Notes under the pieces: generated by a model
Databases searched by the model: none
The model's input: only the letters and a program-made list of their open reading frames with translations
Told to the model about the DNA's origin: nothing
Part shown: positions 1 through 34,301 of the stretch, piece by piece
How positions within the stretch are numbered: the stretch's first letter is position 1
Layout: the number at the start of each line of letters is the position of its first letter
DNA from: a virus
Reading direction: 5' to 3' (one strand)
Virus record (IMG/VR): IMGVR_UViG_3300021519_000034
Coordinates: 1 to 34,301 of that record
Length of the DNA: 34,301 nucleotides
Translations under genes and position numbers: made by a program

Positions 1-126
1 TTTTGAATCCACTCTGCCGCTTTACCCAATGCGGGATTGTTAGTGCTTTGAATAAGTAACGCCGCAGCTCGAGGATCAATTGGCAACCCCGCATTAGGAA
101 TACCAATTCTATTTGCCGCCATAGTA
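1..126. repeat. Terminal direct repeat, left copy
   Basis: The first 126 bases are identical to 34175-34300; the match ends at the last base of the window (c at 34301 against g at 127). An overlap of this size at both ends of a contig usually means a circular assembly, or a circularly permuted or terminally redundant phage genome. The reading frame of a virion gene runs through it without a break, which supports a true join. I infer an assembly overlap rather than a biological repeat. Confidence 0.95.
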
Positions 127-716
127 GTTGGCCCTGCTGCGCCGCCTGTTGCTTTTTCTGCCCCCAATGCTTGGGTTGGGCTTGCAGAAGGCGCGTTTAT
201 TCCAATGCTTTTTAAAGCAGTTATCATTTCTTGTTGATGTTTTTGGCTTTGCAATTCAGCCATACCCATTGGAGCAAGGGCTGGATGCTTAAAGTATTCC
301 ATTGCGCCAGCTTGAGGATTGGGAGCAACAGCAGGCGTAGCAGCCACAACAGGCATTGGATAGCCTTCATCATCAACCCGCGTAACTGGTTGTTGTTCTG
401 CAACAGCAGGTTTACCTGCCGTTAATTCCGCAGATCGTCCGAGCGTTGATATAAGGTCGGATTGATATTTATCACCCAACGCCTTTTCTTCCTCCAGACC
501 TTTCTTTTGCATCATCATGCCGGTGAAACCTTGCAGCATTTTGGCAAGCCCTGCCGTAGCGGGTATGCGAGCCTCTATGCCGTTATAACTAAACCGTTCG
601 TTAGGCTGCATAGATTGCGCTTGGAGCATTTCAGCCATCTTCTGCTGTTGCTCAATACGCCGCTGCTCCGTCTGGTACGGACTCGGGACGTTAAAAGCGA
701 CCGTAGTATTTGCCAT
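1..716 (-). CDS. Putative internal virion protein, N-terminal part (cut by window end)
   Basis: ATG at 716 opens a frame that leaves the window at base 1 and, on the circular genome, continues at 34174 to a stop at 33124, giving 588 residues. The 198 residues encoded upstream of position 122 are followed in frame by the segment beginning MAANRIGIP, so the ATG at 122 is internal and not the true start. The N-terminal part is rich in Gln, Ala, Met and Pro with short coiled stretches. I recognise no catalytic motif. Its place between small virion proteins and a 692-residue protein, downstream of the tail-hub genes, fits an ejected or internal capsid protein, which is an inference from context. 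Confidence 0.8.
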   Translation of the reverse strand, partial: MANTTVAFNVPSPYQTEQRRIEQQQKMAEMLQAQSMQPNERFSYNGIEARIPATAGLAKMLQGFTGMMMQKKGLEEEKALGDKYQSDLISTLGRSAELTAGKPAVAEQQPVTRVDDEGYPMPVVAATPAVAPNPQAGAMEYFKHPALAPMGMAELQSQKHQQEMITALKSIGINAPSASPTQALGAEKATGGAAGPTTMAANRIGIPNAGLPIDPRAAALLIQSTNNPALGKAAEWIQ

Positions 717-719
717 AAT

Positions 720-977
720 TTATCCCGGAGAGTAACCGCTGTTAGTGTAGTCCGCATTTCCAACGGGGGAAGTCTGACCTTCAAATACCGGCGCGGGTGC
801 TTGCGAAAAAGGGTCTTTCTTTTTCATCATTTTAGCCATGTCCATTAACCCCATTCCCATACCAGCAGGTGTCCCAGGCATCTTAAAAGTATCCTGCGGC
901 ATTTGCTCAGGATTTTGCAGCAAAGCAGCCAATGCCATGCGCTTTTCGTCAGGGTTAAAGTTGTGGTATTGGTTCAT
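720..977 (-). CDS. Small Met/Pro-rich virion-cluster protein
   Basis: An 85-residue frame with its ATG at 977 and its stop 4 bases before the next start (716). The N-terminal third is polar and helical (NPDEKRMALAALLQNP); the middle is rich in Gly, Met and Lys with an MMKKKDP stretch; the C-terminus is Ser, Gly and Asn rich. No domain is recognised. It sits between a 299-residue glutamine-rich protein and the 588-residue virion protein in one tightly packed transcription unit, so a structural or assembly role is likely but unproven. Confidence 0.7.
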   Translation of the reverse strand: MNQYHNFNPDEKRMALAALLQNPEQMPQDTFKMPGTPAGMGMGLMDMAKMMKKKDPFSQAPAPVFEGQTSPVGNADYTNSGYSPG

Positions 978-983
978 GTTAAG

Positions 984-1883
984 TTACCCATACTTATACA
1001 TTCCCATACTGCCAAGTGATCCAGCTAAATTATAAAGCCCCGCATTTTGTGCGTTTGTATTGGCGGATTGAATGCCGTAGTTTTGCATTGCGTTTTGCCC
1101 TTGAGCCATAGCGCCTTGCATAACGGGAGTTGGCGTAACGGATTGCCCCTGATAACCCTGAAATTGCGGCATCTGAATTTGACTACCCGACATAAGGCCG
1201 GTTATCTCGTTTAGCGGTTGTTGGCGCAAAGCAAGTTGCCGTTGTAGTTCGGCTTGTTGCGCTGTGTTCTGAGCGCCCATCTGTTGCGTTGCTTGCCCGA
1301 AACCTTGCGCCTGTGCGCCTATGTCAAGATTAAGACCCTGCAATGCGGCTTGTGACATCAAGTCGTTTTTCTGCTGATTTACGTCTAGCATCGCATTCTT
1401 ATACGCTTCGCCTCCAGGCACTAAACCTTGATTTGCCAACCGCGTCCTAGTCTGTGCGTCCATCCGTTCAATTTGTGGTTGCAAGCGAGCCATAATAGCT
1501 TCTTGCCCCGTAGTGCCAGCATTAACCGGCATTTTTGCAACATTGGACAAATCCATCTGCGTTTGCAGAGGCCCGCCAGTAGGAGCGAAAGCAGTACCGA
1601 GGACACCGCTTGCAGTAGCTGCGCCACGCTCTCCGAGGTTAGCCAATGCCCCTTGAACGCGTTGTTGCGCCTCTAGCGTCGATTGCGCCGTAGGGGTAAG
1701 GTTCTGGGTTACGGTAGGCTGATCGCCGTTCCAGCTTACCGTCTGACCGCCAAGAGGCCCGACGATATTGGGGTTGTTCATCTTGCCGGCAACGCGTGCG
1801 GCTTCTACGTTAGCTGCGCCTTGCGCTGCGGCTGCACCTGTGTAATCAGGTGCTGGTGGTGGCGAAGGTGAGTCTTTTCCCAT
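984..1883 (-). CDS. Gln/Ala-rich putative internal virion protein
   Basis: 299 residues starting MGKDSPSPPPAPDYTGAAA. After a proline-rich N-terminus comes a long low-complexity helical region rich in Gln, Ala and Asn (about residues 60-270), with many AQ and QQ pairs and a short aromatic C-terminus (MGMYKYG). This composition is common among podovirus internal or ejected proteins encoded after the tail-hub genes; no enzyme motif is visible. Its start overlaps the end of the upstream acetyltransferase gene by 38 bases. Function is inferred from composition and position only. Confidence 0.75.
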   Translation of the reverse strand: MGKDSPSPPPAPDYTGAAAAQGAANVEAARVAGKMNNPNIVGPLGGQTVSWNGDQPTVTQNLTPTAQSTLEAQQRVQGALANLGERGAATASGVLGTAFAPTGGPLQTQMDLSNVAKMPVNAGTTGQEAIMARLQPQIERMDAQTRTRLANQGLVPGGEAYKNAMLDVNQQKNDLMSQAALQGLNLDIGAQAQGFGQATQQMGAQNTAQQAELQRQLALRQQPLNEITGLMSGSQIQMPQFQGYQGQSVTPTPVMQGAMAQGQNAMQNYGIQSANTNAQNAGLYNLAGSLGSMGMYKYG

Positions 1884-2289
1884 ATCGTTCTCCGATATAC
1901 CGGCAGTTTTTATGTGCCAGCGTCAAAAATACAATGTCACCATCCGGGCGACCGTCTTTGATTCGAGCTTCCTCTGCAAAGCCCATTTTCTTTACAAGTC
2001 GGAGGCTTTCTTCATTCTCGCTTCCAACTGGCACTATAATCTTTTCAACTTGGCAAATATTAAACGGGTAGTCAAATATCGCTGCCAAATACTCAGGGGT
2101 TAAACGCCCCTCTATCGCTATGTGACACCAAATGCTTTTATGGTTCCAGTTCTCATAAATGACACCAGCAACCAGCTCTCCGTCCCGCTTTAATCCTATT
2201 GCCTCTGAGCGTCCTTCAAAGTAACCGCCCCGTATTCGTTTTGCTACCCATTGGCCCACTTCGGAGCCTTTGGTTATATTCCAGCCCAT
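1846..2289 (-). CDS. GNAT-family acetyltransferase-like protein
   Basis: 147 residues with a GNAT-like layout: beta strands around GLKRDGELVAGVIYENW, then IAIEGRLTPEYLAAIF and the C-terminal segment IIVPVGSENEESLRLVKKMG followed by FAEEARIKDG, which matches the acetyl-CoA-binding end of GNAT folds where a new helix starts at SENEESLR. Similar small acetyltransferase-like proteins occur in the tail region of podoviruses, where their target is not known. It overlaps the tail-hub gene by 16 bases and the next gene by 38 bases. Family assignment is fairly secure; substrate is unknown. Confidence 0.75.
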   Translation of the reverse strand: MGWNITKGSEVGQWVAKRIRGGYFEGRSEAIGLKRDGELVAGVIYENWNHKSIWCHIAIEGRLTPEYLAAIFDYPFNICQVEKIIVPVGSENEESLRLVKKMGFAEEARIKDGRPDGDIVFLTLAHKNCRYIGERYGKRLTFATTST

Positions 2290-3821
2290 CCGGTTTGATA
2301 CACAACGTCAGTAGCCGCCCACTCAAGCTGCAATCCCGCGCTGCTGCTTTTAAGTTGTATGCCGCCGCAATAACCCAATCCCGTGATGCCTTGCCAGTTG
2401 TTTGTGATCTGTAGCCCCGCGCCCCATAGCGCAGTATCCCAAACACCTGTATCCCATAGACCAACAGTTGTAGGACTAAAAGACAGGCTGGCGGTGCTAT
2501 CTGCCACGTTAAAGTCTACATTCATGCCTACAAATACAGCAGGCGCACCGTCTGTGAAGATGCTTGGTCGGGCGCGAGTAAAGTATTTTTTAACGCCGCG
2601 TGACTCGTAATAATTGAAGGCTTGCAATACGTTTGTTTGGATGTTGCTTGTGCCATCTATATAGGTAGAATCCCACGCCTTGCAAACAACGCCATTGCCG
2701 CCAAAGTAAGGATTGTCGTTAAATGTTTCCCAACAATTTGCATTCCAGCCTGTAAAGTTGCACCAGCTTTTGGTAATGTTGTTCATTACCCATTGCTCCT
2801 GCTGACCTTCTGCGACGGGTACGTTTATCCACAAAGCGTTATTTTTGGATGAATAGAGTAATTCCCACCCAAAATTAGCGCCGTAATTGGTGGTTGCGGC
2901 TGTAATCGCACCCTGAATCTTATTACTCAAAGCCACGCGAGGATCGAGCCTGGAGCTTTGCAAAGCCGAAGCTAACGGGAGTAACCCATCCAGCGTAATT
3001 ATCAGCAAGTCACCGCTGTATTTCAGCATACAACGGTTGCCAACTGGAGCGCCTAGCTTCCACACGCCAGCCAGCGCCCAGGTTGCATCGCTCGAAGGGT
3101 CTGTACCGCGCCAAACTATGACCTCGCCGTTGGAGGTAACAAACACAAGGTTGTCATCCGCGCCATAACCCGCGTCTAGCGTCCAAGTATCCAGATCAAC
3201 CAATGAGCCGCCGTACTTAGCAATCTGACTCATATCTAAGACCTGCGCCGCGCCGCCCACCGCACCAGTCGGCAGATACCATGCCTTTAGCGTGTCTTTC
3301 TGAATAAACCACACGCGATTCTTAAACAGCGAGATATTGCTTAAAGTTGTCGTGGTGACGCCGGTGATAGCTATTGTGCTGATAGCGGTAACGCTTGCCC
3401 ACGTTGAATTATCGTAAAGCAAAGGAGCATCTACGCCATTAACGCAGTACAAGTAGCTTCCCGCGGCGGTGGTGACGTTTATATGCTCCCACTTGGCGTT
3501 AGTAAGCCCAGTCTTAACGGCAGCGCCTACAACGCCAGTTGCGGTCACGTCATAAATAGACCCGCCAGCCCAAGCAAACAGTTTATTTGCAACGCCGGTG
3601 CTGTAATTGACCAGCGTTTGCACTTGCCCTGAAATACCCGTAACCCAATTAACAAACCCGCCGCGCAACACAATGTTGGAAACAGACGGGAAAAAGTTAG
3701 TTAGCTGAACCGCATCCATCGGCTCCATATTTGCAATGGAATCCCGCGCATTCCAGCCGCCAACGGGAGCTGGAATAGAGGCAACCCTTGCGGCAGTACC
3801 TTGAACGAGAGGACGCGCCAC
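2274..3821 (-). CDS. Tail hub / DNA stabilisation-like protein
   Basis: 515 residues with a GTG start at 3821 that overlaps the TAG of the preceding gene by one base. The sequence is beta-rich throughout, with a conserved-looking N-terminus (PVGGWNARDSIANM, then AVQLTNFFPSVSNIVLRGGF) and repeated Trp/Gly strands towards the C-terminus (LWDTGVWDTALWGAGLQI). This pattern and size fit the beta-propeller tail-hub proteins of podoviruses that follow the adaptor gene, comparable in role to P22 gp10. The role follows from gene order (adaptor immediately before, internal proteins after); I cannot confirm homology to gp10. Confidence 0.75.
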   Translation of the reverse strand: MARPLVQGTAARVASIPAPVGGWNARDSIANMEPMDAVQLTNFFPSVSNIVLRGGFVNWVTGISGQVQTLVNYSTGVANKLFAWAGGSIYDVTATGVVGAAVKTGLTNAKWEHINVTTAAGSYLYCVNGVDAPLLYDNSTWASVTAISTIAITGVTTTTLSNISLFKNRVWFIQKDTLKAWYLPTGAVGGAAQVLDMSQIAKYGGSLVDLDTWTLDAGYGADDNLVFVTSNGEVIVWRGTDPSSDATWALAGVWKLGAPVGNRCMLKYSGDLLIITLDGLLPLASALQSSRLDPRVALSNKIQGAITAATTNYGANFGWELLYSSKNNALWINVPVAEGQQEQWVMNNITKSWCNFTGWNANCWETFNDNPYFGGNGVVCKAWDSTYIDGTSNIQTNVLQAFNYYESRGVKKYFTRARPSIFTDGAPAVFVGMNVDFNVADSTASLSFSPTTVGLWDTGVWDTALWGAGLQITNNWQGITGLGYCGGIQLKSSSAGLQLEWAATDVVYQTGWAGI

Positions 3822-4729
3822 TAGTTTGCTCCGTATCCAGAATCAGGAATATTATCGTAGCCTATTAGCACAGTCCCAGGACGCGGTGCAAAGCTCAAGT
3901 TTGCCGAGGACATATCCAACGCCATAGCCGCTTCCAACTCAGAAGAATAGTTCCTGTACATTGCGGTCGTATCAAAGCCTTTGCCCTCAAAGTATTTTAG
4001 CTTTGTGAACAGCACCATTAGGCGAGAAGGGTAAATGCAGGTGTCGCTATCTGCTGTAAAGCTGGTCTTTACAGTACCTGTGGAGCTTGCCGCCCACCCG
4101 TTAGAACGGTACTCATAACCTAGAAGTTCAGCGTTAGAGAAACCAGGCCATATCTGAAAATACGAACCAAGCAAACGCCAGCGGACGCGAGGGCCGGTAG
4201 AGATGTAACCACTAAGCAACCATTCCCATTGCTGTGCGTCCTCTGGCCCTAGCATTTCCCAATGCTTGCTCTTGTCCCACATAGTACGAGGCACAAGGCT
4301 TTCGTAATCGCTAGGCAGGTCGTACTTCATCTTCTGGAAGTAAGCCGCAGCACCCGTACCGGCAGCCGCGAAGTCTTGGTTTACCGTAACTTGCGTTCCC
4401 GAGTCAACCGAGCTTATAAACGTATTCTGGTTGATGCCTGTGCCGGTTACCATGTATGTGGTGTCCAAACCTACAGTCGTAGGTATGCCGGTAATCGTCC
4501 TTGCCGCCGTTGTCCATGTCCCAGTTGTTGTTAGGAACTCGGTGCTAAACAACTTCTGTTTAGTCATCTCGCGCCAGTCAAACTTACGCAGCAGCTCGTA
4601 GCCGCAGGCATTCATCAAAGCAAGAATCTGAATTACGTCTTGATTTGTGTTGCCTACTACCGAAGTAGGAGTAGAAACCCCCAACTCGTTTGTTACTTGC
4701 TGCACCAACTGGAGCATGGTACTCGACAT
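3821..4729 (-). CDS. Head-tail adaptor / tail accessory protein (Gp4-like role)
   Basis: 302 residues. The N-terminal helix pair (MLQLVQQVTNELGV and VIQILALMNACGYELLRKFD) is typical of podovirus adaptor proteins that dock on the portal. The middle is beta-rich (residues 70-110), then comes YDLPSDYESLVPRTMWD and a Trp-rich segment around PRVRWRLLGSYFQIWPG. The next gene is the tail hub, as in many podovirus tail clusters. Function is inferred from these features and order. It is preceded by a 175-residue head-region protein with a 2-base gap. Confidence 0.7.
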   Translation of the reverse strand: MSSTMLQLVQQVTNELGVSTPTSVVGNTNQDVIQILALMNACGYELLRKFDWREMTKQKLFSTEFLTTTGTWTTAARTITGIPTTVGLDTTYMVTGTGINQNTFISSVDSGTQVTVNQDFAAAGTGAAAYFQKMKYDLPSDYESLVPRTMWDKSKHWEMLGPEDAQQWEWLLSGYISTGPRVRWRLLGSYFQIWPGFSNAELLGYEYRSNGWAASSTGTVKTSFTADSDTCIYPSRLMVLFTKLKYFEGKGFDTTAMYRNYSSELEAAMALDMSSANLSFAPRPGTVLIGYDNIPDSGYGAN

Positions 4730-4731
4730 AA

Positions 4732-5259
4732 TTACGCCTCTTTTTTGGGTCTGCCTGCCTTACGTTTTTCGCTTAACAACTCTGCCATCTGTGCCTTCAA
4801 TTCGTCCAGCTCGTTTCTAGTCTTAGCCAGTTCCGTAGAGCTTTCCGTCTGATTCTTTCTGAGTAAGTAAGCCCTTGCTCTTTCCCGCAAGCCCGTCCCG
4901 CCCATTCCTATGCGTTGCAATTGCCCGTCTGAAGCGGTAGCAACTTGCTCTACGGTCTGAAACTTGAGAATCTGCAATTCCACCATTTGGTAATCGTTAA
5001 ATTCCTCCGGCTGGTCTTTGTTCCAGTCTGGCAGGCTTGTACCAATCACTTGACCAGTATCAGACTTCATCTGGAAGTACATCCATTCACGCGGGAAACG
5101 CGCTTTATGATCTTCACGGACAGGTTGATCTATTATGTTAGTTGTATCGCCAGTAACAATGATTCGCACAAAAGGCCGGTCTTTGTACGGTTCTTTTTCG
5201 TGAGTGTAAAACTCAACGTTTAAATTTTGATTTCCATTACCAACGTCGCTGTCGAGCAT
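4732..5259 (-). CDS. Head-region protein with C-terminal coiled coil and basic tail
   Basis: 175 residues with a strong ribosome-binding site (CAGGAGAAGAAA before ATG at 5259). The N-terminal domain (VEFYTHEKEPYKDRPFVRI to REDHKARFPREWMYFQM) resembles a protein I recall near capsid genes in several podovirus genomes. It is followed by a helical region, a coiled coil (LAKTRNELDELKAQMAELLS) and a basic RKAGRPKK end with the GRP core of an AT-hook, suggesting DNA contact. Exact role unknown. Confidence 0.7.
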   Translation of the reverse strand: MLDSDVGNGNQNLNVEFYTHEKEPYKDRPFVRIIVTGDTTNIIDQPVREDHKARFPREWMYFQMKSDTGQVIGTSLPDWNKDQPEEFNDYQMVELQILKFQTVEQVATASDGQLQRIGMGGTGLRERARAYLLRKNQTESSTELAKTRNELDELKAQMAELLSEKRKAGRPKKEA

Positions 5260-5277
5260 TTTCTTCTCCTGTGGGGA

Positions 5278-5643
5278 TTAGGTTCGTGTACCGCTGATGC
5301 TGTACCACTTTGTTGCAGATACCGCAAAAAATATGCTGCTGTAATTACTAACGATCGAGGCCGACGTGGTTTGATTGATCGTCGATCCTGTGTCATACGG
5401 ATAAACCTTGATCGTGTTGGCGCCAGAATTAGCAATAAATATTGTCGCCCCCATTTGTGTAGGAGGAAGCAATACGCCAGTCCCAGAAGCGGCGGTGTCA
5501 ACAGAGTTATAAATCCGCGTCAATTGCAACGCATTAGCCCTAGTCGAACCTACCGCCGTTAGACCATCAACACCATCGCCGCAAATAGCAACGGTCATTA
5601 GGGACGTAGCCCCTGCGCCCAATACTCTCGATGGGATTGTCAC
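5278..5643 (-). CDS. Beta-rich structural protein, copy 2 of a tandem pair
   Basis: 121 residues with GTG at 5643 directly after the TAA of the upstream gene. It is a paralogue of that gene: both begin with an IPSRVL motif and share ICGDG, a NALQL/DALQL segment, a PT-GA-I turn and a YP-TGSTIN/YPFNTSSTIN strand. The all-beta, Ser/Thr/Gly-rich sequence resembles surface decoration or fibre-end domains of phage virions. Position directly after the capsid genes supports a virion role. No enzyme motif. Confidence 0.7.
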   Translation of the reverse strand: MTIPSRVLGAGATSLMTVAICGDGVDGLTAVGSTRANALQLTRIYNSVDTAASGTGVLLPPTQMGATIFIANSGANTIKVYPYDTGSTINQTTSASIVSNYSSIFFAVSATKWYSISGTRT

Positions 5644-6006
5644 TTACGCGCCAGCTATGGAAATCCAAGTAGTTGCAGACGTAGCCACCAGCAGCACGCG
5701 AGTCGTTGCCGTAACCGAAAGGCTAGCAGCACCTGCGTTTATTGTTGAGGACGTGTTAAACGGATAAACCGTCAGGGTTTGTGCGCCGCCGTTATAAATA
5801 GCCACTACTGCACCAGCTTCCGTAGGTTGAAGTTTCACACCGGTACTAGCAGCAGCAGTACCAATAGAGTTAAAACAGGCCGACAGTTGCAGCGCATCAG
5901 CGGCAGTTGAACCAGTAGCAACCAGAGCAGTTGCGCCATCGCCACAAATGCTCGTAGTCGCAAGCGGGGAGTTACCAGAAGCCAGAACGCGTGAGGGAAT
6001 AGCCAT
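5644..6006 (-). CDS. Beta-rich structural protein, copy 1 of a tandem pair
   Basis: 120 residues, paralogous over its whole length to the gene directly downstream (same start MxIPSRVL, same ICGDG and YPxxTxSTIN positions). It is slightly more Ala-rich. The two genes have no space between them, so this looks like a tandem duplication that has since diverged. A decoration, collar or fibre-associated role is plausible from composition and context; it is not proven. Confidence 0.7.
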   Translation of the reverse strand: MAIPSRVLASGNSPLATTSICGDGATALVATGSTAADALQLSACFNSIGTAAASTGVKLQPTEAGAVVAIYNGGAQTLTVYPFNTSSTINAGAASLSVTATTRVLLVATSATTWISIAGA

Positions 6007-6009
6007 TTT

Positions 6010-6804
6010 TTAAATCCTTTGTGTTAAGGGAAAAGTCATGGCTTTCGCCATTGCGTGTAACAAGCCGGGGCCACAAACTTCGATTACAACATCTTCCTCC
6101 GCGAATTCTCGCGCTAGGTTTTGGAAGTCTTTTACTTGTTGGCACATCCACGGAGCCGCTTTAAACTTTCGCTCGTGAATTGTAGCCGTTATTATATTCT
6201 CGCCATCGTTAGATTCTTGCTTATAAACGTGGTGTTTATCGTCGGAGTAGCTACTGTCCATGCCAAACAGGTAAATCCTGCGATGCCCCTTTAGCTTGGC
6301 AAGAATCATTGCCAACATACCAACCGTAGTAAAACCACCCATAAGGTGCACAGGACGGTCTTTTTCACTCTCCAGGTACTCGTATACCCCTTCGGTCTGA
6401 ACGTGGACTAGATCAACGTTAAAGCCTTCTAGCGCGTCAAATATGCAGGGGTCGCATTGCGAGGCAATATAAAACTGGGTTTCTTTGCGCGGGTGCTGCA
6501 AAAACCTTACGTTTTCAGGTCTTGCGTCTAGCATTACATGACCGTCTGGCACGATTCCCCGTTCTATAAGCCAGTCATAAGTACCGTTCATTGACCAGAC
6601 TTTAGCGCCATTCTGATACCTTGCCTTTAACTGCGGAAAAGACTCATCAAGACTAGGCGCACCGCCGACAATACAAATACTTTCTTCGTTTGACTCCGTA
6701 TCAAAATCAAACCAAGAAAGCTGCCTTTTGCAAGACAGCTCCACATTCCCAAGCATTACGCCTGGGGATGTGTTTCCTACAACATCTAAGACTGCTTCGA
6801 CCAT
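6010..6804 (-). CDS. DUF115-like Rossmann protein
   Basis: 264 residues. A Rossmann-type start (ICIVGGAPSLDESF, about residues 43-56) is followed by VWSMNGTYDWLIERGIVPDG, the MLDARPENV motif and a second strand-loop LMGGFTTVGMLAMILAKLKG, then IYLFGMDSSYSD. These are the hallmarks of the DUF115 / MAF-flagellin-modification superfamily, whose cellular members are linked to sugar transfer or pterin phosphotransfer. In phages the gene occurs in head clusters. Start ATG at 6804 overlaps the upstream TAA by one base. Together with the glycosyltransferase and FkbM genes it hints at virion or host-glycan modification. Confidence 0.75.
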   Translation of the reverse strand: MVEAVLDVVGNTSPGVMLGNVELSCKRQLSWFDFDTESNEESICIVGGAPSLDESFPQLKARYQNGAKVWSMNGTYDWLIERGIVPDGHVMLDARPENVRFLQHPRKETQFYIASQCDPCIFDALEGFNVDLVHVQTEGVYEYLESEKDRPVHLMGGFTTVGMLAMILAKLKGHRRIYLFGMDSSYSDDKHHVYKQESNDGENIITATIHERKFKAAPWMCQQVKDFQNLAREFAEEDVVIEVCGPGLLHAMAKAMTFPLTQRI

Positions 6805-7355
6805 TAAGTGATCTGGCCTTGCAGGTGAGGACGGTTAATCGTTACCGTAACCGTCGAAACGGTCGAGGCAATCGTAGCCAAGTTAGCCGAGCGAGCGCCA
6901 AGAATCTGGAGACCCGCAGAAGCAAGAACCTTAACCCGACCAGCAGTACCGGACAGGAACAAAGTAACTTGTGGCGTAACGGCAACTGCCGTTTTCTTGA
7001 CCACCGCATTACCGTCGATTTGATACCAGCCGAACGTGCCAGCCAAGTTAGCCGACATAGCGACTGCTACGGGGCAAGCCTGGTTACCAGTATTCGGAAC
7101 AAGTACCGTTTGGTAAGTCGTTGCGTTGTACGAAACCAACGAACCGACCACCGTCGAAGCAACGCCAACCAGCATAATAAACTCACCCTCGCCATAGGTC
7201 GGATCGTCAGCACGCACGATCTTACCGAGGACGTTCGGAGGCGTAGGAATGACTGAAGTCGTACCAGTCGAAACGCCACTAGGTGAAGTTACCCCGGTGT
7301 CAATGGTTGCAATCTGAAGCAGACCGCTTTGATTTTCTACAATAGTGTAAGCCAT
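6804..7355 (-). CDS. Putative capsid decoration protein
   Basis: 183 residues with a strong Shine-Dalgarno (AAGGAG) before ATG at 7355. The sequence is all-beta, rich in Thr, Val, Ala and Ser, with few charged residues. It lies 12 bases after the major capsid gene, the usual place for capsid decoration or cement proteins, and contains GEGEFIMLVGVAS and GTFGWYQIDGNAV strands often seen in such proteins. No catalytic motif. The decoration role is inferred from position and composition. Confidence 0.7.
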   Translation of the reverse strand: MAYTIVENQSGLLQIATIDTGVTSPSGVSTGTTSVIPTPPNVLGKIVRADDPTYGEGEFIMLVGVASTVVGSLVSYNATTYQTVLVPNTGNQACPVAVAMSANLAGTFGWYQIDGNAVVKKTAVAVTPQVTLFLSGTAGRVKVLASAGLQILGARSANLATIASTVSTVTVTINRPHLQGQIT

Positions 7356-7367
7356 GTTTTTTCTCCT

Positions 7368-8913
7368 TTAGGCGATCAACACGCCGCAAAATTGCGGCCC
7401 GCTGCTCGTCAAATTACCGGCCCACCCGATTAATTTCACGATTGCGTCTTGGTTCACCGCCTGACGCTCGCCACCAATCGGAACAAAGTTGCGGTCTGCA
7501 TGAGGACGGAACATCATGTACTTGGTGTTCAAGAACCACATGTGGCTAGCAGTAGCAGCCGAACCGATACCACCGTCCAGCACCACGTCAGAAGCCATAC
7601 CCGCGCCATAGTATTTCAGCGAGGCAAAACCAGCACCGGCAGTTGAATTGCCGCTGTCAGAAATGCGCTGAATCGACTGCAAGGACTGCAAGTAAAGCCG
7701 ATAAAAAATATTATCTGCCACAATTAGGTCCGGTTTATCAGTCCCGCGAATCAACTGAACAGCAAGCGAATCCATATACTGTTGGATGTTGGAAGCAGTA
7801 ACAGCAGCACCACCGTTCGTCACGCCCGAATAAGCTACGGACTGCCAGAACGTATAGGTTGCGCGGTTAATACCACCGTAGGTTCCAGAGGTAGGCGCAT
7901 CAGGAACGGCAGCGCCGAGGCCCGTGATGTTCTTTCCGCTGTTGCCGGTTCCGTCCAGATAAATATCCGATCCAATACGGTTAGCCAGCTGCGCTTCAGC
8001 CACATTCATACGACCGTCCAGCAGGTCGATGATCGCCTCTTTGCCGCTGTTCTGGATCATTTCCAGACCGCTAATCGAAACAGCCGATGCGTACTGGGTG
8101 ATACCAAACTGCGCCGCCGAGATGGGGCTGTTTTGTGAAACGTTAAGCACTTCATCAATTTTGTTAACGTTTAGGCTCTTTATCCTAAACTTCAATATGT
8201 CACCATATTGTTCAGACTATATCATCCCTTTCGGGTGGGAAGCTCGTGGGTTCATTACCGCTTTCGCTCGGAACCTAGTCGTTACACCTTCTGTATCCCT
8301 CAGGCTTTCGCCTTACATATACAGCTTGGCTCGGTATTATCTTTAACTTGCTTACGGTTAAAGGTTTTCACCGAATTCATCCCATTTGCTTTGTAAACTT
8401 GCTTAATGCAAATAAACAGAGGGGCTAGAAGTCAACCCTGAATAACTGTTGGTATTATTTGAAGCCGTGTCATTGTACATAATCTCCTGGAGTATGATAT
8501 TCCCGCCGGAAAAAGTCTTCACATTTCCGCGTTCCTTCAGCCTACGCAAGAGCGCATTATTATTTGTTACGTTATCTGCCAGTTCCAGTTTGTTATCGCA
8601 AGGTTCTTTATCCTTGCCTCTATAAGTTACCTTATAGCTCAGACTATATCTTCCCTTTCGGGTTGCGCGCTCGTGGGCCTTTACTGTCCGTTCTGGACTC
8701 CATGACCTAGTCGTTACGCCTTCATTGCATTCCTGCAATGCTTGGCTCGGTATTGCCCATGATGACATTGCTGCCAGCATTAGGGGTTCCACCGAATTCA
8801 CGCAATTTTCCATTTCATCAGTTGCCTAATGAACGGGGGCAATGTTTTTTACCCGAGCGACTTTGAATGTTGGTCGCAATGATGTCACTAACAGAACTAT
8901 TGGCAAATGCCAT
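7368..8913 (-). CDS. Major capsid protein, three exons split by two group I introns
   Basis: Exon 1 is 8913-8851 (21 codons, ATG preceded by AAGGAG), exon 2 is 8585-8435, exon 3 is 8155-7368. Joined, they give 1002 bases, a 333-residue protein. The junctions read SRSG/ELADNVTNNN and NSYSG/Y/EVLNVSQNSP, which restores a continuous capsid sequence; the second junction rebuilds a TAT Tyr codon from T and AT. Without splicing, exon 1 meets TGA at 8820-8818 after 31 codons and exon 2 stops at 8403. The C-terminal part (GGERQAVNQDAIVKLIGWAG) fits a HK97-type capsid fold. The gene sits between scaffold and decoration genes, as expected. Splice sites are inferred from frame, U at the 5' exon end and G at the intron end. 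Confidence 0.9.
8156..8434 (-). ncRNA. Group I intron 2 in the capsid gene (279 nt)
   Basis: The RNA from 8434 to 8156 carries the group I core. P4 pairs CGGU with ACCG (AATTCGGTG and ATACCGAG). P5 closes with CTTTAAC/GTTAAAG. P6 contains AGGC-GAAA-GCCT. P7 pairs GACTA in GTAACGACTAGG with TAGTC in GATATAGTCTGA. P9-type hairpins CAATATG-GTGA-CATATTG and GTTTAGG/CCTAAAC follow. The GATATAGTCTG box and the GTGA-capped hairpin match what I recall of the T4 td intron. The 5' exon ends in GGGT and can pair with GCCC in the intron (P1, with the U.G wobble); the intron ends in G. It has no ORF for an endonuclease. Confidence 0.93.
8586..8850 (-). ncRNA. Group I intron 1 in the capsid gene (265 nt)
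   Basis: The RNA from 8850 to 8586 shares the core of intron 2: AATTCGGTGGAACCCC and AATACCGAGCC (P4/P5), a perfect P6 extension CATTGCA-GGAA-TGCAATG, GTAACGACTAGG with AGATATAGTCTGA (P7), a P8 hairpin GTCC/GGAC, CCC-GAAA-GGG, and P9 hairpins CTATAAG-GTAA-CTTATAG and GCAAGG/CCTTGC. The 5' exon also ends in GGGT with a GCCC guide in the intron, and the intron ends in G. The peripheral loops differ from intron 2, so the pair are related but diverged. No endonuclease gene is inside. A subgroup IA-like type is likely by resemblance to td. Confidence 0.92.
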
Positions 8914-8935
8914 GATTTAGCTCCTTAAAAGTGAA

Positions 8936-9931
8936 TTAAAGCCGGTCACTCATGCTGTCGAATTGCTCAGCAAGTAGCGCCCGACGATCTTGCGCTTTGG
9001 ATTGAGTCGCTGCTCCGGGTGTGGAACCTCGCACACTCACCGCTGCCGCCCTTGCAGCTTTCGCTGCCCTATCGGCCCCTGCTCTTTTCGCCGCGTCTGC
9101 CTGAACTTGTTGGTTCTGGTGGACAGTTTCAAAAAGACCCTGGTCAAGGCGTATAGCTTTCTCATAAGCATCTTGCAAATCGGTCGCAACACCGCTCTGT
9201 AGGAGCTGGATCATTACAGGCCGCGCTTCTTCAAAATGCTCTGCTTTTTGGGAAAATTGATTTATCTCTCCCAACAAAACTTGATTCTGTTGTTGTTCCT
9301 GCTGCTGCTTCCAGTTTTGTACCTCGCCACGAACCGAATTCAGTTCGTTTTGCAAAGCATAAAACTGCGGATCAACAGGGGCTTGTTGTTGCAAGCCACC
9401 TACATCGCTTAAATTTATACCATAACTTTGCGCTAGTCTAGCGAAATATTGCTGCTTTTCATGGGGTTGGCTAGTCCGCAAGATATGGTCAGCTTCCATC
9501 AGAGCTTTAACCGCTTTTGGCGCGTCAATCCCCAGGCCGGTAATCGTTTGCATATACGGTGCGATTACCTCTTGCATCTGGTCGGCATACTGCGCTTTAG
9601 ACTTTAGCGGCTCGATGCCTGCCTTCATTTGTTCTTCGCGCTGGAAGGCGTATTCCTTTAGCTTATCGTCCGCACCTTGCCAGACCTCGTGATAATCCTT
9701 TTTCCAGCTTGCAGGAGGACGTTTCCAGACGGGTTCTTCAACCGCTTCTGTGGCTGCTGGAGCCGCTTCAGGCGCGGGTTTCGCATACTTGCCCGTATTG
9801 TCGCGTGCGGGTTCAGCCGCTGGAGACGGCTTTTCGGTTGGAGCCGCTTCTACCTCGTCAAACTGCTGTGCAAGCAAATCACGGCGTGCATCTGCATTTT
9901 CTACCGGGACAATCTCATTTAGGTCTGCCAT
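8936..9931 (-). CDS. Capsid scaffold protein
   Basis: 331 residues, acidic and helical, with an Ala/Pro/Glu-rich linker (residues 28-70), a WKRPPASWKKDYHEVW motif, a long Gln-rich coiled coil (about 190-225) and an Ala/Arg-rich tail. Similar proteins directly upstream of the capsid gene act as scaffolds during head assembly. The short motif RRDLLAQQFD near the N-terminus recurs as RRALLAEQFD at the C-terminus, an internal repeat that may be the capsid-binding end. No protease domain is visible. Confidence 0.85.
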   Translation of the reverse strand: MADLNEIVPVENADARRDLLAQQFDEVEAAPTEKPSPAAEPARDNTGKYAKPAPEAAPAATEAVEEPVWKRPPASWKKDYHEVWQGADDKLKEYAFQREEQMKAGIEPLKSKAQYADQMQEVIAPYMQTITGLGIDAPKAVKALMEADHILRTSQPHEKQQYFARLAQSYGINLSDVGGLQQQAPVDPQFYALQNELNSVRGEVQNWKQQQEQQQNQVLLGEINQFSQKAEHFEEARPVMIQLLQSGVATDLQDAYEKAIRLDQGLFETVHQNQQVQADAAKRAGADRAAKAARAAAVSVRGSTPGAATQSKAQDRRALLAEQFDSMSDRL

Positions 9932-9952
9932 TTTCCTACTCCCTGTGGGGGT

Positions 9953-10276
9953 TTAATTACGGGTGAAACGAATATCGTCGCGCAACTTGTTAAGTATTTT
10001 GTTTGCTTGCGAATGCGTCATGTTTGACAACTGCGCTTTCAATACGTCTTTACGAGTGTCTTTAACTGGTACGGGTTTGCTCTCCATACGTTCATTGCCA
10101 ACCTCAAAGCAGTTATGTTCCCGCAAATGCTCTCGGTGCTTGCTGCGGCTGGTAATCATGCTGCCATCAACCATAGACTGATACGGCTGTATGTCAGGCA
10201 TAACGTAGTGGTGATCTGGCGTGTAATCACCCTTTTCTATCGCTACGCCATCAACGTAAATCCAGCTTTTTCTCAT
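9953..10276 (-). CDS. Conserved-looking hypothetical protein between portal and scaffold
   Basis: 107 residues starting MRKSWIYVDGVAIEKGDY and containing a VMPDIQPYQSMVDGSMITSR segment, a His/Arg-rich HREHLREHN stretch and a helical basic C-terminus. I recall similar sequences in this place in other podovirus genomes, but no function is known to me. Its start overlaps the stop of the upstream gene by 4 bases, so translation is probably coupled within the head cluster. Confidence 0.75.
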   Translation of the reverse strand: MRKSWIYVDGVAIEKGDYTPDHHYVMPDIQPYQSMVDGSMITSRSKHREHLREHNCFEVGNERMESKPVPVKDTRKDVLKAQLSNMTHSQANKILNKLRDDIRFTRN

Positions 10277-10617
10277 AGCAGGGCTAAAACGTCCTCGTCA
10301 TCAAGTTCAATGTGCAATTCCCATATCCTTTGCACCCTGTCCAAATCCTCTAGCATCCGGTCGTAATCTATTGCCGGCAAAGTAGCTGCTCTGGTTTCCA
10401 TAAACGGCGCGGCTATTTCCTCCGCAACGTCTGGCCTACCCTCTACAATCTTCTCAAACGCATAAACAATCTCAGCTTTACGGCGTGCCTTATCTGCAAT
10501 TTCCTTTGCAAACTTCTTTTTAAGGTAATCCCCGTCATGGGTGTCAAACTCAACGAGGGGCGTTACATAGTCCCAGGTCGCATCGTTCCAAGTACCGGTG
10601 TCCCAACCTCCGTTCAT
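10273..10617 (-). CDS. Hypothetical acidic head-cluster protein
   Basis: 114 residues. The N-terminus is Trp-rich (MNGGWDTGTWNDATWDYV) and the rest is a charged helical region (KKFAKEIADKARRKAEIVYAF) ending in acidic DDEDVLALL. The ATG at 10617 overlaps the portal stop by 4 bases. No family is recognised. Its fixed place between portal and scaffold suggests an assembly role, which is a guess from context. Confidence 0.7.
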   Translation of the reverse strand: MNGGWDTGTWNDATWDYVTPLVEFDTHDGDYLKKKFAKEIADKARRKAEIVYAFEKIVEGRPDVAEEIAAPFMETRAATLPAIDYDRMLEDLDRVQRIWELHIELDDEDVLALL

Positions 10618-12962
10618 TGGACAATTTCAACGCCAATGGCTTTACCGTCAGGCCCGCGAATAATCCGCTTCTTCGCAGTTGCCGCAGACATAACATTGTC
10701 CATTTTCTCCATCGTTGCGTTTTGCATATCGTTCATGTTTTGGTGCATTGCTGCTATAGTTTGCAAAGCGTTTTGGACATTATCGCCAAGCTCCGAGGCT
10801 ATACGGTCGCTGGCTGCCGTAGCTGCTTCGACCAAAGGCACATCCACGCCCGGATTTGCACCAATTCTGGCAACCAAGACTTTAGTCGCAGCCTCAAGTT
10901 CGGCTTTCCAACGGTTAAATTCATCCTCTGCCGCTGCGGTCTGCGCCTTCATCGCCATTTCGTGCTGCATTTTCTGGTCTTCGATCTGAGCCTGCATCTG
11001 CGCCAGTTGCATCTCAGCCTGAATCTTGGACTGGTGCATCTGCCCATCGAGCTGCGCCTTCATCTGCGCTGCTTGAGCGTCTGCCTGCACCCGCATCTGG
11101 TCGGATTGCGCTGCGGCTTGCATCTTGGCTTGCTCTAGCTGTTGTTGAGCCTGGAGCTTCATCATTTCAGGGTCGGGGCGCTGCTGCGGGTTCTGCTGGC
11201 TTGCAGCGGCTTTCTGCTTGATCTGCTCCAGCGCCACGTCTAGCGTGCCTTCAATGGCTTTAGCTTGCTTAAACCCGCCAACGCCAAACTTCATTAACTC
11301 CACAAGCATAGGCACAAGCTCTGGCGACTGCTGGCCTACAGGTAAAGCCTCCCGCATGAACGAGCCAAACGCGGTCAGAAACTCTACGCGGTCTTTCTTG
11401 TTCTGCTGCTGGTCAAGTTGGACAAGCGAATCCGCATCCACCTCAATTCGGAAGTTACGCAAAGGACTGTCTTGGAGCAACATTAGAGCTTGCGGAACCA
11501 GAGCTTGATCTGCCTCACTCATCTGCTCAGCAGCGGCGTATTCAAGGATGGTTTTAGGCTGGAACTTAGAGCAAATGACTTGCGCTTTTAGCCTGATAAG
11601 CTCGGAAGCAAACAGCGCCACTTCCTCTTGCATACTGCGGAGCCTCAGACCAGCGTATTGACCCTTGATCTGCTGCGCGGTAGCGGTTTCGCTCGCCGCG
11701 GTTTGGCCCCGAATAATGTCCGATATGCCGGTAATCTCGTAAATCTGCGCTTTGATATCATCTCGCGCCCGGTAGCATTGGAGCAAAGCGTTTGACAATA
11801 CATCGAGCGGCAACAGGTCAATGCTGCCCTTTAACCCGCCTTTTTCGCTAAACGCCATCCACTTATCAACAGGGATCAGCGCGTTGTTTTCGCCCTCTGT
11901 CAAAAGCCGTTGCAGGCTAGGTTGGCTTGCGTCATAGACACCCCGAACCCGCAGAGCCTTTACCAGCCCGTCAATGCGGTCTGAAAGAATGTCGAGTTCA
12001 TTCGCTTGGTCTTGGTACAGGATGAAGTCAGGAACCGGAACTAAGGTGTCCGAGGTCATCGTCGCGTACAAAGGCGTGGCGCAAGGGAAGAAACCTTCTA
12101 GTTCCAGCGGATCGTCACGCTCATCAATCAGCGTAGGATTGTTCTTGGATAGCCAGTAGACCTTGCCGGTTTCCTTATCCCAAAGCTCGCATATCTTTGC
12201 CCTGGTGCGTTCTTTTGTGGACTGCCCGTAGTTTGTAAGCGTTTCGGGGCCAGAATCCAGCGCAATAGTCTTAGCGGTTTTCTCGCCAAATCGTTCTATC
12301 AGAGCTTCGCGGCTCATGTACACCCAACGCCAGACGCACGTTACTTCTTCCCAAGTGCGAGCGACAGAATGCCCAAAATCTTTCCAATGAACGTAGTCCG
12401 TGGGAGCGCACTCGTATTCAATTTCTTCCTGGGGTTCGGTTTCGCCAGCGGTGTAGTCCTCGCCTTCCGAGGCAGGCGCACCTTCGGCGGTTTGTCCTTC
12501 GGCTCGCTCATTTTCAACGTCCTCCGTTACTTGTAAACCATCTTCAGGAATATCCTGCTGACGAACGTGCGGTTCGTACCGTACCCAAGCAACGCCACGA
12601 CCGCCGAGAAACCTATCCGCAACCGCGTGTTTCATGGTTGCGCGGAAGTCAGGGTAATGTTCAATCTCAAAGTCTAAAGCGCGTTCAATGAGCTGCCCCG
12701 CCACCCGTCCAACAGGGTCATTATCGCCAAATCTTCGCTCAGCTACCGCTTTAGGGAGCTTGGCATAAACGGCAGGAATCAGCGTCTGGACGTTAGACCA
12801 AAGAATATTGAACTTGGCAGTTTCGTTCGTATGCTGGCTTCTATTATCGTCGCGGTAACGCTTAACAATCTTAGTTGTCCGCGCTTCCCACTTCTTAAAC
12901 TCGTTGTCATAAGCCGAAATGACGTTAAGCCATTTCTGTACGCCGGTGCTGGTCGGTTCCAT
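10614..12962 (-). CDS. Portal protein (P22-like)
   Basis: 782 residues, in the usual size range for P22-type portals. The N-terminal half has the expected mixed alpha/beta body (WARTWEEVTCVWRWVYMSRE, DFILYQDQANELDILSDRID, then EITGISDIIRGQ and ASETATAQQIKGQYAGLR, a strongly recurrent podovirus portal segment). From about residue 590 to 700 it has a long Gln/Ala/Met-rich coiled coil with near-heptad QMKAQ/QMQAQ repeats, like the barrel helix of P22 portal. It forms the dodecameric DNA channel at one head vertex. It starts directly after the ADP-ribosyltransferase-like gene and is followed by small head genes. Confidence 0.92.
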   Translation of the reverse strand: MEPTSTGVQKWLNVISAYDNEFKKWEARTTKIVKRYRDDNRSQHTNETAKFNILWSNVQTLIPAVYAKLPKAVAERRFGDNDPVGRVAGQLIERALDFEIEHYPDFRATMKHAVADRFLGGRGVAWVRYEPHVRQQDIPEDGLQVTEDVENERAEGQTAEGAPASEGEDYTAGETEPQEEIEYECAPTDYVHWKDFGHSVARTWEEVTCVWRWVYMSREALIERFGEKTAKTIALDSGPETLTNYGQSTKERTRAKICELWDKETGKVYWLSKNNPTLIDERDDPLELEGFFPCATPLYATMTSDTLVPVPDFILYQDQANELDILSDRIDGLVKALRVRGVYDASQPSLQRLLTEGENNALIPVDKWMAFSEKGGLKGSIDLLPLDVLSNALLQCYRARDDIKAQIYEITGISDIIRGQTAASETATAQQIKGQYAGLRLRSMQEEVALFASELIRLKAQVICSKFQPKTILEYAAAEQMSEADQALVPQALMLLQDSPLRNFRIEVDADSLVQLDQQQNKKDRVEFLTAFGSFMREALPVGQQSPELVPMLVELMKFGVGGFKQAKAIEGTLDVALEQIKQKAAASQQNPQQRPDPEMMKLQAQQQLEQAKMQAAAQSDQMRVQADAQAAQMKAQLDGQMHQSKIQAEMQLAQMQAQIEDQKMQHEMAMKAQTAAAEDEFNRWKAELEAATKVLVARIGANPGVDVPLVEAATAASDRIASELGDNVQNALQTIAAMHQNMNDMQNATMEKMDNVMSAATAKKRIIRGPDGKAIGVEIVQ

Positions 12963-13868
12963 TTATTCTCGTCCTATTATTTTAGGCAACGCATCATCAA
13001 ACACTACAAAGTTGCTAGTTCCAGCTTTTCCCGTTCTACTGCCTGCGTCTAGGTAGCGTATGCCGGGGATGCCCATACCGTTTAGCATAGCCGACACCTT
13101 GCTATCGCCGTAAGTTCTAACAAGCCTGCCATATGTTTGCTGCCCCAACTCATTAGCATCATAATCACTGCCTTTGGGGTGGTAGGTGTCTTTGTCTATT
13201 TTTGCCAAAGCATCACGCAACGCTTTCGGCTGTTGACTAAACGGCTTATCCCAATCCAACATCTTTGCTATGTGTTCGTCGGGGAGGTCTACTTTGTAGA
13301 GATACCCTTGATTGCCTTGTCCCTCTGTTAATTCTTTAATAGCATTTAAGTAACCTTTTTTAGCTGCCGGATTGTCCGTTGTTGCCGCTTTACCCCTTGC
13401 ATATGTAATTTGTTTTGCTAATTCTTCTGGAAACAGTTTAGGGCCAGCTAACATTTCTCGATAAGCTGTTCCAGTTGACGGATTCTCCGCAAAATACAGC
13501 CCATGCCCGTAAGCCTGCGCCCCCTCGCCCGTTCCAATCTTGCTCATGTCGAACTTGTCAAACTTGTACGGGGAGCCGTGAAACACGGTCATTCCCGCCA
13601 GTCCAACATCGTTCATTTTTTGCATATAGTTAGGGTCGGCTTCGTACCCTTGCTTTGCCATGATCGGCCCTGCACCCGTAGGCAAAATATCTTGCAACCC
13701 ACCTTTCAGCAAACCAGAAAGCCTACGCCCTATATCACCGTAAAACTGCGGATCGCGCAAAGCACCGCCGATATATTCTGGCGATTGAATGGCAGCGGCA
13801 AGCGGACTAGGCATAGCCTGATCCTGCTGGTAACGCAATGCGGCAGCTAAACGGTCAGCGTCAGCCAT
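12963..13868 (-). CDS. ADP-ribosyltransferase-like protein (ART-PolyVal type)
   Basis: 301 residues. After an N-terminal leader shared with the gene at 14158-14583 (DRLAAAL-YQQ), the C-terminal two thirds match the phage polyvalent ART fold: VFHGSPYKFDKFDMSKIG (His97), GEGAQAYGHGLYFAENP (Tyr125), and the closing segment GIPGIRYLDAGSR followed by SNFVVFDDALPKI. These are the H and Y positions of the H-Y-[EQ] type of ARTs. Such domains are often carried on injected phage proteins and may modify host proteins soon after entry. Substrate unknown; activity not shown. Confidence 0.8.
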   Translation of the reverse strand: MADADRLAAALRYQQDQAMPSPLAAAIQSPEYIGGALRDPQFYGDIGRRLSGLLKGGLQDILPTGAGPIMAKQGYEADPNYMQKMNDVGLAGMTVFHGSPYKFDKFDMSKIGTGEGAQAYGHGLYFAENPSTGTAYREMLAGPKLFPEELAKQITYARGKAATTDNPAAKKGYLNAIKELTEGQGNQGYLYKVDLPDEHIAKMLDWDKPFSQQPKALRDALAKIDKDTYHPKGSDYDANELGQQTYGRLVRTYGDSKVSAMLNGMGIPGIRYLDAGSRTGKAGTSNFVVFDDALPKIIGRE

Positions 13869-14158
13869 TATTTATTCCGCGCCGAAATAGCGTGTGCTTT
13901 AGCCTGTGCGTCCTCTTTGCTTGACGCACCCCATGCCTTTAGAGCAAGCGCCAAACGGGTAGGATCGCCATTCGGTTTTTGCATCGGCCCCGGCATATTG
14001 CCCATCCTCGCAAGAAATGATGCTCTGCGCGGGTTATCACCAGCCTTTACTGGTGCTTTAAGCGTCCCGCCGGTTTCAGCCTTATAACTAGCGCGACCAG
14101 CCGCATTTAGCCCGCCAGCGGGGTTCTTCCCTTCTTTTCGTGTCCAAGCTGCGCTCAT
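13868..14158 (-). CDS. Small basic protein (DUF6321-like)
   Basis: 96 residues, rich in Gly, Ala and Lys. It begins AWTRKEGKNPAGGLNAAGR and continues with TGGTLKAPV, a pattern I associate with DUF6321, a family of small basic phage proteins near terminase and portal genes. Function is unknown. It overlaps both neighbours by one base. The family name is from memory and should be checked by profile search. Confidence 0.75.
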   Translation of the reverse strand: MSAAWTRKEGKNPAGGLNAAGRASYKAETGGTLKAPVKAGDNPRRASFLARMGNMPGPMQKPNGDPTRLALALKAWGASSKEDAQAKAHAISARNK

Positions 14159-14583
14159 TATTGTTGTCCCGCTTTAATTTTTAGCCAATCCGCCTCGGTT
14201 GCGCCAACAGCATCAGGGTTTACGCCTTTTGCTTGCATATAATATTCTTTCCACGCGGTCGGGTGTGTTGCTGATTTCAGCATTTCGCCGGTTGAAGTTG
14301 AAGAAGGCCAATGGTAACGATTGCTGTCATAAGGATCGCGTTCTGGTCTAATACCAGCACTCCATGCTTTACGGTAATCATAATTAGCGTTTTTGCTTAA
14401 ATCTGGAGTTTCGCCATATTGTTTTGTAAACTCTGAATACCACGGACTAGCCGCTATTTCTCTTTGGAATTGGATTTCTTTACCTTGCGCGGCTATGTTT
14501 GGGTTCATCATTTGAGGACGAGCTGCCGCCTCCAATTCTTGTTGATACTGTAACGCTGCGGCTAAACGGTCGGTATCAGCCAT
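14158..14583 (-). CDS. Hypothetical protein sharing the N-terminal leader of the ART-like protein
   Basis: 141 residues. Residues 1-16 (MADTDRLAAALQYQQE) are nearly the same as the start of the ADP-ribosyltransferase-like protein two genes downstream; the rest differs (FTKQYGETPDLSKNANYDYR, WPSSTSTGEMLKSATH). No enzyme motif. The common leader followed by unrelated bodies suggests a portable targeting or packaging tag. The start overlaps the FkbM gene by 8 bases. Confidence 0.7.
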   Translation of the reverse strand: MADTDRLAAALQYQQELEAAARPQMMNPNIAAQGKEIQFQREIAASPWYSEFTKQYGETPDLSKNANYDYRKAWSAGIRPERDPYDSNRYHWPSSTSTGEMLKSATHPTAWKEYYMQAKGVNPDAVGATEADWLKIKAGQQ

Positions 14584-15187
14584 GAGTAAATATCACATCC
14601 TTGTTAACTCGGTCGGCTATCTTGTAACCCATAAACCGCAACCAAGTGATGGTTTCATCGTCGGTGTACCCGTACCGCTCGCCCAAACCCTTAAGCTCTA
14701 ACGTGATCACAGGCCAGCCTGCTTCAATCGTGGCAATTGCGCCTAGCAACGCCTCATGCTCCGACCCTTCAACATCAAGCTGGAGCAAATCGCAATCGGT
14801 AACTCCCAAGCTATCAATTGGGATCACCGCAAACTCGTTACCCTGCTTGATTTGATGAGCGCCACTATTGTCAGGATAAATCCTGTCTATAGCAGCTCTG
14901 CCATGTACCCGTCCAAATGCCGCGCGTCTGCTTACAATATTCCTTGCGTTGCAGGTGTTAGCTTCCAACGCCTCGTAGTTATCCACATCCGGCTCGACCG
15001 TATATACAACAGCAAACTTTTCTGCGAGCGCCAGAGGATAAACGCCGATATTGCCGCCAGCCTGTATAACTGTCCTGAAGTCCTTGCACAAATCCAAACT
15101 AAAACCTAGATCACCCACTTCATCAAGCGCCGCAGCTAGGCAATGCTCGTCGGTTTCAGGTACGAAATAGCCTCTACGCGACCGCAT
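14576..15187 (-). CDS. FkbM-family methyltransferase
   Basis: The likely start is ATG at 15187 (MRSRRGYFVPETDEHCL), giving 203 residues and a 14-base overlap with the glycosyltransferase; an earlier ATG at 15235 would lie deeper in that gene. The SAM-binding motif I is VIQAGGNIGVYPLALA (about 40-55), followed by VYTVEPDVDNYEAL with Glu65, and later LLQLDVEGSEHEALLGA, the DVEG motif typical of FkbM enzymes. These usually O-methylate sugars or small molecules. It follows a glycosyltransferase, so a sugar target is likely, but this is inference. Confidence 0.88.
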   Translation of the reverse strand: MRSRRGYFVPETDEHCLAAALDEVGDLGFSLDLCKDFRTVIQAGGNIGVYPLALAEKFAVVYTVEPDVDNYEALEANTCNARNIVSRRAAFGRVHGRAAIDRIYPDNSGAHQIKQGNEFAVIPIDSLGVTDCDLLQLDVEGSEHEALLGAIATIEAGWPVITLELKGLGERYGYTDDETITWLRFMGYKIADRVNKDVIFTHG

Positions 15188-15770
15188 ATTGCACCCTTGT
15201 CTGCTCCCACGGCCGAGGTTTCCCGTGAAACACAATCACCTTATCCCGCGCTCTTACGCCATGCTCCAGCACGTCAGCCTTAAAGCTGCACACACCGTCC
15301 GTAATGTCTTGCCAATAAGTAACGGGTTCGTTTCGGAGTGCGTGTTCAAGGTAAATCTGGTCACCTCCTTCGCAGTACCGTTCGCCGGTCTTAAACTCAT
15401 CGTAGAGAAACCCGTGCGGCTTTGACCACCACATCAAGCTGCTTTGCATCGCCAACGGGTTACGCTTGCCTCTGTATATGTCGCGCATAATCACAAAATC
15501 ATGCGGTCTTGCTGCTTCTAACATCTCGCTGCAATCTCCCACCAGAACCGTATCCAAATCCATGTACAACGCGCTTGGCAGCCTGAACAGCTCTAGCTTT
15601 GACCACCAACCCTCCCATCCGTGAATCAGCGGGATAGTGGCGCAATCTAGCGTCATATCGGTCAGGCAAACAAAGTCCTCATTCGGCAAGTATTTAGCGC
15701 ACATCTCCTGCAACGCATAAACATGAGCCGGTTTGAAGTCACCACCTGACTTTAGAACGCAAGCAATCAC
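15174..15770 (-). CDS. GT8-like glycosyltransferase
   Basis: 198 residues from a GTG start at 15770 (coupled by a 4-base GTGA overlap to the small gene upstream). The central motif LYMDLDTVLVGD contains DLD at residues 71-73, the metal-binding DxD of GT-A enzymes; it is followed by FVIMRDIYRGK, MWWSKPHGFLYDEF and GGDQIYLEHAL. This is the pattern of short glycosyltransferases that use nucleotide sugars. It may act with the downstream FkbM methyltransferase. Whether the target is a virion protein or host polysaccharide cannot be told from sequence. Confidence 0.85.
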   Translation of the reverse strand: MIACVLKSGGDFKPAHVYALQEMCAKYLPNEDFVCLTDMTLDCATIPLIHGWEGWWSKLELFRLPSALYMDLDTVLVGDCSEMLEAARPHDFVIMRDIYRGKRNPLAMQSSLMWWSKPHGFLYDEFKTGERYCEGGDQIYLEHALRNEPVTYWQDITDGVCSFKADVLEHGVRARDKVIVFHGKPRPWEQTRVQYAVA

Positions 15771-15922
15771 TTTTTCACAGGCTTTGCGGTTTTTGCTGAC
15801 TCACGGAATGCTTCAGCAGTCGGTGCGCCGGGTGTTCCAGGCTTACGCATTTTCTCGTTAGAACCCGCTTTTATGCGTTCCTGTTTTGCAAGGATATTTG
15901 CATAAAGTCCGGGCTTGTTCAT
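15767..15922 (-). CDS. Small conserved-looking protein near terminase (51 aa)
   Basis: ATG at 15922 to TGA at 15769-15767 gives 51 residues: MNKPGLYANILAKQERIKAG, then SNEKMRKPGTPGAPTAEAFRE, ending in a basic KTAKPVKK. I recall very similar short proteins beside terminase genes in other phages, so this is likely a real gene. Its stop overlaps the GTG start of the glycosyltransferase, and its start overlaps the stop of the upstream structural gene by 4 bases. Function unknown; the basic, Gly/Pro-rich sequence suggests nucleic acid or capsid contact. Confidence 0.85.
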   Translation of the reverse strand: MNKPGLYANILAKQERIKAGSNEKMRKPGTPGAPTAEAFRESAKTAKPVKK

Positions 15923-16242
15923 ACGCTAAATATGCCAATTGCCATTACTTCAACCCCTGCGCCGGTCGTGATCTTCCACGCACCGTCTTGGCTAACCGCG
16001 TTCAGCTCGACGTTGTAGACGTTCACGCCCGTACCTGCAAGCGCTGGAAGGATAGTATGCGTCAGGATGCCTGTTCCCGACCCGTCCACAATGACCACGT
16101 TGCCAGTAGCAGAGGTGCTGACAGTACAAACGATGCGATGCAGATAGTCGCCTTTTGCGCCCGCCGTACCTAAAACCTGTGCGGTTGCGCTTGCAGAGAC
16201 GTGCTCGTAAGAATACCTATACGGATAACTGACGCCACTCAT
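15919..16242 (-). CDS. Small beta-rich structural protein
   Basis: 107 residues with an aromatic N-terminus (SYPYRYSYEHVSASATAQ) and an all-beta body (GDYLHRIVCTVSTSATGN, VVIVDGSGTGILTHTI) like a small jelly-roll. Similar proteins are found next to terminase genes in tailed phages and are often virion components. It overlaps the terminase stop by 4 bases. A minor capsid or decoration role is likely but is inferred. Confidence 0.7.
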   Translation of the reverse strand: MSGVSYPYRYSYEHVSASATAQVLGTAGAKGDYLHRIVCTVSTSATGNVVIVDGSGTGILTHTILPALAGTGVNVYNVELNAVSQDGAWKITTGAGVEVMAIGIFSV

Positions 16243-17573
16243 AGTCTTTTCCTTTTGTTAAATTGTTGATGCGTTGCCCACATATCGTCCAAAGTCACCT
16301 CGTTGCCGGGGCCAACTATCAGGGGTTTTACCCTATCAGGAGGTTTAACTGCTGGTTCTTGCCGCCAGACTATAGCTAACATCCGCATGGCATCGGCTGG
16401 ATGACTGCACCAGTCATGTCTAGGCGTCTGCCTAAATGCCTTCTTGTCCTCGTCATACTGACGCTGATACTCGCGTAACGCTTCCATGCCTTCATAACAC
16501 TTTTCAGCGTCAAACCATGTATTTGGTAACATTTGCCTAACAGCCTGTATCCCGTCCTGAACCGATAGATCAGGCACAATAGCAAGGTTGTTGATACCGA
16601 GGTATTCAGCCATTTGCTCAATGATGCTTTTACCTTGCGCCGCTAGGGTTTTGGCGCGAGCGTCATGCGGGAGGTAATGCTTGCCGTAGTTGTAAGGCTT
16701 GCTTGTAACCGTAGCGCATATCTCGGCTATGCTTGCGCCAGATACCGCATGGTAATCAATAACGTGTATTTCGCCACGAATTACCTGATAGAACCAAATA
16801 GCCGTATCGTCCCGATAACCGAGGTCAAACGCCGTATTTACCTTAACTTCAGGCTGGTAGTCAACACGGCATATCCTGCCTTGCTCTGCCGCTTCGCGCA
16901 TCTCTGTGCCGAAAAACGCCCCTAAGATACTTGCTTCGAATGAAATTTCATATTCTTGATCGTACTGGTCTTTTGAGAGCTGCGCCCTTGCCGCGGCCAA
17001 CTCGTTATCAGGAAGCAACCCTGACTTACTGGCTGGCAACTCCAGCAGGAACCATTCATCCCTTAACTTGATTGCGGTTTGCTTTATATCGTAAAACTGG
17101 TTTTTGCCTTTGGGTGTGCCAGCGAACACGCACCAGCCATTTGTACTGCTTAAAGTGGGCCTCAAAACATTCCCAAACACCGAAGGACGAAAATCTCCAA
17201 ATTCATCTAGGAACAGTCCATCAAAGCCTAGACCCCTAATTGCGTCAGCATTATCAGCCCCAAACAATCGAATTTTGCTACCGTTTATCAGATCAACGGT
17301 TAGTTCGGACTCATTGGTACTAACCGCACAATTTGCGCTGTAATGCTTTAAATAGTCCCAGGCAATACTTTTTGCTTGCGACCTATATGGCGAAATGTAC
17401 CCGTAAAGAGGCATTGGGCTTTTGCTTGTAACCGCTGCCCGAATCAGGTCATTTATTGCTGCAATAGTTTTACCTGCGCGCCTATGGGCAACTAAACAAG
17501 CCCACCGCTTTGTGCGGTTATGGAACGGCAAAAACGCCGGACGAGGCTTGTAGGGTATGACGTGTAGAGTCAC
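16239..17573 (-). CDS. terL: Terminase large subunit
   Basis: 444 residues. The ATPase domain has a Walker A-type motif CLVAHRRAGKT (about 26-36) and Walker B DGLFLDEFGDF (118-128) with the coupling motif near FAGTPKGKNQFYD. The nuclease domain begins at NTAFDLGYRDDTAIWFY (Asp250) and ends with WCSHPADAMRMLAI, giving the acidic residues of the RNase H-like fold. The enzyme pumps DNA through the portal and cuts it. It overlaps the small subunit gene by 4 bases. Identity is secure. Confidence 0.96.
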   Translation of the reverse strand: MTLHVIPYKPRPAFLPFHNRTKRWACLVAHRRAGKTIAAINDLIRAAVTSKSPMPLYGYISPYRSQAKSIAWDYLKHYSANCAVSTNESELTVDLINGSKIRLFGADNADAIRGLGFDGLFLDEFGDFRPSVFGNVLRPTLSSTNGWCVFAGTPKGKNQFYDIKQTAIKLRDEWFLLELPASKSGLLPDNELAAARAQLSKDQYDQEYEISFEASILGAFFGTEMREAAEQGRICRVDYQPEVKVNTAFDLGYRDDTAIWFYQVIRGEIHVIDYHAVSGASIAEICATVTSKPYNYGKHYLPHDARAKTLAAQGKSIIEQMAEYLGINNLAIVPDLSVQDGIQAVRQMLPNTWFDAEKCYEGMEALREYQRQYDEDKKAFRQTPRHDWCSHPADAMRMLAIVWRQEPAVKPPDRVKPLIVGPGNEVTLDDMWATHQQFNKRKRL

Positions 17574-17836
17574 TCAAGCCACCGGAAGGTGTGATCTACA
17601 GGCCCGCCGTCTTTACCCGTAGTTTCTGACCGCGCTAGTTTAGGGATATGGTATTCAATAGCCTTTAGATACAGATCAGCGGCTTTAGCTGGGTCTTCTG
17701 ACGCTACCTCGTTAAGCCAGCGGGCAAAGTTACCTGCGTTGTCCTGAGCTATCAACGCAATCGCATTACGCACGTCCACCGTAGTCTTGTTACCGACTCC
17801 GGCTTTGCGCCCGCCTGTTTTAATACCTTTTGCCAT
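17570..17836 (-). CDS. terS: Terminase small subunit-like protein
   Basis: 88 residues starting MAKGIKTGGRKAGVGNKTT, then a helical core (VRNAIALIAQDNAGNFARWL, ADLYLKAIEYHIPKLARSE). Short proteins with a GGR-AGVGNK-T start directly before terL are DNA-recognition subunits in many podoviruses. The protein is short and lacks an obvious HTH, so recognition may rely on the basic N-terminus. Two GTAAGTAAGC repeats lie 22-51 bases upstream. Confidence 0.8.
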   Translation of the reverse strand: MAKGIKTGGRKAGVGNKTTVDVRNAIALIAQDNAGNFARWLNEVASEDPAKAADLYLKAIEYHIPKLARSETTGKDGGPVDHTFRWLE

Positions 17837-17857
17837 CTATTTCCGTCTGAAGTGGAC

Positions 17858-17887
17858 GCTTACTTACATTTGTAAGTGCTTACTTAC
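17858..17887 (-). repeat. Paired 10-bp direct repeats upstream of terS
   Basis: On the minus strand GTAAGTAAGC occurs twice with a 10-base spacer (20-base period), and the spacer ACTTACAAAT contains an inverted arm so that ACTTAC-AAAT-GTAAGT also forms a hairpin. The first copy overlaps the stop of the 54-residue gene. Terminase small subunits of several phages bind repeated sites in or near their own gene, so this is a candidate packaging-recognition site. There is no direct evidence. Confidence 0.4.
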
Positions 17888-18044
17888 GTTCCATGTGCTG
17901 CATCGCCGCTGCCAACCGTTTACCTTTGTCAGCTTGGTTGAAGTCTTTAGCCACGCTTACAGGAACGCCAACCTTTTTTGCAAACTTGGGGTCATGTGCG
18001 GCTGCTGCCATCAATCTAGCTTGCGCTGGTGAAGTGGAAGGCAT
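17880..18044 (-). CDS. Small basic protein (54 aa) upstream of terS
   Basis: ATG at 18044 to TAA at 17882-17880: MPSTSPAQARLMAAAAHDPK, then FAKKVGVPVSVAKDFNQADK and GKRLAAAMQHMERK. I recall short Lys/Ala-rich sequences of this form (STS-AQ-LM-AAA, K-GVP-SVA-DF, ADKGK) in many phage genomes near packaging genes, so it is likely real. The start shares one base with the stop of the upstream gene. Function unknown. Confidence 0.85.
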   Translation of the reverse strand: MPSTSPAQARLMAAAAHDPKFAKKVGVPVSVAKDFNQADKGKRLAAAMQHMERK

Positions 18045-18277
18045 TATTTAAGATTCTTCAATCTTAACAAAAGCGCATTGTTTGCTTCTATCTGCGTTAT
18101 CAATTGAGGTGTTCTAGCGCGAATTGTGTTTTTAATTATTTTTTGTAAAGTTAAGTTAATTTCACCGGAAATGTTTGGCGCAATTGATTCCAAAGCATTT
18201 GATATTGCTTTCCACGGCAACGCTGAAGTTACTGGCGCGGCAATTAGGAAAGCTAAAAACCCTCTGCGGTTTGTCAT
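18044..18277 (-). CDS. Small protein with Tat-like N-terminal signal
   Basis: 77 residues. The N-terminus MTNRRGFLAFLIAAPVTSAL has twin arginines followed by a hydrophobic stretch and a possible signal-peptidase site, as in Tat or short Sec signals. The rest is helical (LTLQKIIKNTIRARTPQLI) and ends with RLKNLK, the same end as the neighbouring upstream protein. It may be a periplasmic or inner-membrane small protein. Function unknown. Confidence 0.65.
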   Translation of the reverse strand: MTNRRGFLAFLIAAPVTSALPWKAISNALESIAPNISGEINLTLQKIIKNTIRARTPQLITQIEANNALLLRLKNLK

Positions 18278-18636
18278 TTAAGATTCTTCAGCTTGTAGCA
18301 AGTTGAATCAAGCAATTCTGCTATTTCATCAATAATGTTCTGAAGCTGCGTGTCCTCTGGCAACACCTTACGAATCTTATCTACAAAGTCCTTGAGCTGC
18401 TCGATGTACTCCACCGGCTTCTTAGCTATGTGGTAGTCAGAAGGATAGTTAGCGATTACTTCATACTCGCCTTGATAGGCTTCAGCCCACCGATCTGTCA
18501 GGTCAATAATGTTTTCGTAATACCGCTGCAACGCCTTGTGTTCGGAATAGCTTTTGGTTTGCAGGTGCATAAAATGAGCATTAGTTCCTGAATGGAACAT
18601 CACCGCCACAAAGGTCGCTGCGTTCTTGCTATCCAT
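18274..18636 (-). CDS. DUF5856-like helical protein
   Basis: 120 residues, almost all helical. The segment MFHSGTNAHFMHLQTKSYSE followed by HKALQRYYENIIDLTDRWAE and AYQGEYEVIANY has the spaced His and Glu residues (HF-HL-T-SY-EHKAL, E-AYQGE) that I associate with DUF5856, phage proteins with a ferritin/Dps-like four-helix appearance. Metal binding is possible but untested. It is the first gene after a sigma70-like promoter and overlaps the next gene by 4 bases. Confidence 0.75.
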   Translation of the reverse strand: MDSKNAATFVAVMFHSGTNAHFMHLQTKSYSEHKALQRYYENIIDLTDRWAEAYQGEYEVIANYPSDYHIAKKPVEYIEQLKDFVDKIRKVLPEDTQLQNIIDEIAELLDSTCYKLKNLK

Positions 18637-18751
18637 AAACGGCTCCGAGGGCTAAAGGTATGCTGGCTGCTACCAGCCCCCGGCGCAAACGTGCGTTGGT
18701 CATCAACGTCACGGCCAGCACATTCACCGAAGGGGGACGGTGAGTTCGAGA

Positions 18752-18780
18752 ATTATACATTTTTTAAGATTAAACTTCAA
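18752..18780 (-). promoter_or_regulatory. Predicted sigma70 promoter for the packaging/head genes
   Basis: On the minus strand TTGAAG (18780-18775), a 17-base spacer and TATAAT (18757-18752) form a near-consensus promoter. The -35 box overlaps the stop of the upstream 65-residue gene, and a leader of about 110 bases runs to the DUF5856-like gene at 18636. The leader contains the short hairpin GGCTG-GTAG-CAGCC. This would give separate control of packaging and head genes. Not experimentally known. Confidence 0.6.
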
Positions 18781-18967
18781 TTTTTTCAATGTCAATCGGT
18801 ATTTTTTGCTTCCAAAGCCGCCGATATTCAGCTTCAAGGTTTTGGTAATGCAAAGCCAACGTACCCGCCGCAATCATTGCCGCTTGAAAATCCTTCTTGT
18901 GATCGTTGTCCAACATGGCTTTGTTGCGGTTGTAAAGCAAACTGGTAATCTCAGCTCTATCGGTCAT
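18770..18967 (-). CDS. Small hypothetical protein (65 aa)
   Basis: 65 residues, helical and charged (MTDRAEITSLLYNRNKAML, YQNLEAEYRRLWKQK). It begins 4 bases inside the end of the VRR-NUC gene, so it is translated with it. Its stop overlaps a predicted -35 box, so it is probably the last gene of the early-middle segment. No family recognised. Confidence 0.65.
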   Translation of the reverse strand: MTDRAEITSLLYNRNKAMLDNDHKKDFQAAMIAAGTLALHYQNLEAEYRRLWKQKIPIDIEKIEV

Positions 18968-19266
18968 ACCATCCCCCGCAATTGTTTAGATTGTGCCGCC
19001 ATTGTTTTAACCGTGACGATAACCCCCTCAATATCCCGCACGACTGCCCTGCAACCCAACCAGGAGCTGGCCCACGCCGTTTGTAGCGGGTTCTCCTTAC
19101 CTCTACCTGCCTTGATCTCAACTAGCCAGGTAATACCCCCCAACGAAACCATAATGTCGGGAACGCCTTTGCCGAGGACAGCTAGGGACTGCACAGAGCA
19201 TCCCAACTTGCGGAATGCGTCTACTATTTCCCCCTGATTTTGATCTATTTTGGCAGCGCGGCGCAT
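18964..19266 (-). CDS. VRR-NUC-type nuclease
   Basis: 100 residues, the usual length for stand-alone phage VRR-NUC proteins. The PD-(D/E)XK core is clear: helix GEIVDAFRKLGCSVQSLAVL, then GKGVPDIMVSLGGITWLVEIKAG with the Asp and E-x-K residues, then TAWASSWLGCRAVVRDIE. Family members cut branched DNA or act as recombination nucleases. It follows the Ref-like gene with a 22-base overlap and belongs to the recombination set of this phage. Confidence 0.88.
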   Translation of the reverse strand: MRRAAKIDQNQGEIVDAFRKLGCSVQSLAVLGKGVPDIMVSLGGITWLVEIKAGRGKENPLQTAWASSWLGCRAVVRDIEGVIVTVKTMAAQSKQLRGMV

Positions 19267-19535
19267 AGTTTTTTGACCTTCTCCAACAAGTAAAGTTCTG
19301 TCCCATAGCGTGTCTCAAACCTCCGTTGCGATTGGTCACGGCTAACCACTTCGTCATTCCTACCAGACCTGTGATGCTGTTGGCACAGGGGTAAAACAAA
19401 CATCTCACCTCGTCTGCGACCCCCTGAAAGCATATGATGAATTTCGGCTGGACTATCTACCTTTAAATCTAGCTTGCAAACAATACATCCCAGATCACGG
19501 AGCTTTGCTTGCCACGCCGCTTCTGCTTTGTTCAT
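19245..19535 (-). CDS. Ref-like HNH-type recombination nuclease
   Basis: 96 residues with zinc-binding and nuclease residues in the right order: CIVC (Cys17, Cys20), AEIHHMLSGGRRRGE (His33-His34), then FVLPLCQQHHR (Cys51, His54, His55). This is the layout of the Ref (recombination enhancement function) family of phage P1 and of small HNH-type nucleases in lambdoid phages. It may cut DNA at recombination intermediates with help of RecA, as known for P1 Ref. Family match is strong, activity inferred. It could also act as a free-standing homing nuclease, but nothing shows this. Confidence 0.85.
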   Translation of the reverse strand: MNKAEAAWQAKLRDLGCIVCKLDLKVDSPAEIHHMLSGGRRRGEMFVLPLCQQHHRSGRNDEVVSRDQSQRRFETRYGTELYLLEKVKKLCAALPK

Positions 19536-19641
19536 AAGCCTTTGCCCTCCTTTTAGCGTTTATCTCTGCTTTATGCTTTAGCCGGTAACGCAAGTTTTGT
19601 TGCGCCACCAGCTTCTTATTAGTTATTCGCCACATTCTCAT
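19495..19641 (-). CDS. Short very basic protein (48 aa)
   Basis: From the ATG at 19641 (preceded by TTAGGAAAACCTCCA) the frame gives 48 residues, with a basic stretch RYRLKHKAEINAKRRAKAY. A longer frame from 19707 would overlap the CHC2 gene by 89 bases and is less likely. It overlaps the CHC2 gene end by 23 bases and the Ref-like start by 41 bases. No family is recognised; a nucleic acid-binding role is plausible from charge. Confidence 0.5.
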   Translation of the reverse strand: MRMWRITNKKLVAQQNLRYRLKHKAEINAKRRAKAYEQSRSGVASKAP

Positions 19642-19918
19642 TGGAGGTTTTCCTAACCCATGCCCAAGCAAAACCATCTTCTTCCCATTGCGCGTCCAAA
19701 AGCGCATTTTTAACGCCGCAAGTTAAACACACAGCAGTTTGGTCATTAAAATTTATAATTAAACTTGGCGTTATTTCGTAATGCCACGGACAAATAGCCC
19801 CTATTTTTTTAGGAAATGGAGAATTGTATTCAAACGGCCCAATGATCCGATCTTCTTTCCCCGTTTCGTATTGGTTCATTTTATGCAAAACAATTGCTTT
19901 GGCATGGGGGGCTTTCAT
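19619..19918 (-). CDS. Stand-alone CHC2-type zinc finger protein
   Basis: 99 residues with a single domain around ICPWHYEITPSLIINF and TAVCLTCGVKNALLDA: Cys43, His46, Cys64, Cys67 in the spacing of the CHC2 zinc ribbon of DnaG primases (CPFH-E-TPS ... C-x2-C). There is no TOPRIM or helicase domain in this protein or next to it. It might load or assist host primase, or bind ssDNA, but this is inference. The start overlaps the upstream stop as ATGA. Confidence 0.75.
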   Translation of the reverse strand: MKAPHAKAIVLHKMNQYETGKEDRIIGPFEYNSPFPKKIGAICPWHYEITPSLIINFNDQTAVCLTCGVKNALLDAQWEEDGFAWAWVRKTSNENVANN

Positions 19919-20223
19919 TCTGATTCAATCTTTGTTGCTACGCTCGAGTGGGAAACTTTGCTCCAATCTGGTTTTTTCCATGTACTTGATAAATGGGAAG
20001 GTTGATGCCTTTGACTAATTTCAATTTCTGAATAATCTTCGTCATCATTATTTTTTAAACAATATCCGGCTATTCCTGCTGCTGATTTTATTTCAACGCC
20101 GTATGGATCAGTAAATTCGTCTATTGCCCAAAAAACATCGTTTATATCGCGTCCAAAAACAAACCCTGAATAATCAGTAGGCGTTCCATCTGTTTCCATT
20201 ACCCTAAAATAATAAGCAATCAT
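19915..20223 (-). CDS. Hypothetical protein (102 aa)
   Basis: The start is taken as ATG at 20223, which overlaps the ninB stop as ATGA; an upstream start at 20295 lies inside ninB. The protein starts MIAYYFRVMETDGTPTDYSG, has an acidic centre (LKNNDDEDYSEIEISQ) and a Ser/Trp/Lys-rich C-terminus. No family recognised. It is part of the coupled gene run between ninB and the CHC2 gene. Confidence 0.65.
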   Translation of the reverse strand: MIAYYFRVMETDGTPTDYSGFVFGRDINDVFWAIDEFTDPYGVEIKSAAGIAGYCLKNNDDEDYSEIEISQRHQPSHLSSTWKKPDWSKVSHSSVATKIESE

Positions 20224-20570
20224 TGCTCTACTCCTTTTTGTGCCGGTATTTTTATTCCCGCATGATGAGAAGCCGCGTTTAACCAATCCAACCATTCAGA
20301 AAACCGCTTTTTACCGTAACGGCTTGTCCTTCTGCCTAACATCACGACCCCGCCCTCAAGTCCTGGTGCAAGTCTGGGTGCTGTTTCGCCCTCAAAGGTC
20401 GCAGTCAGTACGTCCTTCCATTCCTCGTCGTTCAGCCAGCACATAACCCCGTTTATAGGCCATTGTTTTTGTTCAGCCCATGCTCGCAAAATAGGCCATT
20501 GCAAAGCGTTTTGCCCTGCGTTTCTCCGTTCCTCGCAAACTGGGCATAAGGTTACAAAAGCAATTGTCAT
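20220..20570 (-). CDS. ninB: NinB-family recombination protein
   Basis: 116 residues from ATG at 20570 (overlapping the methyltransferase stop as ATGA). The segment ALQWPILRAWAEQKQWPIN and the later LNDEEWKDVLTATFEGE, PRLAPGLEGGVVMLGRRTSR and WLDWLNAAS are hallmarks of NinB (Orf), the lambda protein that replaces RecFOR and binds ssDNA and SSB. It fits with ERF, YqaJ, Ref and VRR-NUC in this phage. It lies directly downstream of the two-frame methyltransferase region. Confidence 0.9.
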   Translation of the reverse strand: MTIAFVTLCPVCEERRNAGQNALQWPILRAWAEQKQWPINGVMCWLNDEEWKDVLTATFEGETAPRLAPGLEGGVVMLGRRTSRYGKKRFSEWLDWLNAASHHAGIKIPAQKGVEQ

Positions 20571-21228
20571 TTCAGTAGCCTCCATGCTGTTTCTGCCACT
20601 CTTGGAATTTGTCCATTTCCAATGGCTTTAAGTCTGTCCATTCTAGCGGCCACCCCATTAGCCACTCGACCCACGGCGGGTTCAATTGGCCAGAGTTTTG
20701 ATCCACCGATTGACTGAGCATTATTTGTTTCCCCATTGCAACTCTCCGCTGAATAGAAGGGTTGCTCATATTTCCCCGATCCCGATTGTCGGATGCTTGA
20801 GGTGTCGGAAACTTCCGCATTGCTACCGTAGCCGCTAATGTTGGCGTTTTTCTGAGGAATTCCGCTGGATATGCTGCTTCTTTTGCATTGTGCGCTGTTG
20901 GAGTAGGCCAATTTTCCATGCGTTTCTTGAGTGCTTTCCGACTGTTGCTTCCCCCGTCCAAGCCCCCTGTCGTTGGCGTGTGGAAGAAAGTTTCGTTGTT
21001 CGGCTCTGATCCAAATTCGCTCTCTAAGATGGGGCGCACCGACGTCTGCCGCTGATACAACTCCCCATTTTGCATCAAACCCCAACGCGGCAAGGTCACA
21101 GAGGACGGTTTCAAGTCCTCGAATAGTGAGCATTGGGCTGTTTTCAATGAATGCGTACTGGGGTCGTACCTCCCCAATAATCCTTGCCATGTGTTTCCAC
21201 ATGGAACTTCTGCTTCCAGTAATGCCTG
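20567..21228 (-). CDS. Methyltransferase C-terminal half in the alternative frame (needs 8 or 11 G)
   Basis: This frame holds the missing parts of the cytosine methyltransferase: SSMWKHMARIIGEVRP, the ENSP motif (AFIENSPMLTIRGL), GAPHLRERIWI and the closing AIGNGQIPRVAETAWRLL. It is joined to the N-terminal half only if the G-run at 21229-21238 is read as 8 or 11 G; then the protein would be about 305-306 residues. Its TGA overlaps ninB as ATGA. It may be made by ribosomal or polymerase slippage, by phase variation, or the frameshift could be a sequencing error. An internal ATG at 21202 could also start the fragment. Confidence 0.8.
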
Positions 21229-21486
21229 CCCCCCCCCCGCAGAGCTGATGTCCTGGCAGGGAAACCCGCCAGATACGACATCAACAATGCCTCGCCACGG
21301 TTTTCCGTCAAAGGTTTGAACGTCATCCCAAATCGGGAAAGGCGGGAAAATGCCGTCATTTTGTCTTGCGACAAGTACGCTTGCGGGGTAGGGTTCCCAT
21401 TCAACGGCACAGACGGTTCGCCATCCCAAGAGTTTTCCTCCGAGTATGCCTCCACCAGCGCCTGCGAAAAGAGCCAGCTCATTCAT
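20572..21486 (-). CDS. Cytosine-5 DNA methyltransferase N-half fused to an overlapping conserved-looking frame
   Basis: As given, ATG at 21486 (ATGA overlap with the upstream gene) reads motif I (LALFAGAGGGILGG) and motif IV (GGFPCQDIS, catalytic Cys77), then the run of ten G. At ten G it enters a second frame, open to 20572 (304 residues in all). That frame does not contain MTase motifs but has RYDPSTHSLKTAQCSLFEDL, TLPRWGLMQNGELYQ, repeated TPT/TPQ motifs and QLNPPWVEWLMGWPLEW, a pattern I recall from phage methylase-associated proteins. So both frames look selected. As read, this product lacks motifs VI, VIII and X and is unlikely to methylate DNA by itself. Confidence 0.75.
   Translation of the reverse strand: MNELALFAGAGGGILGGKLLGWRTVCAVEWEPYPASVLVARQNDGIFPPFPIWDDVQTFDGKPWRGIVDVVSGGFPCQDISSAGGGQALLEAEVPCGNTWQGLLGRYDPSTHSLKTAQCSLFEDLKPSSVTLPRWGLMQNGELYQRQTSVRPILESEFGSEPNNETFFHTPTTGGLDGGSNSRKALKKRMENWPTPTAHNAKEAAYPAEFLRKTPTLAATVAMRKFPTPQASDNRDRGNMSNPSIQRRVAMGKQIMLSQSVDQNSGQLNPPWVEWLMGWPLEWTDLKPLEMDKFQEWQKQHGGY
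21229..21238 (-). repeat. Ten-G homopolymer inside the methyltransferase gene
   Basis: The minus strand has GC followed by ten G and CAGGCATT, directly after the catalytic PCQDISSA segment. Runs of this length are prone to slipped-strand changes and to RNA polymerase slippage, and also to base-calling or assembly error. Ten G puts translation in the overlapping frame; a count of 8 or 11 restores the full methyltransferase. Confidence 0.95.
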
Positions 21487-21791
21487 ACCTCCCCAAACAT
21501 TTCTTGCTGGCCTCGTTTTATTGCAAACCAAATACGGCACATACGTCCAGTAGCGCCTTTAGCTTTGCCTTCAGTTTTTACTAGATTTAAACTTTCCAGC
21601 TCACTCATTCTTCTGGCAACTTGGTTTGCATCTAAGCCAGTTCTTTCCGCAATATCGTAAATAGTGCCGGGTTTATTTAAAGCGCAAATAATTATGAAAT
21701 GATGGTGTTCTGCAAGATTGACTGCTTGTGCAGCCGCCGCATGACTTGTTTCAGGATCATTAGTTCTAACTCGCGGAAAAAACATTTTCAT
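21483..21791 (-). CDS. Winged-helix DNA-binding protein
   Basis: 102 residues. After a Ser-His-Ala-rich start (NDPETSHAAAAQAVNLAEHH) the sequence has a winged-helix layout: IIICALNKPGTIYDIAERTG, LDANQVARRMSELESLNLVK and a wing around TEGKAKGATGRMCRIW. Such small MarR-like proteins are common in phage early regions; they may control transcription or assist replication. It is coupled to the methyltransferase by ATGA and to the upstream gene by 4 bases. Confidence 0.8.
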   Translation of the reverse strand: MKMFFPRVRTNDPETSHAAAAQAVNLAEHHHFIIICALNKPGTIYDIAERTGLDANQVARRMSELESLNLVKTEGKAKGATGRMCRIWFAIKRGQQEMFGEV

Positions 21792-21970
21792 TTTTCTTCC
21801 CCCAAAAAGTTAACAACGTCTAAAGCTGTGGATAACTTTAACGACTTCAAAACGCTTGGCAATAACTTAGGTTCTGTTTTTTTAATGCCAACCAGCGTCA
21901 TTGCTTTCGACTGCACACCGCAATTCTCCAAACACCTAACCCAATCTTCAATTCTGTTAGCGGGTTTCAT
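21788..21970 (-). CDS. Small hypothetical protein (60 aa)
   Basis: 60 residues starting MKPANRIEDWVRCLENCG and ending LDVVNFLGEEK; basic in the middle, mostly helical. It overlaps the DUF1376 gene by 4 bases and the winged-helix gene by 4 bases, so it is very likely translated. It lies where lambdoid phages carry a partner of the replication initiator, but it is too short to be a helicase loader of known type. No family recognised. Confidence 0.65.
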   Translation of the reverse strand: MKPANRIEDWVRCLENCGVQSKAMTLVGIKKTEPKLLPSVLKSLKLSTALDVVNFLGEEK

Positions 21971-22716
21971 CGCTTATCCCAACAAGCCGAACACATCTTT
22001 CCGCTTTGTGTTTCAACAAACCCTTTCATAACCCCCTTGCAAACGCAACAGGAGGGCTTAGGCGGGGCGATCGAGGGCTTCCCCTGCCCTACCCCTTGCT
22101 TGACCTCAAAAAGCCCACTCCAGCCGTTCTCGACGCTTTGCGTGATTATTGCGGAAATGTCCTTTCCTTCAGCTTTCCATCGTTCAAGTTTATTTATGGC
22201 GGCGGTTTGTGCCGTTGCCGTTAGGGGTTTGCGCGATTCTTTCCGGTGCTGGGTGTAGGTTTGCCAGCTTGCAGGAAGCCAATCCGGTGCTTCAGCACCT
22301 GCGGGTTTGACTTTAAATTGGTTAACGGTTAACGGTTCTCGGTTAGTGGTTAGGGTTATTTTGGGTTCGGCTTGGGTTAGCGGTGGGTTAGCGGTGGGTT
22401 TTGTCTTAGGTCTGCCGCCTTTGATTCCATTGGCTTTTTGCTTTTCAAGGAAAGCATGATAAGCGGCAATTTCACCGTCTGCTCGCTTGTTACGATAGCC
22501 AGAATCGGTGTATTCAAAGAACTCGTCCAGCACCAATTTGATGGTATCTGGATCAATTCTTAACCTACGGGAAACCCGTGGGATATCGGTGGGTATTGGC
22601 GTTTCGGTATCGTAATAAATATCTAAAAGCCGACGATAGGCAATATCTTCTAATGGCGAAAGATGCGCCGTGTGCTTTAGATAATCGCCAATGTTGAACT
22701 GATAATAGAACAACAC
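21967..22716 (-). CDS. DUF1376 replication protein (O-like), with C-terminal zinc finger
   Basis: 249 residues with a GTG start at 22716 and a strong ribosome-binding site (GAAGGAGATT). The N-terminal DUF1376 domain is clear: YYQFNIGDYLKHTAHLSPLE, DIAYRRLLDIYYDTETPIP and a winged-helix-like continuation RRLRIDPDTIKLVLDEFFEY. A linker rich in Thr, Asn, Glu and Pro (about 105-135) is encoded by GGTTA-type repeats. A C-terminal zinc ribbon is formed by CCVCKG and MCSACW. DUF1376 proteins take the place of lambda O in many phages and bind the origin; this role is inferred. The start lies inside the closing stem of the upstream leader RNA. Confidence 0.88.
   Translation of the reverse strand: MLFYYQFNIGDYLKHTAHLSPLEDIAYRRLLDIYYDTETPIPTDIPRVSRRLRIDPDTIKLVLDEFFEYTDSGYRNKRADGEIAAYHAFLEKQKANGIKGGRPKTKPTANPPLTQAEPKITLTTNREPLTVNQFKVKPAGAEAPDWLPASWQTYTQHRKESRKPLTATAQTAAINKLERWKAEGKDISAIITQSVENGWSGLFEVKQGVGQGKPSIAPPKPSCCVCKGVMKGFVETQSGKMCSACWDKR
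22320..22403. repeat. Iteron-like GGTTA repeats inside the replication gene (candidate origin)
   Basis: On the plus strand the stretch has GGTTAACGGTTAACGGTT, then GGTTAGTGGTTAGGGTTA, then GGGTTAGCGGT twice with a 1-base overlap of context (period 12). All vary around a GGTTA core. They encode the low-complexity linker of the O-like protein. Lambda-type origins lie as iterons inside O, in the linker region, so this is a strong positional match. Binding by the O-like protein is inferred. Confidence 0.6.
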
Positions 22717-22811
22717 AATCTCCTTCGGTGCTAGGCCTATCCGGTGAGAATTCCGGAGGTCAGCACCCTTGACGGGTTGGAAACGGTCAGATAGACCCAG
22801 CCCGAAGGAGA
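22717..22811 (-). ncRNA. Structured leader RNA, C4 antisense RNA-like
   Basis: The 95 bases before the O-like gene fold into a closed multi-stem structure. The outer stem pairs TCTCCTTCGG (22811-22802) with CCGAAGGAGA (22728-22719). One inner arm is GGTGCT..CCT-CCGG-loop-CCGG..AGG..AGCACC; the other contains GGTC-TATCT-GACC followed by GTTTCCAACCCG. The motifs CTGACCGTTTCCAACCCG and TCTCACCGGATAGG strongly resemble what I recall of the C4 antisense RNA of phages P1 and P7. The outer stem contains the Shine-Dalgarno GAAGGAG of the O-like gene, so folding should hide it. Family name needs an Rfam check (RF01695 from memory). Confidence 0.7.
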
Positions 22812-22894
22812 CTGTTTTATCTGTCCTCTATACGCTTCTCACGGCGTAAAAAAATCATAAATTACTTTTCGCCTTGTGTAAAGCGAAATACTGC

Positions 22895-23080
22895 TCAACT
22901 TTTATATTGCGTTGCGTCCACTACTAATTTTTGCTCTGTCAGCACCTGAAGCCGGTAAGCCTGGCCTCTAGGGACAGCACCCTTTTTTACCCAGTAGGCG
23001 ACCGCCTGCACCGAGATATTAAGAGCCTGCGCCAACTGACGCCGCCCGCCGAAGAAATCTACCGCTGTTTGTGTTTTCAT
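22895..23080 (-). CDS. Cro-like repressor (YdaS/Cro HTH)
   Basis: From ATG at 23080 the protein has 61 residues (MKTQTAVDFFGGRRQLAQAL, then NISVQAVAYWVKKGAVPRGQ). This is the helix-turn-helix of the Cro/YdaS family, with the FFGG-R-LA-L start and the W-K-G-VP-RG wing. A longer frame from 23392 would run through the promoter region and is rejected. It is the first gene of the leftward operon and faces the early plus operon across a 172-base AT-rich control region. It should bind operators there. Its mRNA may be leaderless. Confidence 0.88.
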   Translation of the reverse strand: MKTQTAVDFFGGRRQLAQALNISVQAVAYWVKKGAVPRGQAYRLQVLTEQKLVVDATQYKS

Positions 23081-23086
23081 TCTGGC

Positions 23087-23114
23087 AATATACCATGACA
23101 ATTTATTTGTGCAA
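23087..23114 (-). promoter_or_regulatory. Promoter of the leftward operon, probably giving a leaderless mRNA
   Basis: Minus-strand TTGCAC (23114-23109), a 16-base spacer and TATATT (23092-23087). Only 6 bases (GCCAGA) separate the -10 box from the ATG at 23080, so transcription would start at or next to the A of the start codon. No Shine-Dalgarno lies upstream of this ATG. Lambda cI from PRM is a known leaderless phage mRNA. Confidence 0.6.
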
Positions 23115-23135
23115 CAATATTTAATCATAAATAGT

Positions 23136-23156
23136 TGGGCGGAATCTTTTCGCCCA
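23136..23156. promoter_or_regulatory. Inverted repeat in the control region
   Basis: TGGGCG (23136-23141) and CGCCCA (23151-23156) form a 6-bp inverted repeat with a 9-base centre, lying between the two divergent promoters. On the plus strand it is followed by GTTTT, so it might be a weak terminator; as it sits in the middle of the control region, an operator for the Cro-like protein is as likely. GC-rich in an AT-rich setting. Confidence 0.4.
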
Positions 23157-23183
23157 GTTTTAAATATATTTGTTAAATATCGC

Positions 23184-23212
23184 TTGACAAGGTAATTGGC
23201 AAGGAATATTGT
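23184..23212 (+). promoter_or_regulatory. Strong sigma70 promoter of the early plus operon
   Basis: TTGACA (23184-23189, full consensus), a 17-base spacer and TATTGT (23207-23212). The expected start near 23219 would begin the mRNA with a small hairpin CGCACC-GCC-GGTGCG (23222-23236) and then CAGGAG as ribosome-binding site before ATG at 23253. The 5'-terminal hairpin could stabilise the transcript. Confidence 0.75.
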
Positions 23213-23252
23213 GGTTTCAGACGCACCGCCGGTGCGGTAACAGGAGATAAAA

Positions 23253-23423
23253 ATGAACACACGATTTAAAAAAGTTACCAAAACTTTTGCGGAACGACAA
23301 GCCGCAGCCGCACGCAAATCAGCGTCCATTGCCACCCGCCGCTGCCCCTCTTGCGGCTCACTCTGCAAAACTTTCGCCGGAAACATCGGCACTCGCGCAA
23401 CCTGCGAAAAGTGCGGGGGCTAA
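23253..23423 (+). CDS. Small zinc-ribbon protein, first gene of the early operon (56 aa)
   Basis: ATG at 23253 with CAGGAG 7 bases upstream; stop TAA at 23421-23423. The 56 residues have a basic N-terminal half (MNTRFKKVTKTFAERQAAAA) and a zinc ribbon CPSCG ... CEKCG in the C-terminal half. It is directly downstream of the strongest promoter. A DNA- or protein-binding early regulator is plausible. No family name. Confidence 0.75.
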   Translation: MNTRFKKVTKTFAERQAAAARKSASIATRRCPSCGSLCKTFAGNIGTRATCEKCGG

Positions 23424-23424
23424 A

Positions 23425-23697
23425 ATGAAAATTAAAATCACAGAAGCAAAGTTTATACGCTGTACCATCGAGTCGGGCTCGGTATATCGAGTCTGTGAGA
23501 AAACAGGCGAAATCCGCGAGGTAGCTGTGGCCAACACGTTCAGCGGTGTGGGTATCAGGAAGGATGCGCAAGTTAGAGTCTGGGAAATGCTACACCCCGA
23601 CGACCCCGCAGATGAAAAAATAGCTTCGCCGTATGGCGCAACCGAGCGCGATGTTGGGATTGGCAAGTGCCTCGGCCTTGAGTGGGTGACAGCATGA
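23425..23697 (+). CDS. Hypothetical early protein (90 aa)
   Basis: The start is set at ATG 23425, one base after the upstream stop; the in-frame start at 23287 would run through the zinc-ribbon gene in another frame and is rejected. Sequence: MKIKITEAKFIRCTIESGSV, VYRVCEKTGEIREVAVANTF and a C-terminal segment IGKCLGLEWVTA. Looks like a small beta-barrel with an exposed loop. No family recognised. ATGA coupling to the next gene. Confidence 0.65.
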   Translation: MKIKITEAKFIRCTIESGSVYRVCEKTGEIREVAVANTFSGVGIRKDAQVRVWEMLHPDDPADEKIASPYGATERDVGIGKCLGLEWVTA

Positions 23698-23993
23698 GCA
23701 GAAACGAAGCGCATGGGGACGAGGACTGGGTAGAAGTTTTACCCGAAGCGGTACGCGAAGCCGCAATCGAAATAATCACCGACCGGAAGTTGCTCAGTTT
23801 GCAACTTAATGACCCCGAGTTAATTGAACCGCTTGTTGACTTATGCACTTGTATTGACAAAGCCTGCCAAGGCGATCCTATTGCCCTTAAAGCCTTGACC
23901 CGCGCCGGTAATTACTTGAAGTGCGTGTTAATAGCAATCGTGGAAGATGAAGCCTACGAAATTGCTTTGAACAGGCAACTTAATAATGAGTGA
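23694..23993 (+). CDS. Hypothetical acidic early protein (99 aa)
   Basis: ATG at 23694 overlaps the upstream TGA; a GTG at 23682 is possible but not needed. The protein is acidic and helical (EDWVEVLPEAVREAAIEII, NDPELIEPLVDLCTCIDKAC) and ends YEIALNRQLNNE. No known domain. Its end overlaps the start of a 24-residue hydrophobic peptide gene by 8 bases. Confidence 0.65.
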   Translation: MSRNEAHGDEDWVEVLPEAVREAAIEIITDRKLLSLQLNDPELIEPLVDLCTCIDKACQGDPIALKALTRAGNYLKCVLIAIVEDEAYEIALNRQLNNE

Positions 23994-24060
23994 AATTGTG
24001 GGGAACTGCTGCGCCATCGGCGCGGCGGTATGTTGGTTAATTCTTATCTTGGGGGATTGA
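23986..24060 (+). CDS. 24-residue hydrophobic peptide
   Basis: ATG at 23986 (after AACTTAATA) to TGA at 24058-24060, reading MSEIVGNCCAIGAAVCWLIL and ending ILGD. It is a possible single membrane-spanning peptide with three cysteines. The TGA overlaps the ERF start as TGATG, and its own start overlaps the upstream gene, which is the coupling pattern of this operon. It may only serve to bring ribosomes to the ERF gene. Real expression uncertain. Confidence 0.45.
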   Translation: MSEIVGNCCAIGAAVCWLILILGD

Positions 24061-24683
24061 TGAATAAATCAGAAAGTATCAAAGAGTTGGCAACAGCTCT
24101 GGCAAAAGCACAGGGGCAGATCAAAGGCGCAGTCAAGGACTCTGCTAACCCGTTCTTCAAGAGCAAGTACGCTGATCTGGCCTCGGTTGTGGAAGCTATC
24201 CGCAGCGCCTTTGCCGCCAACGGTCTTAGCTACATCCAGTCCGTAGAACCTAGCGACAAGGACGAGGTGCGCGTGGAAACCACAATCCTGCACAGCTCCG
24301 GCGAGTGGATCGGTTGCGGCGTGCTGGCTTTGCCAGTCAGTAAAGTGGATGCACAGGGTTACGGGTCTGCTCTGACGTATGCCAGGAGGTACAGCCTGAG
24401 CGCAGCAACAGGAGTTGCGCCAGAGGATGATGATGGTAATGCGGCTACCGTTGCAAAGCCGAGCTTGGTTAAGAAAATGGACGGGGTTGAAAAAGCCCTG
24501 CTGGTAATTGGGGTTGCACCAACGCTCAAAGACCTGCAAGCGTGTTTTACTGAATCGTACAAAGCAGCGCAGGCGGTAGACGATAGAGCTGCCATGACAA
24601 TATTTACCGCAGCCAAGAACAAGCGCAAAGCGGAACTTTCTCCCAAAGACCCGTTTGTTATTGAGATGGAAGCTAACCAATGA
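24060..24683 (+). CDS. erf: ERF-family single-strand annealing protein
   Basis: The start is set at ATG 24060, coupled to the preceding stop (TGATG); a start at 24030 lies inside the small peptide gene. 207 residues with the ERF core: IKGAVKDSANPFFKSKYADL, SVVEAIRSAFAANGLSYIQ, and YGSALTYARRYSLSAATGV followed by an acidic PEDDDGNAA. The C-terminal part is a helical tail likely to bind SSB or other partners. ERF proteins anneal single strands in phage recombination and circularise DNA. It is directly followed by the YqaJ exonuclease, its usual partner. Confidence 0.94.
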   Translation: MNKSESIKELATALAKAQGQIKGAVKDSANPFFKSKYADLASVVEAIRSAFAANGLSYIQSVEPSDKDEVRVETTILHSSGEWIGCGVLALPVSKVDAQGYGSALTYARRYSLSAATGVAPEDDDGNAATVAKPSLVKKMDGVEKALLVIGVAPTLKDLQACFTESYKAAQAVDDRAAMTIFTAAKNKRKAELSPKDPFVIEMEANQ

Positions 24684-25297
24684 AAGTCATTACCGCAGAG
24701 CAGGGTTCAGAAGCGTGGCTTGCAGCTCGAGCCGGCAAAGTGACCGCCAGCATGATCTCAAACGTGCTTGCCAAGCCGGAAACGGCTGCATATCGGGATT
24801 ATCAAGCGCAGATCGTTGCGGAGTTGTTGACCGGCAAACCGCAAGGGTCTGACTTTACTAACGCCGCAATGGAGTTTGGGACAGAGAACGAACCCTTTGC
24901 CAGAAGCGCGTATGAGGTCTCTACAGGCTTTACGGTGGACGAAGTGGGCTTAGTCCTACACCCGACGATTGACCGCGCTGGAGCTAGTCCTGACGGGCTG
25001 GTGGGCAACTCTGGGCTGGCCGAGATCAAATGCCCTAAAGTTGCCACGCACCTGGCTTATATCTGCGCCGGGGTAGTCCCGACAAAGTACAAAAACCAGA
25101 TGTTGTGGCAAATGGCTTGCACCGAGCGCGACTGGTGCGACTTTATTAGTTTTCGGCCTGATTTACCCGAACGCTTGCAGCTTTTTATAGTGCGGTTTAA
25201 GCGGGACGAAGAAAAGATTAAAGAACTTACAACAGCGGTTAATGCTTTTCTTGTGCAGGTCGATGAAATGCTGAAAAAACTGAAAGGTATTAAATGA
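24680..25297 (+). CDS. YqaJ-family alkaline exonuclease
   Basis: 205 residues. The lambda-Exo fold is evident: EQGSEAWLAARAGKVTASM at the start, then AMEFGTENEPFARSAYE, the catalytic segments RAGASPDGLV and LAEIKCPKVATHL (Asp ... Glu-x-Lys), and NQMLWQMACTERDWCDFISF. It should resect double-stranded ends 5' to 3' to give substrate to ERF. Overlaps erf by 4 bases (ATGA), which fits a two-component recombinase like lambda Red or RecET. Confidence 0.94.
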   Translation: MKVITAEQGSEAWLAARAGKVTASMISNVLAKPETAAYRDYQAQIVAELLTGKPQGSDFTNAAMEFGTENEPFARSAYEVSTGFTVDEVGLVLHPTIDRAGASPDGLVGNSGLAEIKCPKVATHLAYICAGVVPTKYKNQMLWQMACTERDWCDFISFRPDLPERLQLFIVRFKRDEEKIKELTTAVNAFLVQVDEMLKKLKGIK

Positions 25298-25506
25298 TTA
25301 AAAAACCGTTTGAAATACGCGAGCTGTCCGGTTCTTTGTTTAAGAACCCAAAGCAAACTAATGAAAAAGCACCGCAGATGACGGGTTCTTGCTTGATAAA
25401 CGGGGTTGAATACTGGGTATCAGCCTGGACTCGGGAGGGCGAGAAGGGGCGCTGGCAGTCTTTGGCGTTCACTAAAAAAGATGCAAAAGAGGAGATTGAA
25501 TTTTGA
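25294..25506 (+). CDS. Small OB-like hypothetical protein (70 aa)
   Basis: 70 residues starting MIKKPFEIRELSGSLFKNPK, then GSCLINGVEYWVSAWTREGE and GRWQSLAFTKKDAKEE. The pattern G-LF-N-K, TGS-I-G-EYW-SAW and SL-FT-K occurs in many phage early proteins beside recombination genes. Function unknown. Coupled by 4 bases to the YqaJ gene. Confidence 0.75.
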   Translation: MIKKPFEIRELSGSLFKNPKQTNEKAPQMTGSCLINGVEYWVSAWTREGEKGRWQSLAFTKKDAKEEIEF

Positions 25507-25667
25507 GTGAATATAACTTGCGGAAACGTGCGGAGGCGGTTGCTTACCTCAAGTCAAGGGGTAAGCACTTGTTAAGCACCCTCTTTGTGCCGAGCGATTC
25601 GGCGCATACCAACGTCAAAGAAACAATGTCACGGTATCTGGAGGAAATGAAGGAAGAAGGGAAATGA
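25503..25667 (+). CDS. Small basic protein (54 aa, TTG start)
   Basis: TTG at 25503 overlaps the TGA of the gene before; the frame ends with TGA at 25665-25667, which overlaps the next ATG. 54 residues: SEYNLRKRAEAVAYLKSRGK, then HLLSTLFVPSDSAHTNVKE and SRYLEEMKEEGK. The tight coupling on both sides makes it likely real. No family recognised. Confidence 0.65.
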   Translation: MSEYNLRKRAEAVAYLKSRGKHLLSTLFVPSDSAHTNVKETMSRYLEEMKEEGK

Positions 25668-25903
25668 GTGACGATGACGTTTTGATTGAATTCTCAATGT
25701 CTAAGTTTGCTACGAAGCAGCACAGGCTTGATGCAATGGCAGAGCAAATTGTCACCCTGCGGGAGCAGTTGGCAGAAGCAAAAGATTGGGGTGAGCCGGT
25801 GGCGTGGTGTTGGATGGATGAAGAAATAGGTTTTGGTTTGCCGCCAGATGAGGTATCGCAAGAAGCAACGCTGCTCTACGCAAAAAAAGAGGAAGGGAAA
25901 TGA
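25664..25903 (+). CDS. Early accessory protein with coiled coil (79 aa)
   Basis: 79 residues: acidic start (MSDDDVLIEFSMSKF), a short coiled coil (AEQIVTLREQLAEAKDWG), then EPVAWCWMDEEIGFGLPP and ATLLYAKKEEGK. The EPVAW ... LYA module is a recurrent element of phage early proteins of unknown function. It overlaps both neighbours by 4 bases and shares the REQLA motif with the next protein. Confidence 0.7.
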   Translation: MSDDDVLIEFSMSKFATKQHRLDAMAEQIVTLREQLAEAKDWGEPVAWCWMDEEIGFGLPPDEVSQEATLLYAKKEEGK

Positions 25904-26346
25904 GTGATACATCAACAGTCAAGGAATCCTCAACAGCTCAACCTAGCAATACCCCGAGAACAAATGCAGCAGAACTAGATCAGTCCAATTTTGCTGATTG
26001 GGGGACGGGTCCGTCTGGTTATGTTGATGTTGACTTTGCACAAACCCTTGAGCGAGAGAACGCCGCCTTGCGGGAGCAGTTGGCTGCGTCTAGGCAGGAG
26101 GTAGAGGTACAGAAAACTAAGGCAGATAAACACTATGAACTCGGCACAGAGTATTTTGACTTGATGGTTAAAGCTGAACGTGAAATCGCCGGTTTGCAGA
26201 AGTTGCTAAAGAGGAGTGCTACTTATATTGTTCCATTAAACGGACAAAAAAATCGCATCTTCCTCAACCAAATTGATGCAGCACTCAACAAGATTGATGC
26301 CGTAATTACCGTTACTGGAGAAGAACAAAATGATGCTACTAGGTGA
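25900..26346 (+). CDS. Early accessory coiled-coil protein (148 aa)
   Basis: 148 residues. The N-terminus is polar (TPRTNAAELDQSNFADWG), followed by VDVDFAQTLERENAALREQL and a long coiled coil to about residue 105. The DFA-TLERE module with a TPRT start is common in phage early operons. Coupled by ATGA to the gene before and overlapped by 17 bases with the gene after. No function known. Confidence 0.7.
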   Translation: MSDTSTVKESSTAQPSNTPRTNAAELDQSNFADWGTGPSGYVDVDFAQTLERENAALREQLAASRQEVEVQKTKADKHYELGTEYFDLMVKAEREIAGLQKLLKRSATYIVPLNGQKNRIFLNQIDAALNKIDAVITVTGEEQNDATR

Positions 26347-26878
26347 AACACCTTACACACCTTGTTATGTTCGCAACGAGTTTTTGTTTAACGAGCAAAA
26401 AGGTTTTGGTGAATTTACGCCAGCAGTAGTTTTTGCTTTCCGTGCTGAACCTGCGAGAGTGCCTATGTTCCAGGTCATGCTTGAGTCAGGAGCGCAATGG
26501 GCTAGAGTACCTATACACATGATTTGCAGCAAACCTTGCGAGCCGTTGCCTATCGAGCAAGTGTGCTGGTGGGATAGCTACGGATACGAATTTTCCGTAG
26601 TTGCGTTGCCATTCCTTAAAAACCATGCCGTTACAGCTCTAGGCCGGGACAAGGTTATCCGCAAAGGAAATTACTTGTTCACGGTGGATTGGATGAAAAC
26701 AGGCTACAGCGAGATACCTGACCAGCACAAGAACCACCACATCATTGCGTTAGAAACGGGACAATGGATTGCCTACCCCAACAACAGATTGGTTTGGCAC
26801 GATGAGTCTTGGATAACACCAGCTCCCAACAAAGAATGGCAACCGCCTAGCCGTAATTACTTTGTAGAAGGCCGCTAG
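26330..26878 (+). CDS. Hypothetical protein at the end of the early operon (182 aa)
   Basis: 182 residues with two possible ATG codons (26330, 26333). Sequence rich in Trp, Phe and Pro (FGEFTPAVVFAFRAEPARV, QWARVPIHMICSKPCEPLP, then EQVCWWDSYGYEFSVV). It looks like a beta-sandwich globular protein. I think similar proteins occur in other phage early operons but I cannot name the family. Its stop overlaps the stop of the convergent endolysin gene, so there is no space for a terminator between the operons. Confidence 0.7.
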   Translation: MMLLGETPYTPCYVRNEFLFNEQKGFGEFTPAVVFAFRAEPARVPMFQVMLESGAQWARVPIHMICSKPCEPLPIEQVCWWDSYGYEFSVVALPFLKNHAVTALGRDKVIRKGNYLFTVDWMKTGYSEIPDQHKNHHIIALETGQWIAYPNNRLVWHDESWITPAPNKEWQPPSRNYFVEGR

Positions 26879-27300
26879 GCGTAAGGTCTCGTACCAGTCT
26901 TGTCGATGATGAGCGCAGTCTTGCGGGGTTTAGCACCCTCAAGTGGTATGGAAACGTGCGTCCAGCGGTCAAACTCGCGTATTACTTGGTCGTATTCGAT
27001 GTCAGCAGAACGGATGAATTTTACCACTTCGTCTGGGGTCATACCCGGAACCCGTATATCAGCAGCACAACCAGTCCTGTGTTGGCTAGAGTCCTTACTA
27101 CCCACGGCATCATTAACCTGTTTAGACCGAAATGCAGAGTTAATCATGATCGGCTTACCGCCCAGAATAGCCTTTATGACCTCAAGGAACTCAGCCAAAC
27201 GCACCAGATTAGCCAACTCCTTATCCGTAGGTGTGTTGTCAAACTCACGATGATCCGTGTGGGTCAGTTCCTCTAGGGAAAAATGCTCACTTAGCTGCAT
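26875..27300 (-). CDS. Endolysin, M15-type peptidase
   Basis: 141 residues. SEHFSLEELTHTDHREFDN is a typical M15_3 start; the zinc site is SQHRTGCAADI (His74, Asp81) and WTHVSIP (His115), with AFRSKQVNDAVG before it. Such enzymes cut peptidoglycan cross-links, as D-Ala-D-Ala carboxypeptidases or L-Ala-D-Glu endopeptidases. There is no signal peptide, so it needs the holin encoded directly upstream. It overlaps the holin gene by 14 bases. Confidence 0.9.
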   Translation of the reverse strand: MQLSEHFSLEELTHTDHREFDNTPTDKELANLVRLAEFLEVIKAILGGKPIMINSAFRSKQVNDAVGSKDSSQHRTGCAADIRVPGMTPDEVVKFIRSADIEYDQVIREFDRWTHVSIPLEGAKPRKTALIIDKTGTRPYA

Positions 27301-27697
27301 CGGGTTTCCTTGTCAGGGTAAGCACTTTCTCTAGCGTCCTGCCGCCAAAATAAAAGGACATAATTAGCATCCCCCATTGACCTAGCAGTTCTACATACCG
27401 CTGGTTTGTGTCGATACCAAACGCACTCATCAGTGCAAAGACAAAGTAACCAGCAAGGATGGCAATCAGGGTCATAGGGCGAATGTTCTTAGACAGCCAA
27501 GAGTCCGAGGCCATATCCGCTTTGAGACGGTCAGTCAGTTCATGTTGTTCTGCTACGTCAGCATTGAGTTGAGCAAGTTCGCCGTTCTGTTGCATCTCCA
27601 ATAGCTTTAACTTGGCAGACTCGGCAGCCGCAGGATCGGGGAAGAACTTGTCGATCATCTTGCTACCAATGTCGAGTAGAGCGCCTATGGGGAACAT
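27287..27697 (-). CDS. Holin-like membrane protein
   Basis: 136 residues. An amphipathic N-terminus (MFPIGALLDIGSKMIDKFFP), a charged helical middle (ELAQLNADVAEQHELTDRLK), then two strong membrane stretches (RPMTLIAILAGYFVFALMSA and LLGQWGMLIMSFYFGGRTLE). The SWLSKNIRPMT ... FYFGGRTLEK pattern fits the three-TM holin family. It stands directly before the M15 endolysin, which supports its role in lysis. Confidence 0.85.
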   Translation of the reverse strand: MFPIGALLDIGSKMIDKFFPDPAAAESAKLKLLEMQQNGELAQLNADVAEQHELTDRLKADMASDSWLSKNIRPMTLIAILAGYFVFALMSAFGIDTNQRYVELLGQWGMLIMSFYFGGRTLEKVLTLTRKPDAAK

Positions 27698-27972
27698 TAC
27701 TTCTTCCTTCCTAACAAAGTATCAACCAGTACGTCAACTTCTGTTGTGTCCGCTGTACCTAGCCAATTTGCGCGATTGTTGCGGATGATAATTAGTTTTT
27801 CCAAAGAGCAAAAAGGGCCGGTTGCCTTTAGCCATGCTAACGCAAGTTTCTCCCGTTCTACTGAGTTGTTGGTGGATAGTGCAATTAGCTTGAAGTCTGA
27901 AACCAAGCAGGGCTGCTCCGCATTTCCAGCACAAAGACTCAGGAGGAGAATAAGGAGCCATGTCCGTTTCAC
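27697..27972 (-). CDS. Small secreted protein in the lysis cluster (91 aa)
   Basis: GTG at 27972 (GTGA overlap with the gene before). The N-terminus MKRTWLLILLLSLCAGNAEQ is a signal peptide with a likely cut after GNA; the LSLC is a poor lipobox, so lipidation is unlikely but not excluded. The mature part has two cysteines that might form a disulphide and ends basic. It might be a spanin-like or superinfection-related protein; there is no clear family. Confidence 0.6.
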   Translation of the reverse strand: MKRTWLLILLLSLCAGNAEQPCLVSDFKLIALSTNNSVEREKLALAWLKATGPFCSLEKLIIIRNNRANWLGTADTTEVDVLVDTLLGRKK

Positions 27973-28628
27973 TTCGCCATTTCGGTACTTGCTGCGTTAA
28001 TCCTAACTTTGATTGCATTTACGTCTTCAGGTTGCACTTTAAAACCAGCGGTGACATATCCAGCAAAGGCTCCCACTTCGGGCGGGATAGACCCACGGCA
28101 CACATAAGTAGCACCTTGCTTGGCCTCCCATTCCGTGGTCTTACCCGAAACTTCCAGTTTGCTGCACATCACCTCGCCGTTAAGCATAGCTACCATCGCT
28201 GCGTTACGCTCAGAACTAGCCGAAAAAAGACTACTCATACTGCCGTCGATGCTCTTATCCCTGCCCTCTTTGCCAATAGCCAGAACGGTCACACGGCTAT
28301 TAACAACCAAGTTTGCCTTGTAGACAACCACGCTTACTGCATCCGTATCCTTCTGAAGCAAAGCGGCTATAGGCAGTAGCTTCTCCTGTTCTTTCAAAGT
28401 TGGTAAATGGTCTGCCGTAGTGATGGCGTGGAGGATGACTTGCCGTGAGTCCCATGCAAAGTAGCCGAGAAAAAATAAGGACGCTAGGATTACAACAGCA
28501 ATAAGTTTAAACGGCGTGTCTACCCACTTGATGAGTTCGATACCTTTGTCTAGGTACGTCCCACCTTTGGGGCTGATCGTCCCCTTTCTGGGGGTGACCT
28601 TTCTAGTGACACGCTTCTTGGTGACCAT
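27969..28628 (-). CDS. Membrane-anchored protein of the lysis cluster (219 aa)
   Basis: ATG at 28628, overlapping the upstream TGA as TGATG (TTG one codon earlier is also in frame). A very basic N-terminus (VTKKRVTRKVTPRKG), one membrane helix (KLIAVVILASLFFLGYFAW, about 41-59), then a periplasmic domain with two cysteines. The topology (N-in, C-out) suits an inner-membrane lysis or superinfection-exclusion protein. No family recognised. The basic cytoplasmic tail might bind DNA or RNA. Confidence 0.65.
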   Translation of the reverse strand: MVTKKRVTRKVTPRKGTISPKGGTYLDKGIELIKWVDTPFKLIAVVILASLFFLGYFAWDSRQVILHAITTADHLPTLKEQEKLLPIAALLQKDTDAVSVVVYKANLVVNSRVTVLAIGKEGRDKSIDGSMSSLFSASSERNAAMVAMLNGEVMCSKLEVSGKTTEWEAKQGATYVCRGSIPPEVGAFAGYVTAGFKVQPEDVNAIKVRINAASTEMAK

Positions 28629-28786
28629 CAATGCACTTTCAACACCAGCGATACAAGCAACATGATGATTGCACCAGCAACACCTAAAAGGATGTGTTCC
28701 ATTCGCTTAATACGCAAGATAGTCTCTTTCCACCGTTCAGCACAAACGGCTTCGTGCGACATAAACCTAGCTTCTAACTCGGTCAC
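28628..28786 (-). CDS. Small membrane protein, XhlA-like (52 aa)
   Basis: GTG at 28786 (GTGA overlap with the gene before) to TGA at 28630-28628. The sequence begins with a short helix (TELEARFMSHEAVCAERW), then ETILRIKRMEHILLGVAG and a C-terminal membrane helix (AGAIIMLLVSLVLKV). This matches small XhlA-like phage membrane proteins, which work with holins. It opens the lysis cluster. It may be an anti-holin or second holin. Confidence 0.75.
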   Translation of the reverse strand: MTELEARFMSHEAVCAERWKETILRIKRMEHILLGVAGAIIMLLVSLVLKVH

Positions 28787-29142
28787 GGCATTTCAACCCA
28801 AGACAGCGTAGCTTCATCCCATGTGTAGCGTTTGTCATCTACGGGCATTGAAGTCGGCGCAGTCCACTGGCAAGTCTCTTCGACTAAAGTCCAGCTTGGG
28901 AAGGGTTGCGGCGGGATAAAGGCATCGCGCCCAGCATCGTAGGTGAAACCAATACCGGCGTAATTCTTACGCATGGCTACACCGCCGTCAGGTTGACCGT
29001 CTTGCCCGTAGTGGACTCCACCGCGTGTGTTGTAGGAGGTCTGCACCCAACCAGACCCAAACATCCCTGAGTCGATTACGTCCTGATCTGCAACGATGAC
29101 TTGGGTAACCATGCCGCCTTCAACTTTAGCAAAGTGACTCAT
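28783..29142 (-). CDS. Tail fibre-associated protein (119 aa)
   Basis: Start set at ATG 29142 (ATGA overlap); a start at 29169 would lie inside the fibre gene. The protein begins MSHFAKVEGGMVTQVIVADQ and contains WVQTSYNTRGGVHYGQ, MRKNYAGIGFTYDAGRDAF and IPPQPFPSWTLVEE. Proteins with this start and the SYNTRGGVHY, NYAGIGYTYD and PPQPYPSW motifs recur in cyanophage and other aquatic phage genomes next to tail fibres. Function is probably structural. Confidence 0.8.
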   Translation of the reverse strand: MSHFAKVEGGMVTQVIVADQDVIDSGMFGSGWVQTSYNTRGGVHYGQDGQPDGGVAMRKNYAGIGFTYDAGRDAFIPPQPFPSWTLVEETCQWTAPTSMPVDDKRYTWDEATLSWVEMP

Positions 29143-29996
29143 ATTGTGATGCTCCCTGAGGCAGTCCATTTGTAGACCCTGTAGCCGCCAGCAACGGTTA
29201 TTGTCGGTGAACCTGTTGTTGAGGTTGCAGCCAAGAAAGTATCTGCGTAACGGATGATTACGATACCTGAACCGCCAGCGCCAGTCGTAGGACTTCCGTT
29301 GGAAGCACCGCCGCCACCGCCACCTGTGTTAGCGGTTCCATCGGTTCCGCTTCCTGATGTTCCCGTTGAACCAGTACCGCCGCCACCTGTACCACCAGCG
29401 CCACCTACCCCATATATGTCGGAACTTCCTCCACCACCACCCGCATAGGTGACCGAGGAACCGGATATGCTGGACGCAGTACCTGCTCCACCATCACCGC
29501 CTAGTACCAAAGACCCATTAACACCAACTGCACCCGCGCCGCCGCCGCCGCTACCTGTGTTATTTGCACCGCTTTGGAAGCCTGTACCACCGTTATTACC
29601 TTGCCCTGCTGTTCCCGTCCCGCCGGTGTAGGTCTTGCCACCGCCACCACCACCTGAACCACCATTGCCGCCGTTTGCATTTCCAGATGTACCGCCGCCG
29701 CCAGCGCCACCACCTGTGGAGGTTATTGTTGAGAATACAGAATTGTTACCAATATTACCTAAACCAGCAGAAGTTCTTGCTGCACCACCAGCACCTACGG
29801 TCACTGTAAGCGGCGTGCCAGACGCTACTGCAAATCCTGTGGCAGTTCTAAACCCACCAGCACCCGCGCCGCCGCCCACACCAGAAGAAAATCCCTCAAT
29901 ACCGCCGCCGCCGCCACCCGCAACCACCAAATACTCGATGACAGATGGCGCAACGGCAGCAGCTCCGGCTAAAAAAAAGTTCTTAGCGGCAAACAT
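29139..29996 (-). CDS. Glycine-rich tail adhesin
   Basis: Start set at ATG 29996 (MFAAKNFFLAGAAAVAPSV; 1-base overlap with the fibre stop). 285 residues. After an IEYLVVAGGGGGG start there are many Gly tracts (GGGGG, GGAGGTGGGG) between short polar loops, ending with GGSGIVIIRYAD and a beta-rich tip YRVYKWTASGSITI. This is the pattern of adhesins with polyglycine type II helix sandwiches (as in the phage S16 gp38 tip) where loops bind the receptor. It lies directly after the tail fibre gene. Loops and Gly tracts are candidates for host-range variation. Confidence 0.82.
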   Translation of the reverse strand: MFAAKNFFLAGAAAVAPSVIEYLVVAGGGGGGIEGFSSGVGGGAGAGGFRTATGFAVASGTPLTVTVGAGGAARTSAGLGNIGNNSVFSTITSTGGGAGGGGTSGNANGGNGGSGGGGGGKTYTGGTGTAGQGNNGGTGFQSGANNTGSGGGGAGAVGVNGSLVLGGDGGAGTASSISGSSVTYAGGGGGSSDIYGVGGAGGTGGGGTGSTGTSGSGTDGTANTGGGGGGASNGSPTTGAGGSGIVIIRYADTFLAATSTTGSPTITVAGGYRVYKWTASGSITI

Positions 29997-31036
29997 TAAG
30001 GTGTGTACCCTTGAGCAGCCGAACCGTACCAATTAGTACCGTCAGCAATAAAAGTAAAAATATCCATTTTCCCGGCAGTTGCGGTAACTGTCGGCGCACC
30101 AGCAGAACCAAACTTTACGCCGGTGAATGTCGCTGTTCCGTTACCTGTAGAAGCAGCTTGTTTAAGCAGCAAAACAAAGGATTTTCCAGCAGTTGCAGTT
30201 GGCATTGTAAAGGTGCAGGCCGTGGAAGCGGTCAAGGTTGCGGTTTGTACCGTTCCGCTTGTCAGCGACAATGTAGACGAACTTGTTACCGTTCCAATTG
30301 CAACCACCGATTCAACGTAGTTTGTGACTGTAGGATTGGTTAAAACCGGCGTTGCAATGGTCGGCGTAGTATCCAGCACCATCTTACCTGTGCCGGTGAC
30401 TGCATTTGTAAGCGTTACGCCGCCGTAGGTCAAAGCGGATGACATTGTAGTTGCGCCGGTGTGCGTAGTTACGCCGGTAACACCCAATGTCCCTGAAACC
30501 CGCAAGTTAGTGAAAGCGTTAGGATCAAGCAGTTGAAACTGCGTCCCATCGTATTCAACCAGAGCTATTTGACCGGTAACCATATCGCCAGCTGCCAACG
30601 CTACCGTACCCGTTCGGGTTACTGATTTAGCGCCCAGGCCATCAATGTTAAGCGTCACAGCAGCCGTATTGGTAGCGCCTACAACGAACGAGAATATCTG
30701 CCCCGCCGTGTAAGCTGTCAGAGTAGGTGATACGGTTCCTGTAATAGTATCTGTGCCTGCAACCGTTATAAGCGTGTTGGTGCTGAAGTTCTGGAGCTGG
30801 CTTAACCTAACAGCGTCAGTTGCTACCGTACCAGCGCCCAAGTTGGTGATCTTGTACGTTCCCATAGGGATATTAGCGGTAGGTGTAGTCTGTCCGTCTT
30901 TCGTCAAGGCGGTAGAAAGCCCAGTCCCGAGGTCAGCCGTGAGGAGGTTGAACGCGGTGGAGCTGATGACTGTGCCGCTAACAACGGGTTGCCCCGCGCT
31001 GTTTATGTTGAATGTGCCGCTTCCGTTGTAACTCAT
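29996..31036 (-). CDS. Tail fibre protein
   Basis: 346 residues, Thr/Ser/Gly/Ala-rich, all-beta. The start SYNGSGTFNINSAGQPVVSG with TAFNLLTADLGTGLSTALTK and MGTYKITNLGAGTVATDAVR is the recurrent N-terminal part of podovirus fibres. The middle holds repeating TLGVTGVTTHTG / TYGGVTLTNAVTG strands, like a triple beta-helix. The C-terminal part is a separate domain ending TFIADGTNWYGSAAQGY. It may carry the glycine-rich adhesin at its tip. Confidence 0.85.
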   Translation of the reverse strand: MSYNGSGTFNINSAGQPVVSGTVISSTAFNLLTADLGTGLSTALTKDGQTTPTANIPMGTYKITNLGAGTVATDAVRLSQLQNFSTNTLITVAGTDTITGTVSPTLTAYTAGQIFSFVVGATNTAAVTLNIDGLGAKSVTRTGTVALAAGDMVTGQIALVEYDGTQFQLLDPNAFTNLRVSGTLGVTGVTTHTGATTMSSALTYGGVTLTNAVTGTGKMVLDTTPTIATPVLTNPTVTNYVESVVAIGTVTSSSTLSLTSGTVQTATLTASTACTFTMPTATAGKSFVLLLKQAASTGNGTATFTGVKFGSAGAPTVTATAGKMDIFTFIADGTNWYGSAAQGYTP

Positions 31037-31045
31037 TTTTTTTCC

Positions 31046-33124
31046 TTATCTTTTCTGTTGAATTGTACTAGGAGCAACTGCCCCAATGCTTGGCTTTTCA
31101 ATAATGGACATTATTTTATTCCGCAATGCTGCTTGCGCTTGATCTCTGCCAATATTTGCTGCGCCTTCGCCAGAAAGAGCTGCGGCTAACCGTTTTTGCG
31201 ATGCGCCTAAAGCCATTTCTTCAGCAATAGGTTTAACCGCCAAATTAAGACCAGGAGTACGCATTCCAAGACCCAACAATTCACCCATCAATTGCGGCGT
31301 TGTATTTGATCGACTAGGAGCAGCAAAAGCAGGTTCAGCAGTCATAGCCAAAGAACCGCGTTCTAGCGTTTTTATTTGAGCCAATTCATTAGGGCTAAAT
31401 AAAGTTTTTAGCCTATCTTCTCCAATTTCGTTCAACGCTCTTTTAAAAGTCATCCCGTTAAATGCTTTGTCACCGCTGGACGTTGCTTTGTTTATTGCCC
31501 AGTTAAATGCTTCTGTTCGCAAATTGTGCCACGGCGCAGCACCTTCGCCTGTTTTTGATAAAGATTCTTTTAAGGCTTGTATATCCCTAACATTGCCTCT
31601 AAGAATGTTTTGCTCAAAAAACCTATCAGGAGCAACATTGTTAATTGCATCAGTTACGCTTTTTCCTGTTTCTTGTTCAGCAAATCTTTCTGCTGCTGCT
31701 TTCCTAGCGGTAAGCAATGCTTTTGATGCGCCAGCTTCAGGTATTTCTAAAAGCGACTCATTAAGAGCTTGTTTTATAGGTTTAAGAGCAGAAGAAACAG
31801 GGCCAAATCCGGGATTGTTATTGTTAATTAAACGATTAAGTTTATCGGCCTCGTTAATTGTTAAAACTTTTATTTGTTTTCCATCAAACAAACCAAAATC
31901 TTTTAACCTGTTTAAAACGGGAGTTGGTATATTTTCAACGCCAAATTCATCCGCTATTTTTCCAGCTATATCAGCTAATTTTCTTGTTGGTAGCGATGTG
32001 GTATCGCCCACTCCATGCGCTTTATAAGCATCATACAATTCAGTAACCGCTTGCCCTGCTTTAGCATCTTTTTCTTGAATTGTTTTAATTACCGCTTCTG
32101 ATGCTTGCAACGGTGTAGTTGGCTGTGCTGACTTTGGATTTGTTCCGAAAAGAGTATCAGGTATTTCCCGCATTTGATCTGCTAACCGCTGCGCGTAAGA
32201 TTTTTGCGCTACATCTTGTTGTTGAAATCTTTGCGTAAGCGTGCCTGATTCTTCGCGTTGTACGGAAGGGAGGTTAGCTTCAATCTTTTGAATATTTTGT
32301 TCTGAAGTCCATTGAGCAGGGTTTTTTGATATTTGTGCGCTTGTACCCATGCCAGGGCCAGCAACAGCCTCAATGTCCATTTTTCTTGCCAACATTTCTG
32401 GATCAAGTTTGCCGTTAAATGAAATTTGTTTTTTTGCATCTTCAACAAGCGAGTTTTTAACTCCTTGCGCCAAAGCATCAAAATCAATGCCATTAGTTTT
32501 TAAAGCTACTCTTACATTGTTAATAACTTGTGTTTCTGGAATTAAAGACCGCAAACCTTCTGCTAGTTTGTTTTTTGCAAACTGCGCTCCGCTTACAACG
32601 CCTTGCACAACCCGAGGTGCTGCCGCATTTAAAACCCCACCAGCTAACCCGCTAACACCGGCATTGATAAGGTTTGACTGCGTCGTGTTTGTTGGATCAA
32701 AGCCAGCATAACCGCCCGCCGCGCCCGATACCATTCCAGATGCCCCTCTACCAAGCAAACCAACCCCTCCTGCTGGAGTTAGCATTAAAGGCGAACCCAT
32801 CGCTATATTTCCAGCCAACCGCGAAAAATCATAGCCAGCGCCATCTGGTGCGCCTTGCGCTCTGCCTTTTTCGTAAGCTGCTATTTCTTGGTTTGTTTGC
32901 TTTGTAAATTCTTCTGCTGCTTGGGGGTCTGTTACATTTAAATATTTTTGTTTTATTCCTTGCGTAATGTCAGCAGCACCTCGACCAACTTTTACCAAAG
33001 TAGAAGGAACTTCTGGCGTTGACGCGGCAATATCAATTGCATCTTGCGGTGGCGGTAAAGGTTTTCCTGCGGCTAACGCCAATATTTGCTGAATTGATAG
33101 TTTGCTTGTATCAATATCTGCCAT
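31046..33124 (-). CDS. Large putative internal virion / DNA ejection protein (692 aa)
   Basis: 692 residues. An N-terminal helical start (SKLSIQQILALAAGKPLPPP), a Gly/Ala/Met-rich semi-hydrophobic stretch (about 110-170, MGSPLMLTPAGGVGLLGRG) that could enter a membrane, then a long charged helical part and an Ala-rich C-terminus. No enzyme motif seen. Size, composition and position between the 588-residue protein and the tail fibre suit a protein that leaves the head with the DNA to form a channel in the cell envelope. The codon use is visibly more AT-rich than in the head genes. Role inferred. Confidence 0.65.
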   Translation of the reverse strand: MADIDTSKLSIQQILALAAGKPLPPPQDAIDIAASTPEVPSTLVKVGRGAADITQGIKQKYLNVTDPQAAEEFTKQTNQEIAAYEKGRAQGAPDGAGYDFSRLAGNIAMGSPLMLTPAGGVGLLGRGASGMVSGAAGGYAGFDPTNTTQSNLINAGVSGLAGGVLNAAAPRVVQGVVSGAQFAKNKLAEGLRSLIPETQVINNVRVALKTNGIDFDALAQGVKNSLVEDAKKQISFNGKLDPEMLARKMDIEAVAGPGMGTSAQISKNPAQWTSEQNIQKIEANLPSVQREESGTLTQRFQQQDVAQKSYAQRLADQMREIPDTLFGTNPKSAQPTTPLQASEAVIKTIQEKDAKAGQAVTELYDAYKAHGVGDTTSLPTRKLADIAGKIADEFGVENIPTPVLNRLKDFGLFDGKQIKVLTINEADKLNRLINNNNPGFGPVSSALKPIKQALNESLLEIPEAGASKALLTARKAAAERFAEQETGKSVTDAINNVAPDRFFEQNILRGNVRDIQALKESLSKTGEGAAPWHNLRTEAFNWAINKATSSGDKAFNGMTFKRALNEIGEDRLKTLFSPNELAQIKTLERGSLAMTAEPAFAAPSRSNTTPQLMGELLGLGMRTPGLNLAVKPIAEEMALGASQKRLAAALSGEGAANIGRDQAQAALRNKIMSIIEKPSIGAVAPSTIQQKR

Positions 33125-34301
33125 TATTTTTGCCCCGCCAATCTTTTAGACGCATCTTGATAAAGTTTTATTTGCTCCGGCGTAAACATTGGATTTGCTT
33201 TTGCATACGCTCTAACTTCTTTTTCAAAGTTATAATCAAGTTTTCCATTACGGTCATAATAATCAGTAGCCAATTCTGATATTTTTTGATCCCTAAGTGC
33301 TTTTTGTCTAAACACTTGAATTAGCAAATCACGCCCATCTTTGCTTTGAGCAAGTTGCGGCGTCATTGATTGCAACATTTGCGTTTCAGCAACCGCCATT
33401 GCGCCAGGCATCAAATTAGTGCCGCCTTGATGTTTTGCTTTCAAAGCCATTTCAATAGAAATTGCTCTAATAACTTCTTCTGCTGGCAAACCTTCCGTTT
33501 TAATTCCTAAAGATTGCCCTATGCTTTTAAGGCCACTAATTTGGTCAGCAAGTTTTCCTTGAGAAACACTAGGATCGGCAGAAAGCGATTGCATTAAATC
33601 CAAGTTGTTTAACATGGAGTTTGCTTCGGCAAAACCTGTCCTTAGTAAATATTCTTCTCTGCCAACTTCATTTTTTGCCCGTGTTTCTTCTCTTGTTATT
33701 GATCCAGCTTTTTGTCCTGCTGTTGGGTTTGCAACTGTACCGCCACCAATCCCACCTTGAAGAACTGTTTGATTTGGTGCTTTGCCAGGGGTTTGTTCGC
33801 TTGCAATCGTTGCGTTTATGCCGTTTCTACTAGCCCATTGAGTTGTGGATTGTGCGAGCGCATCGGTAGGAGCAGTCCCTGTTGCTAAATACTTAAATTG
33901 TTCATCTGTTCCAGTTACATTGCGACCGCCAACTTCTCTTGTTGAAATTGCATTTTTTGCAGTTCCGGCTGTTTCTGATTCTTTTATCAAGCCTTGTCCA
34001 ATGGCATAACCGGGTGCTAAAGATTGATTGCCAGTTATAGGATCACGCCTCCAGATGCCGCCCTGCGTTGCGGTATCAGTTAAAGCAAAGTTCCAAGCAG
34101 GAGAACCCTCTGGAATACCAGCCGAGCGTAATTCTCTAATTTTATCTGTTGGTTTATTTTGTTCTTCAAATCCTTTTTGAATCCACTCTGCCGCTTTACC
34201 CAATGCGGGATTGTTAGTGCTTTGAATAAGTAACGCCGCAGCTCGAGGATCAATTGGCAACCCCGCATTAGGAATACCAATTCTATTTGCCGCCATAGTA
34301 C
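33124..34301 (-). CDS. Putative internal virion protein, C-terminal part (cut by window end)
   Basis: The C-terminal 390 residues of the 588-residue protein whose N-terminus is at 1-716. The ATG at 34296 is in frame with the true start at 716 (198 codons upstream on the circle), so it is internal. This part has helical segments (ETRAKNEVGREEYLLRTGF, NSMLNNLDLMQSLSADPS) and ends near TPEQIKLYQDASKRLAG. Polar, no catalytic motif. Its stop overlaps the ATG of the 692-residue gene by one base. Confidence 0.8.
   Translation of the reverse strand, partial: TMAANRIGIPNAGLPIDPRAAALLIQSTNNPALGKAAEWIQKGFEEQNKPTDKIRELRSAGIPEGSPAWNFALTDTATQGGIWRRDPITGNQSLAPGYAIGQGLIKESETAGTAKNAISTREVGGRNVTGTDEQFKYLATGTAPTDALAQSTTQWASRNGINATIASEQTPGKAPNQTVLQGGIGGGTVANPTAGQKAGSITREETRAKNEVGREEYLLRTGFAEANSMLNNLDLMQSLSADPSVSQGKLADQISGLKSIGQSLGIKTEGLPAEEVIRAISIEMALKAKHQGGTNLMPGAMAVAETQMLQSMTPQLAQSKDGRDLLIQVFRQKALRDQKISELATDYYDRNGKLDYNFEKEVRAYAKANPMFTPEQIKLYQDASKRLAGQK
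34175..34300. repeat. Terminal direct repeat, right copy
   Basis: Identical to 1-126. The final base (34301) differs from its expected partner at 127. When the contig is circularised one copy should be removed; the virion gene crossing it then reads through without a break. Confidence 0.95.

Follow-up and report, generated by a model that had tools for sequence, protein, structure and literature searches.

Two putatively self-splicing group I introns in the major capsid gene of a phage contig, with relatives at many positions of the same gene family

The capsid locus and its spliced product

The window analysed here, meaning the whole stretch of DNA, is a linear viral contig of 34,301 bases from a metagenome. 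The capsid reading frame lies on the minus strand from 8913 to 7368 and is broken twice. Excision of 8850-8586 (265 nt) and 8434-8156 (279 nt) joins three segments, 8913-8851, 8585-8435 and 8155-7368, into a 1002-nt frame encoding 333 amino acids with no internal stops. A preliminary description of the sequence had placed two introns here, and its coordinates, frame and junctions were right: an independent splice-aware protein-to-DNA alignment, with a script that presumes a U before the intron and a G at its end, returned the same two introns, the first in phase 0 after residue 21 and the second in phase 1 after residue 71. The unspliced translation does, as had been stated, stop soon after codon 21 and again after exon 2, running about 10 codons into either intron. 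The features of the locus are as follows.

8936..9931, minus strand: upstream neighbour of the capsid gene, at the scaffold position, 331 aa, in the same place as Mx8 p47
8851..8913, minus strand: capsid exon 1, residues 1-21, 3' end CUCGGGU (splice-aware alignment, intact alleles)
8586..8850, minus strand: group I intron 1, 265 nt, phase 0 after residue 21 (RF00028, 61.6 bits; empty sites in relatives; a 256-nt form at the same site in contig L174)
8435..8585, minus strand: capsid exon 2, residues 22-71 and the first base of codon 72, 3' end UCAGGGU (splice-aware alignment, intact alleles)
8156..8434, minus strand: group I intron 2, 279 nt, phase 1 in codon 72 (RF00028, 46.7 bits; identical copy in contigs L002, L116 and L127)
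7368..8155, minus strand: capsid exon 3, remainder of codon 72 through residue 333 and the stop (splice-aware alignment)
6804..7355, minus strand: downstream neighbour, virion structural protein, PHROG 29386, in the same place as Mx8 p49

The spliced protein matches PHROG 9953 (phrog_9953, major head protein) over residues 4-333 with an E value of 4.7e-102, and is 51-53% identical to the intact major capsid proteins of Myxococcus phage Mx8 and Stenotrophomonas phage BUCT555. The genes run in the order terminase, portal, upstream gene at the scaffold position, capsid and virion structural protein, and the 331-aa upstream product gave no match to a PHROG. The full-length family match together with this conserved gene order identifies the product as an Mx8-family major capsid protein, and the order would fit an Mx8-like podovirus.

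Other genes on the minus strand of the window drew our attention in passing. Between the terminase and portal genes (14576-15770) are a gene for an FkbM-type methyltransferase and one of unknown family encoding 198 aa, and the portal gene is adjoined by a protein (12963-13868) with a weak, below-cut-off match to the ADP-ribosyltransferase of polyvalent proteins. A 322-aa ORF (20572-21540) matches C5 cytosine methylases over residues 22-103 only; the overlapping ORF 20567-21202 may hold the rest, and the gene may be frameshifted or interrupted.

Group I folds and splice junctions

The preliminary description had noted group I cores in both excised pieces (P4, P7, GNRA-capped hairpins, a 5' exon ending in U and an intron ending in G), and these are present in the sequence. 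Its further suggestion, a search with the group I model RF00028, gave a match to the whole model at both sites: 8860-8620 scored 61.6 bits against a gathering score of 50, and 8443-8193 scored 46.7 bits (E 1.7e-10), slightly under that score. The elements placed within the two introns are the following.

8837..8840, minus strand: intron 1 guide (IGS) GCCC, pairing with exon GGGU with a U.G pair at the splice site (P1)
8794-8791/8751-8748, minus strand: intron 1 P4
8642..8712, minus strand: 3' half of the intron 1 core, with P7 (8712-8708/8646-8642), P3' (8668-8663 with 8805-8800) and P8 (8662-8653, GAAA loop)
8620..8637, minus strand: intron 1 P9 hairpin, GUAA loop
8422..8425, minus strand: intron 2 guide GCCC (P1 with GGGU)
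8215..8280, minus strand: intron 2 core, with P7 at 8280-8276/8219-8215

Both introns have P4 as CGGU/ACCG, P7 as GACUA/UAGUC, a GAAA-capped P8 and a GNRA-capped P9, and the P3/P7 pseudoknot core of a group I intron is present. In each, the guide pairing is GGGU/GCCC, the preceding exon ends in U, the intron ends in G, and the boundaries match those of intact alleles. P1 is short in both, at 4 bp. The ACUUC that precedes the intron 2 guide can pair with GAAGU in exon 3 as a 5-bp P10, which should favour correct joining.

Support for the fold also comes from comparison of 17 introns of the same gene family, with helices placed from intron 1 and a control in which the partner strand was slid by 1-3 columns. 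The core helices P3, P4, P6, P6a, P7, P8, P9 and P9.1 were 92.7% paired, compared with 30-46% when slid, and the covariation score was 0.479 as opposed to at most 0.142 for slid and 0.152 for shuffled alignments. Covariation was located in P3, P6a, P9 and P9.1; P4 and P7 are nearly invariant, and P8 is the weakest helix on the alignment.

The junctions are fixed to the base by the close relatives, most of which have an uninterrupted gene, as do most of 80 IMG/VR relatives found at the protein level. Comparison with phage capsid homologues, another check that had been proposed, upheld the joins: the intact proteins hold exactly the joined residues, SG^EL and SG-Y-E, with nothing gained or lost, and alleles up to 98% identical in exon 3 are precisely without both introns. 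A mark of the guide is also left in the exon. Codon 71 (Gly) is GGG in 16/16 distinct genes with an intron at the second site and in 2/141 without one, the others having nearly all GGC, GGT or GGA; we attribute this to the need of the guide GCCC for GGGU in the splice-site helix, and co-inheritance with the intron may explain part of it, since the filled alleles are related. Similarly, codon 27 is GUU in 42/42 carriers of an intron after residue 27 and in 10/111 other genes, a count that, unlike that for GGG, is partly built in by an alignment that forces U before the intron.

Contigs from other metagenomes hold intron 2 without a single change, and intron 1 is found again in L174, so that neither is an assembly error; the recurrence in independent contigs likewise rules out a frameshift. 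An intein is ruled out by the stops and RNA cores within the inserts. That the gene is a decayed pseudogene or an assembly chimera, with inserts that are inactive remnants, might be entertained for a linear metagenome contig in which splicing is read from sequence. All three exons are intact, however, with exon 3 97-100% identical to that of uninterrupted or otherwise intact relatives, and the inserts are exact, keep their guide pairing and core helices and occur in other contigs, which makes this reading very improbable. We therefore regard the major capsid gene as interrupted by two group I introns that are predicted to splice themselves out to give one 333-aa protein, a conclusion to which we assign a probability of about 94%.

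The two guides appear to be interchangeable. Pairing of guide with exon was calculated at -5.7 to -6.6 kcal/mol in all four combinations, and the intron 2 guide pairs as well with exon 1 as with exon 2 (-5.9 and -5.8 kcal/mol). Because of this equality, skipping of exon 2, which would cost another 151 nt and the reading frame, is a specific possible side reaction.

Related introns across the capsid gene family

Introns in related capsid genes were found after residues 21, 27, 28, 52, 57, 68, 71 (in two phases), 82, 94, 109, 140, 145, 150 and 309, with up to three in one gene. RF00028 matched at E <=0.001 for 13 of these positions; residue 309 was assigned by similarity to the introns at 52 and 150 alone, and residue 94 lay outside the RF00028 testing. 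One to three introns were present in 80/161 distinct genes examined, a sample biased to intron hits, and a sample drawn by protein only had an intron in 11/68 full-length distinct genes. L237 was omitted, its capsid being too divergent for junction placement. Two distant homologues, L106 and L117, have insertions of about 954 nt near capsid residue 155 with junctions unplaced.

Filled and empty alleles at the same site occur in close relatives, as looked for in a mobile intron. The window introns (265 and 279 nt) have no ORF of endonuclease size and thus no homing endonuclease, whereas the residue-27 introns of relatives carry a GIY-YIG endonuclease (PF01541). At residue 71, L131, L132 and L169 have introns of 851-898 nt with endonuclease-like ORFs antisense to intron and capsid gene, as in mycobacteriophage LittleE, and the one such ORF tested, that of L169, holds a NUMOD3 motif.

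In 35 records chosen mostly for capsid introns, 30/30 RF00028 matches fell inside the capsid gene, and 49 relatives with intact capsid genes gave 0 matches anywhere; since some introns with endonucleases escape RF00028 and many of the records are fragmentary, this confinement holds for detectable introns. Their restriction to the most highly made structural protein would suit a regulatory role, in which splicing would hold back or meter the supply of capsid protein and be selected rather than merely tolerated. Presence is nevertheless patchy even in near-identical phages, and most relatives have no intron at all, a pattern more readily explained by a mobile element than by a fixed control; we consider a regulatory role improbable.

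Viral contigs were also scanned with a pattern built from the intron core and free of exon sequence, which matched 106 times in 105 stretches. Forty-five of the matches lie in capsid introns with placed junctions, about nine more in copies of the same gene that are truncated or in relatives of it that are unresolved, and the remaining half or so mainly in other phage genes, shares that are biased by derivation of the pattern from the window's own introns. Core relatives were seen in SU10-type capsid genes (PF17236; L141, L147, L155, L160, L171, L172 and others), with isolated examples in tape measure genes, in genes for B-family polymerase (PolB) and in capsid genes of further families (PF21703, PF25209). 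In general, capsid genes look like preferred intron targets. When phage records were searched by similarity, the only matches were to short stretches of intron (about 70-90 nt, at 78-86%), in phages of staphylococci, enterococci and lactobacilli; the same kind of search of plasmids gave no match. Two matches to an 18-mer scan with intron 2 (L264, L266) are chance hits and not introns.

In two cases, near-identical introns lie at two different sites of the gene. Intron 1, at residue 21, is 93% identical over 256 columns to the intron after residue 145 in L094. Scanning for its 5' region found it elsewhere only in L094 and, at residue 21, in L174, and its best relative outside the capsid gene is about 71% identical. 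Sites 21 and 145 share CTCGGGT 5' of the insertion and essentially nothing 3' of it. The introns at residues 52 and 150, each site being represented by several contigs, are mostly 90-94% identical between closest members, and the tree of this set gives no resolved direction. Only close pairs were used, since several deep nodes of the whole-set intron tree are poorly supported. Seven of 15 occupied sites end in GGT, compared with 7.5% of U positions in intact genes (p 5e-5, the sites not being fully independent).

Homing copies an intron into the same site, whereas reverse splicing would be expected to leave introns at different sites with nothing but the guide target in common. The two intron pairs thus point to ectopic spread within the capsid gene, probably by guide-directed reverse splicing. 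In its full form, the proposal that endonuclease-free introns jump from site to site in the Mx8-like capsid gene by guide-directed reverse splicing into abundant mRNA, with those at residues 21 and 145 as direct products, is a tentative one that we hold at somewhat under even odds. The sites could instead have been filled independently from other phages by homing endonucleases of relaxed specificity, as the several kinds of endonuclease ORF in relatives (GIY-YIG, and antisense with a NUMOD3 motif) would allow. About half of the core-pattern matches lie in other genes, and introns from different sites are for the most part no more than about 78-85% alike, as independent arrival would also have it; against this, the closest known introns for both pairs are in the same gene and their insertion points share only guide-matching 5' bases. 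Independent arrival is quite possible, and we lean against it. The two pairs could also have come from an unsampled donor beyond the capsid gene, or from endonucleases acting with relaxed specificity. Direct duplication of intron 1 into the second site of the window genome is unsupported, the two window introns being 78% alike and no closer than many pairs in the family.

Proposed mechanism and comparison with known systems

We propose that the two ORF-less introns would remove themselves from the late capsid mRNA, each folding separately. The guide GCCC would pair with the GGGU closing each 5' exon, guanosine would attack after the U at that exon's end, and the last G of the intron would then be set for exon joining, to yield the single capsid protein. 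The window introns would belong to a population of group I introns occupying about 15 capsid gene positions in related phages. Some members, such as those with GIY-YIG endonucleases at residue 27, would spread by filling the corresponding site of empty alleles; short introns such as those of the window may have lost the endonuclease or travel without it. A minority would have moved to new capsid-gene positions; the most likely route is reverse splicing into capsid mRNA, which is abundant, at short stretches complementary to the guide, with reverse transcription and recombination as the later steps.

Group I introns in phage genes, capsid genes included, are already known, and the two in the window are a further case. 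The preliminary description was right that one phage capsid gene here holds two, and its view that this is unusual calls for some qualification, given the multi-intron capsid gene known in a crAss-like phage (PMC7886860), the spliced capsid intron of LittleE (PMC3706429) and the many close relatives with introns in the same gene. We found no description of introns in Mx8-like capsid genes in the open-access literature searched, and what merits following up is the multiplicity of introns in this gene together with the two ectopic pairs. Concentrated in the capsid gene of a small phage lineage are empty alleles, short introns, endonuclease-bearing introns and apparent jumps within the gene, so that the family offers a protein-coding phage system for testing movement of introns by reverse splicing. 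Capsid genes of this kind will look broken in metagenomes unless annotators consider introns.

One close parallel, a phage major capsid gene with several group I introns, is that of the crAss-like phage (Zeta group) OLRF01000054, which is reported to be in five fragments with intron-type domains in 3/4 gaps (PMC7886860). That phage is large, comes from the gut and shows introns, inteins and recoding across many of its genes (PMC7886860), whereas the small Mx8-like phage described here has detectable introns in its capsid gene only, where alleles with and without introns occur alongside each other. In LittleE, too, a late capsid gene has a group I-like intron, and its splicing was demonstrated by RT-PCR and N-terminal sequencing (PMC3706429). 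A piece related to that intron lies in a tail gene of other phages; LittleE differs in having one intron with an antisense LAGLIDADG-like ORF, and its capsid is of the HK97 gp5 type with a delta domain, relatedness to the Mx8 type not being established here (PMC3706429).

Three group I introns in one gene, the maximum in our family, are reported for phage Twort (Landthaler and Shub 1999, as cited in PMC11878797). Exon skipping has been observed in Twort and in SIOphi, in the latter for the terminase (PMC11878797). Twort and the Bastillevirinae, whose PolB and TerL introns average about 800 nt, differ in being phages of Gram-positive hosts with introns in genes other than capsid (PMC11878797). 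Faustovirus E12 has five group I introns in its major capsid gene, two with GIY-YIG ORFs, but is a eukaryotic giant virus with additional spliceosome-like introns (PMC6247863). For movement between sites, reverse splicing has been reviewed as a route without direct experimental evidence, with rDNA as the best circumstantial case (PMC3984707). Among fungal rDNA group I introns, related introns occupy different sites of one gene and guide-directed reverse splicing has been invoked (PMC1299323); there the targets are nuclear rRNA genes, and here the gene is a phage protein gene.

Follow-up and report, generated by a model that had tools for sequence, protein, structure and literature searches.

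The locus and its reading frames

We studied a 34,301-nt stretch of viral DNA (in the following called the window, i.e., the whole stretch), in which a gene for a C5-cytosine DNA methyltransferase (MTase) lies on the minus strand. Within this gene we find a run of ten G (C10 on the plus strand), and the window holds no longer homopolymer. The features of the locus are as follows.

21488..21494, minus strand: GGGGAGG, Shine-Dalgarno-like by sequence; spacing of 5 nt to the second ATG and of 1 nt to the MTase ATG
21239..21486, minus strand: MTase N half, start ATG at 21486, motif I to PCQ; Cys77 codon at 21256-21258
21144..21482, minus strand: ORF from the second ATG (21480-21482, MSWLFSQAL); 112 aa long at 10 G, where the tract takes it out of its own frame
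21229..21238, minus strand: G10 tract, just past the PCQ loop; at 10 G it joins the MTase N half to the second frame
20567..21228, minus strand: MTase C half including stop, with ENSP, RERIW and IGNGQIP; out of the N-half frame in the window record
20572..21228, minus strand: conserved second-frame C part including stop, with LPRWGLMQNG, WPTPTA and LNPPWVEWLMGWP; located at the same places in relatives; +1 to the MTase
20572..21486, minus strand: hybrid ORF P0001, 304 aa, open at 10 G; the MTase N half continued by the second-frame C part

Motif I and the PCQ catalytic loop share one frame in the window, as in C5-cytosine MTases of PF00145, and positions 21226-21486 match both PF00145 and phrog_363. 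The preliminary description had placed the G10 tract after PCQ, with Cys77 as the catalytic residue; this location is exact (directly 3' of FPCQDISSA) and Cys77 is correct. Its expectation that ENSP, RERIW and AIGNGQIP would follow in frame at 8 or 11 G is likewise borne out, where 5, 8, 11 and 14 G all fit. At the 10 G of the window, ENSP, RERIW and GNGQ are not in the PCQ frame, while they are in frame in the near relative L017 as well as in most other relatives. The C half itself (P0002, taken from 21238) matches PF00145 (E 2e-12) and phrog_363 (E 3e-34). The homopolymer length within the coding region thus sets the reading frame.

With regard to the statement that the gene leaves the MTase frame at the tract, only the first part of the story was told: the MTase frame is indeed lost, but the reading stays open for 218 codons beyond the tract, in a frame that is conserved in relatives, and stops 5 nt before the MTase stop. 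The length of the tract alone is weak evidence, since runs of eight or more G are no great rarity when the whole window is shuffled (mean 1.17; the observed number of 3 was equalled in 19/100 shuffles). The same codon position is, however, hit again in relatives, which argues for a non-random tract.

Upstream of the MTase, two minus-strand regions (21483-21791 and 21967-22716) match phrog_1123, whose function is unknown, and primosomal/O-like replication proteins.

The second frame and its conservation

Using each frame alone as a tblastn query, we found that the two frames coincide in position in nearly all relatives examined, with similar scores. Identities are 54% (MTase frame) and 60% (second frame) for L065, and 55% and 82%, respectively, for L021. 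The second-frame C part of the window (P0003) matches phrog_1008 with an E value of 8e-27, the matching stretch being 20572-21225 on the minus strand.

The second frame is open beyond what the first protein would leave to chance. Over the C half, we counted 79 stops in the +1 frame of 86 distinct loci vs. 383 from synonymous shuffles, most of the 79 being the ORF's own end. No such depletion is seen in the other off-frame of these 86 loci (1113 observed vs. 1087 from synonymous shuffles), nor in 26 other genes of the window that served as control (401 observed vs. 405 in synonymous shuffles). The depletion is found with and without the tract: leaving out the last 12 codons, the +1 frame of 226 loci holds 34 stops vs. 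500 expected where the tract is present and 19 vs. 269 where it is absent.

Selection on the second protein can be followed in the substitution pattern of close pairs. Differences at MTase codon positions 1/2/3 distribute as 26/9/65% in the N half, i.e., as in an ordinary gene, and as 46/18/36% in the C half. The latter is expected if both frames are constrained, because third positions of the MTase are second positions of the other frame. Naive dN/dS values, which are biased in overlapping genes and therefore used for the contrast between halves only, are 0.13 (N half) and 0.53 (C half) for the MTase and 1.23 (N half) and 0.43 (C half) for the second frame. Purifying selection on the second protein is found in its C part only. 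The second protein is thus constrained in its C-terminal two thirds, with an N part that is kept open without conservation of its sequence.

The second frame has its own start. In 182/207 loci, the MTase start is followed 4 nt later by a +1-frame ATG (window sequence: ATGAATGAG). MTase starts vary more than this second ATG, being ATG, GTG, TTG or placed further upstream. From the second ATG to the tract, each segment holds fewer stops than expected (12/86, 10/57 and 2/137 observed/expected). Start codon and spacing to GGGGAGG, a putative Shine-Dalgarno site, fit translation of the predicted second protein. In Klebsiella phage BUCT711 (L006, 2011-2691), the MTase is annotated from an internal start, and the N-half match begins 165 nt upstream.

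The nature of the second protein was approached by structure prediction, which yielded no confident fold (pLDDT 52 and 58 for alignments of 63 and 102 rows, from which rows of annotated records were left out). A sequence search of the PDB with the second frame gave no match, and its tail matches neither a methyltransferase nor any other family in Pfam or NCBIfam. A long variant (L020, 564-1900) carries extra WPTP-type modules in the second frame, the number of which varies among relatives.

Breadth of the overlap

When bacterial genomes were scanned with the second protein, 80 loci were kept (Pseudomonas, Acinetobacter, Halomonas, Burkholderia, Nitrosomonas, enterobacteria, Verrucomicrobia and others), presumably prophages. 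An MTase is found in the overlapping frame of all of them (80/80). Since these loci were picked via the second frame, they test the MTase and not the second frame. For the same reason it is a weak point that the second frame is open in four bacterial genomes whose MTase frame is interrupted (L336, L353, L371, L394).

Distant phage C5-MTases (Mycobacterium, Paenibacillus, Stenotrophomonas and E. coli P2-like) also carry +1 ORFs of 192-315 codons, lengths that were not exceeded in 300 synonymous shuffles. For the Paenibacillus phage, an internal gene was listed by the depositors.

The family PHROG_1008, labelled 'DNA methyltransferase', is matched by the second frame of L081 (E 2.7e-34). PHROG_1008 seems to be built on the overlapping frame. 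Its label was probably inherited from the overlapping gene, because the second frame itself is without a methyltransferase match in Pfam or NCBIfam.

The G tract in relatives

Among 94 loci not chosen by their tract, 16 (window included) show G7 or more at the tract site. When tract-directed scans are added, a tract of G7-G17 is present in 161/241 distinct loci, with varying sequence forms (GCGGGG..., AAAGGGG..., CTGGGG...). Elsewhere in the same genes, G7 runs are few (7 in 178 kb). The preliminary description had named relatives with a broken tract as evidence against its reading. The tract is absent in most relatives, yet a tree of 206 loci requires at least 34 gains or losses of it; in this tree, tract loci are oversampled and recombination is left out of the model.

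We sorted the loci by the frame that the site dictates. The 161 tract loci divide into 114 in the MTase frame, 30 that are one G short (as the window) and 17 in the third frame, while the tract-less loci are all in the MTase frame (80, with 0 one short and 0 third). Thus, 47/161 tract loci vs. 0/80 tract-less loci are out of the MTase frame. On the tree, such out-of-frame states occupy tip positions. The numbers of one-short and third-frame loci are not clearly different from equal and therefore do not demonstrate a function of the hybrid.

Tract lengths, all of them read from assembled contigs, in which long G runs are error-prone, also differ between otherwise identical relatives. The contigs L145/L306 have G15/G13 and are otherwise identical over 6687+1598 nt (8.3 kb), L157/L300 have G14/G15 with identity over at least 1746+4167 nt (5.9 kb), and L122/L124 have G10/G8 with identity over 1495+1401 nt (2.9 kb). 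Near relatives that share the window's tract flank read G11 (L017) and G10 (L015). The pair L269/L272 was rejected as a length difference, since it differs by a substitution at the tract's end; the count of 16 length-differing pairs, which wrongly includes it, is thus slightly too high.

For the proposed phase variation by slipped-strand mispairing this means that the variable length is well supported in relatives, both by otherwise identical contigs and by the off-frame fraction. The further idea of methylation being plainly switched on and off does not hold, because the frame entered at 10 G is that of a second conserved protein.

Interpretation and alternatives

We consider it likely that the locus is a dual-coding gene with a slippage-prone tract, in which replication slippage has switched off the MTase of the window while the second protein's conserved part is retained in the hybrid. 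Here, a C5-cytosine MTase and a second protein, starting at an ATG 4 nt downstream in the +1 frame, would form an overlapping pair on the same strand. A G run has arisen in many lineages at glycine-rich codons just past the catalytic PCQ loop, and its length would be altered by slippage of the replication machinery. Slippage at homopolymer tracts in replication is established in bacteria and would be the simplest and natural cause of the length change.

Which proteins the phage is able to make probably depends on the G run. At the canonical tract length, both full proteins could be made. With one G less, as in the window, the MTase would be off, the MTase start would lead into the hybrid with the second protein's conserved part, and reading from the second ATG would run into the stop after 112 aa. 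With one G extra, neither conserved C half would be joined to its own N half. We infer that both frames are expressed, that switching within a population is reversible and that the products, including a working hybrid, have functions. Taken one step further, the tract would be a three-state switch on two overlapping proteins (both on, second only as working hybrid, neither), a possibility that we hold to be tentative and rather doubtful. If true, the phage would trade DNA methylation against another function via slippage at one site.

The differing tract lengths could also be errors of assembly or sequencing, such that dual coding is real and each phage has one fixed length with the MTase in frame. 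The contigs are metagenomic, runs of ten or more G are hard to size, and among the longest ones (G12-G17) 12/25 are off frame. However, off-frame states also make up 16/36 cases at G8-G9, a length that short reads resolve well (G10-G11: 18/99), which argues against an error rising with length as the whole cause. Also L122 and L124 are two G apart with otherwise identical flanks. Altogether, we regard a pure length error as unlikely. Only little less credit goes to the idea that the tract is used for transcriptional slippage, raised as an option in the preliminary description, or for ribosomal frameshifting, which would yield the N-C enzyme and the N-A hybrid from one DNA length. In its favour stands the long homopolymer inside a gene with two usable downstream frames. 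The lengths differ already in the DNA, though. Moreover, the second frame starts from a conserved ATG of its own and is conserved just as well in relatives without the tract, so transcriptional slippage is not needed for the second protein.

Two further readings deny the second protein or the gene as such, and we think both very improbable. If the tract were an ordinary on/off phase variation of the MTase and the open second frame a by-product of codon use without product, the prevalence of MTase-on tract states (114/161) would be natural, and the second product is indeed a predicted one for which modelling gave no confident fold. Against this speak the depletion of stops relative to synonymous shuffles, which is absent in the 26 control genes, and the substitution pattern, in which the C half alone shows slower third and faster first positions of MTase codons; in addition, the second frame is intact in some genomes with a broken MTase frame, among loci that were found by the second frame. 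A decaying pseudogene, for which the window's G10 is a dead-end frameshift, would agree with the out-of-frame MTase of the window record. Against this, both frames are otherwise intact to their ends, the same tract is found at G11 (L017) and G10 (L015) in relatives, and out-of-frame states are placed at tree tips.

Relation to known systems

Phase-variable methyltransferases and overlapping phage genes are both already known kinds. Repeat tracts control ModM of Moraxella (PMC6902483), and poly-G tracts form the phasome of Campylobacter (PMC6321876). As in these systems, a repeat tract within the coding region sets the frame by its length, which differs between otherwise identical genomes. In contrast to the bacterial type III Mod enzymes, we deal with a phage C5-MTase, and its off frame encodes a conserved protein, i.e., a slip swaps the C half instead of just truncating the enzyme.

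Overprinted genes of phages and other viruses (reviewed in PMC8227390), such as olg1/olg2 of Pseudomonas phage Fc02 (PMC9936078), likewise draw two proteins in different frames from one DNA stretch. Unlike in the cited cases, the overlap here is on the same strand, near full-length, within an enzyme gene, and spread across phages and bacterial-genome loci of several phyla. In the open literature searched, we found no description of an overlapping frame in C5 MTases, which is a weak sign of novelty.

A widespread phage methylase family appears to encode two proteins at once, and the second has been given the first one's name. Where overlaps are avoided, an annotation pipeline has to choose one protein at the expense of the other. 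Both proteins are linked by the recurring G tract, such that phages in different tract states provide a natural test of the second protein's role. Phages may use DNA methylation against host restriction, and the switching proposed here would show that phages, and not bacteria alone, use slippage tracts on DNA methylation.

The nearest case that we found in the literature are the ShiLan-type hidden HNH insertions in mycobacteriophage methylases (PMC11855218), which also place an out-of-frame ORF inside a phage DNA methylase gene. These are mobile inserts, while the frame described here consists entirely of the methylase's own DNA.

In L014 (around 2130-2500) as well as in L022 and L017/L180, the MTase gene carries an HNH-endonuclease-like ORF, inserted close to the gene's end and in a third frame. 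In L014, L022 and L017, the second frame runs into GNGQVP; taking it as an MTase C-terminus itself was rejected, since this join is made by the HNH-like insertion. The insert sits around EPxVG|RVADG, splits both frames and resembles the hidden HNH inserts of PMC11855218.
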